64,000 nt of DNA from Hanstruepera neustonica (lineage in GTDB: Bacteria; Bacteroidota; Bacteroidia; Flavobacteriales; Flavobacteriaceae). The stretch lies in contig NZ_POWF01000002.1 of NCBI RefSeq assembly GCF_002895005.1, forward strand, positions 124,001-188,000, written 5' to 3'. Shown one piece after another: positions 1 to 64,000 of the stretch. The translations under genes and the position numbers were made by a program. The notes beneath the pieces were generated by a model. The model had not been told where the DNA came from, made no database searches, and saw nothing but the letters and a program-made list of their open reading frames with translations. The stretch's first letter is position 1. Each line of letters opens with the position of its first letter.

Positions 1-692
1 ATCTTATGAGCGAAAATAAAACTGGCAAATACCTCAAATATGCCTTGGGCGAAATTATCCTCGTGGTCATCGGTATTCTCATTGCCTTACAGATTAATAA
101 CTGGAATGAAAATCAAAAGCTAAAAAAAGAAGAAATAAAACTCCTACATGCTTTAGAAAAAGAAATTGAGTCCAACTTATCATCATTAGATACAACAATA
201 AAAGACAACGATGACATTCTGAAAATATCTTCTAGACTATTAAATGAAAGTCTTTTAAATCCAAAATATAATTCAAATCCTGCCGAGATAATTCAGTCGT
301 TGGGTTATAACACAAATAAATACGAAACTTCGATAATTAATGAAATTTTTGGAACAAATTCTAGAGCACTTATTTCAAATGATGAAACCATCGCGCGATT
401 GAGAACCTTAAAACAAGCCTATGATCGATCTGACGATACGCAATTATATGTTGATGAATTTTGGAATAACAAAGTAATGGAGTATTTCACAAAATCTGGT
501 TTGGGAATTTATATTGGAACTGTCAAAATTGATAAAAATTACAAAACAGATTTCCCTCTAAACAATGAATTTTATTCATTATTGGGTATCATGAATGGCT
601 GTCAGTTTTCATTAAACTTAAGTCGAAAAGATTTGAAGGAAGAATTATCCAACACGTTAACCTTCCTAAAAAAGAATTTGAATTCACTATGA
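1..692 (+). CDS. DUF6090 family membrane protein, paralog 1 (5' end outside window)
   Basis: First visible member of the paralog array. The first in-window ATG (6) corresponds to Met13 of the other copies, and bases 3-5 (CTT) encode the Leu that precedes it, so the true start lies about 31 nt upstream of the window. The family layout is a basic stub of about 24 residues, one membrane helix (AIGEIILVVIGILIALQI in most copies; here ALGEI) and a helical C-terminal region of about 180-200 residues. The positive-inside rule places the stub in the cytoplasm and the large domain in the periplasm. This is inference. The family has no known activity. The C-terminal region here lacks a clear S-G-x-L motif and is among the most divergent. 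It ends with an ATGA overlap with the next gene. Confidence 0.85.
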   Translation, partial: LMSENKTGKYLKYALGEIILVVIGILIALQINNWNENQKLKKEEIKLLHALEKEIESNLSSLDTTIKDNDDILKISSRLLNESLLNPKYNSNPAEIIQSLGYNTNKYETSIINEIFGTNSRALISNDETIARLRTLKQAYDRSDDTQLYVDEFWNNKVMEYFTKSGLGIYIGTVKIDKNYKTDFPLNNEFYSLLGIMNGCQFSLNLSRKDLKEELSNTLTFLKKNLNSL

Positions 693-1417
693 TTAAACTT
701 TTTAGAAATATTAGAAAGTCTCTTCTTTCTGAAGGCAAAACCAGTAAGTACTTTAAATATGCTATCGGTGAGATTATTCTTGTAGTGATTGGAATATTGA
801 TTGCCCTTCAAATCAACAATTGGAATGAGCAGAGAAAAGAAAAAATAAGAGCTTCCAATTATATGGAAAGAATTGAAGAAGACTTAAATAGATCCATTTC
901 AAGAAGTGAAAATCTTCTGAAGCTGAATAAAAAAATTTTAAAATCCGTAACTGACACTCAAAAACTGTTGGAGCGAGGGACTGCTCTTAATGATGAAGAG
1001 AAAAAAACAGTAGACTATGCCTTCTTATGGTTTCCCAGAACGACCTACCAAATGCCAAGTATGCTTACCTATGAAGAAATGAAAGAAAGTGGCGATTTAC
1101 ATCTTATAGAGAATATTGAATTAAGAAATGAATTAGCAGAGTTTTACAGTTATCTTCAGCAAGTTGAATCAGTTTATGAGAAATTAAGTCAAGACATTGA
1201 AAGCCAATTCAGTGTTTATAATTATCAAATTAGAGCTTATACTAATCCAGAAACTTTAAATATCACTTTTAAATATGACTTTAACCAACTTTGTCAAGAT
1301 ACTCTTTTTATCAACACTTTTTCTAGAATGGGCATACACTGGCGAGGTTTTGTCTATTTTATGGAGCGTATAAATTCAGATGCAAAAAAGGTAAAATCAA
1401 AAATTGATTCTATATGA
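689..1417 (+). CDS. DUF6090 family membrane protein, paralog 2
   Basis: 242 residues. The N-terminal module is the 'B' variant (RNIRKSLLSEGKTSKY, then the shared helix at residues 25-42). Coiled-coil-like helical sequence rich in Glu, Lys and Leu follows at about 47-90. A recognisable family motif, ESGDLHLIENIELRNEL, lies near residue 130; all but a few copies carry a version of it (S-G, hydrophobic, Asn, Leu). The start ATG at 689 overlaps the preceding stop by four bases (ATGA), so translation is probably coupled. The next gene overlaps in the same way at 1414. Function unknown. Confidence 0.85.
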   Translation: MIKLFRNIRKSLLSEGKTSKYFKYAIGEIILVVIGILIALQINNWNEQRKEKIRASNYMERIEEDLNRSISRSENLLKLNKKILKSVTDTQKLLERGTALNDEEKKTVDYAFLWFPRTTYQMPSMLTYEEMKESGDLHLIENIELRNELAEFYSYLQQVESVYEKLSQDIESQFSVYNYQIRAYTNPETLNITFKYDFNQLCQDTLFINTFSRMGIHWRGFVYFMERINSDAKKVKSKIDSI

Positions 1418-2154
1418 TAAAATTCTTTCGAAAAATACGCTACAATCTTATGAATGAAAATAAAACAGGCAAGTACTTCAAGTATGCCATTGGAGAAATT
1501 ATTCTTGTGGTTATAGGTATTCTCATTGCTTTACAGATTAACACCTGGAATCAAGAACATAACAACAGAAAGTTTGAAAAAGAAATGATGGCCAGTATCC
1601 ATTCCGAATTCAAAAACAACCTGACAAAAATTAAAACCAGCATTGTTCAATATGACAAAACCGAGCAAGCCATTCGGTTTTTAATGTCTAAAATAAAAGC
1701 GTCTTCAGAAGAGTTAAAAACTGAAAATATAGACAGTCTCCTTGCTGCAGCAGTTGATGTCTATGAATACCATCCTACACAAAATATCTTGACCGAAATA
1801 TTATCGACAGGGAATTTAAATTTAATCAAGAATGATTCCTTAAAATACCAATTACTCCATTGGTCTGGTGAATTCAATGAATTAAATGAAGCCTGGGAAA
1901 CCCTAGACGACTTTAACCAACATATGGTTATTCCTTACTTAACTACAAAAGCTTCAATGAAAAATATTGACAAATATTCCTTAATGGCTTGGGAGGAAAA
2001 ATCAAAATTCGAGATTGACTATGAAAGCGTTTTCAATGATTTGGAATTTGAAAACCACTTGGACAATCTTGGATGGGCTGTTGTAAATTATAGAATCGTA
2101 TTAAAACGTTTAGAAAAATTAATTAAACAAATCATTGAGCTAACCCATGATTAA
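1414..2154 (+). CDS. DUF6090 family membrane protein, paralog 3
   Basis: 246 residues. The N-terminal module is the 'A' variant (RKIRYNLMNENKTGKY). The C-terminal domain contains LSTGNLNLIKNDSLKYQLLHW, the clearest form of the family motif, and it resembles paralog 6 more than its direct neighbours. The final codons (CAT GAT TAA) are supplied by the start of the next gene, giving an eight-base overlap. The protein is predicted to be anchored in the inner membrane by one helix with the bulk outside the cytoplasm. Function unknown. Confidence 0.85.
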   Translation: MIKFFRKIRYNLMNENKTGKYFKYAIGEIILVVIGILIALQINTWNQEHNNRKFEKEMMASIHSEFKNNLTKIKTSIVQYDKTEQAIRFLMSKIKASSEELKTENIDSLLAAAVDVYEYHPTQNILTEILSTGNLNLIKNDSLKYQLLHWSGEFNELNEAWETLDDFNQHMVIPYLTTKASMKNIDKYSLMAWEEKSKFEIDYESVFNDLEFENHLDNLGWAVVNYRIVLKRLEKLIKQIIELTHD

Positions 2155-2917
2155 GTTTTTCAGAAATATCCGTAGGTCCTTTATTAACGAAGGCAAAACC
2201 AGCAAATACCTAAAATATGCCATTGGTGAAATTATCCTTGTGGTTATAGGCATTCTCATTGCACTTCAAATAAATAATTGGAATGCTCTCAAAAAACAAG
2301 AAAACAATAATATATTCTTAAGTAAGCGGCTACTTGTAGAAACTGATAAAAACATCATTGAACTAGAAAAAGAAATCATTTCAATAGAAAAATCAATAAA
2401 CTCATTACTTATGATGTTACACCTTACAGGTGAAGATTACCATGACGTTGATCCCAAAAAAGTTGACAGTTTAATTTATGATATTTTAGGCACACCAACC
2501 TATTATTTTAATGATGCTGTTTTAAATGAAGCCTTATCTACTGGTCAAGTGTCCAGTTTTGAAAATGACAGTTTAAAAAATATCATTTACAGCATTCCAA
2601 CGACCATGGAAACAGTCAAATTTCGAGAGCAAAACATTGAACAAGACACCAATACCAATTTAATTCCGTTTCTATACAATTACATCTCTCTAAGGAATGT
2701 TGACCACCAATTCTCTAACCTTGAAAACCTTGGAAAAAGTCAAATAAAAGAAATTGATAATCGTCAAATACTCTCCATGTTATTTTGGGAAAATGAAATT
2801 GACAACCTCCATTTTATATATAACACACTGCTAGAAGAAAGCTACAGGAAACTTGATAGAGACTTGAAGAGTTTAAAGATTTTATTGGAGCAACAGATAA
2901 ACAGCAATCATGATTAA
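2147..2917 (+). CDS. DUF6090 family membrane protein, paralog 4
   Basis: 256 residues. 'B'-type module (RNIRRSFINEGKTSKY) with the standard helix. After the helix the sequence is strongly helical with Ile and Glu heptads (about 50-85). The motif region reads LSTGQVSSFENDSLKNIIYS, so Leu-Ile of the motif is replaced by Ser-Phe. The gene overlaps both neighbours by eight bases through the shared ATGATTAA sequence. It ends in SNHD, where the last two residues are again encoded by the start of the following gene. Function unknown. Confidence 0.85.
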   Translation: MIKFFRNIRRSFINEGKTSKYLKYAIGEIILVVIGILIALQINNWNALKKQENNNIFLSKRLLVETDKNIIELEKEIISIEKSINSLLMMLHLTGEDYHDVDPKKVDSLIYDILGTPTYYFNDAVLNEALSTGQVSSFENDSLKNIIYSIPTTMETVKFREQNIEQDTNTNLIPFLYNYISLRNVDHQFSNLENLGKSQIKEIDNRQILSMLFWENEIDNLHFIYNTLLEESYRKLDRDLKSLKILLEQQINSNHD

Positions 2918-3602
2918 ATTCTTCCGAAAAATACGCTATAATCTTATGAGTGAGAACAAAACAGGTAAGTATTTTAAGTATGCTATAGGTGAAATTGTTT
3001 TAGTGGTTATTGGTATTTTGATTGCACTTCAGATAAACAATTGGAATGAGAGCAGAAAACAAAAACAAGCCGAGATTGAGTTTTTGAAAGGTATTAAAAA
3101 CGACCTCTCTCAAGACAAGTTATTTATTGAACAGGTTCTAAATATTACGGAACCCAAAATGCAAGCTTTCAAAAAACTTAACACAGACTCTTTGGATATT
3201 TCCAAAGATAAAGCTTCTATAGATTCCTTACTCAAAGTATACCTCAATACTGGACAACGTACCTTTTACCCAATTTCCGGTTCCTACCAAGCCGCCATTT
3301 CAGGCAACCAAATAAATACATACAAAAACAAGGAATTAATGCAATCTATTATAAAACTCTACAATTCCTCTTACGAAAGGGTTATTGATAACGGTAAAAT
3401 ATTGGACATTAGGTGGAGTGACATTAGTAAAATGTACATTCATGAACGCCGTTCAAAAAAATTCAATGTAACAGACTCACTATATCTTACAAAAACATTA
3501 GATGACCTTTACTTCCATTTTATACAACTACAGTGGTATGAAAATGTACTTGTACTCACAAGTAATGAAATAGATAACGTTTTAAATAAAATTCCAAATT
3601 GA
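2910..3602 (+). CDS. DUF6090 family membrane protein, paralog 5
   Basis: 230 residues, the shortest complete copy. 'A'-type module followed by NWNESRKQKQAEIEFLKGI. The motif is degenerate (AISGNQINTYKNKELMQSII). Thirteen bases separate its stop from the next start, one of the few places in the array where genes do not touch. I see no promoter or terminator in that gap. The C-terminal domain shows a similar spacing of helices to the other copies but little residue identity. Function unknown. Confidence 0.84.
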   Translation: MIKFFRKIRYNLMSENKTGKYFKYAIGEIVLVVIGILIALQINNWNESRKQKQAEIEFLKGIKNDLSQDKLFIEQVLNITEPKMQAFKKLNTDSLDISKDKASIDSLLKVYLNTGQRTFYPISGSYQAAISGNQINTYKNKELMQSIIKLYNSSYERVIDNGKILDIRWSDISKMYIHERRSKKFNVTDSLYLTKTLDDLYFHFIQLQWYENVLVLTSNEIDNVLNKIPN

Positions 3603-3615
3603 TACTAAACATATA

Positions 3616-4386
3616 ATGATTAAACTCTTTAGAAAAATACGCTACAACCTGATGAGTGAAAATAAAACAGCCAAGTACTTTAAATATGCCATCGGCGAAA
3701 TCATTCTAGTCGTCATTGGTATTCTCATTGCGCTTCAGATAAACAATTGGAATGAAAAGCAAAAGGATATAGAAAAGGAACAGCAAATCCTTTTGAGTTT
3801 AAGGGAAGAATTCAAGCAAAATATAAAAGAGCTCGAATTTGACCATACCTTAAATGAAGGGTGTTTAAATGCCATTGTTACGTTAATGAATTTTGACCAT
3901 ACAAATCCATTTAAAACCAAAACTATTGATAGCTTACTAGGGCAAATGTATAATTACGCCACCTTTGATGCGCGATTAGGTGTTATGAACGACATCACAT
4001 CTTCTGGTAATCTGGAACTCATAAGAGACTCTAAATTAAAATATGCACTTAACCAGTGGACAGGTGAACTTGACGATTATAAAGAAGACATTATTATCAG
4101 AAGAGAATATTGGGTAAACAATGTACCTGGAATATTGTACAAGTTCATTCCACTGCGAAATGTAGACGCTTCAATGAACAGATCTGATTACAAACGTGAT
4201 ATTATTATTCAACCTATGGAAGTTCCAAAAGAAAATTACGTAGCTTTCTTGTCAAGCCTAGAAGTTGATAGCATGTTGTTTGATTATTATATGAATCAAT
4301 CCTACGTTACCGTAAATGAAAATGTGATTATGCGTTTTTTGAAAGATACTTTAAGTTTAATAGAAGCCAACATAGAAGATGATTAA
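3616..4386 (+). CDS. DUF6090 family membrane protein, paralog 6
   Basis: 256 residues. 'A'-type module (MSENKTAKYFKY). The C-terminal domain carries MNDITSSGNLELIRDSKLKY followed by NQWTGELDDYKED, matching the arrangement in paralogs 3, 10 and 13 (S-G-x-L..., then W-S/T and an acidic stretch). A PLRNVD segment near residue 183 is shared with paralog 4 (SLRNVD). The last codons, GAT GAT TAA, overlap the next start by eight bases. Function unknown. Confidence 0.85.
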   Translation: MIKLFRKIRYNLMSENKTAKYFKYAIGEIILVVIGILIALQINNWNEKQKDIEKEQQILLSLREEFKQNIKELEFDHTLNEGCLNAIVTLMNFDHTNPFKTKTIDSLLGQMYNYATFDARLGVMNDITSSGNLELIRDSKLKYALNQWTGELDDYKEDIIIRREYWVNNVPGILYKFIPLRNVDASMNRSDYKRDIIIQPMEVPKENYVAFLSSLEVDSMLFDYYMNQSYVTVNENVIMRFLKDTLSLIEANIEDD

Positions 4387-5122
4387 ATTCTTTAGAAAAA
4401 TACGCTACAACCTTATGAGTGAGAACAAAACAGGCAAGTATTTCAAATACGCTATCGGAGAAATTATACTTGTAGTCATTGGTATTTTGATTGCCTTACA
4501 GATTAATAATTGGAATGAAAGTAGAAAAGAACAAAGACTGTTACAAACCTATTACAAGCAAATTCTGGAGGATTTAGATGAACAAAAAAAATATTCGGCA
4601 GAAACCATTACGCAATTAGATTCCAGTATCGCCTCTTATGAGGTTTACACCAAATTATTTGAAACTAAAAACCTAACTGTTAATGAAGCTCTAGATGCGC
4701 TCAATAAAGTAGAGAGAATAACACCCTATCTTAACTTTCGTTTCAACACCATGGAAACCTTACAATCTACTGGAGACATCAAGATTATTCCTGAAGATTT
4801 ACGAAATAAACTTATTACACATAAAAGCAAATTAGATGCTTGGACAACCGTTAACAATGGCAACCTAAATGTATATGTAACTGGTTTGTTGAAATATGGA
4901 GAAAAAGGATTGGGCACTTTTATTCCTCGATTAAATAGTCAACCAGATATCAAACAAGCAATAGATAACCATATCAACCCTATTGAAACTATTCTAACTG
5001 CCGAAAGCGCCTTCATTATTAAAATATATACTGAAAAAAACACCTGTAACCGTTTAAAACAAGTTCTTGAAAACATTGAGGTAATGGAAGACATCATCAA
5101 ACAAGAATTAAAAGAAAAATAA
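4379..5122 (+). CDS. DUF6090 family membrane protein, paralog 7
   Basis: 247 residues. 'A'-type module identical over its core to paralogs 5 and 8. The segment after the helix starts ESRKEQRLLQTYYKQILEDLDEQ, predicted helical. The motif is LQSTGDIKIIPEDLRNKLI near residue 125. The C-terminus is Lys/Glu-rich (DIIKQELKEK), like several copies. Nineteen bases separate it from the next gene. Function unknown. Confidence 0.85.
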   Translation: MIKFFRKIRYNLMSENKTGKYFKYAIGEIILVVIGILIALQINNWNESRKEQRLLQTYYKQILEDLDEQKKYSAETITQLDSSIASYEVYTKLFETKNLTVNEALDALNKVERITPYLNFRFNTMETLQSTGDIKIIPEDLRNKLITHKSKLDAWTTVNNGNLNVYVTGLLKYGEKGLGTFIPRLNSQPDIKQAIDNHINPIETILTAESAFIIKIYTEKNTCNRLKQVLENIEVMEDIIKQELKEK

Positions 5123-5141
5123 ATAATGAAAGTATCAACCT

Positions 5142-5879
5142 ATGATTAAACTCTTTCGAAAAATACGCTACAACCTTATGAGTGAAAATAAAACTGGTAA
5201 GTACCTCAAATATGCCATTGGAGAAATCGTACTTGTGGTAATAGGCATACTCATTGCTTTACAGATTAACAACTGGAATGAAGACAAAAAAATACTAAAA
5301 CAGGAAAAAGCAACTATCGCTAGTTTAAAACTGGAGTTTCAAAAAAATCTCGTAGACCTCGAAGACAATATTGATACCATTGAAAAAATTATTTCAGCTG
5401 GTAATATTTTATTGGAACATACAGATCCTGATTATGAATTTGGATCATTGAGTAATGTGGATAGTTTAATTAGTATGACTCCAAGAATGTCCGTTTGGGA
5501 TCCTAGCCTTTACACTTTAAGCAATATCAAGAATTCTGGTAAACTATCCAATCTGTCAAACGAAGCATTAAAAGTACAACTTATAGAGTGGGAAAGTTTT
5601 TATGGTAATTTATTGGATTGGGGCGATTTCTATGTTGAAAGAGGACATTATTATTTTAATTATTTGGTAGAAAATTCAGTAAACAGAAATTTAGATAAAA
5701 CTGGACCCATGAAATTTAGCAAATCTAAATTTGTAGGATCAAACGAAGAACTTTTAAGAATGCGCTCATTTGAGAATAATTTGACGCAACGTATAACCCA
5801 CAATGGATTCATGCTCCGATTTTATTTAGATGCCAAAAATAGATTAACAACTATTATTGCGCTTTGTGATGAATATTAG
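5142..5879 (+). CDS. DUF6090 family membrane protein, paralog 8
   Basis: 245 residues. 'A'-type module with the IVLVVIGILIALQI helix. The motif reads IKNSGKLSNLSNEALKVQLIEW, followed by several aromatic residues (ESFYGNLLDWGDFYVERGHYY kept in two parts around residue 170). This is the start of the longest spacer in the first half of the array: 47 bases to the next copy. The spacer shows no convincing terminator. Function unknown. Confidence 0.85.
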   Translation: MIKLFRKIRYNLMSENKTGKYLKYAIGEIVLVVIGILIALQINNWNEDKKILKQEKATIASLKLEFQKNLVDLEDNIDTIEKIISAGNILLEHTDPDYEFGSLSNVDSLISMTPRMSVWDPSLYTLSNIKNSGKLSNLSNEALKVQLIEWESFYGNLLDWGDFYVERGHYYFNYLVENSVNRNLDKTGPMKFSKSKFVGSNEELLRMRSFENNLTQRITHNGFMLRFYLDAKNRLTTIIALCDEY

Positions 5880-5926
5880 GAATGAGTAAGTGTTTTTGAC
5901 TATGACAAATATTAATAGCTTGATTT

Positions 5927-6673
5927 ATGATTAAACTCTTCCGTAAAATACGCTACAATCTGATGAATGAAAACAAAATGGCTAAGTACTTCAAATACGC
6001 TATAGGTGAAATTGTTCTTGTAGTTATTGGAATTCTGATTGCTCTTCAAATCAATACTTGGAATGAAGCAAACAAGACCAAACAGTTAGAAACAAAAATC
6101 TTGAAAGAATTCCAAAGTAATTTAATGTTGGACTTAAAAGAAATTCAACATGATATTGCTACTATGGATTCCATAGTTAAAGCTTGTAAGAACCTAAAAG
6201 ATTATATAAAAACACATGAAACACCTGATTCCAAATTTAATTATTCGGCGACATTGTTGAGAGTTATACCACATTTTGATCCCAATAAAAGCGGTTATGG
6301 ACTTCTACAATCTAAAGGTGTTGAAGTTATTTCAAACGATAGTTTGCGAAATAATATCTCGCTGCTTTACGAAAGAGCCTATCCCTATTACAGGCGATAT
6401 GAAGACGAGCGATTGGATTTCTTTAATCTAAATACGCAACCCAAGTTATTGGAATATTTTTATAAAAACTTTGATAGTACAGCCACCTGGTATGCCAATT
6501 ACAAAATAACACAAGCAGATTATGAAAGGCTCAAGGTAGACGAATCATTCTCCAGGTTATTAGCAACCATTGCATTTGAAAATGCTGGAGTGCAAAACAG
6601 AGCCAAACGAACAGAAGGGCAAATTAAAAAGCTTTTAAGTTTTATTGAAGACGAAATACAATCTAGTAATTAA
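5927..6673 (+). CDS. DUF6090 family membrane protein, paralog 9
   Basis: 248 residues. 'A'-type module with a small change (MNENKMAKYFKY). The helix ends QINTWNEANKTKQLE. The motif is LQSKGVEVISNDSLRNNISL, with Lys in place of Ser before Gly. It is the last copy before the DUF418 gene, from which it is separated by 29 bases. The run of same-strand, tightly spaced genes suggests one transcript through the DUF418 gene. Function unknown. Confidence 0.85.
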   Translation: MIKLFRKIRYNLMNENKMAKYFKYAIGEIVLVVIGILIALQINTWNEANKTKQLETKILKEFQSNLMLDLKEIQHDIATMDSIVKACKNLKDYIKTHETPDSKFNYSATLLRVIPHFDPNKSGYGLLQSKGVEVISNDSLRNNISLLYERAYPYYRRYEDERLDFFNLNTQPKLLEYFYKNFDSTATWYANYKITQADYERLKVDESFSRLLATIAFENAGVQNRAKRTEGQIKKLLSFIEDEIQSSN

Positions 6674-6702
6674 TAATTGTTTAATGTTTAAAACGCCAAA
6701 CC

Positions 6703-7947
6703 ATGGAAAGCGACAATGTAAAACCAATCTCCAAAAGTGAACGTATAGCCTACCTAGATATCTTAAGAGGTATTTCGATTCTGTTTATTTATACTGCAAA
6801 TATAATCATGTTTTCAGGCATATGGTTTTTTCCAGAGGACACACCTAGAAGGATATATACCTTACCTACTGATGAAGTTTTCGACTTTTTAAACTATGTT
6901 TTGGTTGATGGTAAGTTCTACTCTATTTTCTCGCTTCTTTTTGGTATTGGCTGTGTTATTCAATTTAACAACTTAACGGCTCATGGTAAGGCATTCGCTC
7001 CTTTTTTTAGAAGGCGCATGTTTTGGCTATTAATTATTGGAGGCATTCATTTAGTGCTATTTTGGCCAGGTGATATTTTGACTCTTTACGCTGTTCTTGG
7101 TTTTTTCTTGATATGGTTTGTTAGAAAATCCAATAAAACACTTTTAACCACTGCTGTTATCCTCATTTTGTTTCCATTAGTAAATTGGGCTTTCATGCAC
7201 TTTTCAGGCGTCTATTATCCTGGAATGGCTTTTCAAAAGAGCACAGAAATTTATCAAAATTTTGGGATGCCAATTATAGAATTCCAAGGTCAGATAGTTC
7301 CTGATTTTGTTGCCTACCAACTCAATGAGAATATCGCTGATTTTTTTAAAATGAATTTGGGAAATACCTTTGTTAGAATAGGTAGGATTTTAGATGAAGG
7401 TCGATTGTTTAAAGTTTTTGGAATCTTTTTAATAGGCATTTGGGCAGGTAGAAAAATTCTCAATGAAAATATTCTGGATAATACCGCATTTTTAAAAAAA
7501 GTGTTTCTAATTGGCTTATTGGTAGGCTTACCTGTAAATATTGTTAGAGGTTACATCGAGTTTTTTGTTGATAGCACAGATACTACAAAACTGTTTCATG
7601 TTCTTGCATATGCTTTAGGAACGTTACCTTTAGCGTTGAGTTATGCCGCTGGGATTGCCTTGTTAGTAAAGAAAAAAGTGCATTTTCTTGATTGGTTTAA
7701 ACCTGTTGGGAAAACGGCATTATCCAACTACCTGTTTCAAACAGCTATTTCTACCATTATTTTTTACGGATTTGGATTTAACCTCGTCGGAAAATTTGGC
7801 TTTACTTATGTCATGATGATTGGTTTGTGTGTATTTATCATACAAATTGTATGTAGTAAAATTTGGCTCAATTATTTCAAGTTTGGACCCATGGAATGGC
7901 TCTGGCGAAAACTAACTTATGGTGTACAACTAAAAATCAAAAAATGA
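6703..7947 (+). CDS. DUF418 domain-containing polytopic membrane protein
   Basis: 414 residues with about nine to ten hydrophobic segments. The N-terminus (ERIAYLDILRGISILFIYTANI) and the pattern SIFSLLFGIGCVIQ, FRRRMFWLLIIGGIH and GKTALSNYLFQT are typical of the DUF418/YeiB-type membrane family, which is distantly related to membrane acyltransferases; the substrate is unknown. It is the only non-DUF6090 gene within the array, placed between paralogs 9 and 10. Its stop overlaps the next start by four bases (ATGA, 7944-7947). Whether it works with the DUF6090 proteins is inference from position only. Confidence 0.88.
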   Translation: MESDNVKPISKSERIAYLDILRGISILFIYTANIIMFSGIWFFPEDTPRRIYTLPTDEVFDFLNYVLVDGKFYSIFSLLFGIGCVIQFNNLTAHGKAFAPFFRRRMFWLLIIGGIHLVLFWPGDILTLYAVLGFFLIWFVRKSNKTLLTTAVILILFPLVNWAFMHFSGVYYPGMAFQKSTEIYQNFGMPIIEFQGQIVPDFVAYQLNENIADFFKMNLGNTFVRIGRILDEGRLFKVFGIFLIGIWAGRKILNENILDNTAFLKKVFLIGLLVGLPVNIVRGYIEFFVDSTDTTKLFHVLAYALGTLPLALSYAAGIALLVKKKVHFLDWFKPVGKTALSNYLFQTAISTIIFYGFGFNLVGKFGFTYVMMIGLCVFIIQIVCSKIWLNYFKFGPMEWLWRKLTYGVQLKIKK

Positions 7948-8738
7948 TAAAATTTTTTAGAAACATTCGTAAAAAACTGGCATCCGAAAATAAAGCTGCG
8001 GCCTATTCAAGATATGCTATAGGCGAAATTGTACTCGTAGTTATTGGAATTCTCATTGCCCTTCAGATTAATAATTGGAATGAAACCCGCAAAGAGCGCG
8101 AAGAGGAAAGAGCGCTGTTACAACAGTTGCAATCTGAATTTGAAAGCAATCAAAAGCAACTGAACGAAAAAATAATCATTCGTAATAATATGATTGCTGC
8201 ATCCTTTAAGCTTTTAGATTATATAGACCACCCTGAAAAACGGCATTCAGATAGTATAAATAGCTATCTCGTTCAAACAATTTTGGTTCCTACCTTCGAT
8301 CCAATAATAAATGACATTATGAGTTCGGGAAGAATTCAGTTACTAAAAAACAATACATTGAAAGAACTATTGACCCTATGGACAAGTGAAATTATTCAGG
8401 TTACCGAAGAAGAGGTTGCTTGGAGAGAGTATAAATACAATCAATACCAACCTTTCTTACTCAAAGAAGCTTCAATAAGGTCAATAACCAATCAATACTG
8501 GCAAGACAATGCTATGGAAACCTTTTATTTGGACAAAGGAACGAGCGTTAAGTTCGATCTAAAGAACTCACGGACTCATACCGATTTTTCAAACATTTTT
8601 GAGAGTGCAAATTTTGAAGATCATCTTGCAGCTTGTGCAACCAATGCCAAAATTGCTAACATTCAATCCTTAAGTCTACAAAATAGGATTAAAGAAATAT
8701 TACAGATTATTAAGCAAGAACTCGAAGAAAATCCATGA
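7944..8738 (+). CDS. DUF6090 family membrane protein, paralog 10
   Basis: 264 residues from the ATG at 7944. A longer reading frame begins at 7863, but the family start (MIKFFRNIRKKL) fixes 7944, which also gives the usual ATGA overlap. 'C'-type module (LASENKAAAYSRYAIGEI), shared only with paralog 14. The C-terminal domain is clearly close to that of paralog 13: RNNMIAASFKLLDYID, TFDPIINDIMSSG, LLTLWTSEIIQV and IANIQSLSLQ each have a counterpart there, although paralog 13 has the 'A' module. This is evidence of module exchange. Function unknown. Confidence 0.87.
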   Translation: MIKFFRNIRKKLASENKAAAYSRYAIGEIVLVVIGILIALQINNWNETRKEREEERALLQQLQSEFESNQKQLNEKIIIRNNMIAASFKLLDYIDHPEKRHSDSINSYLVQTILVPTFDPIINDIMSSGRIQLLKNNTLKELLTLWTSEIIQVTEEEVAWREYKYNQYQPFLLKEASIRSITNQYWQDNAMETFYLDKGTSVKFDLKNSRTHTDFSNIFESANFEDHLAACATNAKIANIQSLSLQNRIKEILQIIKQELEENP

Positions 8739-9778
8739 TAAAGTTATTCAGAAATATTCGTAAAAACTTACTCAACGAAGGCAAAACCAGTAAGTACTTC
8801 AAGTATGCCATTGGTGAAATTGTATTAGTTGTTATTGGAATCTTGATAGCGTTACAAATAAACAATATCAATGAAGCAAAAAACAACGAAGCACGTTTCA
8901 AAAAAATACTAAAAGAACTTCGCAAAGATTTAGAAACAGACATCCTAAACTCTGAACCGTTACTGAAAGATAATCTGAAAGTTGATTCTTTGTCTAATTT
9001 AGTTTTAGACCATAAGTTTACTAAAGACGATTATTTAGAAAAAGGGTCTCGGAATCTATTTTGGGTAGGTTTACAGTTTTCGCCTTTTGATTATCAAAAA
9101 ACGGCTTTTAAAAAATTTGAGAGTTTCCAAGGTGTTGTTCCCGCAAAATATGATTCCATTATTAAAGACATCAATCATTATTATATTGATTTAGGTCAGT
9201 TTTATGACGATATATATGGCATTTTTAGAGAAAGAATAAATGACCACCATAGCTATTTAGTAAATAATACCAACTGGTATTATAAAATGAGGAATGGAGA
9301 AACCACTGATGAAATGATTGATTTTTATCTTAACAACCCAATGTATAAAAATTGGGTATCACAATACCAAATGGATAATACTGCAGGCAAGTATGGCACC
9401 TTAAAAATGTTGCAATCCAGAGGTTTTGGTTTACTACAAAAGCTAACTGAAACAATAGGTGATTCATATGAATTTAAAGATGAAGATATACTCAATAAGT
9501 ACGGAAAACCTATAGCTAACGCCAATGAATATGTTGGAGAATATAAAAATCTACAAACCAATAATACAACTAGAATCCAGCAAATAGGCGGACATCTGTT
9601 TGAAGGATATAATACTACTGGTGCTTTAAAAGAAATAAAAAGGGACACATTTCTGTATATTGATTATCCAGATTGGCAGAATATTTTTACTCGAGATGCT
9701 GACGGCAGAGTTAATGGTATGAAATTAAATCACCTTAAAGATTCAACACGAAACAGTTCTGCAATAAAAATTAAATAA
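8735..9778 (+). CDS. DUF6090-type N-terminus fused to a C-terminal beta-rich domain, paralog 11
   Basis: 347 residues, about 90 longer than the other copies. 'B'-type module (RNIRKNLLNEGKTSKY) and the shared helix, but the motif Trp of NNWNE is replaced (NNINEAKNN). The middle part is aromatic-rich and diverged. The last 85 or so residues (ANEYVGEYKNLQTNNTTRI, GGHLFEGY, then F-L-Y-I-D-Y and F-T-R-D-A-D-G-R-V-N-G-M-K-L) follow the pattern of DUF3471-like small beta domains found at the C-termini of beta-lactamase-family proteins. That assignment is by eye and uncertain. ATGA overlap upstream; stop and next start share one base. Confidence 0.8.
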   Translation: MIKLFRNIRKNLLNEGKTSKYFKYAIGEIVLVVIGILIALQINNINEAKNNEARFKKILKELRKDLETDILNSEPLLKDNLKVDSLSNLVLDHKFTKDDYLEKGSRNLFWVGLQFSPFDYQKTAFKKFESFQGVVPAKYDSIIKDINHYYIDLGQFYDDIYGIFRERINDHHSYLVNNTNWYYKMRNGETTDEMIDFYLNNPMYKNWVSQYQMDNTAGKYGTLKMLQSRGFGLLQKLTETIGDSYEFKDEDILNKYGKPIANANEYVGEYKNLQTNNTTRIQQIGGHLFEGYNTTGALKEIKRDTFLYIDYPDWQNIFTRDADGRVNGMKLNHLKDSTRNSSAIKIK

Positions 9779-10557
9779 TGATAAAATTTTTCAGAAACAT
9801 CCGCAAAAACTTACTCAACGAAGGTAAAACCGGCAAGTACTTCAAGTATGCCATTGGTGAAATTGTATTAGTTGTGATTGGAATTCTAATCGCACTACAA
9901 ATAAATAATTGGAATGAAAGTAGGAAACTGGAGAACAGCAAACAAAAACTAATGCTGGCTCTAAAAAATGAATTGGTTAACAACAAAAATACGCTGGAGA
10001 CTTATCTCCAAAATATTAACCTTACTAATTCAAAATTTAACAAAGTGCTACGTTATTCAGTTGGAGACTACACGATTCCCATAGATAGCTTAAAATACTA
10101 TCTCTCTGAAATGCTTTACGATAGGACCTTATCAATTTTTAGTTCAGTCCAAGAAGAAGCCATTAGTTCTGGTAAATTTGAATTATTAAGCGATAACCTT
10201 AAACAAAGTTTGTCTTTATTAAAAGATTATACCAACTCTAGAAGTTCTATACTAGAAAACGGTTATAATAGATTTTATTTTGGTACTGACAATCAAATAG
10301 AGAAAGTAACTACTAGCTTGTACATGTCTCCTGAAGTACCAGATGAATTAAAAATCCATCCCATAATTCCGACCCATCCTGAATTTTTACTGACCGATAC
10401 GGAGCTTTCAACTTTAGTGAAAAATCCCGAAACCTACTTAACACTTAATAAAATATACCTCACCTTTATAAGTGATGAAGTTTGGGTTAAATATGGGCTT
10501 TTAGACGTTACAAATAAAACCATTGAATTAATCAATAAAGAACTCAACGAAAAATGA
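9778..10557 (+). CDS. DUF6090 family membrane protein, paralog 12
   Basis: 259 residues. 'B'-type module, nearly identical at the DNA level to that of paralog 11 just upstream (a recent duplication or conversion of the 5' ends), while the C-terminal domains are unrelated by eye. The motif reads AISSGKFELLSDNLKQSLSLL. The C-terminus (IELINKELNEK) is Lys/Glu-rich. Four-base ATGA overlap with paralog 13. Function unknown. Confidence 0.86.
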   Translation: MIKFFRNIRKNLLNEGKTGKYFKYAIGEIVLVVIGILIALQINNWNESRKLENSKQKLMLALKNELVNNKNTLETYLQNINLTNSKFNKVLRYSVGDYTIPIDSLKYYLSEMLYDRTLSIFSSVQEEAISSGKFELLSDNLKQSLSLLKDYTNSRSSILENGYNRFYFGTDNQIEKVTTSLYMSPEVPDELKIHPIIPTHPEFLLTDTELSTLVKNPETYLTLNKIYLTFISDEVWVKYGLLDVTNKTIELINKELNEK

Positions 10558-11342
10558 TTAAATTTTTTAGAAAAATACGCTATAACCTTATGAGTGAAAA
10601 CAAAACAGGCAAATACCTTAAATACGCTATTGGTGAAATCATCTTAGTCGTGATTGGAATTCTCATCGCGCTCCAAATAAATAACTGGAATAACCACCAA
10701 AAGGATTTAGTGAAGGAACAAAAAATATTGTTACAGCTTAAGGAAGAATACACAAAAAATCTCGCCCAACTTCAGCAAAAAATCACAATGCGTAACAATA
10801 TAATTACGGCTTCCTCAAAGGTATTAAGCTATATTGATAACCCAATCAACGTTTCCAAAGACAGTCTATTATATCACCTAAATTTTATAGGAACCGACCC
10901 TACCTTTGATCCTATCAAGAATGACCTCATTGAATCAGGAAACCTGCATTTAATAAATAACGAAAGCCTAAAACAACGACTATCAAACTGGACATCTGAT
11001 GTCTATCAAGTTCAGGAAAATGAATTAGAATGGCAAAAGTTTCGAACCGAAGTTGTCATGCCTTTTATGGTAAGCAACGGATTAGCACGTGACTTATCAA
11101 ACAACATATGGAAAGATGGCTATACTCCCATACATGCTTTAAACCAAAAAATAAACCTAAAAACTAAAATTGGCTCTTCAAAACATAGTCTCGCTATAGA
11201 AGAAATTTTAAATAATGTTGAATTGGAAGGTTTAGCAGCTATGGCTATTACGTGGAGTAATATTGCTAATATCCAATCTCTAGCACTACAAGAAAATATA
11301 ATAGAAATTATAGCACTTATTAATAAAGAAATTGAAAGGTAA
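10554..11342 (+). CDS. DUF6090 family membrane protein, paralog 13
   Basis: 262 residues. 'A'-type module. The C-terminal domain is the nearest relative of paralog 10 in the array: RNNIITASSKVLSYID, TFDPIKNDLIESGNLHLINN, LSNWTSDVYQV and IANIQSLALQ line up in order. Because the two differ in module type, the 5' part and the rest of the gene have different histories. The stop TAA is directly followed by the ATG of paralog 14. Function unknown. Confidence 0.87.
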   Translation: MIKFFRKIRYNLMSENKTGKYLKYAIGEIILVVIGILIALQINNWNNHQKDLVKEQKILLQLKEEYTKNLAQLQQKITMRNNIITASSKVLSYIDNPINVSKDSLLYHLNFIGTDPTFDPIKNDLIESGNLHLINNESLKQRLSNWTSDVYQVQENELEWQKFRTEVVMPFMVSNGLARDLSNNIWKDGYTPIHALNQKINLKTKIGSSKHSLAIEEILNNVELEGLAAMAITWSNIANIQSLALQENIIEIIALINKEIER

Positions 11343-12077
11343 ATGATCAAATTTTTTAGAAACATTCGCAAAAAACTGGCTTCCGAAAATAAAGCTGCGG
11401 CCTATTCTAGATATGCCATAGGCGAAATTGTACTCGTAGTCATTGGGATTCTTATTGCCCTTCAAATTAATAATTGGAATGAGAAACGCATAAAATCAAA
11501 TAAGGAAACTGCCATTCTTAAAAATATTCATAACGAGTTCAAGAAAAACCAAAAACAACTGGACTCCGTACTATTTGAACACAGAAGGGTTTTTAATAAT
11601 TGTAAAAAAGTAATCGATCTTTTTCCCATAAAATCAAAACCTGAACAAAAAGTATTGGATTCTTTAACAGTTCAGCTTTGGTGGACTTATGGAGGTCATA
11701 CGTTTAATCCTTCGCAAACCAGTATTAGTGCATTGGCCAGTACATCATCTTTTGATATCATTAAAAATGATACGTTACGTGATTTATTAATTTCATGGAA
11801 TGATTTAGTAAAAGATTATCAGGAAGAAGAATCTCGTTCTAGAGATCATCTTTGGGACCAATATGATCCTTATATGTCTAAAAATTTTGATTGGAATTTT
11901 AATTTTAATGACGAAAGAAACAATTTTGATGCTCTTCAAACTTTGGAGTTTGAATATTTAATGAAAAGCAGATATGATTTTCTTGATCAAATCTTAAATA
12001 CCAGTGGCGAATTACAAAAACTGCAAGAATCCCTGAAAAAAATAATTGAGCTATCAAGTCCAAAATCTGATAACTAA
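11343..12077 (+). CDS. DUF6090 family membrane protein, paralog 14 (last of array)
   Basis: 244 residues. 'C'-type module almost identical to paralog 10 (LASENKAAAYSRYAIGEI). The motif is changed to LASTSSFDIIKNDTLRDLLISW (Ser for Gly), followed by an acidic/basic patch (YQEEESRSRDHLWDQYDPYM). It closes the array. About 50 bases later a palindromic operator belonging to the next operon begins. No clear terminator follows it. Function unknown. Confidence 0.86.
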   Translation: MIKFFRNIRKKLASENKAAAYSRYAIGEIVLVVIGILIALQINNWNEKRIKSNKETAILKNIHNEFKKNQKQLDSVLFEHRRVFNNCKKVIDLFPIKSKPEQKVLDSLTVQLWWTYGGHTFNPSQTSISALASTSSFDIIKNDTLRDLLISWNDLVKDYQEEESRSRDHLWDQYDPYMSKNFDWNFNFNDERNNFDALQTLEFEYLMKSRYDFLDQILNTSGELQKLQESLKKIIELSSPKSDN

Positions 12078-12128
12078 ATTTCGCTATTAAATATTTCAAC
12101 TTTTTACTTGTTTGAAAACATATTTTTA

Positions 12129-12155
12129 TTTTACTTTGTATTTCAAAGTACTTTA
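12129..12155. promoter_or_regulatory. Palindromic operator, copy 1
   Basis: Perfect inverted repeat TACTTTG-N5-CAAAGTA at 12132-12150, extended on the right so that CAAAGTACTTT forms a second overlapping palindrome (AAAGT/ACTTT). Only one base differs from the 27-nt copy at 13392-13418. It ends two bases before the ATG at 12157, so a bound protein would block transcription start or elongation. It is probably the binding site of the winged-helix protein encoded at 13086; this is inferred from the paired sites. Confidence 0.7.
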
Positions 12156-12156
12156 T

Positions 12157-12765
12157 ATGGAATCTAAAGATTATCTAAAAGACATAGCCGAGATTAAAAA
12201 TTTGATGAATAAATCATCTCGTTTTATCTCTCTTTCTGGGCTATCAGGAATATTAGCAGGTATTTATGCCCTAATAGGTGCTGCCACTGCTTACTGGTTG
12301 GTAACAACTTACAGCTATGGCACCTTATTATTGGATGGTTGGGTTTTCAGAACCTGTTTGGTAATTTTAGCAGCTGTAGCCTTTTTGAGTATTGTCACTG
12401 CTATTATTCTAACCACTAAAAAAGCCAAAAAGAATCATGAAAAAATCTGGGATAATACTTCAAAACGTTTAGTCTTCAACTTTTTAATTCCATTGATTAC
12501 TGGAGGTTTATACATTTTAATTATACTCAATCAACAAAAATATGGGCAAGCAGGTGCCTTAATGCTCATTTTCTATGGCCTATCTTTAGTTAGTGCCTCC
12601 AAATATAGTTTAGGTGATATTCGCTATTTGGGCCTCATAGAAATTGTATTGGGATTAATCTGTGCCTTATTTCCTGGGTATGGCTTCTGGCTTTGGGCAT
12701 TGGGCTTTGGTGTCATGCACATAGTCTATGGCACATGGATGCATTTTAAATACGACAAACAATAA
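12157..12765 (+). CDS. Polytopic membrane protein of unknown function
   Basis: 202 residues from the ATG at 12157. An in-frame ATG exists at 12112, but it lies upstream of and through the operator, so 12157 is preferred. A soluble stretch of about 25 residues (ESKDYLKDIAEIKNLMNKSS) precedes six hydrophobic segments. It resembles unnamed membrane proteins encoded next to small winged-helix regulators in Flavobacteria. It is the first gene of a three-gene group ending with the regulator at 13086. Probable role in the envelope, otherwise unknown. Confidence 0.75.
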   Translation: MESKDYLKDIAEIKNLMNKSSRFISLSGLSGILAGIYALIGAATAYWLVTTYSYGTLLLDGWVFRTCLVILAAVAFLSIVTAIILTTKKAKKNHEKIWDNTSKRLVFNFLIPLITGGLYILIILNQQKYGQAGALMLIFYGLSLVSASKYSLGDIRYLGLIEIVLGLICALFPGYGFWLWALGFGVMHIVYGTWMHFKYDKQ

Positions 12766-12788
12766 ATTATTAATTAAAAACTAAAATT

Positions 12789-13079
12789 ATGATAGCACAA
12801 AGCAAACGCTTTCTCACAATCATTTTGTGTTTAGAAGCACTTTTACTCATCCCTCTAATTGCCATTCAATTCACCCCTGAAGTAAATTGGAGTTATACCG
12901 ATTTTATAATTATGGGTGCATTACTTTTAACAATTGGTGTTTTAGCCGAATATATACTACGAATTGTTAAAAATCAGGAAAGACGCATTATTTTAATCGC
13001 TTTTTTAATATTGGCATTCTTATTAATTTGGGCCGAATTGGCAGTAGGAATTTTTGGAACACCATTTGCCGGAAGTTAA
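12789..13079 (+). CDS. Small membrane protein (three helices)
   Basis: 96 residues with three hydrophobic helices (about 7-26, 38-60 and 67-88). Short loops carry Arg/Lys between helices two and three (RIVKNQERR), suggesting a cytoplasmic loop there. It lies 23 bases after the larger membrane protein and six bases before the regulator gene, so it is probably co-transcribed with both. No family function recognised. Confidence 0.72.
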   Translation: MIAQSKRFLTIILCLEALLLIPLIAIQFTPEVNWSYTDFIIMGALLLTIGVLAEYILRIVKNQERRIILIAFLILAFLLIWAELAVGIFGTPFAGS

Positions 13080-13085
13080 TTTTTA

Positions 13086-13379
13086 ATGAGCATCATAACC
13101 AACATAAATAAAGTTTTTGATCACCGCATTCGTTTGGGGATCATGTCTATTTTAATGGTTAATGAATATGCCGATTTTAATACCCTAAAAGAATTGTTGG
13201 ATGTCACTGATGGCAATTTGGCCAGTCATACCAAAGCCTTGGAAAAAGCTGATTATATATCAGTTGAAAAGCAGTTTATTGGTAGAAAACCAAACACACG
13301 CTATGCCACAACCAAATTGGGCCGAGCTGAATTTAAAAAGCACATAGATGCTTTAGAAAAATTAATCAATAAAGAATAA
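13086..13379 (+). CDS. Winged-helix transcriptional regulator (HTH_34/MarR-like)
   Basis: 97 residues, entirely a winged-helix domain: MSILMVNEYADFNTLKEL (helices 1-2), DVTDGNLASHTKALEKADYI (recognition helix; the DGNLxSHxKxLE pattern is typical of the family) and the wing KQFIGRKPNTRYATTKLG. No ligand domain is visible. It is encoded third in its operon. The two nearly identical palindromes at 12129 and 13392 flank its operon, which suggests autoregulation plus control of the MpaB/CreD genes downstream. Family members often repress envelope or stress genes, but the signal here is unknown. Confidence 0.85.
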   Translation: MSIITNINKVFDHRIRLGIMSILMVNEYADFNTLKELLDVTDGNLASHTKALEKADYISVEKQFIGRKPNTRYATTKLGRAEFKKHIDALEKLINKE

Positions 13380-13391
13380 AAAAATTTATTA

Positions 13392-13418
13392 TTTTACTTT
13401 GTTTTTCAAAGTACTTTA
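13392..13418. promoter_or_regulatory. Palindromic operator, copy 2
   Basis: TACTTTG-N5-CAAAGTA at 13395-13413 plus the same right-hand ACTTTA half site as copy 1; 26 of 27 positions agree. It lies 14 bases before the ATG of the MpaB-like gene at 13432 and 13 bases after the regulator stop. Finding the same site twice, each time just before a first gene, supports one regulator acting on two adjacent operons. Confidence 0.7.
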
Positions 13419-13431
13419 AAATAATAAGACT

Positions 13432-14196
13432 ATGGCATATTTCACACAAAAAGATTCTATTGTTAGAACTATTTGGGGCAACAGTGATACGATATTGCTC
13501 ATTTTTGCTGGAGCTTCCGCAGAATTTGCTCTCAACAAAGCTGTTGATTGGCTTTACTACACAGGTCGCCTGCCCAATGACCCTTTAGGTAGGTTATTCT
13601 CAACAGTAGCCTATGCGAGACAAATAGTTTTTTCAGAAGAATCTAAAGCCAAACTGGCTATAAAAAACATCAACAACATACATCAGGCCGTTGAAACAAA
13701 ACGTGAACAATCTATCCCAAATTGGGCATATAAAGATGTTTTGTTCATGCTTATTGATTATTCCATCCGCTCTTATGAACTCTTGGAACGACCACTAAAA
13801 CTAGAAGAAAAAGAAGAAGTCTTTAGCGTTTTTCACAAAGTTGGCACACTCATGAACATCCATGATTTACCCAAAAATTATCAAGAATTCAAAGTCATGA
13901 GAAGCAAACATCTACAAGAAAATTTGTTGAATGGACCTTTCACAAAAGATTTGTACAAACAATATTGTAAACATTTAGGACGGTTTAGATACCAATTATT
14001 GAAAGAAGCACAAATTATGCTTTTGCCAAATATTGCTAGAAAACAGCTCAAGTTTCGCCGGTTCTCATTTTTAAGTCCTCTAATACCAACGTATAAACTA
14101 TCTAAAACGTTAAAGCTAGACAATATTATTAAGCATATCATTTTGCCATCAACCTATATGGAAGATATTAAATCACTCAATTTCAATTCACTTTAA
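13432..14196 (+). CDS. Oxygenase MpaB-like family protein (DUF2236)
   Basis: 254 residues. The N-terminal part IWGNSDTILLIFAGASAEFALNKAV and the segment RLFSTVAYARQIVFSEESKAKLAIKNINNIHQAV match the ER-bound oxygenase MpaB / rubber-oxygenase catalytic domain family (DUF2236). In related enzymes the His of the H-x-x-V-like motif ligates haem; here it is the His in NIHQAVE. The natural substrate is unknown. It is the first gene after operator copy 2, and creD starts 10 bases after its stop. Confidence 0.82.
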   Translation: MAYFTQKDSIVRTIWGNSDTILLIFAGASAEFALNKAVDWLYYTGRLPNDPLGRLFSTVAYARQIVFSEESKAKLAIKNINNIHQAVETKREQSIPNWAYKDVLFMLIDYSIRSYELLERPLKLEEKEEVFSVFHKVGTLMNIHDLPKNYQEFKVMRSKHLQENLLNGPFTKDLYKQYCKHLGRFRYQLLKEAQIMLLPNIARKQLKFRRFSFLSPLIPTYKLSKTLKLDNIIKHIILPSTYMEDIKSLNFNSL

Positions 14197-14206
14197 TATA
14201 ATCGTC

Positions 14207-15583
14207 ATGGAAAACTCGGAAAAACAAAACACAAACAAATTTGGCAATTGGCTTAAAACTTCTATAACCGCAAGAATGCTCATGGTAGGCTTCTTGGTTA
14301 TTGTATTGCTTATTCCTTTATCTTACATTAACAGTCTTATTGCTGAACGTGCCAACAGGCAACAGGATGTAGTAAATGAAATCAATGATAAATGGGGACA
14401 CCAGGTTCTGGTTTACGGTCCTATTTTAAAGCTACCCTATAAAACGTATACTGAAACATCTACATACAACGAACAAACAAAAACGTATTTAAAGGAAACA
14501 AAAACATACATCAACCATGCCTACATTTTTCCAGAAAACCTAGATGTTGATGTCAATGTAAACTCCAAAACATTAAACCGAGGAAATTTTGAATCGGCTG
14601 TGTTTACAACCAATATGGACTTCAGTGGAAAATTTGACACTCTTGATTTATCAGCCAAGGACATCAAAAACGAAGACATCATTTGGGATAAGGCCACATT
14701 ATTGATAAAGACCTCAAACCTGAAAGGCATCAAGGATGCTATTCATTTAAAAATTGATACTCAAACACTAGACTTTGAAACCAACTTTAATAACGATTCT
14801 AAAACCTATTCTGGCTATTTAGAAGAGTTGGAATCCTCTTACTTAAATCAAGATATTCTGAAGCAATTAACGTCATCAAGCTTCAAAATAAATATGGCCT
14901 TTAATGGGAGTCAGGATATTCAAATCATTCCCATTGGAAAAACAACAACCATGCACATGGAATCGAATTGGGCAGACCCTAGTTTTATTGGAAATTACCT
15001 GCCCAATGACGAAACAAAAGAGATTACTAAAGAAGGCTTTAAAGCCGATTGGAAAGTGTTACATATAAACAGAGCATTTTCACAGCAGTATTTTAACAAA
15101 ATTCCCAATTTAGACGCCTTCTCGTTTGGAACTAAATTTATGGTTATGGTCGATGAATATCAAAAAAGTGAACGTTCTGCCAAATATGGGTTTTTGGTGA
15201 TTGGATTGACCTTCTTGATATTCTTTTTAATACAGACGATGAGTAAAATTTCAATTCATCCGTTTCAATATTTAATGATTGGTTTGGCTCTAACCATGTT
15301 TTACACCCTATTGGTTTCCATATCAGAACATAGTGATTTTTTAAAGGCTTACTTGGTTGCAGGAATTTCGGTTATTGTGCTCATTACATTATATTCTAAA
15401 TCCATTTTAAAAAATTGGAAATTCCCATTGTTCATTGGTATTTCACTCACAGCACTTTACACATTTATATACGTTATCATTCAATTGGAAAACTATGCGC
15501 TTTTAGTAGGCAGTATTGGTTTATTCCTCATCTTGGCAAGTGTGATGTACGTATCGCGAAAAATTGATTGGAATAACGGATAA
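14207..15583 (+). CDS. creD: CreD-family inner-membrane protein
   Basis: 458 residues. One N-terminal membrane helix (about 25-44) is followed by the conserved SLIAERANRQQDVVNEINDKWG, a large presumably periplasmic beta-rich domain (about 60-320), and a cluster of five to six C-terminal helices (about 325-450). Length and order match CreD, a protein linked to envelope integrity and beta-lactam/colicin response in Gram-negative bacteria. It is probably co-transcribed with the MpaB-like gene and under the same operator. A hairpin follows at 15594. Confidence 0.9.
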   Translation: MENSEKQNTNKFGNWLKTSITARMLMVGFLVIVLLIPLSYINSLIAERANRQQDVVNEINDKWGHQVLVYGPILKLPYKTYTETSTYNEQTKTYLKETKTYINHAYIFPENLDVDVNVNSKTLNRGNFESAVFTTNMDFSGKFDTLDLSAKDIKNEDIIWDKATLLIKTSNLKGIKDAIHLKIDTQTLDFETNFNNDSKTYSGYLEELESSYLNQDILKQLTSSSFKINMAFNGSQDIQIIPIGKTTTMHMESNWADPSFIGNYLPNDETKEITKEGFKADWKVLHINRAFSQQYFNKIPNLDAFSFGTKFMVMVDEYQKSERSAKYGFLVIGLTFLIFFLIQTMSKISIHPFQYLMIGLALTMFYTLLVSISEHSDFLKAYLVAGISVIVLITLYSKSILKNWKFPLFIGISLTALYTFIYVIIQLENYALLVGSIGLFLILASVMYVSRKIDWNNG

Positions 15584-15593
15584 GTTTAGTTGG

Positions 15594-15631
15594 TAACCTC
15601 ACACCGCTTGCTCTAGTAATGTGTGAGGTTA
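15594..15631 (+). terminator. Hairpin after creD, possible terminator
   Basis: An 11-bp perfect inverted repeat, TAACCTCACAC (15594-15604) and GTGTGAGGTTA (15621-15631), with a 16-nt loop, lies between creD and the next start at 15647. There is no T run after it, so it may instead be an RNA-stability element or a partial terminator. Confidence 0.45.
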
Positions 15632-15646
15632 AATTAATGTTTTATT

Positions 15647-15967
15647 ATGGAAAACTTAATAGAAACAGGACAAATAACAGCATTAATCAGCTTTGTTTTA
15701 GGAACGATATTGTTGTCCTTTTACTTATATTTTGGTGAACCCAGCTTTCCTGTTGAATTGGTGATTGGTTTCATTATTGCGACTATCATTTTCAACACCG
15801 TATTGTTTTCGGTATTATTGGGAGCCGCAATTTTAAATCAGAAATATCGCTTGGAACTATTAAAAACATGTGGTATTATGTTATTTAATATCCCAATATC
15901 CATTCTTTATTTTTATATCCTATTTACATTTCCATTTACGCAAACAGTTTATGAAACTACATTTTAA
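15647..15967 (+). CDS. Small membrane protein of unknown function
   Basis: 106 residues with three hydrophobic segments (about 8-28, 36-64 and 72-95). The ATG at 15647 follows the creD hairpin by 15 bases. It overlaps the start of the DUF2809 gene by 17 bases, which suggests coupled translation. I do not recognise a family. The gene may belong to the creD operon if the hairpin allows read-through. Confidence 0.65.
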   Translation: MENLIETGQITALISFVLGTILLSFYLYFGEPSFPVELVIGFIIATIIFNTVLFSVLLGAAILNQKYRLELLKTCGIMLFNIPISILYFYILFTFPFTQTVYETTF

Positions 15968-16319
15968 AAAATCCTATTTTATATACTTCATAGTCCTATT
16001 CATTACAGAAGTATTGATAGCTATATATTTAAAATCTGGATTTATCCGCCATACTTTTGGTGATGTTTTAGTCGTGATACTTATTTACTGTTTTGTAAAA
16101 AGTTTTATTGACATCAGACCAATACCACTTGCTTTAAGCGTGTTGTTATTTGCATTCATTATTGAATTCCTACAACTGTTCAATTTTTTAGAGTTTTTAG
16201 GGTTACAACACAATAATATGGCAGCATTGATTTTAGGCAGTACCTTCCAAGTATCTGATTTGGTAGCCTATTCCACAGGTAGTATGCTTATACTAATATT
16301 TGAAAAATTGAAGCATTAA
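15951..16319 (+). CDS. DUF2809 family membrane protein
   Basis: 122 residues from the ATG at 15951. A longer in-frame start at 15870 lies deep in the preceding gene and lacks family similarity. Four hydrophobic segments are visible. GFIRHTFGDVLVVILIYCFVKSF is the DUF2809 signature (short periplasmic turn with Arg, Gly and Asp followed by a helix), and FIIEFLQLF and LILGSTFQVSDLVAYSTGS also fit. The family has no established function. It converges on the SDR gene, with only 10 bases between stops. Confidence 0.78.
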   Translation: MKLHFKKSYFIYFIVLFITEVLIAIYLKSGFIRHTFGDVLVVILIYCFVKSFIDIRPIPLALSVLLFAFIIEFLQLFNFLEFLGLQHNNMAALILGSTFQVSDLVAYSTGSMLILIFEKLKH

Positions 16320-16329
16320 CCTATTTACT

Positions 16330-17115
16330 TTACTCCCTATTCTTTTCTTGAATACGTCTAACAATTCTTGTAGCCATATTTCTGGGTATAAAGCGTGGCA
16401 AGGTTCCTAATATTTTATTCAAGCCACCAGGAATAGCAACGGTTTTTCCTTTTTTCATGGCCTCATAACCATATGCAGCAACAGCCTTGGCACTAGCCAT
16501 ATTAAAGGTTATTTTATTTTCTGAAGAGGCACTGGCCACCACTTCTTGAAAAGAGGTTTTGGTTGGTCCAGGACACAAAGCCGTAACGGTGACACCTGTT
16601 CCTTTTAATTCATTGGCAATAGCTTCTGAAAACGACAGAATATAACCTTTGGTGGCATAATACAAAGACATTAATGGTCCAGGTTGAAAAGCTGCTAAAG
16701 ATGATAGATTTAAAATCATTCCAGATCCGCGTTCAACCATACCTTCCAAAAGTAATTTTGTTAAATGTGTGGTAGTTAGAACATGTAAATTGAGCATTTG
16801 CGATTGGCGCTCCCAATCAACCTCATGAAAAGCACCAAAGGCTCCAAAACCGGCATTATTAACCAAAGCATCTATTTGAATATCACCTAATTCAGAAACA
16901 ATTTCTTGAGAAATATTGACTATGCTTAAATCCTTCGCCATAATTTGTATGGACACGTCAAACGCCGATTCAATTTCATGCTTCGTTTCCTCAAGTTTAT
17001 CAGCATTAATATCAACTAAAACCAAATTATAGCCATCTTTGGCAAATAGCAATGCTAACTCATAACCTAGTCCAGAAGCACCTCCTGTTATTAATGCTGT
17101 TTTATTATTTCCCAT
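16330..17115 (-). CDS. SDR-family NAD(P)-dependent oxidoreductase
   Basis: 261 residues with the classical short-chain dehydrogenase features: TGGASGLG cofactor motif near residue 10, NNAG near residue 86, the catalytic Ser in LNLSSLA and YYATK (Tyr and Lys) about 13 residues later, and PGPTKT after it. Substrate unknown. The protein is of the YqjQ/DltE-like type often annotated only as SDR. Its start overlaps the end of the dehydrogenase gene upstream by 11 bases, so both are probably made from one transcript. Confidence 0.9.
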   Translation of the reverse strand: MGNNKTALITGGASGLGYELALLFAKDGYNLVLVDINADKLEETKHEIESAFDVSIQIMAKDLSIVNISQEIVSELGDIQIDALVNNAGFGAFGAFHEVDWERQSQMLNLHVLTTTHLTKLLLEGMVERGSGMILNLSSLAAFQPGPLMSLYYATKGYILSFSEAIANELKGTGVTVTALCPGPTKTSFQEVVASASSENKITFNMASAKAVAAYGYEAMKKGKTVAIPGGLNKILGTLPRFIPRNMATRIVRRIQEKNRE

Positions 17116-18307
17116 CTACATAGTCTTGAAGGTAGGCAAACCTTTCGGTTAACTTACCTTTATTGGTTATTTTGGCTCGCTTTAAAATACCGCGTTCGTC
17201 ATTATTAAAAAATGCTGGAATCACATGCTCCAAAAACATCTCACCAAATCCTTCACTGGCATCTTTTGGTAATTCACAAGGCAAATTATCGACTGCCATA
17301 ACCGTTATAGCGCCTTTGGCATCATAAGCTACTTCTTTTTCGGTTTTGGCATCATAGCCATAAAATGGGTCTGCTATTGTTGACGCTCTCAAGGTTGATG
17401 CAACAGGACCATCAACATCACAGCTAATATCAGCCACCAAGTTAATTCTAAATTCAGGGTGTTTGGCGTCATCCCTGGTGAACAAATAAGGTGCATTGTT
17501 TCCATAAAAATGACCCGCAATAAAAAAGTCTGTTTGCTTGGCATAAGGCATAAAATTGCTTTCATAACCAGTTGGGTCCTTATAAAACTCCCACTTCTCT
17601 CCTACTTTACCATCTTTGCGTTTGTTGTATTCCATCACATCCACCCGACAATAAACTGGTTCTGAAAATTCAGAAGTTAAATACAAGGCATCGCTAACCT
17701 CCTTGATTTGTAAATGATCTAATATTTCTTTGGCGCCAAGCGCTACCTTACCTGTTCCGGACAATAAAATTTTAATATTTGGAATGGTTATTTTATCCAA
17801 TTCTGCTTTGACTTCATTTAAATCGGCCAAGGTTTCCACTTTTGGTAAATCAAACAAACCTTCTCGTAATCCAAGTGCTCTAAATCCATTGTAAGCACCA
17901 ACCAAACCAGCATAACGTCCAAAGCCAATTAAACGCGCACCACTTTTTTTTACTATAGTTTCGTGGTCATACATATCAATATTTTTCTTTAGCATCGCTT
18001 GAAGCAACTTACGGTTATAGGGTTGCTTTTTGATGGTATGTGAGAAATAAAAGTATTTTTTATTGGGGATTAGATTTTCAATAGGCACTTCCTTAACACC
18101 AATCATGACATCACAATCTGACACATTATCAGTCACCTGAAAACCTAAAGCTTCATAAGCAGCGTCAGGAAACACACGAATATCGCTGGATTCAACCACA
18201 AACTCCGCTTGTGGAAACTGCGCTCTGGCTTCAGCAAGTTTTTTAGGTGAAAAAACCACTCGTCTATCTGGTGGGTTTTTGCGCTCTTTAATAATGGCAA
18301 ACTTCAT
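17105..18307 (-). CDS. Lysine/saccharopine- or alanine-dehydrogenase-like NAD-binding protein
   Basis: 400 residues. The N-terminus (MKFAIIKERKNPPDRRVVFSP) is the first domain of the alanine dehydrogenase/transhydrogenase fold and resembles LYS1-type saccharopine dehydrogenases. A Rossmann motif, GTGKVALGAKEIL, lies near residue 185. The paired DHETIVKKSGARLIGFGRYAG segment is typical of this subgroup. The exact substrate cannot be decided from sequence. It is the first gene of a two-gene operon with the SDR. Divergent from tmRNA, whose promoter lies about 50 bases away. Confidence 0.75.
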   Translation of the reverse strand: MKFAIIKERKNPPDRRVVFSPKKLAEARAQFPQAEFVVESSDIRVFPDAAYEALGFQVTDNVSDCDVMIGVKEVPIENLIPNKKYFYFSHTIKKQPYNRKLLQAMLKKNIDMYDHETIVKKSGARLIGFGRYAGLVGAYNGFRALGLREGLFDLPKVETLADLNEVKAELDKITIPNIKILLSGTGKVALGAKEILDHLQIKEVSDALYLTSEFSEPVYCRVDVMEYNKRKDGKVGEKWEFYKDPTGYESNFMPYAKQTDFFIAGHFYGNNAPYLFTRDDAKHPEFRINLVADISCDVDGPVASTLRASTIADPFYGYDAKTEKEVAYDAKGAITVMAVDNLPCELPKDASEGFGEMFLEHVIPAFFNNDERGILKRAKITNKGKLTERFAYLQDYVDGK

Positions 18308-18348
18308 AAGTTGAAAATTGGAATAATTATTGCACGAAAATAAGTGTA

Positions 18349-18382
18349 TTGGTAAGGTTATACAAACTTTTTGATAACTTTG
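18349..18382 (+). promoter_or_regulatory. Promoter of ssrA
   Basis: TTG (18349-18351) and TAACTTTG (18375-18382) are spaced by 23 nt and match the Bacteroidota -33/-7 consensus (TTG ... TAnnTTTG). It lies about 33 bases before the mature 5' end of tmRNA, leaving room for a short precursor. Confidence 0.6.
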
Positions 18383-18414
18383 CAGACCTTTATCATTTTA
18401 GATAATTGAAAATT

Positions 18415-18808
18415 GGGGTCGACTGGTTTTGACAGCAAGATTAATGAAATGGTAAGCACGTCGTGTAATGACTTTGAAACACGTAAAAGGCTAGGTCAAA
18501 CTTTTAAACGGCGAGAATAACTACGCTTTAGCTGCCTAATCCGAATCATAGTAGGATTGGCCTAGGTACACAAGGTGTACAAGCTAAATGTCTCCTGAAA
18601 GCCTTGATTAACGGCGTTCGATTAGAGGCATCGTAAATGTTAATATAGAACGTGAAGCGCTTCGATTTACGTTTGAAACTAAAGAAGATAAGTTGTCAGT
18701 AGGTTGTCTGTAACCAGCTTGCAATCGAAAAAACAAGAACAGAATAAACGTGTAGAAAGCCCTTTGGTTACTTGTTTGGACGAGAGTTCGATTCTCTCCG
18801 ACTCCACC
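18415..18808 (+). ncRNA. ssrA: Transfer-messenger RNA (tmRNA)
   Basis: The 5' end GGGGTCG (18415-18421) pairs with CGACTCC (18799-18805) to form the tRNA-like acceptor stem, and GAGAGTTCGATTCTCTC near 18782-18798 is the T arm. The resume codon GGC at 18510 starts the tag GENNYALAA, closed by TAA at 18537-18539. tmRNA rescues ribosomes stalled on broken mRNA and marks the product for proteolysis. The genomic 3' end reads ACCT rather than ACCA, so the last A must be added after transcription. A strong terminator follows. Confidence 0.96.
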
Positions 18809-18811
18809 TAC

Positions 18812-18850
18812 GCCCTCTGTAGCTTTAAGCGAAAGAGGGCTTTTTATTTT
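18812..18850 (+). terminator. Rho-independent terminator of ssrA
   Basis: GCCCTCT (18812-18818) pairs with AGAGGGC (18834-18840) and is followed by TTTTTATTTT. It lies directly after the tmRNA 3' end. Confidence 0.85.
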
Positions 18851-18923
18851 ACTTTCACTCAAAATTCCTTAATTTGATTTTTACGAGCTTCGGTGGACTC
18901 GTCCACTGTTTAAAAAAATAATT

Positions 18924-19169
18924 ATGGAATTACCTTATGCTGTTTACATTTTAGAATGTAATGACAAGACTTATTATACAGGATTTACAACAAATATTAA
19001 AAGTAGATTGAAAGCACACAATAATCAAGAAGTGCACTATACAAAAGATAAACTACCTGTAAAATTAGTACATCTATCATTATTTAAAGACAAACAAAAA
19101 GCTTATGATTTTGAACGATATTTAAAAACAGGTTCGGGGAAGGCTGTTAGAAACAAACGATTGATTTAA
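18924..19169 (+). CDS. GIY-YIG nuclease family protein
   Basis: 81 residues, a single GIY-YIG domain: VYILEC at residues 7-12 and YYTGFT at 17-22 form the GIY...YIG pair. A conserved Arg follows in NIKSRLKAHN, with the Glu in DFERYLKTGSGKAVRNKR. This is the small UPF0213/YhbQ-like type; a role in DNA repair is suggested for relatives but not established. A short hairpin (GTGGAC/GTCCAC, 18893-18906) lies just upstream. Confidence 0.88.
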   Translation: MELPYAVYILECNDKTYYTGFTTNIKSRLKAHNNQEVHYTKDKLPVKLVHLSLFKDKQKAYDFERYLKTGSGKAVRNKRLI

Positions 19170-19248
19170 TTTTCTAAATATTCAGATAAATACTTATAAA
19201 ATCTCGTTTTCGGCAATTTCAAAAAAATAGATTTTTAACTAAAAGGGT

Positions 19249-19650
19249 TTACTGCACCACTTTTACTTCCATACCTTCATGTTGCCATTTGGAAATACCA
19301 CCTTCCAAATCGTAAACTTTTACAAAACCCGCATCCACCATTTTTTTTGCACAACTGGCACTGCGACCTCCGGATTTACAATATAAAATCACAGGTTTGT
19401 TTTTGTCCAATTTGGCTATATCTTCATCAAAGGTTGGTGATAAAAAATCAATGTTCTGAAAATTTTCAATATATCCTTCAGCATATTCGCCTGGTGTTCT
19501 AACATCTACCAATTGAATATCATCCAACTCCATTAATGACTGCATTTCTTCAACAGAAACCACTTTTACTTCACCTTTTTTTTCTTCTTTTTTACAACTG
19601 CTAACTCCAATCATCATAAGGAGTGCAACGAATACAATATTTTTTTTCAT
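19249..19650 (-). CDS. Rhodanese-like lipoprotein
   Basis: 133 residues. A lipoprotein signal (MKKNIVFVALLMMIGVSSC) is followed by a Lys/Glu-rich linker and one rhodanese domain: VDVRTPGEYAEGYI, then the active-site loop CKSGGRS with its catalytic Cys, ending LEGGISKW. It is probably a periplasm-facing sulfur-transfer or thiol-handling protein. The second gene of a pair with the cytoplasmic rhodanese upstream, seven bases away. Confidence 0.88.
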   Translation of the reverse strand: MKKNIVFVALLMMIGVSSCKKEEKKGEVKVVSVEEMQSLMELDDIQLVDVRTPGEYAEGYIENFQNIDFLSPTFDEDIAKLDKNKPVILYCKSGGRSASCAKKMVDAGFVKVYDLEGGISKWQHEGMEVKVVQ

Positions 19651-19657
19651 CTCTAAA

Positions 19658-19972
19658 TTATTTATGGGTTATCGCTCCTTGCCATTCTGAAAAACCACCT
19701 AAAAGATTGTAGGTTTTATTGAATCCCAACTGATTCATGATGGCACATGCCTGGGCGCTCCTGCCGCCAGAGCGGCAATAAATATAGTAGGTCTTATCTT
19801 TATCAAGTTCTTGAACTTTGTCCATAAAAGTCTGACCTTGATAAATATCCATATGTAATGCTTTAGGAATATAGCCTTCATCTATCTCTTGCTCTGTTCG
19901 GACATCAATGAGGACGGCATTGGAATCGTTTTCCAATTTCTCGCGCCATTCGGTTTGGGTCAAATCTGCCAT
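19658..19972 (-). CDS. Rhodanese-like domain protein (cytoplasmic)
   Basis: 104 residues, one rhodanese domain without signal peptide: LIDVRTEQEIDEGYI, active-site loop CRSGGRS and LLGGFSEW. It is closely similar to the lipoprotein encoded just downstream, so the two are probably tandem duplicates with different locations. Likely sulfurtransferase; the acceptor is unknown. Confidence 0.88.
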   Translation of the reverse strand: MADLTQTEWREKLENDSNAVLIDVRTEQEIDEGYIPKALHMDIYQGQTFMDKVQELDKDKTYYIYCRSGGRSAQACAIMNQLGFNKTYNLLGGFSEWQGAITHK

Positions 19973-20023
19973 ATCTCTTTTTTTTGATTTATAACAAAAT
20001 TAAGATTTATTGATTAACAGACG

Positions 20024-20053
20024 AAAAAAAATCCGAAGTGTTACGCTTCGGAT
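20024..20053 (-). terminator. Terminator of the AhpC/TSA-family gene
   Basis: ATCCGAAG (20031-20038) and CTTCGGAT (20046-20053) form an eight-bp stem. On the minus strand it is followed by a run of seven T (20030-20024). It separates the thioredoxin-like genes from the rhodanese pair. Confidence 0.8.
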
Positions 20054-20064
20054 TCTTTATTTTT

Positions 20065-20676
20065 CTAAACTTTTATAGAGCAACCAATAGCTCGCGTCTT
20101 GGTTTCCGTAATTTCTTTGCCTGACAATAACGCATCGACAGCATTTTCTACATATTTCTGATTAACGGCATTGGCATCTTGGTAATTATCATCTATGGCT
20201 CCAATATATTTTACCACATTACCTTTTTTGGTTTTTTGCAATACAAATACATGCGGTGTTTTTGTAGCGCCATATTGCGGATAAATCTTTTGTCCTTGAT
20301 CCATTAAATAAGGAAAGGTAAAGCCTTTGGCTTTGGCTCTGGCTTGCATAGCCTCCATATTGTCACCAGGTTTCACATCGGTATTATTAGGCATGATGGC
20401 AATAACCGGATAGCCTTTATCAGCATACTTTTTGTTCAACGCTTCAACACGGTCTTCATAGGCAACTGCGTAAGGGCAGGTATTGCAAGTAAATACAACA
20501 ATAAAACCTTTGGCTTCTTTAAAATCGGCCAAGGATACCATCTTACCATCAATGTTTTCCAGACTAAAATCTGTAGCTATATCGCCTATTTCATAACCGC
20601 CACTGTCATTGATTGCGGTAAATGAAAATAAGGTCACAACTGCTATAAGTGCGAATACTGTTTTTAGTGTTTTCAT
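20065..20676 (-). CDS. Secreted thioredoxin-fold (AhpC/TSA-type) protein
   Basis: 203 residues with a signal peptide (first 23 residues, cleavage near the FTAINDS segment). The redoxin fold begins at DIATDFSLENIDGKMVSLADF, and the redox-active site is CNTC in VVFTCNTCPYAVAYEDR. The sequence resembles extracytoplasmic thioredoxin-family proteins of Bacteroidota. Probable thiol-disulfide or peroxide handling in the periplasm. It follows the TlpA-like gene by five bases and ends in a terminator. Confidence 0.88.
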   Translation of the reverse strand: MKTLKTVFALIAVVTLFSFTAINDSGGYEIGDIATDFSLENIDGKMVSLADFKEAKGFIVVFTCNTCPYAVAYEDRVEALNKKYADKGYPVIAIMPNNTDVKPGDNMEAMQARAKAKGFTFPYLMDQGQKIYPQYGATKTPHVFVLQKTKKGNVVKYIGAIDDNYQDANAVNQKYVENAVDALLSGKEITETKTRAIGCSIKV

Positions 20677-20681
20677 AATAA

Positions 20682-21221
20682 TTAGTTTAAAAAGTGTTTG
20701 AGTTCGGTTTCTAGTTCTTCATAGGTAAAAGACTGTTCGTAAAACTGTCTTTTCTCTTTATTGTATATCAATGTGGCTGGAATGGCTCCTGACCAATTTT
20801 CATCAACTTTAGGAATCCAAGAATTACTATCCACATCATTCAACAGAACAACTTTAGATTGTAACTTCTTTTCAACAATGAAAGGTTTTAATTTGGATTC
20901 ATACTGTTTTGGGAAGTCCAGACTAATCAAAATCACTTCAACATTATCAGATTGATACGTTGCTCCTAATTTTTCAAAATATGGAAGTTCCTTCACACAA
21001 GGTCCGCACCAGGTAGCCCAAAAATTCACAACATAAGTCTTTTCATCAGAAAAACTCAAATATTTTTCAATACCATTAAAATCATGAACCTCAAGGGAAA
21101 TTGCAGGCTCTTGAGTTTGAACTTTTTCGACTTCATTAGTCTTGTAATCAGCCACAACATTTTTTTTGTCTTGATTGCAACTGAACAAACAAATTCCAAG
21201 GAATAAAATTAAATACTTCAT
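20682..21221 (-). CDS. TlpA-family thioredoxin-like lipoprotein
   Basis: 179 residues. The lipoprotein signal MKYLILFLGICLFSC is followed by a linker and a thioredoxin domain with WCGPC (in NFWATWCGPCVKELPYFEKL) as active site. The cis-Pro segment is GAIPATLIY. This is the TlpA/ResA type that reduces disulfides outside the cytoplasm, for example in cytochrome c maturation; the real partner is unknown. Operon with the redoxin gene downstream; divergent from the MarR gene. Confidence 0.88.
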   Translation of the reverse strand: MKYLILFLGICLFSCNQDKKNVVADYKTNEVEKVQTQEPAISLEVHDFNGIEKYLSFSDEKTYVVNFWATWCGPCVKELPYFEKLGATYQSDNVEVILISLDFPKQYESKLKPFIVEKKLQSKVVLLNDVDSNSWIPKVDENWSGAIPATLIYNKEKRQFYEQSFTYEELETELKHFLN

Positions 21222-21304
21222 TTCACTAAAATTAGATATAACTACTGAAACCCAATAATGTTTAACAAATATTTAATTTTAAGCCATTTATATATTTATT
21301 TTTT

Positions 21305-21321
21305 TACATTTGTATATACAA
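21305..21321. promoter_or_regulatory. Promoter -7 element with overlapping MarR-type operator
   Basis: TACATTTG (21305-21312) fits the TAnnTTTG consensus. It overlaps the perfect 12-bp palindrome TTGTATATACAA (21310-21321), which has the size and symmetry of a MarR-family site. The palindrome ends nine bases before the MarR start codon, so autorepression is likely. No good -33 element was found. Confidence 0.55.
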
Positions 21322-21329
21322 CAGTTACA

Positions 21330-21791
21330 ATGAGAATTGAAGACATTCTTAAAACAAGTAAATCGTTATCCGATTCAAAAAAAACTGTTGTGAATTTAGT
21401 TTATACAGCTAATTTGGTTAACTATAAACTAAATGATGTTCTGAAGTCACATGGTATTTCACTTGAACAGTTTAATGTTTTGAGGATTTTGAGAGGTCAA
21501 AAAGGTGTCGCCTCAACGTTAGCAAACGTTCAAGAGCGTATGGTTACCAAAAGCAGCAATGCCACGCGCCTGATAGATAAATTAATTGCAAAAGGGTATG
21601 TGACCAAAGAAGTAAATGCTAAAAACAAACGAAAAATTAACATAAACATTACGGATAAAGGCCTGGAGGCTTTAAAGATTTTGGATGTTTTAATTGATAA
21701 CACAGAAAAAGATATAACAAGCCAACTAACCAAAGAAGAATCCCGAGAATTAAACAAGTTACTGGAAAAGATTCGATTAATAGCTAACTAA
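21330..21791 (+). CDS. MarR-family transcriptional regulator
   Basis: 153 residues from the ATG at 21330. A longer frame starts at 21258, but that start lies upstream of the promoter element and adds a hydrophobic tail foreign to the family. The winged helix is clear: SLEQFNVLRILRGQ, VQERMVTKSSNATRLIDKLIAKGYV (recognition helix) and the wing NAKNKRKININITDKG. The dimerisation helices are at both ends. It probably responds to a small ligand or oxidant. It is divergent from the TlpA-like operon, a plausible target. Confidence 0.9.
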   Translation: MRIEDILKTSKSLSDSKKTVVNLVYTANLVNYKLNDVLKSHGISLEQFNVLRILRGQKGVASTLANVQERMVTKSSNATRLIDKLIAKGYVTKEVNAKNKRKININITDKGLEALKILDVLIDNTEKDITSQLTKEESRELNKLLEKIRLIAN

Positions 21792-21820
21792 TTCTCTTTA
21801 AACATCTGGTAACTAGAAGA

Positions 21821-21850
21821 ACTACCATCATTGTATGGTAGTTTTTTTTT
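21821..21850 (+). terminator. Terminator after the MarR gene
   Basis: ACTACCAT (21821-21828) pairs with ATGGTAGT (21835-21842), followed by a run of T to 21850. It separates the MarR gene from the trp promoter that begins within ten bases. Confidence 0.85.
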
Positions 21851-21856
21851 ATTTAT

Positions 21857-21887
21857 TTTGGAAACTTCTAAATTCATTCTATATTTG
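21857..21887 (+). promoter_or_regulatory. trp operon promoter
   Basis: TTTG (21857-21860), a 19-nt spacer and TATATTTG (21880-21887) form a near-perfect Bacteroidota promoter. Transcription should start about 5-8 bases later, very close to the leader-peptide ATG at 21896. Confidence 0.8.
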
Positions 21888-21895
21888 AACCAATA

Positions 21896-21952
21896 ATGAA
21901 AACAATATTAAATAATACATGGTGGTGGAAATTTCGAAATCTCATTTCGTGA
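21896..21952 (+). CDS. trpL: trp operon leader peptide
   Basis: Eighteen codons, MKTILNNTWWWKFRNLIS, with three consecutive Trp codons (21920-21928). The gene is too short for routine ORF calling. It lies between the trp promoter and a terminator hairpin ahead of trpE, so its translation should sense charged tRNA-Trp. The codons after the Trp triplet form the first arm of a hairpin (CGAAAT 21935-21940 with ATTTCG 21944-21949). The ATG is only about nine bases from the -7 element, so the mRNA may be nearly leaderless. Confidence 0.88.
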   Translation: MKTILNNTWWWKFRNLIS

Positions 21953-21989
21953 ATTAACGCTATTCGTATATTTAAACAAAATATCTCAA

Positions 21990-22019
21990 AAGGCTTGTCA
22001 TTCACGACAAGCCTTTTTT
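21990..22019 (+). terminator. trp attenuator terminator
   Basis: AAGGCTTGTC (21990-21999) and GACAAGCCTT (22006-22015) form a ten-bp stem with loop ATTCAC, followed by a T run. The loop and the first bases of the right arm (ATTCACGA, 22000-22007) are complementary to TCGTGAAT (21947-21954), giving a candidate antiterminator. It lies 12 bases before trpE. Confidence 0.88.
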
Positions 22020-22030
22020 AATTTATAAGC

Positions 22031-23434
22031 ATGAAACTTTTTAGTCTTTACACACATAATAAAAAAATATTGGCCGATACTATTACACCTGTGAGTATCT
22101 ACCTAAAGCTAAGGGACAAATACCCCAATAGTATCTTGTTGGAAAGTAGTGATTATCACACAAATGATAACAGCTTTTCCTATATATGCTGTAACCCGAT
22201 TGCTTCAATAGAAATAAAAGATGGACTCATAAAACAAACGTTTCCCGATGGCAGCACCCTAAACACCAAAATAACATCCAAAACAAACATCACTAACAAA
22301 ATACATGGGTTTACAAAGCGCTTTAAAACCAAAACTAAAAATGAATTTAAATTTATTAATAATGGGATTTTTGGTTATATGAATTATGATTCCGTCAAGT
22401 ACTTTGAAGACATTGAAATTACTGACAAGGATAATAAACTAGATATTCCAGATATCTATTACGCTGTATATCAAAATATCATCGCCATCAATCATTTTAA
22501 GAACGAAGCCTATGTTTTTGCACATTGTTTTAATGCAGACAATAATATTGATGAGATTCTCCAACTTATAAAAGCCAAAAACTTTACCGCTTTTAATTTT
22601 TCAACTAATGGAAAAACAATCTCTAATTTAACGGATGCAGAGTACAAAGAGCAGGTAGAGTTAGCCAAAAAGCATTGTGCAAGAGGCGATGTTTTTCAAA
22701 TGGTTCTCTCAAAAAAATTCTCTCAAAAATTTAAAGGCGATGATTTTAATGTCTATAGAGCTTTGAGAAGTATTAACCCATCACCTTACCTATTTTATTT
22801 TGACTATGGCAATTTCAAAATATTTGGCAGCTCGCCAGAGGCTCAACTTATTGTTAATAACAATAAAACTGAAATACATCCTATTGCAGGAACATTTAAA
22901 AGAACAGGAAATGATGAACAGGATGCAGAACTTGCAAAAAAATTAGCCGTTGATGAAAAGGAAAATGCTGAGCATGTGATGCTGGTTGACTTGGCCAGAA
23001 ATGATTTAAGTCGACATGGTAGTCAGGTAACTGTTGAGACCTATCGAGAAGTTCAATTCTTCTCACACGTTATCCATTTAGTAAGTAAAGTAAGGGCTAT
23101 TAAAAACAGTAAAACACCAACTTTTCAGGTAGTAGCCGATACCTTCCCTGCTGGCACATTAAGTGGTGCCCCAAAACATAGAGCCATGCAGTTAATTGAT
23201 AAATACGAAAAGACCAATCGTGGTTTTTACGGTGGCGCCATTGGGTTTATGGACTTCAATGGTAATTTTAATCACGCAATAATGATTCGTACTTTTTTAA
23301 GCAAAGACCATCAGTTGCACTGGCAAGCTGGTGCCGGTCTAGTTTCAAAATCAAATCCTGAAAGTGAGCTTCAGGAAGTTTACAATAAATTAGGTGCGCT
23401 AACAAAGGCCATTGAAATTGCTAAAACACTCTAA
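22031..23434 (+). CDS. trpE: Anthranilate synthase component I
   Basis: 467 residues. Converts chorismate with ammonia or glutamine-derived nitrogen to anthranilate, the first step of tryptophan synthesis, with TrpG. The N-terminal LLESSDY segment corresponds to the Trp feedback site (LLES). The chorismate-binding part carries HPIAGTFKRTG, DEKENAEHVMLVDLARND, AGTLSGAPKHRAM and GFYGGAIGFM. Length is within the usual range. First gene of the operon, preceded by the attenuator; trpG starts five bases after its stop. Confidence 0.96.
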   Translation: MKLFSLYTHNKKILADTITPVSIYLKLRDKYPNSILLESSDYHTNDNSFSYICCNPIASIEIKDGLIKQTFPDGSTLNTKITSKTNITNKIHGFTKRFKTKTKNEFKFINNGIFGYMNYDSVKYFEDIEITDKDNKLDIPDIYYAVYQNIIAINHFKNEAYVFAHCFNADNNIDEILQLIKAKNFTAFNFSTNGKTISNLTDAEYKEQVELAKKHCARGDVFQMVLSKKFSQKFKGDDFNVYRALRSINPSPYLFYFDYGNFKIFGSSPEAQLIVNNNKTEIHPIAGTFKRTGNDEQDAELAKKLAVDEKENAEHVMLVDLARNDLSRHGSQVTVETYREVQFFSHVIHLVSKVRAIKNSKTPTFQVVADTFPAGTLSGAPKHRAMQLIDKYEKTNRGFYGGAIGFMDFNGNFNHAIMIRTFLSKDHQLHWQAGAGLVSKSNPESELQEVYNKLGALTKAIEIAKTL

Positions 23435-23438
23435 AATC

Positions 23439-24005
23439 ATGAAAAGAATTCTAGTTATAGATAATTACGACAGTTTCACTTATAATCTTGTTCACTATTT
23501 AGAAGATTTAGATTGTGAGGTCACAGTAGTTAGAAACGATCAATTCAACTTAAAAGATGTTGAGAAATTCGACAAAATATTACTATCGCCAGGTCCAGGA
23601 ATACCAGAAGAAGCTGGTTTACTCAAACCATTGATAAAAGAATATGCCACAACTAAAAGCATTTTGGGTATTTGTTTGGGTCAACAGGCGATAGCCGAAG
23701 TTTTTGGTGGTGAACTAATAAATCTAGATACCGTTTTTCATGGGGTAGCAACAAACATAACAATCACCGATGAAGGGGACTACCTATTTGAAGGATTAGA
23801 CAAAACCATAGCGATTGGCAGATATCATTCCTGGGTGGTTAATCCAAAACTGCCCGAATGTCTCGTTGTAACTTCATATGATGAACAAAATCAGATTATG
23901 TCTTTAAAACACTTGGAGTATGATGTGAGAGCTGTGCAATTTCATCCAGAATCGGTATTGACACCTAATGGCAAACAAATTTTAAAGAATTGGGTAAACA
24001 ACTAA
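23439..24005 (+). CDS. trpG: Anthranilate synthase component II (glutamine amidotransferase)
   Basis: 188 residues from the ATG at 23439; the in-frame ATG at 23412 lies inside trpE and adds no conserved sequence. A class I amidotransferase: DNYDSFTYNL at the N-terminus, nucleophile Cys in LGICLGQQAI, and the His/Glu pair in VQFHPESVLT. It releases ammonia from glutamine for TrpE. The same subunit may also serve 4-amino-4-deoxychorismate synthase (PabA role), as is common. About 90 bases without a convincing gene separate it from trpD. Confidence 0.95.
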   Translation: MKRILVIDNYDSFTYNLVHYLEDLDCEVTVVRNDQFNLKDVEKFDKILLSPGPGIPEEAGLLKPLIKEYATTKSILGICLGQQAIAEVFGGELINLDTVFHGVATNITITDEGDYLFEGLDKTIAIGRYHSWVVNPKLPECLVVTSYDEQNQIMSLKHLEYDVRAVQFHPESVLTPNGKQILKNWVNN

Positions 24006-24096
24006 TATGAAATACCCATTAACAAAATTTGCAAACCAACCGACCATGTTGATCAGAGTATTCCACCTGACCATTCAAACAAATAAATATTAACAG

Positions 24097-25089
24097 ATGA
24101 AGGATACTTTAAACAGATTAATTAATCAGGAAAGCATCTCAACCGAAGAAGCAAAAAAAGTACTTATTGCTATTTCCAGAGGGGAATACAACCCCAGTCT
24201 TGTGGCTTCGTTTCTAACAGTTTATATGATGCGTTCCATAACTATTGAAGAATTAAAAGGGTTCCGTGATGCGCTTTTGGAGCTTTGCGTTCCGGTAAAT
24301 TTAAGAGGGTATAATACCATAGATCTTTGCGGAACAGGTGGTGATGGCAAAGATACATTTAACATATCGACCTTGGCTTCATTTGTAACAGCAGGCGCTG
24401 GTATTCAAGTTACCAAACATGGCAATTATGGTGTATCATCAACTTGTGGCTCATCAAATGTTATGGAATATCTTGGCGTGAGGTTTTCCAATAAAATGGG
24501 ATTTTTAAAGCAATGCTTGGATAAAGCTAATATTTGTGTGCTGCATGCACCATTATTTCATCCTGCTATGAAGGAGGTGGCTCCCATTAGAAAAGCACTA
24601 GGCGTTAAAACCTTTTTCAATATGCTAGGTCCCATGGTAAATCCGGCGTCTCCAAAAAATCAGATGGTTGGCGTATTTAGTTTGGAACTTTTGCGACTTT
24701 ATAATTACCTGTATCAAGACACCAATAAAAACTATAGCATTGTTCACGCTTTAGATGGCTATGATGAACTGTCTTTAACAGACACTGCCAAAGTCGTTAC
24801 CAATCATACTGAATATATGATTTCGGCTTCAGAATTTGGTGTTGAACAACTCAAACAGGCCGACATTCATGGCGGAAACTCCATTGCATCATCGGCAAAA
24901 ATATTCACCCATATTTTAAATGGTCATGGCACCAATGCACAAAACCATGTCGTTTGTGCCAATGCAGCCATAGCCATCTCAACAGCTACCCAAAAACCAG
25001 TAAATACATGTTTTGAAATAGCCTTGGAATCCCTTTTAAGTGGTAAAGCCAAAGCTTCTTTTGAAACATTAATAGCATTAAGTAAATAG
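24097..25089 (+). CDS. trpD: Anthranilate phosphoribosyltransferase
   Basis: 330 residues, the usual length. Transfers the phosphoribosyl group of PRPP to anthranilate. LCGTGGDGKDTFNIST binds PRPP, and KHGNYGVSSTCGSSNVMEYLG and GVKTFFNMLGPMVNPA are the other family signatures. The gene lies one base before trpC, so translation is closely linked. Confidence 0.96.
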   Translation: MKDTLNRLINQESISTEEAKKVLIAISRGEYNPSLVASFLTVYMMRSITIEELKGFRDALLELCVPVNLRGYNTIDLCGTGGDGKDTFNISTLASFVTAGAGIQVTKHGNYGVSSTCGSSNVMEYLGVRFSNKMGFLKQCLDKANICVLHAPLFHPAMKEVAPIRKALGVKTFFNMLGPMVNPASPKNQMVGVFSLELLRLYNYLYQDTNKNYSIVHALDGYDELSLTDTAKVVTNHTEYMISASEFGVEQLKQADIHGGNSIASSAKIFTHILNGHGTNAQNHVVCANAAIAISTATQKPVNTCFEIALESLLSGKAKASFETLIALSK

Positions 25090-25090
25090 C

Positions 25091-25876
25091 ATGAATATCC
25101 TTCAAAAAATAATAACCGATAAACGTGTTGAAATTGATTTGAAAAAGCAACTTGTTCCCATAAAACAATTGGAACAAGCAAAACTATTTGAAATAAAAAC
25201 ATATTCTCTTGTAAAAAACTTAAAACAAAGCCGAACTGGAATCATTGCCGAGCATAAGCGTCGTTCACCATCAAAAGCAACTATCAATCAAAACGCAAAT
25301 GTTCAAGATGTTGTTTCAGGTTATGAAACTGCTGGTGCTTCGGGTATATCAGTCTTAACTGATGGTAAATATTTTGGCGGCTCTCTAGATGATTTTATTT
25401 TAGCTAGAGCCAGTTGCAAACTTCCTCTGTTACGCAAAGATTTTATAATATCAGAGTATCAAATTATAGAAGCTAAAGCACATGGTGCTGATGTCATTCT
25501 ATTAATTGCTGCCGTACTTTCAAAAGAGGAAATTAAGCAATTTTCAGAACTGGCAAAACAGCTACATTTGGAGGTATTATTAGAAGTACACAATGAAGAA
25601 GAATTACAAAAATCAATCATATCAACAGTAGATATGCTTGGCGTAAATAACCGCAATTTAAAAACCTTTGAAGTTAGTTTAGAGACTAGCAAAAGGTTAA
25701 GTGCTATGATACCAAAAGATTTTATAAAAATATCTGAAAGCGGCTTAAGTACTATTGAAGCCATAAGAGATCTTAAGCAATATGGCTATAAGGGTTTTTT
25801 GATTGGTGAGAATTTCATGAAAACTAATAATCCTGGAAAAAGCGCAACAGAATTCATAAGAAACCTTGAAGCATGA
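25091..25876 (+). CDS. trpC: Indole-3-glycerol phosphate synthase
   Basis: 261 residues, a TIM-barrel enzyme that closes the indole ring. AEHKRRSPSKA carries the catalytic Lys and the substrate-binding Ser. LLRKDFII, LLEVHNEEEL, GVNNRNLKTF and SESGL are present in the right order. It is not fused to trpF as in E. coli; instead it overlaps trpF by four bases (ATGA at 25873-25876). Confidence 0.96.
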   Translation: MNILQKIITDKRVEIDLKKQLVPIKQLEQAKLFEIKTYSLVKNLKQSRTGIIAEHKRRSPSKATINQNANVQDVVSGYETAGASGISVLTDGKYFGGSLDDFILARASCKLPLLRKDFIISEYQIIEAKAHGADVILLIAAVLSKEEIKQFSELAKQLHLEVLLEVHNEEELQKSIISTVDMLGVNNRNLKTFEVSLETSKRLSAMIPKDFIKISESGLSTIEAIRDLKQYGYKGFLIGENFMKTNNPGKSATEFIRNLEA

Positions 25877-26499
25877 AACTAAAAATCTGTGGCATGAAAT
25901 ATAATATTGCTGAAGTTGCAGCATTGCAACCAGATTACATGGGCTTTATATTCTATGAAAAGTCACCCAGACATTATAAGGGTATTATTCCAGCATTACC
26001 AAAAGGGATAAAAAAAGTTGGTGTTTTTGTTGATGAAGATGAAAGCTTGATAAAAAGAAAAAATGAAGAATACAATTTCGATTTTATTCAATTGCATGGT
26101 CAGGAATCACCAGAGTTTTGCAATTCAATTAAATCAATTGGGAAACAAATCATCAAAGTATTCTCAATTAAAAACGAATTTGACTTCAGTGTTTTAAAAG
26201 ATTATGAGGCTGTTTGTGATTATTTTTTGTTTGATACCAAAGGAAAACACCCAGGTGGAAATGGCTATACATTCAACTGGAAGGTGCTCGATAAATACCC
26301 TTCTACCAAGCCCTATTTTTTAAGTGGCGGTATTGGTTTAAATGAAGCTGACGCTATCTTGTCATTCCTGCGCAAGCAGGAATCTAAATATTGTCATGCC
26401 ATTGATGTCAATAGTAAATTTGAAGATAAACCAGGATTAAAAAATATTGAAGAATTAAAGGCATTTAAAGAATTAACATGTCATGTCGAGCGCAGTTGA
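25873..26499 (+). CDS. trpF: Phosphoribosylanthranilate isomerase with repeat-derived insert and C-terminus
   Basis: 208 residues. KICGMKY with the catalytic Cys at the N-terminus, GVFVDE, IQLHGQESPEFC and the catalytic Asp in DTKGKHPGGNG, then FLSGGIGLNEADAI and AIDVNSKFEDKPGLKN. Between the last two lies a foreign stretch (LSFLRKQESKYC) encoded by a 20-bp palindrome at 26364-26383. The last residues (CHVERS) come from a second repeat that begins about 26485. Both additions lie in or near the final helix/loop; the catalytic residues are intact, so the enzyme is probably active. Confidence 0.93.
   Translation: MKLKICGMKYNIAEVAALQPDYMGFIFYEKSPRHYKGIIPALPKGIKKVGVFVDEDESLIKRKNEEYNFDFIQLHGQESPEFCNSIKSIGKQIIKVFSIKNEFDFSVLKDYEAVCDYFLFDTKGKHPGGNGYTFNWKVLDKYPSTKPYFLSGGIGLNEADAILSFLRKQESKYCHAIDVNSKFEDKPGLKNIEELKAFKELTCHVERS
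26364..26383. repeat. REP-like palindrome inside trpF
   Basis: ATTCCTGCGCAAGCAGGAAT, an eight-bp stem with a four-base loop. It differs by one base from the intergenic copy at 31697-31716. It is read in frame within trpF as FLRKQES, a residue string often produced when this class of repeat is translated. Confidence 0.8.
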
Positions 26500-26543
26500 G
26501 ACATCTCATTACGAGATTTCTCAATCACTTTGCTCATGTCGAA
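26485..26543. repeat. Imperfect palindromic repeat at the 3' end of trpF
   Basis: GAGCGCAGTTGAGA on the left and TCTCAATCACTTTGCTC on the right surround a small inner stem (ATCTC/GAGAT). The left part encodes the last trpF residues and the stop; the rest fills the space before trpB. It looks like a degenerate member of the TCGAGCGCAGTCGAGA-type repeats of Flavobacteria (recognised from memory). Confidence 0.6.
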
Positions 26544-26556
26544 TTGACAAAGCTTT

Positions 26557-27744
26557 ATGAAAAAAACTTATAACATCAACGAAAAAGGCTATTATGGAGA
26601 ATTTGGAGGTGCTTTCATTCCAGAGATGCTCTATCCAAACGTAGAAGAGTTACGCCAAAACTACCTGAAAATAATGGCTGACCCTTCTTTTAAAGCAGAG
26701 TTTGACCAATTATTAAAGGACTACGTTGGTCGTCCGTCTCCACTCTATTTTGCCAAACGTCTTTCAGAAAAATACCATACAAAAATCTATTTAAAGCGTG
26801 AAGACCTCAATCATACAGGTGCACACAAAATAAACAACACCATAGGTCAAATTATCATGGCAAAACGTTTGGGCAAACACCGAATCATTGCCGAAACTGG
26901 CGCTGGACAACATGGTGTTGCCACAGCTACGGTTTGTGCCTTAATGGGTTTGAAATGTGTGGTTTATATGGGTGAAATAGATATTGCTAGGCAAGCGCCT
27001 AATGTTGCTAGAATGAAAATGTTGGGAGCTACTGTAATTCCTGCCACATCAGGCAGCAAAACCCTAAAAGATGCCACCAATGAAGCTATTCGCGATTGGA
27101 TAAGCAATCCAACAGATACCCATTATATCATTGGAAGCGTTGTTGGCCCACATCCATATCCTGATATGGTTGCCCGATTTCAATCAGTTATATCAGAAGA
27201 AATACAAAAACAATTACTAGAACAAGAAGGCATTTCAAAACCAAACTATATAGTTGCCTGTGTTGGTGGAGGCAGCAATGCTGCTGGTGCCTTTTATCAT
27301 TTCTTAAATGACACCCAAGTTCATTTAATTGCTGTTGAAGCCGCAGGAAAAGGTATTCATTCTGGAGAAAGTGCAGCAACATCTGCTTTAGGAAACATCG
27401 GTATTATACATGGCAGCAAAACCCTATTAATGCAAACCAAAGATGGGCAAATTACCGAACCTTATTCCATTTCAGCAGGATTGGATTATCCTGGCGTAGG
27501 GCCAATGCATGCCCATCTATACCAAACCAATAGAGCCCAGTTTCTGTCCGTCACAGATGACGAAGCCATGGTAGCGGGACTTGAACTCTGTAAACTGGAA
27601 GGCATCATTCCTGCTATTGAAAGTGCACATGCCCTAGCTGTTTTTAATAAGAAAACGTTCAGCCCTGAAGATATTGTGGTATTGAGCCTGTCGGGTCGTG
27701 GTGACAAAGATTTAGAGACTTATATGAAACATTTTGAACTTTAA
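26557..27744 (+). CDS. trpB: Tryptophan synthase beta chain
   Basis: 395 residues. PLP enzyme joining indole with serine. The PLP lysine is in [44 protein letters not shown] and [10 protein letters not shown] (phosphate clamp) are all present. The N-terminus [14 protein letters not shown] is typical of TrpB1. trpA starts three bases after the stop. Confidence 0.97.
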
Positions 27745-27747
27745 ATT

Positions 27748-28515
27748 GTGAATCGGATAAATCAAAAATTACAAGAAGATAAAAAGCTACTGTCTATATA
27801 TTTTACAGCGGGTTATCCTAATTTAAATGATACGGTACGCATCATTCAAACCCTTGAAAAAAGCGATGTCGATATGATTGAAATTGGTTTGCCCTTTAGT
27901 GATCCGTTAGCTGATGGCCCAACTATTCAAGCCAGTTCAACGCAAGCTTTGAAAAATGGTATGACTACCGAAGTGTTGTTCAATCAATTAAAAGACATTC
28001 GTAAATCGGTTTCAATTCCATTAATTATTATGGGTTATTTTAACCCTATTTTACAATATGGTGTGGAAGCCTTTTGTAAAACATGTCAGGACATTGGTAT
28101 AGATGGTTTAATACTTCCCGATTTACCTGTTGATGTGTATACCGAACAGTACCAATCCACTTTTGAAAAATATGGACTGATCAACATACTCTTAATTACA
28201 CCCCAAACTTCAAATGAGCGCATTACATATATTGATGCCATTTCCAAGAGCTTTATTTATATGGTAAGTTCAGCCAGCACAACAGGTGTCAAAACAGGTT
28301 TTGATGATACGCAATTAGACTACTTCAAGCGCATTGCCAACATGAAACTTAAAAATCCTTTAATAGTTGGGTTTGGTATTTCAAACCATGAAACCTTTTC
28401 ACAAGCCACACAGTTTACCAAAGGCGCCATAATTGGCAGTGCTTTTATTAAGGTCATTAAAACAAATACATTGCAGGCTATTGAAAAATTTGTAGTTTCT
28501 ATCCTAAACAAATAG
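27748..28515 (+). CDS. trpA: Tryptophan synthase alpha chain
   Basis: 255 residues, starting with GTG at 27748 (no ATG is available near the conserved N-terminus). Cleaves indole-3-glycerol phosphate to indole, channelled to TrpB. Catalytic Glu in DMIEIGLPFSDPLADGP, catalytic Asp in GLILPDLPVD, and SSASTTGVKTG and VGFGISNHE phosphate-binding loops. Last gene of the operon; a weak hairpin (AAATAGC 28510-28516 with GCTATTT 28532-28538) follows. Confidence 0.96.
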   Translation: MNRINQKLQEDKKLLSIYFTAGYPNLNDTVRIIQTLEKSDVDMIEIGLPFSDPLADGPTIQASSTQALKNGMTTEVLFNQLKDIRKSVSIPLIIMGYFNPILQYGVEAFCKTCQDIGIDGLILPDLPVDVYTEQYQSTFEKYGLINILLITPQTSNERITYIDAISKSFIYMVSSASTTGVKTGFDDTQLDYFKRIANMKLKNPLIVGFGISNHETFSQATQFTKGAIIGSAFIKVIKTNTLQAIEKFVVSILNK

Positions 28516-28564
28516 CTTTAATAAAAAAAAGGCTATTTTAGTAGTACAAACCAACAACCAAAAA

Positions 28565-29383
28565 ATGAAATCATATTTTCTACTTTTATTTATATTCTGT
28601 TATTGTTTTACCTTTTCACAAAACACAGAAAATAATGAGGAAGCTCCTCAAGAATCCCAAGCAGATGCTCTAGCCAAGCAATTACAGAATCCTGTTGCCA
28701 GTTTGATAAGTGTACCCTTTCAAGGAAATTTTGACTTTGGTATTGGCGCTGCAAATGGTTCACGAATGACTTTAAACATTCAACCTGTTGTCCCCATTAG
28801 CTTAAGTGAGAATTGGAATTTAATTGGGCGGGTTATATTACCGGTTATTTCACAACAAGATGTGCAAGGAAACAGTGGCAGTCAGTTTGGATTAAGCGAT
28901 GCTGTTGTTAGTGGCTTCTTTTCGCCTAAAGAGCCAACTTCTGGTGGACTTATTTGGGGAGCAGGCCCAGTATTTTTGGTTCCAACTGCCACCGATAATC
29001 GTCTAGGCACCGAAAAGTTTGGCATGGGTCCTACAGTGGTGATGCTCAAACAAGCCGGACAATTTACCATTGGTGCTTTGGCAAACCACATTTGGTCTGT
29101 AGCTGGCAGTGATAATAGAGCCGATGTCAATAATACATTTTTACAACCTTTTATAGCTAGAAACTTTAAAGGTGGTTATTCCTTGACCATCAACACCGAA
29201 CTTACACAAAATTGGGATGCTGATGCTACTTCGGGTAGTCTTCATCTAATTGGTGCAAAAGTATTTAGCATTGGTAAACAGTTAACGCAATTTGCCATTG
29301 GTCCAAGAATACCATACGGCAATGCCAACACAGCCGATTGGGGTTTTAGAGCCATGATCGTATTATTGTTCCCAAAAGGATAA
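28565..29383 (+). CDS. Outer-membrane beta-barrel/transporter-like protein
   Basis: 272 residues with a signal peptide (MKSYFLLLFIFCYCFTFSQ) followed by an acidic linker and alternating beta-strand sequence. PVVPISLSENWNLIGRVILP, GLSDAVVSGFFSP and the closing FAIGPRIPYG and WGFRAMIVLLFPK resemble proteins of the Phenol_MetA_deg/OMP-like group in Bacteroidota. Substrate unknown. Twenty-two bases separate it from the DUF481-like gene. Confidence 0.7.
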   Translation: MKSYFLLLFIFCYCFTFSQNTENNEEAPQESQADALAKQLQNPVASLISVPFQGNFDFGIGAANGSRMTLNIQPVVPISLSENWNLIGRVILPVISQQDVQGNSGSQFGLSDAVVSGFFSPKEPTSGGLIWGAGPVFLVPTATDNRLGTEKFGMGPTVVMLKQAGQFTIGALANHIWSVAGSDNRADVNNTFLQPFIARNFKGGYSLTINTELTQNWDADATSGSLHLIGAKVFSIGKQLTQFAIGPRIPYGNANTADWGFRAMIVLLFPKG

Positions 29384-29405
29384 AAAACATACAAAATCAT
29401 TTTTA

Positions 29406-30428
29406 ATGAAATACTTTAAAATAATTTGTGCCTATTTACTGCTCCTCACACCATTGACTTTGTGCGCTCAAAATGACACGATTGTTTTAAAAAATAATGA
29501 CAAATTAGTTGGGGAAATTAAATCAATGGATCGTGGTGTCGTAACTATTGAAACAGATTATAGCGATTCTGATTTTACCATTACTTGGATTGACATCATC
29601 AGTATTAAAAGTAAGCAAACCTATCTCATGACCTTGTCTGATGGCACGCGCATAAACAGTTCCATGTACACGCAACAAGGCGATTCAGCTGTGGTAACAC
29701 TTAAAGGTTACAATGATTCCACAGTAAAAATTAAGGATATCGTTTATATCAATCCCGTAAAAAATAAATTTATTTCTCGAATTAAAGCCTCGGTTTCAGT
29801 AGGGTATAACATTACCAAAAGTAACAATTTGAGTCAATTATCTATTAACAGTAATTTGAGCTATACCGCTTACAAATGGGTTTTAAACGGAAGCTATAAT
29901 TCCGTGAGAAGTAATCAAGATAATACCGAAGCCACCAGCCGTACGGATGCTACTTTAGGCCTTAAGTATTTTATGAAACGGGATTGGTTTTATTCCCTTT
30001 CTGGAGATTTCCTTTCAAACGATGAACAAAAACTAAAACTACGTTCAACCGTCAAGTCTGGTCTCGGTAAATATATCATCCATTCCAATAAATTATATTT
30101 TGGTGGCGGATTTGGTTTAGCTTGGAACAACGAAAGCTTTACGGATGTTAATAACACTAACAGAAATTCTTTGGAGGCCTATGGTGGATTAGCTCTTGAC
30201 ATTTTTGATGTTAAGGACTTTAGCTTGAACACCAACGTCACGTTTTACCCTAGTTTGACCGAAGGTGGTCGATACAGGCTGGACTACACCTTGAACTTAA
30301 AGTATGATTTACCACTGGATTTCTTTATAAAACTCGGGTTAACCTATAACTACGATAGCAAACCTGTTGAAGGCGCTTCAGTATCTGACTATGTGTTTCA
30401 ATCAACCTTTGGATGGGAATTTAATTAA
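29406..30428 (+). CDS. DUF481-family outer-membrane protein
   Basis: 340 residues. The signal peptide ends near LCAQ. The first third (DTIVLKNNDKLVGEIKSMDRG, WIDIISIKS, VVTLKGYNDSTVKIKDI) is a repeat of small beta motifs. The last two thirds (SVGYNITKSNNLSQLSINSN onward to FQSTFGWEF) form an even-stranded barrel of the DUF481/YdiY type with a terminal aromatic. Function unknown. The neighbouring barrel and DUF502-like protein suggest an envelope group. Confidence 0.75.
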   Translation: MKYFKIICAYLLLLTPLTLCAQNDTIVLKNNDKLVGEIKSMDRGVVTIETDYSDSDFTITWIDIISIKSKQTYLMTLSDGTRINSSMYTQQGDSAVVTLKGYNDSTVKIKDIVYINPVKNKFISRIKASVSVGYNITKSNNLSQLSINSNLSYTAYKWVLNGSYNSVRSNQDNTEATSRTDATLGLKYFMKRDWFYSLSGDFLSNDEQKLKLRSTVKSGLGKYIIHSNKLYFGGGFGLAWNNESFTDVNNTNRNSLEAYGGLALDIFDVKDFSLNTNVTFYPSLTEGGRYRLDYTLNLKYDLPLDFFIKLGLTYNYDSKPVEGASVSDYVFQSTFGWEFN

Positions 30429-30435
30429 TTAGCTT

Positions 30436-31035
30436 ATGGCACTTTTTAATAAATCAACAAGAGCATTAATCTTTGGCGGTCTGTTTTTCATAATTCCGTT
30501 CTTTTTGGTTGTTGTTGCTGGCAAGCAGCTTTTTGAAATCCTTCACCCATTAGGTCAAAAAATAAGTTCGCTGTTAGACTTGCATACCATTTTTGGTAAA
30601 TCATCTGTACTCATAGTCACGATTCTTATTATCATTCTCGTTTGCTATTTGGCAGGCATGCTCATTGAAAAAGGGTTGGTAAGAAACTGGAATACCCGAT
30701 TGGAGAAAAAACTATTTGTCTTTTTCCCATCATTACAAATGCTCAAGTTTAGACTAATTGGCGACAAAAACAAAGTCATTAACGAAGTCTGGCAAGGTAT
30801 TGTATTCAAGGAAGACAATGCTTACAGAATTGCTTTCATTACCGACAAAAAAGAAAACCACACCACTATCTACATTCCTGATGCCCCTAAAATTGATGCT
30901 GGCGAAGTCCGTTATATGATTAATTCGGAATTTGAATACTATCCCATTACCATGAAAGAAGCTATGTCCGCCATTTATAATTTTGGTGAGGGGTTAAACA
31001 TTGAGTCAATCCTAGCTAACAAAACGATCAAATAG
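30436..31035 (+). CDS. DUF502-like membrane protein
   Basis: 199 residues. Two membrane helices (about 11-31 and 56-76) and a C-terminal soluble domain. The pattern KKLFVFFPSLQMLKFRLIGDKNKVINE, GIVFKEDNAYRIAFITDK and TIYIPDAPKIDAGEVRYM follows the DUF502 layout (a P-x-x-x-x-x-K-x-x-G segment, then a beta domain). Function not established. Eight bases after the DUF481-like gene. Confidence 0.65.
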   Translation: MALFNKSTRALIFGGLFFIIPFFLVVVAGKQLFEILHPLGQKISSLLDLHTIFGKSSVLIVTILIIILVCYLAGMLIEKGLVRNWNTRLEKKLFVFFPSLQMLKFRLIGDKNKVINEVWQGIVFKEDNAYRIAFITDKKENHTTIYIPDAPKIDAGEVRYMINSEFEYYPITMKEAMSAIYNFGEGLNIESILANKTIK

Positions 31036-31036
31036 T

Positions 31037-31690
31037 TCAAAAAAACTCCCGATACTGCATGACCCGAAAATCAAAGGTATTGAACTTGGGATTTTTAGCT
31101 TTAAGTTGTTTATAAAGTGGGTTGCTACCAATGGCCCTATTTGCAGAACCAGAAGCCGAGGTCAATGATACGGTTTGAATGATTTTACCATCAAGTTCAA
31201 ATTTGTGAATTCTAGGAATCTCTTGTTCTACCAATTCCAATTTTAGGTTGTAATCCTTTATATGCCTCCTAAAAAAATATTCCGGACCATTCTTACTGTT
31301 GCCACCAGTAAACAACAGGGTATCAATATTGGGATATTGCTTTAAATAGCCCACTAAATTGCGTAATACAATGTTTCTCATCCCCAAATCAGACGCATCA
31401 ATCTTGTCACGTTCAGCAGAGGCTACAATATCACAGACACCTATTCGATGCTCAATTAAAAACGCTTTTCGTTGGTCTATGGCTTCCTGCGAGTTGTCAT
31501 ACCGCAGCCCCAGTTGGTGTATGGCATCAATAAACAACCACAAACTGTTGTAGTAACTCCCATAGCAAAAATCAACATCCTTTTCCAGTAAATCGCCCGT
31601 AGAAAAACGTGGCGGTGGCAAGGTGCCAAGAATCAATTTCGTGGTGTTTTCTTGAATAAAAGGTTCGTATGGGTGTTTGTGTAGGAACAT
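31037..31690 (-). CDS. Uracil-DNA-glycosylase-superfamily protein
   Basis: 217 residues. KLILGTLPPPRF, DFCYGSYYNSLWLFIDA, IGVCDIVASAERDKIDASD and LLFTGGNS plus LTSASGSANRAIG match the fold and motif order of the UDG superfamily (first motif G-x-x-P, FYG...N-x-F-W-like, and the SPS-G-x-N/A closing motif). It lacks the exact motifs of family 1 UDG, so the target base is unknown. Its 5' side carries repeats. Confidence 0.75.
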   Translation of the reverse strand: MFLHKHPYEPFIQENTTKLILGTLPPPRFSTGDLLEKDVDFCYGSYYNSLWLFIDAIHQLGLRYDNSQEAIDQRKAFLIEHRIGVCDIVASAERDKIDASDLGMRNIVLRNLVGYLKQYPNIDTLLFTGGNSKNGPEYFFRRHIKDYNLKLELVEQEIPRIHKFELDGKIIQTVSLTSASGSANRAIGSNPLYKQLKAKNPKFNTFDFRVMQYREFF

Positions 31691-31696
31691 AATACA

Positions 31697-31716
31697 ATTC
31701 CTGCGCAGGCAGGAAT
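31697..31716. repeat. REP-like palindrome upstream of THX gene
   Basis: ATTCCTGCGCAGGCAGGAAT, eight-bp stem and four-base loop, almost identical to the copy inside trpF (26364-26383). Confidence 0.8.
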
Positions 31717-31737
31717 CTAAAGTACATTTTGATAAAT

Positions 31738-31792
31738 TTCGTCAATTCGAGTGAATTTTTCGATTGAAATGAGAAAAATTTGTATCGAGAAC
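31738..31792. repeat. Second imperfect palindromic repeat
   Basis: CAATTCGAGTGAATTTTTCG on the left and GAGAAAAATTTGTATCGAGAA on the right are imperfectly complementary. It resembles the TTCGAGTGAtTTTT...TATCGAGAAC class of Flavobacterial intergenic repeats (from memory; not searched). Confidence 0.5.
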
Positions 31793-31842
31793 CAAATTTC
31801 GTATTTTATAGCTAATAAAAATAAGTTTAATTAAATGAGATT

Positions 31843-31856
31843 CCCACTTTCGTGGG
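31843..31856. repeat. Short hairpin before the THX gene
   Basis: CCCAC-TTTC-GTGGG, ending ten bases before the THX start codon. It may be a remnant of another repeat or could influence translation of the short mRNA. Confidence 0.45.
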
Positions 31857-31865
31857 CAATAAACT

Positions 31866-31997
31866 ATGGGAAAAGGCGATAAAAAAACAAAACGTGGCAA
31901 AATCAATCGAGGTACTTATGGTGTCAGACGTCCACGTATCAAGAAAAAAGTAAAACCTGAAGATAAAATCAATATCAACAAGAAGGCTAAACCTTGA
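31866..31997 (+). CDS. 30S ribosomal protein THX
   Basis: 43 residues (GKGDKKTKRGKINRGTYGVR, then RPRIKKKVKPEDKI and a Lys-rich tail), very basic. The start with MGKGDKKTKRGK and the GxYGxRRPR segment are the signature of the small bacterial ribosomal protein bTHX, which sits in the head of the 30S subunit. The gene is too short for standard ORF tracks. Its last 11 bases overlap the convergent 112-residue gene on the other strand. Confidence 0.88.
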   Translation: MGKGDKKTKRGKINRGTYGVRRPRIKKKVKPEDKININKKAKP

Positions 31998-32325
31998 TTT
32001 TATTTCCTAATCGTTTACCAATTTTATAGGCAACAGCTATAGCTACCAGTATGATTATTATATTCACAAAAACATAGCCGGTATACAGCAAGACATCTTC
32101 TTTGGAATTGATGCAAAAACGCGCTGTAACACAGGTTTCAAGAGGCTCTTCGTAAATTTGAATAAGCATAAAACTCATTACAAACAAGACCAATATAGCA
32201 ACAAGGATGTATTGCAAGGTTTTGTTTTTAGGCTTCTTTCCAGTTGGCTTAAAAATATTGCGCTCTTCTTCGGTACGCTTGTTATCTTGTAAAGACCAGA
32301 TTGTTTTCTTTTGAGAGCTGCTCAT
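31987..32325 (-). CDS. Small membrane protein of unknown function
   Basis: 112 residues, with two hydrophobic segments (about 36-56 and 80-100) and a hydrophilic N-terminus ([19 protein letters not shown]). The two Cys in [15 protein letters not shown] between the helices may be outside the cytoplasm. It starts 44 bases inside the end of yaaA, so the two are probably translated from one mRNA. No family recognised. Confidence 0.65.
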
Positions 32326-33040
32326 GGAATCTGTAGTTTTCTACATTAAAATTCTTGATATCATCTAATGTTTTGGCATTAGTATCAATAATATACCGTG
32401 CCATTAATCCACGAGCCACTTTGGCAAAAATTCCAATGGTTTTGTAGTCGCCATTTTTAAACTCCTTGAAATCTATATGTATAACCGGAACTTTCAAGGC
32501 TTTGGTATCAACTGCTTTAAAATACTCGTTACTCGCCAAGTTTAAAAACAGTTCATCGTCTTCCAATTCATCATTTAAAGCTTGGGTGACTTTCTTTTTC
32601 CAAAACTCATAAAGGTTCTTGTTTTTACCAACAGGGAATTTGGTTCCCATCTCTAGGCGGTAAGGCATAATCAAATCCAAGGGCTTCAAAACACCATAAA
32701 GTCCAGATAGAATTCTTACGGTATCTTGTAATCTATCAATCTGATCCTTTGGGATGGTATAGGCATCCATGCCTCTATACACATCACCATTAAAGGCATA
32801 AACCGCTTGCCGTGCAGTATCTTTGGTAAAAGGCAACTGCCACTCTTGATTACGCTCATAGTTGAGTTGTCCCAAATTATCAGATATGCTCATCAATTTG
32901 GATAAACTTTTAGCCGATTTCTTTTTTAACAACTTGTTCAGGCGTTCAGCTTCATTTAAAAAACAGGCTTCAGTGCTTTTTGGTGTTGGTAGTTTACTTT
33001 CAAAATCCAATGATTTGGCAGGAGATAAAACGAGTTTCAT
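32282..33040 (-). CDS. yaaA: YaaA family peroxide-stress protein
   Basis: 252 residues, the normal family length. [13 protein letters not shown] at the N-terminus, [37 protein letters not shown] and [12 protein letters not shown] are the YaaA (DUF328) signatures. In E. coli YaaA lowers intracellular iron damage under hydrogen peroxide stress. Its 3' end overlaps the start of the small membrane protein gene. Confidence 0.93.
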
Positions 33041-33130
33041 GAGTATCTAAATTTTTAACAAATTTACAATGACGCTTGGTAAGAATCAACTTTATAATTT
33101 AGTTGTTTCCTATGAAATGATAATTAAAAT

Positions 33131-34174
33131 TTATTCGTCAGCTTGATGCTTGGAATATTGACGCCATTTCTCAATGCAAGCTTGCATATCCTCCGGAATT
33201 TCAGAATCAAATCGTAACATCTTACCAGTTTTGGGGTGCTCAAAACCTAATGTTTTGGCGTGTAGTGCTTGCCTTGGCAATACTTTAAAACAGTTATCTA
33301 CAAACTGCTTGTATTTGGTAAAGGTGGTACCTTTTAGAATTTTTTCACCACCATATCGCTCATCATTGAATAAGGTATGCCCAATGTGTTTCATGTGCAC
33401 CCGAATTTGGTGTGTACGTCCGGTCTCCAACTTACAAGACACCAAAGTCACGTAACCTAGTCGTTCCAGAACTTTGTAGTGCGTTACGGCAGGTTTACCT
33501 TTATCGGCTTCATCACCTTCAAAAACGGTATTTTGTAAGCGGTTTTTAGGATGTCTCCCTATGTTGCCTTCAATGGTTCCCTCATCTTCCTCAATATTGC
33601 CCCAAACCAAAGCCACATATTCGCGCTCACTGGTTTTATCAAAAAACTGCTTGGATAAATGCGCCATAGTCTCCTCGTTCTTGGCAATCACCAAAAGCCC
33701 ACTGGTGTCTTTATCGATTCGGTGAACCAAACCTGGTCTATTACTGGAGTTATTGGGCAGATTATCAAAATGGTAAATCAATGCGTTAATCAACGTCCCC
33801 GAATAATTACCATGCCCAGGATGCACAACCATACCAGCTTCTTTATTGACCACCAACAAATCATCATCTTCATAGACAATGTCAAGCGGAATATTTTCTG
33901 GAGTCAGTAAATACTCATAAGGTGGATGCTCAAACAACACACGGATTTTGTCAAATGGCTTGACCTTGTAATTGGATTTTACTGGCGAATCATTGACGTA
34001 GATATTCCCATTCTTGGCAGCAGCTTGAATTTTATTGCGCGTGGCATTCTCAATAAAATTCATAAGGTATTTATCTATGCGAAGTGGTTGCTGACCTTTT
34101 TCGGCTGTAAAAGCATAATGCTCATACAAGTCATCATCTTCTTCTTGATTTTCGGGTGTGTAGTCCTCCATCAT
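33131..34174 (-). CDS. rluD: RluA/RluD-family 23S rRNA pseudouridine synthase
   Basis: 347 residues. An S4 RNA-binding domain (about 27-90: LRIDKYLMNFIENATRNKIQ) is followed by the catalytic domain with GLVHRIDKDTSGLLVIAKN, whose Asp is the catalytic residue. ETGRTHQIRVHMKHIGHTLFNDERYGG closes it. The probable target is helix 69 of 23S rRNA if it is RluD; the exact paralog is not certain. Its start shares one base with the end of the PASTA gene. Confidence 0.9.
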   Translation of the reverse strand: MMEDYTPENQEEDDDLYEHYAFTAEKGQQPLRIDKYLMNFIENATRNKIQAAAKNGNIYVNDSPVKSNYKVKPFDKIRVLFEHPPYEYLLTPENIPLDIVYEDDDLLVVNKEAGMVVHPGHGNYSGTLINALIYHFDNLPNNSSNRPGLVHRIDKDTSGLLVIAKNEETMAHLSKQFFDKTSEREYVALVWGNIEEDEGTIEGNIGRHPKNRLQNTVFEGDEADKGKPAVTHYKVLERLGYVTLVSCKLETGRTHQIRVHMKHIGHTLFNDERYGGEKILKGTTFTKYKQFVDNCFKVLPRQALHAKTLGFEHPKTGKMLRFDSEIPEDMQACIEKWRQYSKHQADE

Positions 34175-34761
34175 TATTCGGTTGAACCAGGACGTTTTCC
34201 GTTACCCAAGACCAAATCTATTTTTGATGTTTTAGGCAACATATCGCCTGCTGCTATTTCTTGACCGTCATGAGTCATTTTCAAAACCACATCAATGGCA
34301 ATATTATCCACATACTTTAACTCTCCCAATTTAAAACCAAGGGCTTCCAAAGTTGGTTTTGCCTGACGAAGCGTTCGTTCCTTTAATTCAGGCACCATAA
34401 CTTTTCGGTAACCAGAAGGATTTAAGGTTAGGTATATTTTTCTATTTTCCTTAACCTGTTTACCAGCATCAGGATCTTGCTCAATAACTGAAAATTTGGG
34501 GTAATCCGGATTGAAATTTGAAGAATCCAAAATTTCCATCACAAGATTGTTTTCTTTCAGCTCAATATTAGCTACTTCAATGGATTTCCCTTTTAAATCA
34601 GGCACCGTTTCAAATTCACCGTGATTGGTGGAAATATTCAACCATTTTAACATGATAAAAACAATCACTACCAAAGCTACTACAGCCAAGGCCAATTGTT
34701 TTAAAAATACTTTACTCTTAAGGAATCCTAATAAACTCATGAAAGATAATTTCTGAAACAA
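34174..34761 (-). CDS. PASTA-domain membrane protein
   Basis: 195 residues. One membrane helix (about 20-38: LALAVVALVVIVFIMLKWL) and then two to three PASTA repeats, for example VPDLKGKSIEVANIELKENN (starting near 53) and VPELKERTLRQAKPTLEALG (near 124). PASTA units bind peptidoglycan fragments. Here no kinase is attached, so it is a stand-alone envelope sensor or anchor. It is co-transcribed with the RluD-like gene and divergent from ddl, a common Flavobacterial arrangement. Confidence 0.88.
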   Translation of the reverse strand: MFQKLSFMSLLGFLKSKVFLKQLALAVVALVVIVFIMLKWLNISTNHGEFETVPDLKGKSIEVANIELKENNLVMEILDSSNFNPDYPKFSVIEQDPDAGKQVKENRKIYLTLNPSGYRKVMVPELKERTLRQAKPTLEALGFKLGELKYVDNIAIDVVLKMTHDGQEIAAGDMLPKTSKIDLVLGNGKRPGSTE

Positions 34762-34901
34762 ATATATAAAAACAGAACTGTTTTTAGTTTTGATTTTTAA
34801 GTGATATTTTAGCTTAACTAATAATAGATACGTTTTATTGCACGTTTCAGATTATATAGATAGTATTAATTAACACGGTTCTGCTACTGCAGAAATTATC
34901 T

Positions 34902-35876
34902 ATGAAAAAAAACATAGGCATCATCATGGGTGGCTACTCGAGTGAATACGAAATTTCACTGAAAAGTGGCAACGTTGTTTACAAAACATTAAATCCTGAA
35001 AAGTACCATGCGTATCGCTTGCATATCTTTTCAGATAAATGGGTTTATGTTGATGACAACGACAGAGAATATCCCATTGACAAAAATGATTTCTCCATCA
35101 GGGTTGATGGTGAAAAAGTAAACTTTCACTGTATTTTTAATGCTATCCATGGTTCGCCAGGTGAAGACGGCTATATGCAAGCATACTTTAAATTACTGAA
35201 CATACCGCATACCAGTTGTGGCATGTATCAAGCGGCATTAACGTTCAACAAAAGAGATTGCTTGAGTGTCTTAAAGCCATTTGGAATTAAAACAGCCGAA
35301 AGCTATTATTTAAATTTAGGTGACACGGTTGATGAAGAAGCCATTGTAAAAGCGGTTGGCCTACCCTGTTTTGTGAAAGCCAACAGAGCCGGCAGTAGTT
35401 TTGGTATAACCAAAGTTTATAAAAAAGAAGATTTACAAGCAGCAGTAGATTTTGCCTACAAAGAGGATAATGAGATTATTATAGAATCGTTTCTAGATGG
35501 CACCGAAGTTTCCGTTGGTGTTATCAGCTATAAAGGCGAAACAAGAGTACTTCCCATTACAGAAATTGTCAGTGAAAACGATTTTTTTGATTACAAAGCC
35601 AAATACTTGGGTGAATCACAAGAAATCACACCTGCTCGCATTTCTGAAGCAGACACGAACAAGGTAAAGGAACTGGCCAAAAAAGTATATGAGGTTTTAA
35701 AAATGACTGGATTTTCAAGGAGTGAATATATTTTCAAAAATGGCGAACCACATTTATTGGAAATCAATACCGTTCCCGGATTAACGCAGGCTAGCATTTT
35801 ACCGCAACAGGCACAAGCTGCTGGAATCAGTCTTTCTGAACTCTTTGAAAATGCCATTGAGGAAGCTTTGAAATAA
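34902..35876 (+). CDS. ddl: D-alanine--D-alanine ligase
   Basis: 324 residues. ATP-grasp enzyme joining two D-Ala for peptidoglycan. IGIIMGGYSSEYEISLKSG at the N-terminus, CIFNAIHGSPGEDGYMQAYF, PCFVKANRAGSSFGITKV and FSRSEYIFKNGEPHLLEINTVPGLT are canonical. It is divergent from the PASTA gene; coaD begins 18 bases after its stop. Confidence 0.95.
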   Translation: MKKNIGIIMGGYSSEYEISLKSGNVVYKTLNPEKYHAYRLHIFSDKWVYVDDNDREYPIDKNDFSIRVDGEKVNFHCIFNAIHGSPGEDGYMQAYFKLLNIPHTSCGMYQAALTFNKRDCLSVLKPFGIKTAESYYLNLGDTVDEEAIVKAVGLPCFVKANRAGSSFGITKVYKKEDLQAAVDFAYKEDNEIIIESFLDGTEVSVGVISYKGETRVLPITEIVSENDFFDYKAKYLGESQEITPARISEADTNKVKELAKKVYEVLKMTGFSRSEYIFKNGEPHLLEINTVPGLTQASILPQQAQAAGISLSELFENAIEEALK

Positions 35877-35894
35877 AAATTGTAATTTTAAAAC

Positions 35895-36350
35895 ATGAAA
35901 CGCGCGATTTTTCCAGGGTCATTTGACCCCATTACTCTAGGGCATTACGACATCATTAAACGAGCTGTCAATTTGTTTGATGAAGTTATTGTGGCCATTG
36001 GTATTAATGCAGAGAAGAAGTATATGTTCTCTTTAGAAGAACGCATGCAATTTATCAAGGAAGCCTTTGCCAATGAACCGAAGGTAACGGTGGTGTCCTA
36101 TCAAGGGCTCACGGTTGATTTCTGTAAAAAAAATAATGTCAAATTCATTTTACGCGGCTTACGAAATCCAGCTGATTTCGAATTTGAAAAAGCCATTGCC
36201 CATACCAATCGGGATTTAGCGCCCATTGAAACGGTGTTTTTATTGACTGCTGCTGATACCTCATATATTTCATCTTCAATCGTTCGTGATGTCATCCGAA
36301 ATAACGGTGATTACACCAAATTGGTGCCAAAAAGTGTTCGCGTTAAATAG
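35895..36350 (+). CDS. coaD: Phosphopantetheine adenylyltransferase
   Basis: 151 residues, the normal length. AIFPGSFDPITLGHYDII carries the T/HxGH nucleotidyltransferase motif (here T-x-G-H). LRGLRNPADFEFE and TAADTSYISSSIVRDVI complete the site. It makes dephospho-CoA from phosphopantetheine and ATP, the penultimate step of CoA synthesis. Confidence 0.95.
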   Translation: MKRAIFPGSFDPITLGHYDIIKRAVNLFDEVIVAIGINAEKKYMFSLEERMQFIKEAFANEPKVTVVSYQGLTVDFCKKNNVKFILRGLRNPADFEFEKAIAHTNRDLAPIETVFLLTAADTSYISSSIVRDVIRNNGDYTKLVPKSVRVK

Positions 36351-36357
36351 TAAACTG

Positions 36358-36831
36358 ATGAAATATCTCAAGCTAAATGCTTTACTCCTAATTTTTGTGT
36401 TATTAGGATGTCAAAAGGAAAAGGCTGAAGTATTTAATAAAGAAGAAACCATCACCGAAATTAAATCCATGTTTGATAATTATCATGAAGCGATCAAACA
36501 AAATGGTTTACCTGCTGAATTTGATTATTTAGATGATTCTGATGATTTTTTCTGGGTACCACCAGGTTACAAGTCTGTTATTAAGTATGATTCCATAAAA
36601 TCCATTCTTATCCAGAATAACAAAAGCATACAATCCATTTCTTTTGAATTTGAAACTTTGGAAATATTTCCTTTGTCACCAGAAATTGCTAACTATTCTG
36701 GTATTGTAAAAGGGAAAATGATTGATACAGCTAATGCGACTTCCAACTTCAAAATAATAGAATCGGGCACACTTATTAAGCGTACTGACGGTTGGAAACT
36801 CCTGAACGGACAATCTCGAAATTTAGATTAA
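36358..36831 (+). CDS. NTF2-like (SnoaL/DUF4440-type) lipoprotein
   Basis: 157 residues from the ATG at 36358; the longer frame from 36286 lies within coaD. A lipoprotein signal (LNALLLIFVLLGC) precedes an alpha-beta domain with a long first helix (ITEIKSMFDNYHEAIKQNG) and strands ending in GTLIKRTDGWKLLNGQSR, typical of the NTF2-like cone fold. No catalytic assignment is possible. It converges on sulP with a four-base overlap of the two stops. Confidence 0.7.
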   Translation: MKYLKLNALLLIFVLLGCQKEKAEVFNKEETITEIKSMFDNYHEAIKQNGLPAEFDYLDDSDDFFWVPPGYKSVIKYDSIKSILIQNNKSIQSISFEFETLEIFPLSPEIANYSGIVKGKMIDTANATSNFKIIESGTLIKRTDGWKLLNGQSRNLD

Positions 36832-38450
36832 AACTTATATTCCGAAAGCGGTTTTGGAAATTCTTCGGGATTTGCTGCCAAATGATAACGCGGATCATCT
36901 ATTGCCTCAATAATAACTTCTCGGAATTTCGGACTGGCTTTGTATAATAAGATTTTACAATCCTCACTCAAATGCTTTAGTTTAATGGATTTACCTTCGG
37001 CTTCATACTTTTCAACCAGATTGAAAATAGCCTCTAAAGCCGAATGGTCACTCACACGCGATTCCACAAAATCGATTTCAACCGTTTCAGGGTCATTCTT
37101 TACATCAAATTTTTCATTAAACGCCTTTATGGAGCCGAAGAACAATGGTCCCCAAATTTCATAAACTTTAGTACCATCATCCTTAAAGCGTTTACGAGCA
37201 CGAATACGTTTCGCATTTTCCCAAGAGAATACCAAAGCACTAACAATAACTCCAGCAATTACAGCAACGGCCAAATCAAACAATACCGTCAAACCAGAAA
37301 CCAAAACCAACACAAATAAATCAGATCGCGGAATTTTTCGTGCAATTCTAAAACTAGACCATGCAAAGGTTCCGATGACCACCATAAACATCACACCAAC
37401 CAAGGCCGCAATAGGCACTTGCTCAATAAGTCCTGATGCAAATAATATAAACATCAACAGAGCAACAGCCGCTACGATACCAGATAACCTAGTTCGACCG
37501 CCTGCTTTAATGTTGATGATAGATTGGCCAATCATGGCACAACCACCCATACCACCAAACAGACCCGTAACGATATTGGCACCACCTTGTGCCAAACATT
37601 CCCGATTGGTATTTCCGCGAGTTTCTGTTAATTCATCAATCAGATTTAAGGTCATTAAGGATTCTATCAAGCCAATGGCCGCCAAGATCAATGCATAAGG
37701 TCCAATGAATTTTAAGGTTTGCCAAGTAAAAGAAACCTTATTAAATATGTCAAACTGAAATTGTGGTAAGCCACCTTTTAATCCTTCTCCTCCTCCATCT
37801 CTGATAAAACTTCCTACGGTAGCCACGTCTAAATTTCCGAAAATCACAATGGCAGAAACAACCAATATCGCCATTAATGCTTCTGGTAACTTTTTAGTCA
37901 ACTTGGGTAAACCAAACATAATTCCCATGGTCAATGCTACAAGTCCAATCATTATCCATAACTCACTTCCATGCAACCAAACTTCTTTACCATTTTCAGT
38001 AGTCATAAACATTCCTAACTGCGACAGGAAAATCACAATAGCTAAACCATTCACAAAGCCCATCATGACAGGATGTGGTATTAACCGAACAAATTTTCCA
38101 AGTTTAAAGACTCCGGCCAGCATTTGAATGACACCCATAAGAATAACGGTTGCAAACAAGTAATATAAGCCTAACTGTTCATCAGCGGCTCCCATGGCAT
38201 TTCCTTCAGCTACCAAATTCACCATCACAACCGCCAAAGCACCTGTAGCGCCACTAATCATACCTGGACGGCCGCCAAAAATAGAGGTTATCAAACCAAT
38301 CATAAAGGCTGCATATAAACCAACTAAAGGATCTACACCTGCTACAAAAGCAAAGGCAACAGCTTCAGGTACCAATGCCAAAGCAACCGTTAAACCTGAT
38401 AAAATATCGTTTTTGGCATTAGCCGCTCGTTTTCTAATAAACTCTGTCAT
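36828..38450 (-). CDS. SulP-family inorganic anion transporter
   Basis: 540 residues. About 12 membrane helices (residues 15-420), with LSGLTVALALVPEAVAFAFVAGVDPLVGLYAAF as the SulP entry (split here by position), IFGGRPGMISGATGALAVV and GLFGGMGGCAMIGQSIINIKAGGRTRLSG. A C-terminal STAS domain runs from about 425. Possible substrates are sulfate, bicarbonate or other anions. It has a well-formed promoter at 38471-38500 and is divergent from the M14 peptidase gene. Confidence 0.9.
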   Translation of the reverse strand: MTEFIRKRAANAKNDILSGLTVALALVPEAVAFAFVAGVDPLVGLYAAFMIGLITSIFGGRPGMISGATGALAVVMVNLVAEGNAMGAADEQLGLYYLFATVILMGVIQMLAGVFKLGKFVRLIPHPVMMGFVNGLAIVIFLSQLGMFMTTENGKEVWLHGSELWIMIGLVALTMGIMFGLPKLTKKLPEALMAILVVSAIVIFGNLDVATVGSFIRDGGGEGLKGGLPQFQFDIFNKVSFTWQTLKFIGPYALILAAIGLIESLMTLNLIDELTETRGNTNRECLAQGGANIVTGLFGGMGGCAMIGQSIINIKAGGRTRLSGIVAAVALLMFILFASGLIEQVPIAALVGVMFMVVIGTFAWSSFRIARKIPRSDLFVLVLVSGLTVLFDLAVAVIAGVIVSALVFSWENAKRIRARKRFKDDGTKVYEIWGPLFFGSIKAFNEKFDVKNDPETVEIDFVESRVSDHSALEAIFNLVEKYEAEGKSIKLKHLSEDCKILLYKASPKFREVIIEAIDDPRYHLAANPEEFPKPLSEYKF

Positions 38451-38470
38451 GATGGTCGTTTTTCAGGCTG

Positions 38471-38500
38471 CAAAAATACGGTTAATATGAACAAGCACAA
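38471..38500 (-). promoter_or_regulatory. Promoter of the SulP gene
   Basis: On the minus strand TTG (38500-38498), a 19-nt spacer and TATTTTTG (38478-38471) match the Bacteroidota consensus exactly. The start codon follows 20 bases later. Confidence 0.7.
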
Positions 38501-38549
38501 GTTTATATTGTTAGATTTTGATTAAGTTTATAGTTTAAAACTTGCCTTT

Positions 38550-40277
38550 ATGAATAGATTGTTTGTTTTTCTGATTTCTTGTTTGCTGTACCAAAATTTG
38601 AATGCTCAAGATTTTGAGACGGTTTTTGAAAAAAGCAAGGGTACCGAAACAGCTACGTACCACCAAACCATTTCGTATTACAAACGTTTAGCTAAAGCAT
38701 ATCCAGAGATTTCTATTCAAGCTATTGGAAAAACGGATTCCGGAGAACCTTTGCATGTGGTGACATTAAATCTAGAGAAAGAATTTGATTTTAATAAAAT
38801 CAGGCAAACCGATAAACGCATTTTACTCATCAACAACGGTATCCATCCAGGTGAAAGCGATGGCATTGATGCCACTATGATGCTCTTTCGCGATATGGTT
38901 CAAGGCAGAATTAACCTACCCAAGCACACCGTTCTGGCAACTATTCCAATTTATAATGTTGGCGGTAGTTTGAATCGAAATTCAGGAACACGCGCCAATC
39001 AAAACGGCCCAAAGGAATACGGTTTTAGAGGAAATGCTAGAAATTACGACTTAAATCGTGATTTTATTAAATGTGATACTGAAAACGCCAAAACCTTTGC
39101 TCAAATTTTCCATTTATTAAAACCCGATGTTTTTATAGACAACCATGTGAGCAATGGCGCTGATTACCAATACACCTTAACGCATTTATTCACCCAGCAT
39201 AATAAACTAGGTGGTTCTCTTGGAGAATTTTTACACCGAGAATTAATGCCACAACTGGAAAACAAATTGGCTGAAAAAAATTGGGACATCACGCCTTATG
39301 TAAATGTTTTTAATCAAGTTCCCGAAAAAGGCTTTAATCAGTTTATGGATTACCCGAGATATTCTACAGGCTATACAACGCTTTGGAACACCCTAGGCAT
39401 GATGGTGGAAACCCACATGTTAAAACCCTACAAGCAACGTGTTGAAGGCACTTATGAACTCATGATAAGCATGATTGACATTATTGAAGAAAATCATGAA
39501 GCCATTGGTTTGTTGAGAGAAGCAGCTTTTAATGGATTTAGAATAGGCGAAAAATATCCATTGGATTGGGAAATAGATGAAAGCCAAACAAGCACCTTGC
39601 TATTTAAGGGCTATGAAGGGGAGTTTGTTGAAAGTGACATTACTGGAAGCAATCGTTTAAAATACAATCGTGATAAACCATTTACAAAAGACGTCGATTA
39701 CCAAAATTATTTTAAACCATCTGTAGAAGTAACCATTCCAAAAGCATACATCATCCCTCAAGGTTGGCATAATATCATTGATTTGTTGAAATTAAATCAA
39801 GTTGAAATGAAACGTTTTGAAAAAGACACAATTATTTCAGTTCAGTCTTATAAAACTAAAGACTTTGAAACTAGAAACAATTCCTTTGAAGGCCATTATC
39901 CACATTATAATACCGTTGTAAGAATCAATGAAGAATCTATAGCCTTTAGAAAAGGAGACTACTTGATACCAACCAACCAACCAGCCATGCGTTACTTGTT
40001 AGAAACATTAGAGCCTAATGCACCCGATTCGTTTTTTAATTGGAATTTCTTTGATACTATTTTGCAACAAAAGGAAGGTTTTTCCCCTTATGTTTTTGAA
40101 GATGAAGCTATAATTATATTAAGAGATAATCCTAAATTAAAATCAGAGTTTGAAAATAAGAAGAATTCCGATTCAGAATTTGCCAATAATTGGTACGCTC
40201 AACTCAACTGGATTTTTGAACGCTCCAATCATTATGAGAATGCTCATTTGCAATATCCCATATTTAGGTTAAAATAG
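38550..40277 (+). CDS. Secreted M14-family zinc carboxypeptidase-like protein
   Basis: 575 residues. A signal peptide (about 19 residues, ending LNAQ) precedes an M14 domain. NNGIHPGESDG supplies the His and Glu zinc ligands (H-x-x-E), RNYDLNRDF and VFIDNHVSNG contain the Arg/Asn and third His, and MMVETHML the late Glu. About 200 C-terminal residues beyond the peptidase domain are of beta type. Probable exported peptidase or amidase; the substrate is unknown. Confidence 0.85.
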   Translation: MNRLFVFLISCLLYQNLNAQDFETVFEKSKGTETATYHQTISYYKRLAKAYPEISIQAIGKTDSGEPLHVVTLNLEKEFDFNKIRQTDKRILLINNGIHPGESDGIDATMMLFRDMVQGRINLPKHTVLATIPIYNVGGSLNRNSGTRANQNGPKEYGFRGNARNYDLNRDFIKCDTENAKTFAQIFHLLKPDVFIDNHVSNGADYQYTLTHLFTQHNKLGGSLGEFLHRELMPQLENKLAEKNWDITPYVNVFNQVPEKGFNQFMDYPRYSTGYTTLWNTLGMMVETHMLKPYKQRVEGTYELMISMIDIIEENHEAIGLLREAAFNGFRIGEKYPLDWEIDESQTSTLLFKGYEGEFVESDITGSNRLKYNRDKPFTKDVDYQNYFKPSVEVTIPKAYIIPQGWHNIIDLLKLNQVEMKRFEKDTIISVQSYKTKDFETRNNSFEGHYPHYNTVVRINEESIAFRKGDYLIPTNQPAMRYLLETLEPNAPDSFFNWNFFDTILQQKEGFSPYVFEDEAIIILRDNPKLKSEFENKKNSDSEFANNWYAQLNWIFERSNHYENAHLQYPIFRLK

Positions 40278-40281
40278 AAAA

Positions 40282-40302
40282 CGCCCCAATTAAATTGAGG
40301 CG
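40282..40302. terminator. Hairpin between converging genes
   Basis: CGCCCCAATT and AATTGAGGCG are complementary with one mismatch. It lies between the M14 gene and the lipoprotein gene, so it may act on both strands. T runs are short, making it a weak prediction. Confidence 0.5.
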
Positions 40303-40345
40303 AGATCTTTCTTAACTAAAAAATGGTTGGTTAATTAGAAAAGCT

Positions 40346-40999
40346 TTATTCTACAGATATACCAGAATTTGGTCTTATTCGCATAGTTTTATATTCTGTA
40401 GCTTCAGTACAACCTGTAAATTCAAAATTTTCATCAAACATCACTTGAGCGTCACTCATGTTACAATGACCATTTACTGTTTCATTAGAAGCATTTTCAC
40501 CAGTAGGCAAGTAAAAAGTAAATACCATTCCAGGAATTGGCTCAAATACTTCAACCACATATTCGCTTATGTAATTATAATTAAAAGTCCCTAGTGGCCC
40601 TTCTATACAATCACTTGAATACGTCGTTTCAAAAAATGGCAAACTAATTACAGCTGCTGAAGGCGAATTCGTGTGAATTGAAAATCTTGCTCTACCATCT
40701 GGCATGGCCTCAATACTACCTGCTCCACCAATAATATAAAAGTAATCGCCTGTATTTGCTAGATAGGATAAGTTAAATCCGTCATCCAATAGCATAACGC
40801 CATTTCCGTTGTTTCGATGCGTTTGATTTGAATTAATAAACTCCATAATCTGAGAATCAGATTGAATAATGTTTAGAGATTCCGTTAAGTTGGTGTTTTT
40901 TTCCAAATTAACATTTTGTTCGATTGGTCCCGATACTTCTTCAGTTGAACAGCTTATCGTAAAAAGGGCAAGTGTAAAAATTAGTACTAAATTTTTCAT
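40346..40999 (-). CDS. Lipoprotein of unknown function
   Basis: 217 residues. A lipoprotein signal (LVLIFTLALFTISC) precedes an acidic, Asn-rich stretch and a probable beta domain. GVMLLDDGFNLSYLANTGDYFYIIGGAG and several Cys (DCIEGPLG, GHCNMSDA, FTGCTEATEYK) suggest disulfides. No family recognised. Confidence 0.65.
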   Translation of the reverse strand: MKNLVLIFTLALFTISCSTEEVSGPIEQNVNLEKNTNLTESLNIIQSDSQIMEFINSNQTHRNNGNGVMLLDDGFNLSYLANTGDYFYIIGGAGSIEAMPDGRARFSIHTNSPSAAVISLPFFETTYSSDCIEGPLGTFNYNYISEYVVEVFEPIPGMVFTFYLPTGENASNETVNGHCNMSDAQVMFDENFEFTGCTEATEYKTMRIRPNSGISVE

Positions 41000-41130
41000 A
41001 ATAGTTGGTTTTAGATTAATAGATTAATTTTCAGTTGATTTAGCATTTACGTTTCTAAATCTTAAACCAATATTAACATATCAATTTTGATCATCCTATG
41101 TTTTTTTATCCAACTCCATGACAATTGTAC

Positions 41131-41175
41131 AAGCGGTTTATCTAACGGTAAAAAACGCATAAATAAACCGTTTGA
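41131..41175 (+). promoter_or_regulatory. Cluster of ACCGTT boxes before the phosphorelay operon
   Basis: ACCGTTAGA on the minus strand (41149-41141) and ACCGTTTGA on the plus strand (41167-41175) face each other. A further inverted pair CGGTTTAT (41134-41141) and ATAAACCG (41163-41170) overlaps them. These boxes resemble the ACxGTT-type half sites of LytTR regulators, though LytTR sites are usually direct repeats. They lie about 50 bases before the Hpt gene, so they may be an autoregulatory site of the LytTR protein encoded downstream. Confidence 0.4.
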
Positions 41176-41226
41176 TTAATTGATAATCAAGTTATTAATA
41201 AATAAGGTATCTTTAAATAAAATTGC

Positions 41227-41613
41227 ATGACCAAAAAAATTATTGAAATGAATGCTGAACAACAAATGCACTATATTAATCTTGAAAATGTATTAGCCGT
41301 TTCAAGAGGTAGTACTGAACGCATGCTTAAGTATTTATTTCAATTTCAAGAATTAATTCCTGAGCGATTAAATCAATTAAAAAAGGCAAAAAACCAAGAC
41401 AACCGAACTCAAATACGACAGATACTACATAAAATGAGTCCACAGTTACAGTTTTTTGGTATTCAAAATATTATCATTCCTATTCAGCGTTTGGAGTTTG
41501 AATACGAAACGATGCCCAATCAGGAATTAGAAGTTTTAGTCACTGAAATAATTAGTAAATTGGAAGGTGCTTTAATTGAAGTCACCAAAACCATCCAAAA
41601 ATATCATGTCTAA
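41227..41613 (+). CDS. Histidine phosphotransfer (Hpt) protein
   Basis: 128 residues. All-helical, with the Hpt signature RQILHKMSPQLQFFG; His68 is the probable phosphate carrier. It has no other domain. Its end overlaps the LytTR regulator gene by eight bases. Together with the hybrid kinase further on it provides the missing link of a phosphorelay. Confidence 0.8.
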   Translation: MTKKIIEMNAEQQMHYINLENVLAVSRGSTERMLKYLFQFQELIPERLNQLKKAKNQDNRTQIRQILHKMSPQLQFFGIQNIIIPIQRLEFEYETMPNQELEVLVTEIISKLEGALIEVTKTIQKYHV

Positions 41614-42364
41614 TATTCAATTGAATTCTATTTCGGCAGTTATCATTGATGACGACCCATTTATTCAAGAATTATTGAAGGATAAACTCAATCAATATTT
41701 CCCCGAAATTCAGATTCTGGGTTTAGGGAATAATGGTCGAGAAGGTATTCTTAAAATCCAACAATTAAAACCTAATTTGGTTTTTTTAGATGTCGAAATG
41801 ACTGATATGACTGGATTCGAGATGCTTTCCAGATTGGATGCTATTACATTTAAAACGATTTTTATTACATCATACAAGCATTATGCAATTAAAGCAATCA
41901 GATTCAATGCTTTGGATTATTTGTTAAAACCATTTGATTTAGAAGAATTAAAAAATGCCATACTTCGTTTTAAGAAGAATCAAAAATCAGATAATGTTCC
42001 GATTGCTCTACAAAATTTGAAATCAAAACAAGCAAGCGATCAAATTTTAATTTTAAAAACCCAGCAAGGTGAATTACATATACAATTAAAAGACATTATT
42101 AGTATAGAAGGCGAACGGAATTATAGCTACATCAATATGGTAAACAGCAAGAAAGAATTAGTGTCAAAAACGTTAAGTAATCTGGAGGAGTTACTGGAAG
42201 ACAAAGGCTTTTTTAGATGTCATAAATCGTATTTAATTAATAAGTTGCATATTACCGAAAACCCTAACGGCTCTACACTATTTTTATCAAATGGAATGAA
42301 AATTCCAATTTCAAGACGAAAAAAAGACACTTTTAATAATTGGTTCAATAATGAATTAATATGA
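41606..42364 (+). CDS. LytTR-family response regulator
   Basis: 252 residues from the ATG at 41606 (a longer frame from 41576 lies in the Hpt gene). A receiver domain (residues about 8-125; acidic pocket IIDDDP, phospho-acceptor Asp62 in VFLDVEMTD, Lys in LLKPFD) is followed by a LytTR DNA-binding domain (about 150-250; IISIEGERNYSYI, FFRCHKSYLINKLHI, ISRRKKD). It probably receives phosphate from the Hpt and regulates transcription. Four-base overlap with the kinase gene. Confidence 0.93.
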   Translation: MSNIQLNSISAVIIDDDPFIQELLKDKLNQYFPEIQILGLGNNGREGILKIQQLKPNLVFLDVEMTDMTGFEMLSRLDAITFKTIFITSYKHYAIKAIRFNALDYLLKPFDLEELKNAILRFKKNQKSDNVPIALQNLKSKQASDQILILKTQQGELHIQLKDIISIEGERNYSYINMVNSKKELVSKTLSNLEELLEDKGFFRCHKSYLINKLHITENPNGSTLFLSNGMKIPISRRKKDTFNNWFNNELI

Positions 42365-44595
42365 GATACACCATAACTCTATTTGTAATATTAATATCTG
42401 TATTGGCTTTTGGACAACATGATCAAGACTCATTACAGAACGCTAATTTGCTTGAGTTTGAAAGACTTGAAAGTGAATTGGAAAACGTTAGAGCTACTGG
42501 AGATATCCAATCCGAAATACACATTTTAAATGATATATTATATCATAAATTAGGGAGCTTTCAAGATTTTACATCTAGCTATTTCGATGCGAAAAACCTT
42601 GAGGATTTAATTGAAGAAAATCCGCAAATTTATGTTTCAAACAAATTAAAATCCAAGTTATTTGACAATATAAGTTGGTTGTTACAAAGTCAGGAAGAAA
42701 CCGAAGAGAGCATCGTATATATAAAAAAAGCTATTCAAGCAGCCAATAACGATAAGGATATAAAACAAGCTAAAACCCATTTAATAAGGCTGGCCATATT
42801 GGAAAATGATTTAGGTAATAAACAAAAATCAGATTCTATATTCCAACACATACAAGAATGGGCAATATCTCAAAACGATACTGAATTCCTTGCAGCTCAA
42901 TATGAAACAAAAGCCTGGATGGCACTTATTCAAGAAAATTATACGGAAACCATAAGATATGGAAATATATGCCTAAAACTCAGTAACAATTTTGTCCGAA
43001 CCACCTACAATAATATGTCAGAAGCATACTTAAAATTGAACAAGCCTGATTCAGCATTAATTTATGCGAAAAAGGCTTATAATGCTGTTGTAAGTACTGG
43101 CCATATGGCTGATAGAGCCAACGCTCATCAAAGCTTAAGAAAAAGCTATGCTGCCTTAAATGATTTTGAACAGGCCTATTACCATTTTAATGAATATTAT
43201 AAAATTAGCGAGAAGCATAACTCCTATAAAACGGCCCAAAAAATAGGGAACTATAACTTGCAAAGACAAAAGGAATTAACTCGCATAAAAGAAGCCATAA
43301 ATGCTGAAAAATTAGCTAATCAGCGTCTGATAATTTGGATAATTTCTGGTAGTTTAATAATCTTAATCATAGGATTAATTTATATTTTCAATCGTTTAAA
43401 ACTTATTAGAAGACAAAACACAATCATTGTTCAAGAAAAAGCACGTGCAGAACAGTCAGAAAAATATAAAGAACAGTTTTTAGCCAATATGAGTCATGAG
43501 ATTCGAACTCCTATGCATGCTATTTCAGGCATGACAAATAGTCTACTACGCAATTCTCACCTCAATGAACAATTACCTTATTTGGAGGCTATGAAAACCA
43601 GTTCCGACAATCTCTTGGTTTTGTTAGATGACATACTTGATTTATCAAAGATTGAATCTGGAAAACTCGAAATACAGTATGTTTTAATGAATCCAAAGTC
43701 AGTGGTAGAAAGCGTCGTTAAAACCTTGCAATACCGAGCAAAAGATAAAGGATTGAAAATAAGCTATAAATTAGATTCTAACGTTCCTGATCAAATAGTT
43801 GGTGACTCCTTACGATTAAATCAAATCTTGATGAATCTTGTTGGAAACGCTATCAAGTTTACCGAGCAAGGTTCCATTCAATTAACCTGCTCACTAAAAA
43901 CAACTAATAACCTACTCTTTTGTGTTGAAGATACTGGGATAGGAATATCTCAAGAAAAACTAGAAACTATTTTTAATTCGTTTGAACAAGGCGAGAAATC
44001 AAAATCTCAAATATTTCAAGGTACGGGTTTGGGATTGAGTATTTCAAAAAAATTAGTTGAGCTACAAGATGGTGAGATTTGGGTGGAAAGTGAAATAAAC
44101 AAAGGCAGTAAATTTTGTTTCACCTTACCATTGATTAATCAATCAACCGAAAGTATGGAAAAAGCTATTTATACCGAACCAGAACTATTAAAAATTGGGA
44201 CAGAATTAAAAGGCATCCGCATTTTATTGGCAGAAGATGATGAATTTAATACTATGGTCATTGAAGATGACTTGAATTATTTTATCAAGGATTTTTCGCT
44301 TAAAAAGGCTAAAAATGGACATGAGGCACTGGAACTTTTCAAATCTAATTCGTTTGACATAATTTTAATGGACATGCACATGCCTGTATTAAACGGGATT
44401 GAAGCTACAATTGAAATTCGGAAAATAGAAAGCAGTAACAATCAAATGATGCCAATTCCCATATTGGCAATGACGGCAAACATTGTTAAATCAGAACTTG
44501 ACAAATGTATCGAGTCTGGCATGAATGCTGTTATACCCAAACCCTATAAACCTGAACAATTATTGGTGAAATTATCTGAATACTTTGGTAATTAG
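42361..44595 (+). CDS. TPR-containing hybrid sensor histidine kinase
   Basis: 744 residues. Signal peptide (to about residue 19), a periplasmic region of about 300 residues with TPR-like helices (for example SEAYLKLNKPDSALIYAKKA), one membrane helix (about 323-345), then HisKA with His379 in ANMSHEIRTPMHA, HATPase (MNLVGNAIKFTEQG, VEDTGIGIS, GTGLGLSI) and a receiver domain with Asp671 in IILMDMHMPVLNG. Phosphate can flow His379, Asp671, Hpt His68, LytTR Asp62. The ligand sensed is unknown. Confidence 0.92.
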   Translation: MRYTITLFVILISVLAFGQHDQDSLQNANLLEFERLESELENVRATGDIQSEIHILNDILYHKLGSFQDFTSSYFDAKNLEDLIEENPQIYVSNKLKSKLFDNISWLLQSQEETEESIVYIKKAIQAANNDKDIKQAKTHLIRLAILENDLGNKQKSDSIFQHIQEWAISQNDTEFLAAQYETKAWMALIQENYTETIRYGNICLKLSNNFVRTTYNNMSEAYLKLNKPDSALIYAKKAYNAVVSTGHMADRANAHQSLRKSYAALNDFEQAYYHFNEYYKISEKHNSYKTAQKIGNYNLQRQKELTRIKEAINAEKLANQRLIIWIISGSLIILIIGLIYIFNRLKLIRRQNTIIVQEKARAEQSEKYKEQFLANMSHEIRTPMHAISGMTNSLLRNSHLNEQLPYLEAMKTSSDNLLVLLDDILDLSKIESGKLEIQYVLMNPKSVVESVVKTLQYRAKDKGLKISYKLDSNVPDQIVGDSLRLNQILMNLVGNAIKFTEQGSIQLTCSLKTTNNLLFCVEDTGIGISQEKLETIFNSFEQGEKSKSQIFQGTGLGLSISKKLVELQDGEIWVESEINKGSKFCFTLPLINQSTESMEKAIYTEPELLKIGTELKGIRILLAEDDEFNTMVIEDDLNYFIKDFSLKKAKNGHEALELFKSNSFDIILMDMHMPVLNGIEATIEIRKIESSNNQMMPIPILAMTANIVKSELDKCIESGMNAVIPKPYKPEQLLVKLSEYFGN

Positions 44596-44605
44596 AATTC
44601 TAAAT

Positions 44606-45187
44606 TTAAATTAAGGACCGAATGTTAGCATAAGAATTTTTAAGCGCCTCCTGTTGTTCTTCAGAATTTAACCATGCAACTTTGGTAATACCCTCGGATT
44701 CTTCTGGTTTGAATTCGCCATCGAAGTCGCTTGTCATTTCAAACCAATAGGTAATTTTAATGCGGAATCTACTATTGCGTTTAAAGATATGATAAGTTGT
44801 ATCTAAAGGCTTTATGATTTCTAACCCTATCACACCAGTTTCTTCCTCCACCTCTCTTAAGGCCGATACTTCAATCGATTCCTTTTTTTCAGTTCGACCT
44901 TTAGGCAAATCCCATTTACCGTTTCTAAAAATAAACAGAACCTCTCCTTTTTTGTTAATGACTTTACCGCCACCAGCTACAACATTGGGTAATTTTTTGA
45001 GAAATAGTTTTAAAAGTTTGTCTTCTTTGTGATGCACGAGTCGCACCTCTTTGATTGAAGTTGTATTCAGTTCTTTTATTACTTTCCTAATATCTACAGA
45101 TTTTAAAAGATAGTTTTTGAATTTACTTTCTTTTTCAACCTCTGTTGTTAAGATAATAGGTTTATCATTAACAAAAACTTTATACAT
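44606..45187 (-). CDS. NUDIX hydrolase
   Basis: 193 residues. A NUDIX box is clear: GRTEKKESIEVSALREVEEETGV (G-x5-E-x7-R-E-x-x-E-E-x-G-x). The N-terminal 65 residues form a separate segment typical of the Bacteroidota NUDIX group. Substrate unknown (nucleotide or sugar-nucleotide pyrophosphate). It is convergent with the kinase gene, ten bases apart, and divergent from pyrE. Confidence 0.9.
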   Translation of the reverse strand: MYKVFVNDKPIILTTEVEKESKFKNYLLKSVDIRKVIKELNTTSIKEVRLVHHKEDKLLKLFLKKLPNVVAGGGKVINKKGEVLFIFRNGKWDLPKGRTEKKESIEVSALREVEEETGVIGLEIIKPLDTTYHIFKRNSRFRIKITYWFEMTSDFDGEFKPEESEGITKVAWLNSEEQQEALKNSYANIRSLI

Positions 45188-45302
45188 ACCTTAAGACTTA
45201 TCTTAATTAAGTTCTGTAAAAATATCAATTTTTAAATCACTGCAAAGACTTTAAAAAATAATTTTATCTCCTTTTTTGAAACGGAGATTTTCAAAAAAAA
45301 TG

Positions 45303-45310
45303 TAATTTTG
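45303..45310 (+). promoter_or_regulatory. Probable -7 element for pyrE
   Basis: TAATTTTG fits TAnnTTTG and ends five bases before the pyrE ATG at 45316. A TTG occurs at 45276-45278, slightly farther away than usual. If correct, pyrE mRNA is almost leaderless. Confidence 0.45.
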
Positions 45311-45315
45311 CCTAC

Positions 45316-45960
45316 ATGATCTTCAACAAACACACCGCCAGAAAAACCGCTGAAGTCTTACTTCAGGTTAATGCCATTAAACTGCAACCAAAAAATCCCT
45401 TTACTTGGGCATCTGGTTGGAAATCACCTATATACTGTGACAATAGAATTGTACTATCCTACCCACCTATTCGCAATTATATTCGTGAAACCATGGCTAA
45501 ACAAATTGAAAAACAATACGGAAGACCGGATGTTATTGCTGGGGTTGCTACTGGTGCGATTGGAATAGGCATGCTTGTGGCGGAGTATTTAGGCTTGCCT
45601 TTTATTTATGTAAGACCTGAAGCTAAAAGTCACGGTCGACAAAATCAAATTGAAGGTCATCTCGAAGGTGGACAAAACGTGGTAGTCGTTGAAGATTTAA
45701 TCAGTACCGGGAAAAGCAGCTTGAATGCCGTTAAAGCCATTAGAGCAAATAATGCCAATGTCAAGGGAATGATAGCTATTTTCTCTTACGATTTTCAGGT
45801 TGCCAAAGACAATTTCGAAAAAGAAAACGTACACTTGTTAACATTGAGTGATTACGAATCACTATTAGAACAGGCTCAACACACCAATTATATTTCCAGC
45901 AAAGAACAAGACATTTTAGCATCTTGGAATGCCAATCCTGCAGAATGGAACGCTAATTGA
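45316..45960 (+). CDS. pyrE: Orotate phosphoribosyltransferase
   Basis: 214 residues. Makes OMP from orotate and PRPP in pyrimidine synthesis. The N-terminus LLQVNAIKLQPKNPFTWASGWKSPIYCDNR holds the orotate-contact residues in two parts, YVRPEAKSHGRQNQIEG contains the mobile loop, and VVVVEDLISTGKSS is the PRPP-binding motif. The SRPBCC gene follows 28 bases after the stop. Confidence 0.95.
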   Translation: MIFNKHTARKTAEVLLQVNAIKLQPKNPFTWASGWKSPIYCDNRIVLSYPPIRNYIRETMAKQIEKQYGRPDVIAGVATGAIGIGMLVAEYLGLPFIYVRPEAKSHGRQNQIEGHLEGGQNVVVVEDLISTGKSSLNAVKAIRANNANVKGMIAIFSYDFQVAKDNFEKENVHLLTLSDYESLLEQAQHTNYISSKEQDILASWNANPAEWNAN

Positions 45961-45988
45961 TATTCCAATAGAAAACAATACAAAACTT

Positions 45989-46384
45989 ATGAATTTAGAA
46001 TCTCCGCAAACAACTGTCAAAAAATCACCACAAGAGGTATTTGATTTTCTTTCCGATGTCAAGAACTTTGAAAAATTAATGCCTGAAAACATTAGTAAAT
46101 TTGAAGTATTGAGTGATGACACATTTTTGTTTGCTTTGAAAGGGATGCCTGAAATTGTCCTTAAAAAGAAAGAAACCATTCCTCCAAACCAAATAGTTCT
46201 GGGAGCTGCTGGTGGTAAAATAGATTTTTCATTGGTCGGCAATATTACTGAAATTGAATCTGATAAAAGTGCGGTTCAATTAGTTTTCAATGGTGATTTC
46301 AACCCTATGATGGCCATGATGATTAAAGGGCCAATATCAAAATTTATTGAGACCTTATCAACCAATATTCCAAGTGCTATTTAA
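45989..46384 (+). CDS. SRPBCC/START-like domain protein
   Basis: 131 residues from the ATG at 45989; the longer frame from 45929 runs through the end of pyrE. SPQEVFDFLSDVKNFEKLMPENISKFEV is the typical opening of the SRPBCC ligand-binding fold, ended by a long helix (KFIETLSTNIPSAI). It usually follows pyrE in Flavobacteria. The ligand is unknown. Its stop overlaps that of birA on the other strand by four bases. Confidence 0.8.
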   Translation: MNLESPQTTVKKSPQEVFDFLSDVKNFEKLMPENISKFEVLSDDTFLFALKGMPEIVLKKKETIPPNQIVLGAAGGKIDFSLVGNITEIESDKSAVQLVFNGDFNPMMAMMIKGPISKFIETLSTNIPSAI

Positions 46385-47112
46385 TAAAGTAAGGTAATTT
46401 CTTTTAAATCGAAATCGGATAATTTATCATCCTCCAAAAGAACTTGAAGACATCCAGATTCAGTGACTTGTTTGATATATCCAGAAAATAAATTCCCGTG
46501 AACATCCTGAAAAGTGGAGGGCCTATCTTTTCTGAACAAATAATTTTCATACTCTGTTTTTAGAACATGGAATTGCTGTTTTTCCAATTTTTTAAAATAG
46601 TACTTTAGGTTCTTGACAACAGCAATGAGTAACTCATCCAAATCAAATTGGGTTCCCAGAATAAGCTTCAACGATGAAGCTCTAGGCAAATCATTAAAAT
46701 TAACTTGATTAACATTCATTCCAATTCCAATAATTGTTGATTTTAAAGAATCCTGCTTAAGCATATTCTCAATTAAAACACCACAAATTTTGCTGTTTTC
46801 TGACAAAATGTCGTTAGGCCATTTGATACTTAATTTGGGAACAGAAAATTGCTGTAACGATTTTATTAATGCCAGTGACACTACCCTACTAATGTAAAAA
46901 TTAGACTGTATCTTTAGAAAAGAAACATCTTTCAATACGCTAAACATCAGGTTTTTACCTGGTTCCGACTCCCAAACTGTTCCCATTTGTCCACGACCGG
47001 ACTCTTGAAATTCTGCTACAACAACCGTGTAATCCTCTAAAGTTTCAGTATTACTTAAATGCCTTAAATATGAATTCGTGGAATCGGTGGCATTAAGTTT
47101 GATGATATGCAT
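46381..47112 (-). CDS. birA: Biotin--[acetyl-CoA-carboxylase] ligase
   Basis: 243 residues. Catalytic domain without an N-terminal DNA-binding domain. TDSTNSYLRHL, the ATP/biotin loop ESGRGQMGTVWESEPGKNLMFS and LSIKWPNDILSENSKICGVLIEN are canonical. It attaches biotin to carboxylase carrier domains and, lacking the winged helix, should not be a repressor. Divergent from rsfS, as in other Flavobacteria. Confidence 0.92.
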   Translation of the reverse strand: MHIIKLNATDSTNSYLRHLSNTETLEDYTVVVAEFQESGRGQMGTVWESEPGKNLMFSVLKDVSFLKIQSNFYISRVVSLALIKSLQQFSVPKLSIKWPNDILSENSKICGVLIENMLKQDSLKSTIIGIGMNVNQVNFNDLPRASSLKLILGTQFDLDELLIAVVKNLKYYFKKLEKQQFHVLKTEYENYLFRKDRPSTFQDVHGNLFSGYIKQVTESGCLQVLLEDDKLSDFDLKEITLLY

Positions 47113-47179
47113 ATAATTGTAATCTTACGTAGAGGTAAAATCTTATGATTTTTTTACACTATAAAGAACTAAAAAATAA

Positions 47180-47187
47180 TAACTTTG
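47180..47187 (+). promoter_or_regulatory. Probable -7 element for the rsfS-ftsH operon
   Basis: TAACTTTG matches TAnnTTTG and lies 19 bases before the rsfS start. No clear -33 TTG at the expected distance. Confidence 0.45.
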
Positions 47188-47206
47188 CACAAATTAAATC
47201 AAGTTA

Positions 47207-47578
47207 ATGGCGAAAAAACATTCTAATGCAGACCAATTAATAACTTCTATATTAAGCGGGATTGAAGATGTAAAGGGAAGGGAAATAAACATTCTAGATT
47301 TACGGGAAATTGAGAATACGGTTTGCGACTACTTTATTGTTTGCGAAGGAACCTCAAACACACAAGTAAATGCCATTGTTAATTCCATTCAGAAAAAAGT
47401 AAGTAAAGAACTTAAAGACAAACCTTGGCACATTGAAGGAGAAGATAATGCCGAATGGGTGCTTATGGACTATGTTAATGTAGTGGTACACGTATTTCAA
47501 AAGCATATTCGTGAATACTATGATATTGAAAGTCTTTGGGGAGATGCCAAAACAACTGTGATTGAAACAAATTATTAA
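47207..47578 (+). CDS. rsfS: Ribosomal silencing factor RsfS
   Basis: 123 residues, the standard family length. ILDLREIENTVCDYFIVCEGTSNTQVNAI and PWHIEGEDNAEWVLMDYVNVVVHVFQ are the family signatures. Binds ribosomal protein uL14 and blocks subunit joining in stationary phase or starvation. First gene of a run with ftsH eight bases downstream. Confidence 0.94.
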   Translation: MAKKHSNADQLITSILSGIEDVKGREINILDLREIENTVCDYFIVCEGTSNTQVNAIVNSIQKKVSKELKDKPWHIEGEDNAEWVLMDYVNVVVHVFQKHIREYYDIESLWGDAKTTVIETNY

Positions 47579-47586
47579 GCAGATTA

Positions 47587-49536
47587 ATGACAAACGATAA
47601 CAAAAAACCTAAAAATAAAAAACCCAAGTTTAGCCCCTATTGGATTTACGCTGGCATTATTGGTATATTCTTAATATTGAACATTTTAGGCGGTAGTGGT
47701 TTTCAGGACGCCAATCCTACAACGCCTTCTCAATTTATGAATTATTTAAGGGATGGCGATGTTGAAAAGGTTGAAATAGTAAACAGACGTGAGGCTAAAG
47801 TTTATTTGACCAAAGAAGCCGAATCTAAAGATGTGCATAAAAAGTCAAAGCCTACCAACTTTTTGCCAAGTGCAACAAGACTGCCAAACTACACTTTTGA
47901 ATTTGGAGACCTACAGAATTTTGAAGATGACATTGCACAAATTGTCAACTCTGAAAATTTAGATCCCAAACCACGTATAGAATATAAAACAGAACAAAAC
48001 CTTTGGGGCGATTTCTTGATAGGAATCCTGCCTTTTATATTATTGATTGGTGTTTGGATATTCATCATGCGACGTATGTCAGGTGGTGCTGGCGGTGGTG
48101 CTGGAGGGCAGATTTTCAATATTGGAAAATCTAAAGCCAAACTATTTGACCAAAACACCGAAGTTAAAACGACTTTCAAAGATGTTGCTGGATTGGAAGG
48201 CGCTAAAGAAGAAGTTCAGGAAATTGTTGATTTCCTAAAAAATCCAGAAAAATATACGTCTTTGGGAGGTAAAATTCCAAAAGGTGCCTTGCTGGTAGGA
48301 CCTCCAGGGACTGGTAAAACCTTATTGGCCAAAGCCGTAGCTGGTGAAGCTAAAGTACCTTTTTTCTCATTGTCTGGTTCTGACTTTGTGGAGATGTTTG
48401 TTGGTGTTGGTGCTTCCAGAGTTCGTGATTTATTCAAACAGGCAAAAGAAAAATCACCAGCTATCATTTTTATAGATGAAATTGATGCTATTGGTCGTGC
48501 TAGAGGAAAGAATGCCATGTCTGGAAGTAATGATGAACGTGAGAATACCTTGAATCAGTTATTGACAGAAATGGATGGTTTTGGAACCAACACCAATGTG
48601 ATTGTTCTGGCTGCAACCAATCGTGCTGATATTTTAGATAAGGCCTTAATGCGTGCCGGACGTTTTGATAGACAAATTTTTGTCGATCTTCCAGATGTTC
48701 GTGAGCGTAAAGAGATTTTTGAGGTTCACTTAAGACCGCTTAAAAAAGCCAAAGGCTTGGATATAGATTTCTTGTCAAAACAAACTCCTGGATTTTCAGG
48801 TGCCGATATAGCCAATGTCTGTAATGAAGCCGCACTAATTGCTGCCAGACAAGGTAAAAAATCGGTTGACAAACAAGACTTCTTGGACGCTGTTGACCGA
48901 ATTGTTGGTGGATTGGAAAAGAAGAATAAAATCATCACACCAGATGAAAAGAAAGCAGTTGCCTATCATGAAGCTGGCCATGCCACTGTCAGTTGGATGT
49001 TGGAACATGCCGCGCCACTTGTAAAAGTCACCATTGTACCTAGAGGACGTTCATTGGGTGCTGCTTGGTACTTACCTGAAGAACGCTTGATTGTGAGACC
49101 TGAACAAATGCTGGACGAGATGTGTGCTGCTCTTGGTGGTCGTGCTGCTGAAAAGGTCATTTTCAATAAAATTTCAACGGGAGCTTTAAGTGATTTGGAA
49201 AAAGTTACCAAACAAGCCCGTGCTATGGTAACCATCTATGGGTTGAGTGACAAGGTAGGAAACTTAACCTATTACGATTCGTCTGGACAAAGTGAATATG
49301 GTTTCACAAAACCTTACAGTGAGCAAACAGCCGAATTGATTGATAAAGAAATATCAAGCATCATTGAAGAGCAATATCAACGTGCTATTAGCCTGCTAGA
49401 AGCTAACAAAGATAAATTAACCCAATTGGCAGAGGTATTACTTGAAAAAGAGGTTATTTTCAAAGACAATCTTGAAAAAATATTTGGCAAAAGACCTTTT
49501 AAATCAAATGATACGGATACTGACGAAGAAGAATAA
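47587..49536 (+). CDS. ftsH: ATP-dependent zinc metalloprotease FtsH
   Basis: 649 residues. Two membrane helices (about 18-36 and 143-161) enclose a periplasmic domain. AAA domain with Walker A GPPGTGKT (238-245), Walker B IIFIDEID and the second region of homology around [18 protein letters not shown]. Zinc site HEAGH (461-465). It degrades membrane and regulatory proteins. A Gly-rich stretch GGAGGGAGG follows helix two. A terminator lies after the gene, so the LUD gene may have its own promoter. Confidence 0.97.
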
Positions 49537-49560
49537 TCTTTTATTCTGTTAACTTTAACT

Positions 49561-49602
49561 AAAAATCTTAAATAAACCTAAAGGTTCGTTTAAGATTTTT
49601 TA
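49561..49602 (+). terminator. Terminator after ftsH
   Basis: AAATCTTAAATAAACC on the left (within 49561-49578) and GGTTCGTTTAAGATTT on the right (49583-49600) form a long imperfect stem ending in T-rich sequence. Confidence 0.75.
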
Positions 49603-49648
49603 TATTTGAAAAACACCTAAATTACACAGATTAATAGCTATTTAATAC

Positions 49649-50257
49649 ATGAGTCTGTTTAGAAAACTTTTTGGTTCCAAATCTGATGACAAAGAGGAAG
49701 AAGTAAAATCAGGGGAACGTAGTAAATACATGCCTGAAATCAAACTGCCTATAGACGAACGGTTTACAATAAACTTTAAGGCTAATGGCGGCAAGTTCTT
49801 GTATTGTGAAAACCTGGATGAAGTATTTGAATCATTCAACAATATTCTTTCTGAAAATGACTGGCACGAAAAAAAAGGTTTAATACTAGATAAAAACCTA
49901 AAAGACCGTTTTAGCGATTCTGAAATCACTTCCACCAACACAGTTTCTGAATCTGTCTATTTTTTTACAACTTGTGAAAATTTGATAGCGGACGATGGCT
50001 CTCTATTAATTTCTTCAAACCAAATTGCCGAAAAAAAATTAAAGGAATTTCCTGATAACTTTATAGTATTTGCTACAACCAGTCAGATTACTGCCAACAT
50101 TGGTGAGGGATTACGTGGTATTAAATCTAAAAACAGAAAAAAAATACCAACGAACATTACCACTATCAAACATTTCAAATCTATTGAAGAAAAAGATTTT
50201 ATGACTTATGGTAGCAGCTCCAAAAACCTATATTTGTTGCTATTAGAAGATCTTTAA
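49649..50257 (+). CDS. LUD-domain (LutC/YkgG-type) protein
   Basis: 202 residues. An N-terminal acidic/basic stretch (FGSKSDDKEEEVKSGERS) precedes a LUD domain: CENLIADDGSLLISSNQIA, FIVFATTSQITANIGEGLRGI and LYLLLLEDL. LutC relatives belong to lactate-utilisation systems, but lutA and lutB are absent here; in Bacteroidota this copy regularly sits between ftsH and cdsA. Function in this position unknown. One base separates it from cdsA. Confidence 0.8.
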   Translation: MSLFRKLFGSKSDDKEEEVKSGERSKYMPEIKLPIDERFTINFKANGGKFLYCENLDEVFESFNNILSENDWHEKKGLILDKNLKDRFSDSEITSTNTVSESVYFFTTCENLIADDGSLLISSNQIAEKKLKEFPDNFIVFATTSQITANIGEGLRGIKSKNRKKIPTNITTIKHFKSIEEKDFMTYGSSSKNLYLLLLEDL

Positions 50258-50258
50258 A

Positions 50259-51068
50259 ATGAAAGAAATCCTCACCCGATCATTTACTGGATTACTCTAC
50301 ATAAGCCTTTTAATGGTTTCTCTTTTAAACGAGCATGCCTTAATTGTCTTGTTCTATGCTTTTGGATTGATATGTCTGGCAGAATTTAAAAAACTCATTG
50401 ATTACAAATCGCTAATCCCATTTATAATTTTTACGGTTCTTTATCTGGTCTTTGGATATTGGCAGTTTTTTATGAATTCCCACAATGGCTTGGAAGAAGC
50501 CACAAGAATTTTACAAGTCATCACTATTTTTGTTCAATTGTTTCTCATTAAAGATTTGTTTACGGAGAAAACAATTCCGTTGTTTATCTCGAAACGGTTT
50601 ATTATCACCACGTTTTACCTTTCTAGTAGCTTTGTCTTTTTAATCCTCATTGCCAATCCTAAACATAATTTCGAACCTTTAATCCTTTTGGGGTCCTTTA
50701 TATTGGTATGGACCAATGATACTTTTGCGTTTTTAGTGGGCAAGAATTTTGGTAAGCAAAAGTTATTCTCGAAAATATCACCTAAAAAAACCGTTGAAGG
50801 ATTTTTGGGCGGACTCTTTTTTTCATGTGTAGCAAGTTATTTTATTGCTACCTTTACAGAAACACTTCATTTTAATCAATGGCTTATTTTAGCCATTATT
50901 ATTAGTGTGTTTGGCACTTTGGGCGATTTAATAGAGTCCAAATTTAAGCGTCAGGCGAATGTTAAGGATAGTGGTATTATAATGCCCGGTCATGGTGGTC
51001 TTTTAGATCGATTGGACAGTATTATTTTTGCTTCACCATTTATTTACCTGTACTTACAAATTCTATAA
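50259..51068 (+). CDS. cdsA: Phosphatidate cytidylyltransferase
   Basis: 269 residues with seven to eight membrane helices. The C-terminal signature (SPKKTVEGFLGGLF, GDLIESKFKRQANVKDSG and MPGHGGLLDRLDS) is diagnostic. Makes CDP-diacylglycerol for phospholipid synthesis in the inner membrane. Followed after two bases by the psd gene, so phospholipid genes are grouped. Confidence 0.95.
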   Translation: MKEILTRSFTGLLYISLLMVSLLNEHALIVLFYAFGLICLAEFKKLIDYKSLIPFIIFTVLYLVFGYWQFFMNSHNGLEEATRILQVITIFVQLFLIKDLFTEKTIPLFISKRFIITTFYLSSSFVFLILIANPKHNFEPLILLGSFILVWTNDTFAFLVGKNFGKQKLFSKISPKKTVEGFLGGLFFSCVASYFIATFTETLHFNQWLILAIIISVFGTLGDLIESKFKRQANVKDSGIIMPGHGGLLDRLDSIIFASPFIYLYLQIL

Positions 51069-51070
51069 CT

Positions 51071-51721
51071 ATGTTTCACAAAGAAGGCCATAAAATAATT
51101 TTAGGAACACTTATTATAGTTGTTGGCTTGTTTTTATTGATTGATGGCTTCAATCTAGCTTCATGGATTAAAACTTCCGTTATGATAGCACTATTAGTAT
51201 TTTTAGTGCTTATTTTACAATTCTTCAGAAATCCAAAACGCTTTGTTCACATTAATGATGATAATGTGGTGTCTCCCGTTGATGGAAAAGTGGTTGTTAT
51301 TGAAGAAGTTTTTGAAAAGGAATATCTAAAAGAAAAATGTATCCAAGTCAGTGTGTTTATGTCTCCAATTAATGTGCATGTCACTCGCTATCCAGTTGGC
51401 GGCAAAATTCTATATAGTAAGTACCATCCCGGAAAATATCTGGTAGCATGGCATCCCAAAGCTAGCGAAGAAAATGAACGAACAACCGTTGTTGTCGAGA
51501 ATCATGGATTTGGCAAGGTGTTATATCGGCAAATTGCGGGCGCTTTAGCCAAACGTATCGTAAATTATGCTATTGAAGGAGAACAGGTAGTCCAGGGAAG
51601 TGATTCTGGATTTATTAAATTTGGCTCCAGAGTTGATTTATTTTTACCTTTAGATTCAAATATCAAAGTAGCTCTTAACGACAAGGTTCGAGGAGGCGAA
51701 AGTATTATAGCTGAAAAATGA
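51071..51721 (+). CDS. psd: Phosphatidylserine decarboxylase (short, type II form)
   Basis: 216 residues. Two N-terminal membrane helices, then VVSPVDGKVVVIEEV, VSVFMSPINVHVTRYPVGG, and the C-terminal FIKFGSRVDLFLP. The Gly-Ser pair in FGSR is the autocleavage site that creates the pyruvoyl group. It turns phosphatidylserine into phosphatidylethanolamine. Four-base overlap with the ACBP gene. Confidence 0.93.
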   Translation: MFHKEGHKIILGTLIIVVGLFLLIDGFNLASWIKTSVMIALLVFLVLILQFFRNPKRFVHINDDNVVSPVDGKVVVIEEVFEKEYLKEKCIQVSVFMSPINVHVTRYPVGGKILYSKYHPGKYLVAWHPKASEENERTTVVVENHGFGKVLYRQIAGALAKRIVNYAIEGEQVVQGSDSGFIKFGSRVDLFLPLDSNIKVALNDKVRGGESIIAEK

Positions 51722-51984
51722 CTTCTGAAGAATTAGATATCGCTTTTGAAGAGGCCGTTGAGCGCATCAACGCGCACACAGAGCCATTTCCTGCTGATTT
51801 CTTATTACGTCTGTATGCCTACTATAAAAAGGCAACTAATAATTACGGCAGGCCCAGTAGCCGAAAACCTATAATCAATGCCTTTAAAACCAATGCCCTG
51901 TTTCAAGTAAAAAACATTTCGCAGGAAGAGGCCAAAAGAACTTACATTGATTTAGTAAATAACTATTTTCTGTACCGCAAATAA
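51718..51984 (+). CDS. Acyl-CoA-binding protein (ACBP) homolog
   Basis: 88 residues. Four-helix ACBP pattern: LDIAFEEAVERINAH, FLLRLYAYYKKATNNYG and AFKTNALFQVKNISQEEAKRTYIDLVNNYF. Tyr and Lys of LYAYYKKAT are the acyl-CoA contact residues. It probably buffers long-chain acyl-CoA for the lipid enzymes encoded upstream. Three bases separate its stop from that of pafA on the other strand. Confidence 0.88.
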   Translation: MTSEELDIAFEEAVERINAHTEPFPADFLLRLYAYYKKATNNYGRPSSRKPIINAFKTNALFQVKNISQEEAKRTYIDLVNNYFLYRK

Positions 51985-51987
51985 GAA

Positions 51988-53673
51988 TTAATTCTTAATT
52001 ACAAACTCAAGTGGTGTGCCAATAGACCCATTTGGAAAACTAATACCTAACAATGCTGATATCGTTGGGGCTATGTCCGTAATTTCAGTACGCTTCAAGG
52101 TACTACCGTGTGCAATTCCTTTACCAAAAAATAGTAACGGTACATGCGTGTCATAATTCATACCCGAATGATGATCGGTTCCTGTTCTGTTCCATGGTGT
52201 ATCCTTAAATACTGCTGGTTCATAAACAAACAGAATATCGCCCGAACGTTTTTGATTATGGCCATTGCGTAGCAAGGTTTCCAAATACCCTTCCGGCCCC
52301 ATAAATTGATTGATAGGCGATGTGACATAAACCTTATCAATTAAAGGGTAGTTCAATAATTTATTGGCTATATCATTTTTAAGTATTTCAAGATTTAACC
52401 CAGACTCATTTATTTTGTTATGGTTCAAAAACAATTGATTATTTATTCTACTTAAAATTAAATTGGACTGTTGGTACTTCTGTAACAAATAATCATTCAT
52501 TTCCTTTCTCATGGCACTTTCATCAAAAAGTCCAGCAGGAATTCTTTGGGACAACAAATATGATGGTACATTAGGGGCCGCATGGTCTGACGTTAAAAAG
52601 ACAACATACTCACCATTGCCTATCTTCTTATCTAGGGCACTAAACAAACGTTCCAATTCCAAATCCAATCGCAAATAGGTATCTTCAACCTCAACTGAAT
52701 TTGGGCCAAAATCATGGCCTACTTTATCCGTACTAGAATAACTTACGGTAAGAACATCTGTAATAGCATCTGTTCCTAAACCTTCGGCTTCAATGGCCTT
52801 AATTGTAAAATCTGTTGTTAAACTATTGCCAAATGGTGATTCGGCAATAATCTTAAACCCACCATTATAGTCTTTTAAGGCTTTTAGGTCATAAGAAAAT
52901 GTTGCCGTTTCCTTTCCTTTAAATATTCTTTCAAACGTATTTAAATCTGTACCACTCGCTAAATAAGATTTGATGTCGTACAAAGTATTCCAAACTTTAA
53001 AATAAGATTCAGCCTTATCAGATTCGTTAAAATTCTTAACCCATTCTGGCAAATCATCCATATAAAACGAACTTGAAATCCAATTACCAGTGCCATCGTG
53101 ATCATAATCAAACCAGTAGGCCGCATTGGCCGTATGTCCAGCAGGCAAAATGGCGCCTCTGTGCTTTAATGAAATCCCCACTGTTTTCCCTTTCATTTGT
53201 GTAAACAATCGATTCTCATCTGCAAATGTGGTATTCAACATGCGTATAGGCGACTTCATACCGTCCTTGCTTTCCGTTCCTATGGGTTTAACATTGTCAT
53301 CTTGAACACAGTTAACGTCTTCTCCCAATTGTTTATCAAACCAATTATTACCAATTATACCATGATATTTAGGCGTCGTTCCTGTGAAAATGGAAGCATG
53401 CCCTGGCCCTGTCTTGGTTGGAATGTAATTGAAATGATTGTTTTGACAGTTAAATCCTTCCCGAATCATACGCTTAAAACCACCCTCTCCATAGCGATCC
53501 ATAAAACGTGTTAAAAAATCATAGCGCATTTGGTCCACCACTATTCCTATGACTAATTTGGGTCGATTAGAATCAACTTCAGTGAATTGTTCATTTTGGT
53601 TTAAAACCGTATTCTGGGCTTTACAAGAAACTAGACTGATACTAAAAATAAGGGACAAAAAAATCTTTTTCAT
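51988..53673 (-). CDS. pafA: PafA-type alkaline phosphatase
   Basis: 561 residues. Signal sequence with a possible lipobox (SISLVSC). LVIGIVVDQMRYDFLTRF (first metal site), the nucleophile Thr in TKTGPGHASIFTGTTPKYHG, VSYSSTDKVGHDFGP, LTSDHAAPNVPS and TDHHSGMNYDTHVPLLFFG give all metal ligands of the PafA (Thr-nucleophile) group. A calcium/phosphate-independent phosphatase of this type is common in Flavobacteria and releases phosphate from organic esters in the periplasm. Confidence 0.92.
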   Translation of the reverse strand: MKKIFLSLIFSISLVSCKAQNTVLNQNEQFTEVDSNRPKLVIGIVVDQMRYDFLTRFMDRYGEGGFKRMIREGFNCQNNHFNYIPTKTGPGHASIFTGTTPKYHGIIGNNWFDKQLGEDVNCVQDDNVKPIGTESKDGMKSPIRMLNTTFADENRLFTQMKGKTVGISLKHRGAILPAGHTANAAYWFDYDHDGTGNWISSSFYMDDLPEWVKNFNESDKAESYFKVWNTLYDIKSYLASGTDLNTFERIFKGKETATFSYDLKALKDYNGGFKIIAESPFGNSLTTDFTIKAIEAEGLGTDAITDVLTVSYSSTDKVGHDFGPNSVEVEDTYLRLDLELERLFSALDKKIGNGEYVVFLTSDHAAPNVPSYLLSQRIPAGLFDESAMRKEMNDYLLQKYQQSNLILSRINNQLFLNHNKINESGLNLEILKNDIANKLLNYPLIDKVYVTSPINQFMGPEGYLETLLRNGHNQKRSGDILFVYEPAVFKDTPWNRTGTDHHSGMNYDTHVPLLFFGKGIAHGSTLKRTEITDIAPTISALLGISFPNGSIGTPLEFVIKN

Positions 53674-53696
53674 AATGACTTAACACAATTAGGCCT

Positions 53697-53704
53697 CAAA
53701 AATA
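53697..53704 (-). promoter_or_regulatory. Probable -7 element for pafA
   Basis: TATTTTTG on the minus strand (53704-53697) fits TAnnTTTG and is 23 bases before the pafA ATG. No obvious pho-box-like repeat was recognised nearby. Confidence 0.45.
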
Positions 53705-53782
53705 CTCATTTTTAAATATCGCTATTTAAAATTACGGTTAAATACGTTTTAGTTTTTTATTTTAGCGTGAACAATAAAATCT

Positions 53783-54520
53783 ATGACCTACCTTCATAAT
53801 ATTGGAACCTATTTCTTAATGATTAAGGAGATGTTTCGCAAACCTACCAAATGGTCGGTTATGAAAAGTTTGATTTTTAAGGATGTTGATGATTTAATCA
53901 TGGGCTCTTTGGGTATTGTTGCCTTTATTTCATTCTTTGTTGGTGGCGTTGTAACCATTCAAACGGCATTAAACATCTCGAATCCATTAATACCAAAATA
54001 CTTGGTTGGGTTTGCTACCAGACAATCGGTCATTTTAGAATTTGCACCCACCTTTATTTCCATTATTATGGCTGGTAAAGTAGGATCATTCATAACATCG
54101 AGCATTGGTACCATGCGTGTTACAGAGCAAATTGATGCTTTAGAAGTAATGGGAATCAATACCATTAATTATTTGGTTTTCCCGAAATTCGTGGCTATGA
54201 TGCTTTATCCATTTGTTATTTCCATAGCCATGTTTTTAGGAATTTTAGGTGGTATGGCAGCTTGTATTTATGGTGGATTTAGCACTCTAGAAGATTATAT
54301 AACAGGTGTTCAAATGGATTTTATACCATTCCACATCACCTATGCTTTTATCAAAACATTTGTTTTTGCATTTTTGCTGGCAACCATTCCATCATATTAT
54401 GGTTATTATATGAAAGGCGGTGCACTGGAAGTAGGAAAGGCCAGTACCACCTCCTTTGTTTGGACCAGTGTGATGATTATATTGTTAAATTATATTTTAA
54501 CACAATTGATGTTAAGCTAA
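53783..54520 (+). CDS. mlaE: MlaE-family ABC transporter permease
   Basis: 245 residues with five to six membrane helices. GGVVTIQTALNISNPLIPKYLVGF, MAGKVGSFITSSIGTMRVTEQIDALEVMGINTINYLVFPK (split by position) and the closing helices are the MlaE signature. Works with the ATPase encoded next in retrograde or anterograde phospholipid transport for the outer membrane. The stop TAA shares its last A with the mlaF ATG. Confidence 0.93.
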   Translation: MTYLHNIGTYFLMIKEMFRKPTKWSVMKSLIFKDVDDLIMGSLGIVAFISFFVGGVVTIQTALNISNPLIPKYLVGFATRQSVILEFAPTFISIIMAGKVGSFITSSIGTMRVTEQIDALEVMGINTINYLVFPKFVAMMLYPFVISIAMFLGILGGMAACIYGGFSTLEDYITGVQMDFIPFHITYAFIKTFVFAFLLATIPSYYGYYMKGGALEVGKASTTSFVWTSVMIILLNYILTQLMLS

Positions 54521-55287
54521 TGATTGAAGTTAAAGATTTACATAAATCGTTTGGAGATGCCCATATTTTAAAAGGCATTTCGACTACTTTTGAAAAAGGT
54601 AAAACCAGCTTGGTCATTGGTCAAAGTGGTTCTGGAAAAACTGTATTTTTAAAATGTTTGTTAGGATTATTTCACCCTGAAAAAGGAACTATTTCTTATG
54701 ATGGGAAAATATATTCTGAATTATCCAGAGATCAAAAAAGGGAACTACGTGCCGAAATGGGTATGGTATTTCAAGGAAGTGCCTTATTCGACTCTATGAC
54801 CATAGCCCAAAATGTTATGTTCCCACTGCGGATGTTTACCAAACAAAGCAAAAGTGAAATGATGGATCGAGTGGATTTTGTATTAAAACGCGTTAACCTA
54901 GCCGATGCCCATAATAAAATGCCCAGTGAGGCTTCTGGTGGCATGCAAAAACGGGTAGCTATTGCCAGAGCCATAGTAAACAAACCCAAGTACTTGTTTT
55001 GTGACGAACCCAATTCGGGTTTAGACCCAAAAACCGCGACAGTCATTGACAACCTGATTCAAGAGATTACAGACGAATATAACATCACTACAGTCATCAA
55101 TTCTCATGACATGAACTCCGTGATGGAAATCGGTGAAAAAATTGTGTTCTTAAAAGATGGCTACAAAGCCTGGGAAGGTTCCAATGAAACCATTTTTAAA
55201 ACCGATAATGAAGCGGTCACAAACTTTGTGTATTCTTCGGAGTTATTTAAAAAGGTGCGTCAAATGTATATTGAGGAACGGCAATAA
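54520..55287 (+). CDS. mlaF: MlaF-family ABC transporter ATPase
   Basis: 255 residues from the ATG at 54520 (a longer frame from 54460 lies inside mlaE). Walker A GQSGSGKT, Q-loop MVFQGSALF, signature EASGGMQKRVAIARAI, Walker B YLFCDEPNSGLDP and His of INSHDMNS. No mlaD-like gene follows, so the substrate-binding subunit must be encoded elsewhere. Confidence 0.93.
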   Translation: MIEVKDLHKSFGDAHILKGISTTFEKGKTSLVIGQSGSGKTVFLKCLLGLFHPEKGTISYDGKIYSELSRDQKRELRAEMGMVFQGSALFDSMTIAQNVMFPLRMFTKQSKSEMMDRVDFVLKRVNLADAHNKMPSEASGGMQKRVAIARAIVNKPKYLFCDEPNSGLDPKTATVIDNLIQEITDEYNITTVINSHDMNSVMEIGEKIVFLKDGYKAWEGSNETIFKTDNEAVTNFVYSSELFKKVRQMYIEERQ

Positions 55288-55308
55288 TTCTTCAGAAATC
55301 TAACAACT

Positions 55309-56796
55309 TTAACGTTGACGCCTTACCACAAGCGTATCTAGGTTCAGCTTCACCTTTAACCAGCGACTCAACTTATCGGTTTCTGTAGGAATATCGCGTT
55401 CATTAATTTTAGACATATCCCATTGAACTGTAAATACCGATAAGGTATCAGCTTTTTCAAAATTGGTTGTCATTTCATTGGCATAACTAAAACTTGATAG
55501 TGCTTCGTAATTAATTTGAACTTCCTTGGAAACCTGATTAAATGGAATCATTTTTTTCTCCAAAGCAGTCAGTTGCTTTTCGCGCTCTTCTAAATAGGCT
55601 ATTTTTTGATTTTGTCTAATTAAATCTATCGAATCACGGTATCGAAGCTGCTCCATATATTTTAAGTTGTCAAAACCTTCCGTACGACTTTGGTTAAAGA
55701 CAACGCGTGTATTTTCCAATGCAGGATAGGCTGACTTTCTATTTCTCAATAAATTGATCGTCGTTTCTGGAATTTCTTCAAGACCATAGGTATTGAAGGT
55801 TATGTATGAGTCCCCATCATTAAAATTATAAGATGCATTCTTTTTGATATATTCATATTGGGCTAACCCTTTTAGTTCGGTGTCAATGAATGATTTGGCT
55901 GCCGTGTTGAAATTACTTTCTTTTAGTACCGACCAAAAAGTCCAGACTGCAGGAACCATCACAATAATGGCTAATAATGAGGCAATTCTGGCAATACGCT
56001 TGCGCTTTTTTGAATTGGCATATTTAAGCATCGGAAAGCGTAAAGCCTTCAATACAATAAAAGTTGCTAATGCAATAAAAATAGTATTGATTATGAATAA
56101 ATACATGGCGCCTAAAAAGTACGTCCAGTTAGCCTTTGCCAATCCATAACCAGCCGTACACAAGGGCGGCATTAAGGCTGTAGCAATGGCCACACCAAAA
56201 ATAACCGACGCAATTGTTCCTTTTTTAGTTTTGGCAATAATCAATGCCGATCCACCAAAAAAGGCTATCAAAACATCACGAATATCAGGTTTTACTCTTC
56301 CCAAAAGTTCGGAGGTATCTTCACTCAAAGGAAATAGCCAAAAGAATAAATAGGCAGTTAATAAACTCAATACAATCATGGTAGCCAAATTGATTAATGA
56401 CTTCCGCATGGTATCAATATCATTTACCGCTACCGACAAGCCAATACCCAAAATAGGTCCCATTAGGGGCGAAATTAACATGGCTCCAATAACTACAGCC
56501 GTGGAGTTGGCATTTAATCCAATGGAGGCTACAAAAATTGAACACACCAAAATCCAGGCTGTGGCACCTTTAAAAGGAATGTCTTTTTTTATGGCTTCTA
56601 TAGTTTCATCGCGATCAGTATCTTCCCTAAAATCTAACAGTTCATTCAGGAATTTGCGTATGTTTTGAAATAAACCTTTAGCATCTTTCTGAACTGCTTT
56701 TTTAGATTCTTCAACAGCCGCATCTTTTTTGGCTTCGTCGGCTGATGTCTGCTTTTTTTCTTCTTCGTCAGAGAAATTGAATTTATTTTCTTCCAT
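55309..56796 (-). CDS. DUF389-family membrane protein
   Basis: 495 residues. A charged N-terminal part (Lys/Glu/Ala-rich, about 1-60), then six to seven membrane helices with GATAWILVCSIFVASIGLNANSTAVVIGAMLISPLMGPILGIG (in sections) and GVAIATALMPPLCTAGYGLA, the signature of the TIGR00341/DUF389 family. The C-terminal 200 residues form a coiled and beta region. Function unknown. Last of a three-gene minus-strand run, three bases after manC. Confidence 0.9.
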   Translation of the reverse strand: MEENKFNFSDEEEKKQTSADEAKKDAAVEESKKAVQKDAKGLFQNIRKFLNELLDFREDTDRDETIEAIKKDIPFKGATAWILVCSIFVASIGLNANSTAVVIGAMLISPLMGPILGIGLSVAVNDIDTMRKSLINLATMIVLSLLTAYLFFWLFPLSEDTSELLGRVKPDIRDVLIAFFGGSALIIAKTKKGTIASVIFGVAIATALMPPLCTAGYGLAKANWTYFLGAMYLFIINTIFIALATFIVLKALRFPMLKYANSKKRKRIARIASLLAIIVMVPAVWTFWSVLKESNFNTAAKSFIDTELKGLAQYEYIKKNASYNFNDGDSYITFNTYGLEEIPETTINLLRNRKSAYPALENTRVVFNQSRTEGFDNLKYMEQLRYRDSIDLIRQNQKIAYLEEREKQLTALEKKMIPFNQVSKEVQINYEALSSFSYANEMTTNFEKADTLSVFTVQWDMSKINERDIPTETDKLSRWLKVKLNLDTLVVRRQR

Positions 56797-56799
56797 AAT

Positions 56800-57879
56800 C
56801 TAGGCTAAATTATCACCAAACTTATCTTTCACACCCTGCAGTATCTTTTTAATATCCTGCTCTTTTGCTTTAGGAAAGATAAGCAAAACTTCCTTTTTAT
56901 CAACAATGATGTAATCATTTATACCATCTAAAACCACAACCTTATTTTTAGGAGTCCTGATCATGTTTCCCGATGCATCCTGGATTAAAACTTGAGCATT
57001 CACCACCGCATTATTTTGATCATCTTTGTCTATTTTATCATAGAGACTTCCCCAAGTACCTAGATCATTCCAATCAAAATTAGCCGGAAGCACAAACACG
57101 TTTTGGGAAGCTTCCATAATGGCATAATCTACCGATATATTTTCGGCTTTAGCATAATTCTCGGCAATAAAGTTTGCTTCGTCTGATGTATTATAAGTAG
57201 CAATCCCTTTTTCAAAAAGCTGAAATAATTCGGGTTGATTACCCTTAAAAGCTTCAATAACACTGTGGACACTCCACATAAAAATACCAGCATTCCATAA
57301 AAAATTACCTTGGGCTATAAACTGTTTGGCGGTTTCATAATCGGGTTTTTCTCGAAACTGTGCTACAGGTTTTATTGCTTCACTGTTATTTTTATCATAT
57401 TCAATGTAACCATAACCCGTATTGGGGAAAGTGGGTTGGATACCCAAAGTCATTAGTGTATTATTTTGCGTACAAAAATCGAAGGCTTGCTGTACGTTTT
57501 GGGTAAAGGCTTGCTCATCTTCAATCCAATGATCACTAGGCGCTACAATCATGACCGCATTGGGATTTTCCTTTTGGATTTTAAGTGATGCATACAAAAT
57601 GCAAGGTGCTGTATTACGCATAGCTGGTTCCAGTACTACCTGACGTTGAGAAATATCTGGCAATTGTTGCAAAACCAAATCGTTGTAACGCGCATTGGTA
57701 AGAATGAATATATTTTCTTTGGGGATCATGTTGGCCAACCTGCTAAAGGTTTTTTGAATCAGGGTTTCGCCCGTTCCCAACATATCGTGAAACTGCTTTG
57801 GAAAGTCTTGGGTGCTTACTGGCCAAAATCTTGAGCCCACACCACCTGCCATGAGTATGGCATAATAGTTTTTATTCAT
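56800..57879 (-). CDS. manC: Mannose-1-phosphate guanylyltransferase
   Basis: 359 residues, the single-domain form without a C-terminal isomerase. GGVGSRFWPVSTQDFPKQF (nucleotide-binding G-x-G-x-R and pyrophosphate Lys), VIVAPSDHWI, PNTGYGYIEYD, FREKPDYETAKQFI and WNAGIFMW are all present. Makes GDP-mannose for polysaccharide or glycoprotein synthesis. Three bases from the sprT-like gene upstream. Confidence 0.94.
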   Translation of the reverse strand: MNKNYYAILMAGGVGSRFWPVSTQDFPKQFHDMLGTGETLIQKTFSRLANMIPKENIFILTNARYNDLVLQQLPDISQRQVVLEPAMRNTAPCILYASLKIQKENPNAVMIVAPSDHWIEDEQAFTQNVQQAFDFCTQNNTLMTLGIQPTFPNTGYGYIEYDKNNSEAIKPVAQFREKPDYETAKQFIAQGNFLWNAGIFMWSVHSVIEAFKGNQPELFQLFEKGIATYNTSDEANFIAENYAKAENISVDYAIMEASQNVFVLPANFDWNDLGTWGSLYDKIDKDDQNNAVVNAQVLIQDASGNMIRTPKNKVVVLDGINDYIIVDKKEVLLIFPKAKEQDIKKILQGVKDKFGDNLA

Positions 57880-57882
57880 AAT

Positions 57883-58479
57883 TTAATTTACTAGTTCTAC
57901 CTCGGCATTGGGGTTGAAAAGATACAATTTTCCTGATGCAACCTCAACACATTCATAACGTTTTACACGCTTTTCACCTTTTTTGAATATTCGCCCATTA
58001 TATAACTTAAAAGTTTGCCCCAAAGGGACTTCGAAAACAAAGGTTTTATCATTGGGAGCATCAAACTGTTTGAGGGCCCAAGCCAATTGAACGTCGGTGT
58101 CGCTAGACGCCTTGGGATTTTTAAAATGTCTGGCCAGTAATGGTAATAAATCCTGCGGAAATACCTGTGGGTTTAGAAAGGGCAACATGAGTCGTTGAAA
58201 CGTACGCTTCCACTCCTTGCCATGTGGCTTGATGGCTCTCCCAAATTTTAGATAAGCTTCCAAATGCGCCACCTCATGTACCAAGGTGATTAAAAACCGA
58301 TAGGGATTGAGATTGGCGTTGATAGTAATTTGGTGCCACCCATTGGGCAAGCGTCTGTAGTCACCATGTCGGGTTTTACGCTCCCGTTTGACTTGGACAC
58401 TAACATGGTCATGATCCAGCAGGCTTTCCAGCTGTTGTATGGCTGCTTGAGGTATGTGCTGATGTAGGTGTGCTTGCAT
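57883..58479 (-). CDS. SprT-like zinc metalloprotease-domain protein
   Basis: 198 residues. VTLVHEVAHLEAYLKFG contains the HExxH zinc motif, followed by HGKEWKRTFQRLM which supplies a third ligand. The C-terminal part (FKLYNGRIFKKGEKRVKRYECVEVASGKLYLFNPNAEVELV) is a small beta domain without the usual zinc-ribbon Cys set. First gene of the sprT-manC-DUF389 run. Confidence 0.88.
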   Translation of the reverse strand: MQAHLHQHIPQAAIQQLESLLDHDHVSVQVKRERKTRHGDYRRLPNGWHQITINANLNPYRFLITLVHEVAHLEAYLKFGRAIKPHGKEWKRTFQRLMLPFLNPQVFPQDLLPLLARHFKNPKASSDTDVQLAWALKQFDAPNDKTFVFEVPLGQTFKLYNGRIFKKGEKRVKRYECVEVASGKLYLFNPNAEVELVN

Positions 58480-58571
58480 ACTGCAAACTTACAGTTTTTT
58501 GTTCAGGAATTTATAGGTTAAACTTCGAGAAAAGTCATAATTTTAGCTATTTTTAAAGATGTAAACATAAT

Positions 58572-58613
58572 GGGAATAAACGCCATTGCGTTTATCCAAT
58601 TGTTGGCAAACAT
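58572..58613. repeat. Palindromic element upstream of the DUF1254/DUF1214 gene
   Basis: ATAAACGC (58576-58583) and GCGTTTAT (58588-58595) form a perfect eight-bp hairpin. It is followed by CCAATTGTTGGCAAACATT, whose GTTGGCAAAC (58602-58611) is the exact reverse complement of GTTTGCCAAC at 59715-59724. Its end also resembles the end of the downstream element. Confidence 0.55.
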
Positions 58614-58627
58614 TAAAAGAAGACGAT

Positions 58628-59665
58628 ATGAAAAAAGTATTATTTATTATTGTAATCATCTCCCTGCTGGCATGCAATCAAAGCAAGAAATCAAACCCGA
58701 AAAAAACCAAAGCTGCAAATGAGCCAGTAATGGTTACTCCGGAAACATTTATTCGAGCCGAAACGGATCGTGCCTTCATGGAAATGATTAAAAATGCGGG
58801 ACAAACTAACAAGTTTTTCCACTTTCGAAAACCAACACCGTTAGACAAGCAAACAGTGATTCGTATGAATAGAGATGTACTATATTCAGGAGGAGTGTTT
58901 GATGCAAGTGATGGCTTGGATATTACATTTCCTGAAATGCCAGATGATCGATATGCATCTATTTTCATCATTGATAATGACCACTACGTACAAGATTTGA
59001 TTTATCAACCTGGTCAATACAAAATAGAGGGCAACACTGATTTTCTTTACATTATAATAAGACTTCAGGTCTTAAATGCAGATGACAATGAAGAAATTGA
59101 AAAACTCAATGATCTTCAAGGTCAATTTATTGTAAAGTCCAAGTCCGCACAAGAGTTTCCAGAATTTAAATGGAGTTTAGAGTCTCTGGATTCTTTAAGA
59201 GCAGTCTACAATGAGGAAAGTGCAAAGTTTTCTAGCTGGGAAGGTATGATGGGAAAAAGAGGTGAAGTAAATGAAAAGACAAGACACATTGCTGCAGCAG
59301 CTGCATGGGGCTTGTTGCCTGAAGAAGCTGCAACCTATTTAAATTATAAGCCAAAAGAAATAATTGCTTCAGAGTGCTACAAAGCCACTTATAAAGTACC
59401 AGAGAATAAAGGGTTTTGGTCTATTACCGTTTACGGAGAAGACGGTTATATCAAAACAGAGAATTGTCTGTTAAATAATTCCAATGTTCAACTAAACGGA
59501 GATGGCACCTTTACCGTACATTATGGATCAAAAGATGTTTGTGGCGATGTTACAAACCGTTTAGATGCTCCTGAAGGTTGGAATTTTTTATTAAGAGTTT
59601 ACCTGCCAGGAGAAGAAGTTTTAAGTGGTGATTATTTGGTTCCCGAAGTTGAAAAATCAAATTAA
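58628..59665 (+). CDS. DUF1254/DUF1214 domain lipoprotein
   Basis: 345 residues from the ATG at 58628, which gives a lipoprotein signal (VLFIIVIISLLAC); the upstream in-frame ATG at 58586 lies in the palindromic element. TPETFIRAETDRAFMEMIKN and MNRDVLYSGGVFDASDGLDITFPE belong to the DUF1254 half; GFWSITVYGEDGYIKTENCLLNN, FTVHYGSK and WNFLLRVYLPGEEVLSG to DUF1214. No enzymatic role is established. The gene is flanked by related palindromic elements, as a mobile cassette might be. Confidence 0.85.
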   Translation: MKKVLFIIVIISLLACNQSKKSNPKKTKAANEPVMVTPETFIRAETDRAFMEMIKNAGQTNKFFHFRKPTPLDKQTVIRMNRDVLYSGGVFDASDGLDITFPEMPDDRYASIFIIDNDHYVQDLIYQPGQYKIEGNTDFLYIIIRLQVLNADDNEEIEKLNDLQGQFIVKSKSAQEFPEFKWSLESLDSLRAVYNEESAKFSSWEGMMGKRGEVNEKTRHIAAAAAWGLLPEEAATYLNYKPKEIIASECYKATYKVPENKGFWSITVYGEDGYIKTENCLLNNSNVQLNGDGTFTVHYGSKDVCGDVTNRLDAPEGWNFLLRVYLPGEEVLSGDYLVPEVEKSN

Positions 59666-59714
59666 GATGGAATAATTATTTTTTGATTTTTGAGCAATTT
59701 AAAAGAATAAAAAC

Positions 59715-59779
59715 GTTTGCCAACACTGTGTATAGTGCATACCCTTTGGGATACGTACCATACACCAACCGTTGCAAAC
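59715..59779. repeat. Large palindromic element after the DUF1254/DUF1214 gene
   Basis: Outer arms GTTTGCCAAC (59715-59724) and GTTGCAAAC (59771-59779) flank a long inner hairpin (59728-59765: GTGTAT ... ATACAC, closing in CCC-TTT-GGG) with two mismatches and one bulge. The whole 65-bp element can fold on itself. Its right end (CCAACCGTTGCAAACAATG) matches the right end of the element at 58572-58613. Confidence 0.6.
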
Positions 59780-59822
59780 AATGAAATCAATGATGAACAG
59801 TAAGTTAACCAAAAAATGAATT

Positions 59823-60098
59823 ATGGGTGGAGAGGGAAGCATGGCTCATGCCGTTGTTAGCAGTAGAGAAAATCGAAAATTACTCAAGCGTCGGAAATTT
59901 AAAGACACAAAAGCATTGATGAAATACCATTCAGGAAAGACTGAACTTGAATTTAAAGAAGTTACTCCTGAAGAATTGAAAAGAATTAAAACTGATATAC
60001 GTCTTCGTGCAAAGAAAGAAGCAAAAAAAGTTGCTTTGGTTTATATTTTTGTGTCAGTCGTTCTCTTGATATTGATTCTCTTTCTACTAAATAATTGA
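59823..60098 (+). CDS. Small protein with C-terminal membrane helix
   Basis: 91 residues. A hydrophilic, very basic part (SSRENRKLLKRRKFKDTKAL, then KTELEFKEVTPEELKRIKTDIRLRAKKEAKK) precedes one membrane helix (about 70-89). It resembles short, unnamed proteins beginning MGGEGSMAHA that recur in Flavobacteria, often in accessory regions (from memory). It follows the large palindromic element by 43 bases. Function unknown. Confidence 0.7.
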   Translation: MGGEGSMAHAVVSSRENRKLLKRRKFKDTKALMKYHSGKTELEFKEVTPEELKRIKTDIRLRAKKEAKKVALVYIFVSVVLLILILFLLNN

Positions 60099-60258
60099 AA
60101 AAAACACTTTTTACAACAACATTTGCAGGGTATTAAATCTGATTCTTTAAACCAAAATTCCTCATCCATTTTAAATTTTGTAAATTTTAGGATTCGCTTC
60201 CCAAAAACCTTTAACTCTACTTGTGGTTAAATAAACCAATTAATCAAACCACATTTCC

Positions 60259-60654
60259 ATGAAAAGCATCAAGAATCTTATTCTCATGATAACTTTGTTT
60301 GTAATGACATTAGGCTGTGAGAAAAACACAAACAATGCTAGTAACAATACAACAAACACTATTGTATTATTAAAGTTTAAGACCCAACCTAATAAGAGTT
60401 CCGAAACCATAACGGCATTAACCAAATTGATTGAACAGGTAAAGCATGAACCCTACTTTAAAGGTATTACGCTTCATGTGGACCCCAATGATGATACCAA
60501 TATCTTACTTTACGAAGAATGGGAAGATGTTGACTACTACAATAATGAACACATGGAAACGGAGTACATTAAAGCGTTTATGGCCAGCTCTAATAACTTT
60601 CTAGCTGGACCTCCAGATATTACATTTTGGCGTGTTTCCAAAGAATTTAATTAA
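60259..60654 (+). CDS. Lipoprotein with antibiotic-biosynthesis-monooxygenase (ABM) domain
   Basis: 131 residues. Lipoprotein signal (LILMITLFVMTLGC), Asn-rich linker, then a dimeric alpha-beta barrel domain: IVLLKFKTQPNKSSETITALTKLIEQVKHE, GITLHVDPNDDTNILLYEEWED and the helix MASSNNFLAGPPDITFWRV. Relatives oxidise quinols or degrade haem, but most single-domain copies have unknown substrates. Confidence 0.75.
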   Translation: MKSIKNLILMITLFVMTLGCEKNTNNASNNTTNTIVLLKFKTQPNKSSETITALTKLIEQVKHEPYFKGITLHVDPNDDTNILLYEEWEDVDYYNNEHMETEYIKAFMASSNNFLAGPPDITFWRVSKEFN

Positions 60655-60689
60655 TACCTTACTCACATAAATTTAGAACTTAAACAATT

Positions 60690-61088
60690 ATGAAAAAGAT
60701 TGTCACTTCCGTTATGTTTTTACTCTTAATGGGCATAAATAGTCAAGCTCAAAATCAAGAAACCAGCGTAGATACATCTCCTAACAGTCAGCTTATTGGG
60801 GAATGGCTCATTGACTTGCGTCCCACCCCACAATCGGAAGGATATTTTCAAGATTTTGTCGTGCAATCCATATCCGACAACACATTTACTGGAACTTTTT
60901 ATGGCAGTAGTTTAGAGCAAGGCCTTATTAATAACAAATGGGACAAACTCTATTTTGCCTTTAGCACCAAAGACCAGAGTAATGTGTATTATCATTCCGG
61001 CTATTTATTAGATGACAAACTGTATGGTATGACCTACTGCCCGAACCGACAGTTTACCGCACCTTGGACTGGAACACGAAAAAACTAA
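60690..61088 (+). CDS. Secreted protein of unknown function
   Basis: 132 residues with a signal peptide (ending NSQAQ). The mature part is probably a small beta barrel: LIGEWLIDLRPTPQSEGYFQ, FTGTFYGSSLEQ, KLYFAFSTKDQSNVYYHSGYL and a lipocalin-like ending MTYCPNRQFTAPWTGTR. Its stop overlaps the start of the following gene by one base, so the two are probably translated together. Confidence 0.65.
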   Translation: MKKIVTSVMFLLLMGINSQAQNQETSVDTSPNSQLIGEWLIDLRPTPQSEGYFQDFVVQSISDNTFTGTFYGSSLEQGLINNKWDKLYFAFSTKDQSNVYYHSGYLLDDKLYGMTYCPNRQFTAPWTGTRKN

Positions 61089-61831
61089 TGTGGTTTATGG
61101 AAATCAAGAAAAATAAGCATCCTTTATTTGTAGGTATTGTGGTTTTGGCGTTTACAACTTTAGCTTGTCAATCACAAAAAAAAGAAAGCACAACATATCC
61201 TGACATTCAGGTTGTTGGTGCCATGAAACATGTGATGTGGAAAGGCGAATTGGGCAGTAGCATTGATTTGGACACCATCATGAATAAATCTAATCTTTAT
61301 GGGCTTGGACCAACAAGCTATTTAACAGGTGAACTAATGATTAACAATGGCGTGAGCTATTTGTCCAAAGTAACTTCGGACTCGACTATGACTGTTGAGA
61401 AACGATATGATGTTTCTGCGCCTTTCTTTGTGTATAGTCATGTGAAAGAATGGCACAACATTGAATTGCCAGAAAACATAAAGACCATCCAGGAATTAGA
61501 AACATTTGTTGACCAGCAAACAATGGATCTTAAAAGACCTTTTACCTTTAAATTAGTTGGTCAAGTTTCAGATGCCATAATCCACGTTCAGAATTTACCC
61601 AAAGGCACAAAAGTGTCATCGCCTGATGAAGCTCACCAAGGTCAAACCAATTACAAACTAAAAAATGAAACAGTAGAAATCATTGGGTTTTTCTCAACCG
61701 AACATCAGGGTATTTTCACCCATCATGATTCATTTTTGCACATGCATCTTGTAACTAAAGACGAGCAAAAAATGGGTCATTTGGACGCTCTGGAAATTGA
61801 TAATATGACATTATTTCTTCCAAAAAAATAG
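61088..61831 (+). CDS. Acetolactate-decarboxylase-like lipoprotein
   Basis: 247 residues from the ATG at 61088 (61097 is also possible; 61064 lies inside the previous gene). Lipoprotein signal to Cys27 (AFTTLAC). The fold matches alpha-acetolactate decarboxylase: GLGPTSYLTGELMINNG, a long middle helix and the zinc site H218-x-H220-x10-H231 in FLHMHLVTKDEQKMGH. Enzymes of this family make acetoin from acetolactate. The lipid anchor is unusual for it, so a changed role is possible. Confidence 0.75.
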   Translation: MWFMEIKKNKHPLFVGIVVLAFTTLACQSQKKESTTYPDIQVVGAMKHVMWKGELGSSIDLDTIMNKSNLYGLGPTSYLTGELMINNGVSYLSKVTSDSTMTVEKRYDVSAPFFVYSHVKEWHNIELPENIKTIQELETFVDQQTMDLKRPFTFKLVGQVSDAIIHVQNLPKGTKVSSPDEAHQGQTNYKLKNETVEIIGFFSTEHQGIFTHHDSFLHMHLVTKDEQKMGHLDALEIDNMTLFLPKK

Positions 61832-61958
61832 CGAAAGTTCCTATTTTTTGCAAAACCATAAGCATCATTAAATCTTATGAATCAGATTTTTACCGATTTT
61901 TTTACGGTGTATTGAACTAAAATTATTATTTTCACACCTCTTAAAATTCGAATCTATA

Positions 61959-63206
61959 ATGAAATCCTTACTTTTTTCAGCATTCATGCTGTTTTTAGTC
62001 ATGTCTTGCTCGAGTGATGATGATAATACCATCATAACCGTTCCGCAATGTGCCAAACCAACCAATGTTTCGGCTAGCAATATAACTTATGAAAGTGCTT
62101 CTCTGTCTTGGGATGATACGAATGCTACCTCTTATACTGTTGAATTTGGCCCTTCAGGGTTTAGTTTAGGTATGGGTAATTCGACCAATTCCAATACAAA
62201 TAATTTATCTTTAATGGGGTTAACAGCAAATACCACTTATGATGTTTATGTAATGGCCAATTGCAGTTCATCAAACACCAGTATGTACACTGATGCATTC
62301 AGCTTTACAACTGCGGCGCCTTTGGTTGTACCCGAGTTTATGCCAACATTGTCTGAACTTAATTTGTTTATTGGAGATATTGAAGACTTAACGCCTAGCC
62401 CATATGCCTTTGAATATGAATTGAGCACACCGTTGTTTACAGATTTTGCTCACAAACAGCGAATTATTGCACTACCTCAAGGCACGACCATGGAGTATGT
62501 TGATGATGGTTTTCCTGATTTCCCAAACAAAACGGTTATCGCTAAAACATTTTACTATTTCAATGATGAACGCGATGAGTCATTAGGTAAGAAAATTATT
62601 GAAACCAGAATATTAATTAAAAATGATGGTGTTTGGGAACTTGGCAACTACAAATGGAACGATGATCAAACAGTTGCAGTTTTAGATAATACTACTGGAA
62701 CAGTTCCTGTGAGTTTTATTGATGCCGATGGTGAGAGTTTTGATATTAACTATGTAATTCCTTCAGCAAATCAATGTTTTGATTGTCATAACAGCTATGA
62801 CGAGGTAACACCTATTGGTCCTAAACTACGAACCATGAACTTCAACAATCAGCTTCAAAATTTTATTGACGCTGGTCATTTAACTAATTTAACCGATCCC
62901 AATACCGTTTCTGTATTGCCAAATTGGTTGGATGAAAGTTACACACTTGAAGAACGTGCAAGAGCTTACATGGACGTAAACTGTGCGCATTGCCATTCTG
63001 ATGGTGGTTTTTGTGAAGTACAAACCTTACTGCGTTTACCTTATGAAACACCGTTTGCAGATTCTTACATATTTGAAGTGAGAGATCAAATAGATACCCG
63101 AATGAGTACCTATAACCCACCATACACGATGCCTTTAATTGGTACAACCATGGTGCATGACAAGGGGTATTCTTTAATTAGATCTTATTTACAAACGTTA
63201 CAATAA
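61959..63206 (+). CDS. FN3-containing diheme cytochrome-like lipoprotein (HNE_0200/SO2930-type)
   Basis: 415 residues. Lipoprotein signal (FLVMSC), one fibronectin type III domain (about 30-118: KPTNVSASNITYESASLSWD, then GLTANTTYDVYVMA), then a domain with two CxxCH haem-binding motifs, CFDCH (273-277) and CAHCH (342-346). The C-terminal region resembles the TIGR03806 diheme family of unknown role, otherwise without FN3. It is probably an extracytoplasmic redox protein. A long perfect palindrome follows. Confidence 0.8.
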   Translation: MKSLLFSAFMLFLVMSCSSDDDNTIITVPQCAKPTNVSASNITYESASLSWDDTNATSYTVEFGPSGFSLGMGNSTNSNTNNLSLMGLTANTTYDVYVMANCSSSNTSMYTDAFSFTTAAPLVVPEFMPTLSELNLFIGDIEDLTPSPYAFEYELSTPLFTDFAHKQRIIALPQGTTMEYVDDGFPDFPNKTVIAKTFYYFNDERDESLGKKIIETRILIKNDGVWELGNYKWNDDQTVAVLDNTTGTVPVSFIDADGESFDINYVIPSANQCFDCHNSYDEVTPIGPKLRTMNFNNQLQNFIDAGHLTNLTDPNTVSVLPNWLDESYTLEERARAYMDVNCAHCHSDGGFCEVQTLLRLPYETPFADSYIFEVRDQIDTRMSTYNPPYTMPLIGTTMVHDKGYSLIRSYLQTLQ

Positions 63207-63208
63207 TT

Positions 63209-63255
63209 AATAAATCCAGTGATTTGAATTCAAATCACTGGATTTATTCTTTTTT
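63209..63255 (+). terminator. 40-nt perfect palindrome acting as terminator
   Basis: A perfect inverted repeat at 63209-63248 (centre GAATTC) is followed by six T. It sits between the cytochrome gene and the convergent gene at 63272 and could terminate transcription from both sides. Confidence 0.8.
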
Positions 63256-63271
63256 CTGCTCCATATTGTTT

Positions 63272-63682
63272 TTATTTAATATATGTGGATGGCTTTAGCA
63301 TCCCTTTGTAAGGATTAAAATGTTTTGGAAGATAATTTCGCGTATCAAAACCCAAGTTGACGTCCTCCTCCAACTCAATCAGGGTAATTTTACTCCAATC
63401 TAAATCATCTTTTCCCTTTAAAGGATTAAAGTTTTTTGGCAAGTACTTGCTAATCTCAAAAGGCAAACAAACATCTTCCTCTAACTCCAATACCTGAATG
63501 TCTTCAATAGCAACAGGTTCACTATCAGGATTGTGAAATAAGACAGTCTCCAAGTAACTTTTCTCGCTTAAAACAGTTTCTGTTTTATTAGACGCATAAT
63601 CGTCTGGTTCATCGATGATTGAATCGGCTACAGCTGAACTTGCTGCAAGTATCAAGCTGCTCATAAAAAATACTAGTTTCAT
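63272..63682 (-). CDS. Secreted protein with repeated ELEEDV/YLPK motif
   Basis: 136 residues with a signal peptide (to about residue 20, ending AVADS). Two tandem copies of a 30-residue unit occur: LELEEDVCLPFEISKYLPK then NFNPLKG, and IELEEDVNLGFDTRNYLPK then HFNPYKG. The spacing between copies is about 35 residues. It seems related to unnamed Flavobacterial secreted proteins with this motif. The function is unknown. Confidence 0.65.
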   Translation of the reverse strand: MKLVFFMSSLILAASSAVADSIIDEPDDYASNKTETVLSEKSYLETVLFHNPDSEPVAIEDIQVLELEEDVCLPFEISKYLPKNFNPLKGKDDLDWSKITLIELEEDVNLGFDTRNYLPKHFNPYKGMLKPSTYIK

Positions 63683-63961
63683 AGTGGTAAAGATTTAATA
63701 GTTTAATTTATATTGAAGTGACTGATTTTATTTCAAATCGTTACAGCTATTTTGAAATCTTTAACACTGATGCAGAATACTTTATGCTTTTGTTAAGAAT
63801 CTCGAATACAAAACGTTAAGGATTTTAATAAAACAACTTCAATATGGGATTCTAAAATCAAATGAGTTTAAATGTTAATGTCAGGTTAAAATCATCCTAT
63901 GGATTAAACTAAAATCATTTTCCAAAGTCCTAATCGTATAAATCATTTAAAAAAAACAACG
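63683..63961. other. Intergenic region without recognised gene
   Basis: 279 bases between divergent genes. AT-rich. I see no gene, RNA or clear TAnnTTTG promoter in either direction. Confidence 0.6.
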
Positions 63962-64000
63962 ATGAAAAAAATATTCCTAATAGCTCTGGCATTTGTTAGC
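63962..64000 (+). CDS. Start of a secreted protein gene (3' end outside window)
   Basis: Only 13 codons are visible, MKKIFLIALAFVS, which is the beginning of a signal peptide. Nothing can be said about the product. Confidence 0.6.
   Translation, partial: MKKIFLIALAFVS

Follow-up and report, generated by a model that had tools for sequence, protein, structure and literature searches.

A tandem array of DUF6090 genes

What is the purpose of a long run of membrane protein genes that share one N-terminus and differ in all that follows it, and how does such a run change over time? We addressed this question for the array at the left end of the window, i.e. the whole 64,000-nucleotide stretch of Hanstruepera neustonica (Flavobacteriaceae) DNA analysed here. 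A preliminary description had recognised fourteen consecutive DUF6090 genes in it, stated that the array extends beyond the window, and suggested a recognition or diversity system. The family identity holds: 14/14 window copies belong to PF19578, which Pfam names as a family without a function, with scores of 29.0–90.9 bits (cut-off 23.5 bits), and 36 of the 37 copies in the whole genome also pass the cut-off. Extending leftward added three copies to the 14 inside the window, giving an array of 17 genes (contig C9, 121734–136077). Although the 14 ORFs (positions 1–12077; 228–347 aa) do lie on the same strand, they are not consecutive, as one DUF418 gene splits them into groups of nine and five. 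The features of the region are as follows.

1..692, + strand: DUF6090 copy 4 of 17, PF19578 36.0 bits; 5′ end cut by the window, true start at C9:123970, 31 bases left of the window
689..1417, + strand: DUF6090 copy 5, PF19578 41.8 bits
1414..2154, + strand: DUF6090 copy 6; its body matches an H. ponticola (G001) copy at 97% identity, with the N part unrelated
2147..2917, + strand: DUF6090 copy 7; body 97% identical to the copy next to the match of copy 6 in the G001 array, N part unrelated
2910..3602, + strand: DUF6090 copy 8, PF19578 90.9 bits, the top score of the genome
3616..4386, + strand: DUF6090 copy 9; its body shares 93% identity with a Psychroserpens copy and 87% with a Croceivirga copy; AlphaFold mean pLDDT 94
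4379..5122, + strand: DUF6090 copy 10; no reciprocal best body among the six compared genomes
5142..5879, + strand: DUF6090 copy 11, PF19578 match
5927..6673, + strand: DUF6090 copy 12, PF19578 match
6703..7947, + strand: DUF418 (YeiB-like) membrane protein gene, 414 aa, PF04235 154 bits; present in the G002 and G003 arrays at the same locus
7944..8738, + strand: DUF6090 copy 13; overlaps the DUF418 gene by ATGA
8735..9778, + strand: DUF6090 copy 14, long form; a beta-barrel domain is added at the C-terminus (about residues 257–347), weakly DUF3471-like
9778..10557, + strand: DUF6090 copy 15, PF19578 match
10554..11342, + strand: DUF6090 copy 16, PF19578 match
11343..12077, + strand: DUF6090 copy 17, array end; the sole body family of the locus (60% identity) common to five genomes, last in four and penultimate in one
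12112..12765, + strand: right flank gene, membrane protein; position conserved in 5/5 genomes
13086..13379, + strand: right flank gene, conserved; HTH_34 winged-helix regulator

Except at the DUF418 site, successive array copies are separated by −8, −4, −1, 0, 4, 13, 19 or 47 bases; of the 335 junctions in all fetched loci, 154 are overlapping or touching and 259 have a spacing of 30 bases or less. We infer that the array genes are co-transcribed, and because the window copies are all intact and co-directional, each with its own start, the full complement is probably produced together as a standing repertoire.

The constant anchor is maintained mainly by selection on the protein

Every copy begins with the same N-terminal anchor of 47 codons (141 nt). 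All 29 columns that are invariant among the 14 array copies fall within residues 1–46, in agreement with the near-identical N-terminus described earlier, and in an alignment of 120 proteins 12 positions in the transmembrane (TM) and cytoplasmic helix are invariant (F5, R9, Y21, Y24, G27, E28, L31, V32, G35, I36, L37 and A39). Among the 37 copies of the genome, sites with the same residue use the same codon at a frequency of 0.41–0.58 in six blocks of codons 2–56, and 0.39–0.59 is expected from codon usage for the same blocks. We conclude that anchor identity is due mainly to selection on the protein, with silent sites near saturation; codon use rules out recent duplication or gene conversion as its main source, and just one of 179 same-array pairs in G000, the genome of the window, has an anchor pS below 0.2 (codons 13–46).

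In some cases the first 24 codons are shared locally. Twenty-five pairs among 140 genes, 10 of them within one genome, combine N parts that are at least 0.93 identical with unrelated bodies, and the nearest N part lies in the same array for 42 of the 140 genes versus 7 expected, documenting that N parts track their array. Base identity between anchors of unrelated copies is about 0.62 in the N part and 0.74 in the TM part (0.67 and 0.77, respectively, between congeners), which is low for homologous recombination, such that exchange may need rare close matches.

The bodies are one divergent, all-helical domain

The C-terminal bodies had been described as strongly divergent. This is correct for their sequences, as only 62 of 666 within-genome pairs are found by blastp at E<1e-3, but not in the sense of separate families: because iterating a profile from a single starting body recovers 529 of the 543 bodies, the bodies form one family, and unrelated C-terminal domains are ruled out. 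The check by structure modelling that had been suggested likewise gave a common fold, with AlphaFold models of two copies only 23% identical to each other folding alike. We conclude that the bodies are one homologous, all-helical domain. In both models a single TM helix is followed by the bundle (and barrel) up to the C-terminus, with no second TM helix, HAMP or signalling output domain. Together with the positive-inside rule, the models predict that the bodies are periplasmic. In a few copies, additional domains at the C-terminus score below threshold for CIA30/CBM30, SusF_SusE or DUF3471; in copy 14 (model m96e91d22f827) the DUF3471 score is 25.4 bits, below the cut-off of 29.3.

In structure comparisons, the body matched the ligand-binding domains of Tar, Tsr and PcaY with Z values of about 8–9, which are inside the helical-bundle background, and the body with part of the TM helix matched NarQ at Z 7.6; scores above those of the chemoreceptors went to designed bundles (Z up to 12.8) and to an unrelated protein from rice (Z 10.7). 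Foldseek returned nothing at E≤0.001 against the PDB and viral models, and six matches from a PDB sequence search with the DUF6090 profile (E 0.04–0.6) were left unused as evidence. Searches of NCBIfam and PADLOC gave no match for DUF6090, and the best PHROGs match (E 0.0036) was to an unnamed family.

Array content turns over at a fixed locus

Five Hanstruepera genomes have the same flanks around 17, 12, 12, 11 and 5 DUF6090 copies, and array length, for which a comparison had been proposed, thus varies even between congeners. Among the 35 body families at the locus, 21 are restricted to one species and a single one occurs in all five genomes. The order of shared copies is kept among G000, G002 and G003 and changed in G001 and G004. 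These data support that array content turns over between congeners while the chromosomal locus stays fixed.

Single bodies have moved with crossovers mostly in the anchor

The silent divergence of moved bodies is 0.05–0.45 where flank genes show about 0.7. Specifically, the median flank-gene pS is 0.66–0.72 in nine species pairs and 0.45 in G002–G004 (295 gene pairs), and 31 of 133 reciprocal-best body pairs from the five genomes lie below the lowest flank pS of their own species pair; for 22 of the 31, pS in the N part is at least 0.6. For cross-genome pairs with bodies at least 85% identical, a supported step from low to high identity was found in 30 of 43 and a step from high to low in none. 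Twenty-four of the 30 steps fall inside the 47-codon anchor (23 are within codon 47 by absolute codon count), and the other six are located in the body, 41–77 codons past G27; 13 of the 43 pairs have no supported step. Pairs are not independent; counted by body cluster, 16 of 27 have at least one anchor step. In the core-gene control, by comparison, a low-to-high step was found in 6 of 85 pairs (4 of the 6 within the first 45 codons) and a high-to-low step in 4, and the first 25 codons were less alike than the rest by at least 0.1 in 9 of 85 core pairs versus 29 of 43 DUF6090 pairs. Core pairs were reciprocal best matches with identity of at least 40% for the flank pS comparison or at least 85% for the step control, plus length limits.

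On the 3′ side, the next body is unrelated in 19 of 23 pairs, and for 7 of these 19 the similarity of the following gene's N parts still exceeds the 95% baseline; the previous body is unrelated in 12 of 15. The transferred units are mostly single genes. Taken together, sequence comparison supports the movement of single bodies across species and genus boundaries, in most cases joined to another 5′ end, the body of copy 9 being shared across genera with Psychroserpens (93%) and Croceivirga (87%).

Genes were taken from fetched stretches covering 37/37 matches in G000, 42/46 in G001, 36/43 in G002, 22/29 in G003, 7/12 in G004, 29/38 in G028 and 17/28 in G029, and one weak match (E 2e-3) was left out of the gene set. 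Excluded from pair counts were 18 of the 543 genes, which repeat G001, G004 or G028 genes under another locus id, and pairings between L143 and G004, which are the same species.

Exchanged bodies are under purifying selection

Whole-body dN/dS is 0.02–0.30 in the closest pairs. Shared bodies are under purifying selection, and the positive selection for which a test had been suggested left no sign in these whole-body values. According to the preliminary description, a diversity system would be unlikely if strains carried the same copies in the same order under strong purifying selection; among the congeners purifying selection is present, but the same copies are not, with one of 35 families in all five. 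The diversity idea is therefore supported in one form, with intact, co-directional genes being shuffled through recombination at the anchor, whereas recognition or adhesion would be a candidate role only.

Neighbours and distribution

Among the 15 genes flanking the array we found no toxin, recombinase or reverse transcriptase gene; five of the 15 have no Pfam family and could hide a toxin. Seventeen mostly low-copy DUF6090 loci had varied neighbours. In a set of 149 genes lying directly beside DUF6090 loci elsewhere, the 25 most frequent families included no toxin. No common partner gene emerged when near and far neighbours were compared; the 186 near and 366 far genes were shuffled, de-duplicated, freed of proteins >1000 aa and limited to 149 each. 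Beta-lactamase-like hydrolases occur four times in both sets; amidohydrolase families occur four, four and two times near and are absent among the 25 families listed for the far set.

Of the 397 Flavobacteriaceae genomes sampled, 234 carry DUF6090. The T6SS component TssC (PF17541) had no match in G000, G001 and G004, and across the 397 genomes T6SS was no commoner with DUF6090, which occurs in 22 of 43 TssC-positive versus 212 of 354 TssC-negative genomes (counted by hand). PF05943 matched 0/5 and 0/397 genomes, and this profile seems blind to the Bacteroidota T6SS subtype. Phage and plasmid records queried with one copy gave no match, nor did viral contigs queried with the 120-protein alignment, and PADLOC gave none at E≤1 for the eight copies and the DUF418 protein scanned. 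Searches of one literature library found no paper naming DUF6090 or PF19578, and those on constant-anchor paralogue arrays and on DUF3471/DUF418 found no paper about the DUF6090 family.

Relation to known tandem arrays

By analogy, the closest precedents of the DUF6090 array are the tandem immunity-gene arrays EsaG, TipC and TilA/Lpl. EsaG of S. aureus and TipC of Streptococcus belong to type VII secretion systems (PMC9484751), and there is precedent for tandem immunity paralogues recombining where their sequence is conserved in blocks (PMC9484751, PMC10730906). The EsaG and TipC arrays are strings of non-identical tandem paralogues in variable number that recombine at short conserved intragenic blocks, and TipC is membrane-bound and outward-facing, as predicted for DUF6090 (PMC9484751). 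The DUF6090 array likewise consists of tandem, non-identical, intact paralogues in variable number, and it shows recombination at a conserved block (24/30 steps in the anchor; 30/43 pairs versus 6/85 for core genes). In contrast to DUF6090, for which we recognised no toxin, the EsaG and TipC arrays have a known one; the EsaG blocks are about 55–100 nt and conserved in DNA, whereas the DUF6090 block is conserved in protein and little at silent sites; and the recombination described there is among paralogues of one species, whereas DUF6090 sharing spans species and genera (PMC9484751). TilA/Lpl (DUF576) proteins of S. aureus are also membrane-anchored, extracytoplasmic and encoded in tandem in variable copy number, and they shuffle across a single conserved segment whose length of about 130 nt is near the 141 nt of the DUF6090 anchor (PMC10730906). 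Unlike DUF6090, however, this block is at the gene centre, the proteins are lipoproteins, and the toxin TslA is known and encodable at three of four loci (PMC10730906). The rAID arrays of gut Bacteroidales, described in a preprint, are orphan-immunity arrays in Bacteroidota with sequence divergence, as in DUF6090, but carry immunity domains of types such as SUKH together with a recombinase, while no recombinase was found among our 15 flank genes; also, the rAID orphan immunity genes are reported to be under positive selection (PMC12247911) and DUF6090 is under purifying selection in the tested pairs.

A model for the array and its alternatives

Our working model, to which we assign a probability of roughly 0.6, is that the array is a repertoire locus of exchangeable cassettes in which the bodies are binders on a common module, envelope protection being the likeliest role. 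Architecture, shared fold, turnover, transfer, crossover position and purifying selection were established computationally; topology, co-expression, binding and role we infer. In the model, each gene would encode a short, positively charged cytoplasmic helix and one TM helix, which form the hardly varying anchor. The body after it would be a helical bundle in the periplasm, and some few copies would add a membrane-distal second beta domain. With genes arranged head-to-tail, each internal body would have an anchor at either side, and the anchor coding sequence could provide the homology needed for recombination. A new body would enter by a crossover in the recipient anchor and another on the 3′ side at or in the anchor of the next gene. 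Arrays would thereby gain, lose and swap single bodies among paralogous arrays, species and genera at a fixed chromosomal place, each exchanged body remaining under purifying selection and acting as a binder for one ligand, tethered at the inner membrane by the common docking module. For the role, we place first envelope protection against changing toxins or phages, in the manner of a tandem immunity array, while giving it somewhat less than an even chance. Against the model stand the 13 pairs with no supported step and the six steps in the body, the low base identity between anchors of unrelated copies, the lack of positive selection in whole-body dN/dS, and, for immunity, the searches above that gave no toxin and no T6SS association.

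Ligand sensing through a shared membrane partner comes second and is only slightly less probable. Here, ligand-binding helical bundles would plug via the constant TM helix into one membrane partner, much as interchangeable subunits use a single docking site, with no immunity role. The invariance of the anchor at 12 positions in 120 proteins exceeds the need of a plain tether; it speaks for a specific partner and is left unexplained by immunity. Like Tar, Tsr, PcaY and NarQ, in which a TM helix continues into a periplasmic helical bundle, the DUF6090 models have such a body, and the sub-threshold extra domains of a few copies would suit sensing as well; however, DUF6090 has one TM helix and no HAMP or output domain, the structural scores do not rise above the bundle background set by designed bundles and the rice protein, and no recurrent neighbour offers itself as partner. 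A doubtful but more specific proposal is that, in marine Bacteroidota, the invariant inner-membrane docking module is both the common plug into a partner and a DNA homology block. Dozens of periplasmic binders would then pass from species to species and genus to genus in an immune or sensing system that itself has no recombinase, toxin or secretion system.

The remaining alternatives carry less weight. A chromosomal envelope barrier against phages resembling superinfection exclusion would account for a variable number of helical proteins that are anchored in the membrane and probably periplasmic, and for the accessory distribution (234/397 genomes), but the searches of phage and plasmid records, viral contigs, PADLOC and viral folds all came back empty within the limits given above, and we consider it unlikely. 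Slightly less likely still is an ordinary old gene family that duplicated and diverged, with the anchor kept by selection only and recombination incidental. Near-saturated anchor codons, the homology of all bodies and the kept order in G000, G002 and G003 agree with it; bodies at pS 0.05–0.3 beside saturated 5′ ends, the concentration of steps in the anchor relative to the core control, array-specific N parts and the changed order in G001 and G004 do not, and for pairs with a supported step it is already contradicted. Antigenic or phase variation, with a single copy displayed and the rest a silent store, is highly improbable: it shares the constant 5′ part, variable 3′ part and tandem arrangement, but because the window copies are without exception complete ORFs that have their own starts and run in the same direction, the array does not look like a one-at-a-time expression system, and the protein is predicted at the inner membrane.

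The cassette model turns an unnamed paralogue expansion into a testable scheme of exchangeable bodies, constant anchor, anchor crossover and purifying selection after transfer. If the bodies share a partner via the TM helix, the constant anchor would be a handle for isolating it; if they protect against toxins of neighbours or against phages, they would constitute a large unrecognised defence repertoire of marine bacteria. One sampled genome yields 93 first-look DUF6090 candidates.

A fixed locus with changing content

The preliminary description reported a same-strand array of DUF6090 paralogs at the left end of the window (C9:124001-188000 of the 3.05-Mb H. neustonica genome), and this was confirmed and extended: all 14 DUF6090 ORFs in the window exceed the Pfam cut-off, and three upstream copies bring the array to 17. 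The features of the locus are as follows:

C9:121248 and its neighbours, left flank of the array
C9:121734, 122444 and 123204, three DUF6090 copies upstream of the window
Window 1-12077, + strand, 14 DUF6090 ORFs (copies 4-17)
Window 6703-7947, DUF418 gene inside the array
C9:136112, 136789 and 137086, right flank of the array

The array has the same flank genes on either side in five of five Hanstruepera genomes, where it holds 17, 12, 12, 11 and 5 copies (57 in total). At 60% body identity, the body being the protein beyond the 47-residue N-terminal anchor, these copies form 35 families, of which 21 occur in one species, nine in two, three in three, one in four and one in five, with the proviso that a family private to the array locus may still exist at another locus of a congener. 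The order of shared copies is conserved among H. neustonica and the congeners G002 and G003 and is not conserved in G001 (H. ponticola) and G004. A scan of 15 flank genes identified, among others, BipA, DAHP synthase, GNAT, DUF1801, HTH_34, MPAB and CreD families and no toxin, recombinase or reverse transcriptase; five of the 15 have no Pfam family.

Genome-wide, H. neustonica has 37 DUF6090 matches, and a second array of nine copies lies on contig C11. Other genes are also built into such arrays. The DUF418 gene of the window shares an ATGA overlap with the following DUF6090 copy, and arrays of G002, G003 and another genome, G019, likewise contain a DUF418 gene. In two congeners the second array includes a gene for a GIY-YIG nuclease (L032:7917-8270, H. 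neustonica C11, scanned as PF01541; L098:7304). By eye, some DUF6090 arrays also contain proteins with one TM helix whose motif, E-x5-G-x3-A...N, resembles that of DUF6090 without being the same (L068:2011, L159:12634, L166:6338, L192:7092), which suggests a wider superfamily.

Body domain and gene junctions

The C-terminal domains had been described as strongly divergent, which holds at the level of blastp (62 of 666 body pairs within H. neustonica detected at E<1e-3) and does not hold in the sense of separate families, as an iterated profile seeded with one body (residue 47 onward) recovered 529 of 543 bodies, 518 of them with a model coverage of 75% or more. Two copies with 23% identity to each other have AlphaFold models (mean pLDDT 94.3 and 83.8) that agree in architecture: one helix, residues 18-91, extends from the TM segment to the bundle, and two more long helices follow. 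In structural comparison the body scored highest against designed helical bundles, with Z up to 12.8, and against a rice protein (Z 10.7), and the bacterial matches were chemoreceptor ligand-binding domains and Borrelia OspC/Vsp (Z about 8-9), all values that fall within the helical-bundle background stated by the tool.

Long copies of 310-450 residues make up 22 of 543 (20 of 525 distinct). One of these is copy 14 (window 8735-9778), whose C-terminal barrel matches that of D-aminopeptidase 1ei5 over 85 residues (Z 10.2, rmsd 2.8) and, at Z 8.7-9.1, parts of esterase 7spn, Ulm16 8fek and 2qmi. This agrees with its DUF3471 score of 25.4 bits, which is below the cut-off of 29.3. The other long copies have CIA30/CBM30, SusF_SusE or DUF3471 scores, all sub-threshold, or no score.

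Among 335 junctions of adjacent copies, 85 have an 8-base and 52 a 4-base overlap. The common gene start ATGATTAA contains stop codons in both other frames; therefore, any preceding body would terminate at once, whatever its frame, which is a putative role of these stops.

Bodies shared between species and the position of the joint

Silent divergence (pS) of flank genes between congeners has a median of 0.66-0.72, and of 0.45 for G002-G004 (295 gene pairs). By comparison, 31 of 133 reciprocal-best body pairs have a pS lower than that of any flank gene between the same two species, the lowest value being 0.05; their whole-body dN/dS of 0.02-0.30 indicates purifying selection on the body as a whole. 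For the body of copy 9 (window 3616-4386), protein identity is 93% with a Psychroserpens copy and 87% with a Croceivirga copy, and the nucleotide identities equal these (0.93 and 0.87), while flank proteins compared between Hanstruepera species have median identities of 73-83% (91% for G002-G004). The body G001C7_548396 lies in array 1 in G001 and in array 2 in H. neustonica, G002 and G003, and its 5' end differs.

The 5' ends often do not follow the bodies: pS over codons 1-24, the N part of the anchor, is at least 0.6 in 22 of the 31 pairs. We took a change of identity along a gene pair as a crossover mark, accepted at a log-likelihood gain over 8, in 43 pairs from different genomes whose bodies have 85% identity or more. 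A single supported low-to-high step was present in 30 pairs, no supported step in 13, and a high-to-low step in none of the 43. The anchor, about a fifth of the gene, holds 24 of the 30 steps; the other six lie 41-77 codons past the anchor glycine G27. The 43 pairs represent 27 body clusters, and 16 of these have at least one anchor step. In a control of 85 core-gene pairs at least 85% identical, six steps were low-to-high (four within the first 45 codons) and four in the opposite direction. Together with the change of array content between congeners, the concentration of steps in the anchor lets the earlier idea of a diversity system stand in the form of recombination-driven cassette exchange.

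For 23 of the 43 pairs, N-part similarity stays within the 95% baseline set by unrelated copies. Sharing mostly concerns one gene: of 23 pairs, 19 have unrelated following bodies, and of 15 pairs, 12 have unrelated preceding ones. The N part of the following gene is above baseline in seven of the 19 (one barely), and three of these seven also have a TM part that exceeds its own baseline; that identity is gone before the following body is consistent with a crossover in the following anchor. The nearest N part is in the same array for 42 of 140 genes versus 7 expected, and the nearest TM part for 20. We suggest that an anchor generally remains at its locus while bodies move and that most joints fall within anchors. 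This reading has a weakness: anchors of unrelated copies have only about 0.62-0.77 of bases in common, and because of this, exchange may depend on rare closer anchor matches.

Conservation of the anchor

The anchor reads M-I-K-x-F-R-x-I-R...K-Y-x-K-Y-A-I-G-E-I-x-L-V-V-I-G-I-L-I-A-L-Q-I-N-N-W-N, and F5, R9, Y21, Y24, G27, E28, L31, V32, G35, I36, L37 and A39 are invariant in 120 DUF6090 proteins. Copy 9 has seven positive charges ahead of its hydrophobic stretch, for which the positive-inside rule predicts a cytoplasmic N-terminus and a periplasmic body.

Recent copying as the main source of anchor identity was rejected because the frequency of identical codons at same-residue sites is close to the expectation from codon usage (codons 2-56 of H. 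neustonica in six blocks: 0.50/0.43/0.58/0.41/0.44/0.58 observed, 0.53/0.41/0.59/0.39/0.41/0.58 expected). Local exchange of anchors nevertheless occurs as well, as the TM part has a same-codon excess in some genomes (for example, in G003, 0.50 versus 0.38) and 25 pairs among 140 genes have almost the same first 24 codons but unrelated bodies.

Short in-frame insertions, GC-rich and partly palindromic, are present in 27 of 543 genes (24 of 525 distinct) at 14 loci, at much the same site of the anchor, in the stretch from about residue 12 to the TM helix; their sequence differs between genera, and in appearance they resemble palindromic mobile mini-elements. Of six genomes searched for one form of the palindrome, three contain it (1, 6 and 2 times) and H. 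neustonica does not. Examples of the insertions are:

L088:11490 (G001)
L102 (genome G028)
L120:14505
L132:15085
L139:8762
L151:6549
L156:7258
L160:4783

Likeness to immunity arrays, distribution and neighbours

Two papers describe recombination at conserved blocks in the tandem immunity paralogues EsaG and TipC (PMC9484751) and shuffling across a stretch of about 130 nucleotides in TilA/Lpl lipoproteins (PMC10730906). Such genes offer the nearest described behaviour, with an architecture and mode of evolution common to DUF6090. DUF6090 arrays evolve like tandem immunity arrays, yet we do not class them as such because, unlike those arrays, the locus has no recognisable toxin among the scanned flank genes (a third of which lack a Pfam family) and because DUF6090 is not associated with the T6SS (present in 22 of 43 TssC-positive versus 212 of 354 TssC-negative genomes). 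Protection is tentatively our preferred role for the arrays, at a probability of roughly 0.4; sensing through a shared partner is only slightly less likely.

DUF6090 is present in 234 of 397 Flavobacteriaceae and 27 of 148 sampled Bacteroidota and absent from 14 of 14 control genomes. Searches of plasmids and phages with one copy, and of viral contigs with a 120-protein alignment, gave no match. Among 69 arrays of at least three genes, no neighbour gene is shared beyond genus level by more than six. By eye, a serine beta-lactamase-like hydrolase lies at most three genes away in 4 of 17 mostly low-copy loci (L200:7977, L207:7162, L211:7673, L212:360); in the counted neighbour comparison, such hydrolases numbered four near versus four far. 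Another Flavobacteriaceae genome, G181, has 93 first-look DUF6090 candidates, and one copy on its contig C1 scores 202.7 bits and is perhaps close to the Pfam seed.
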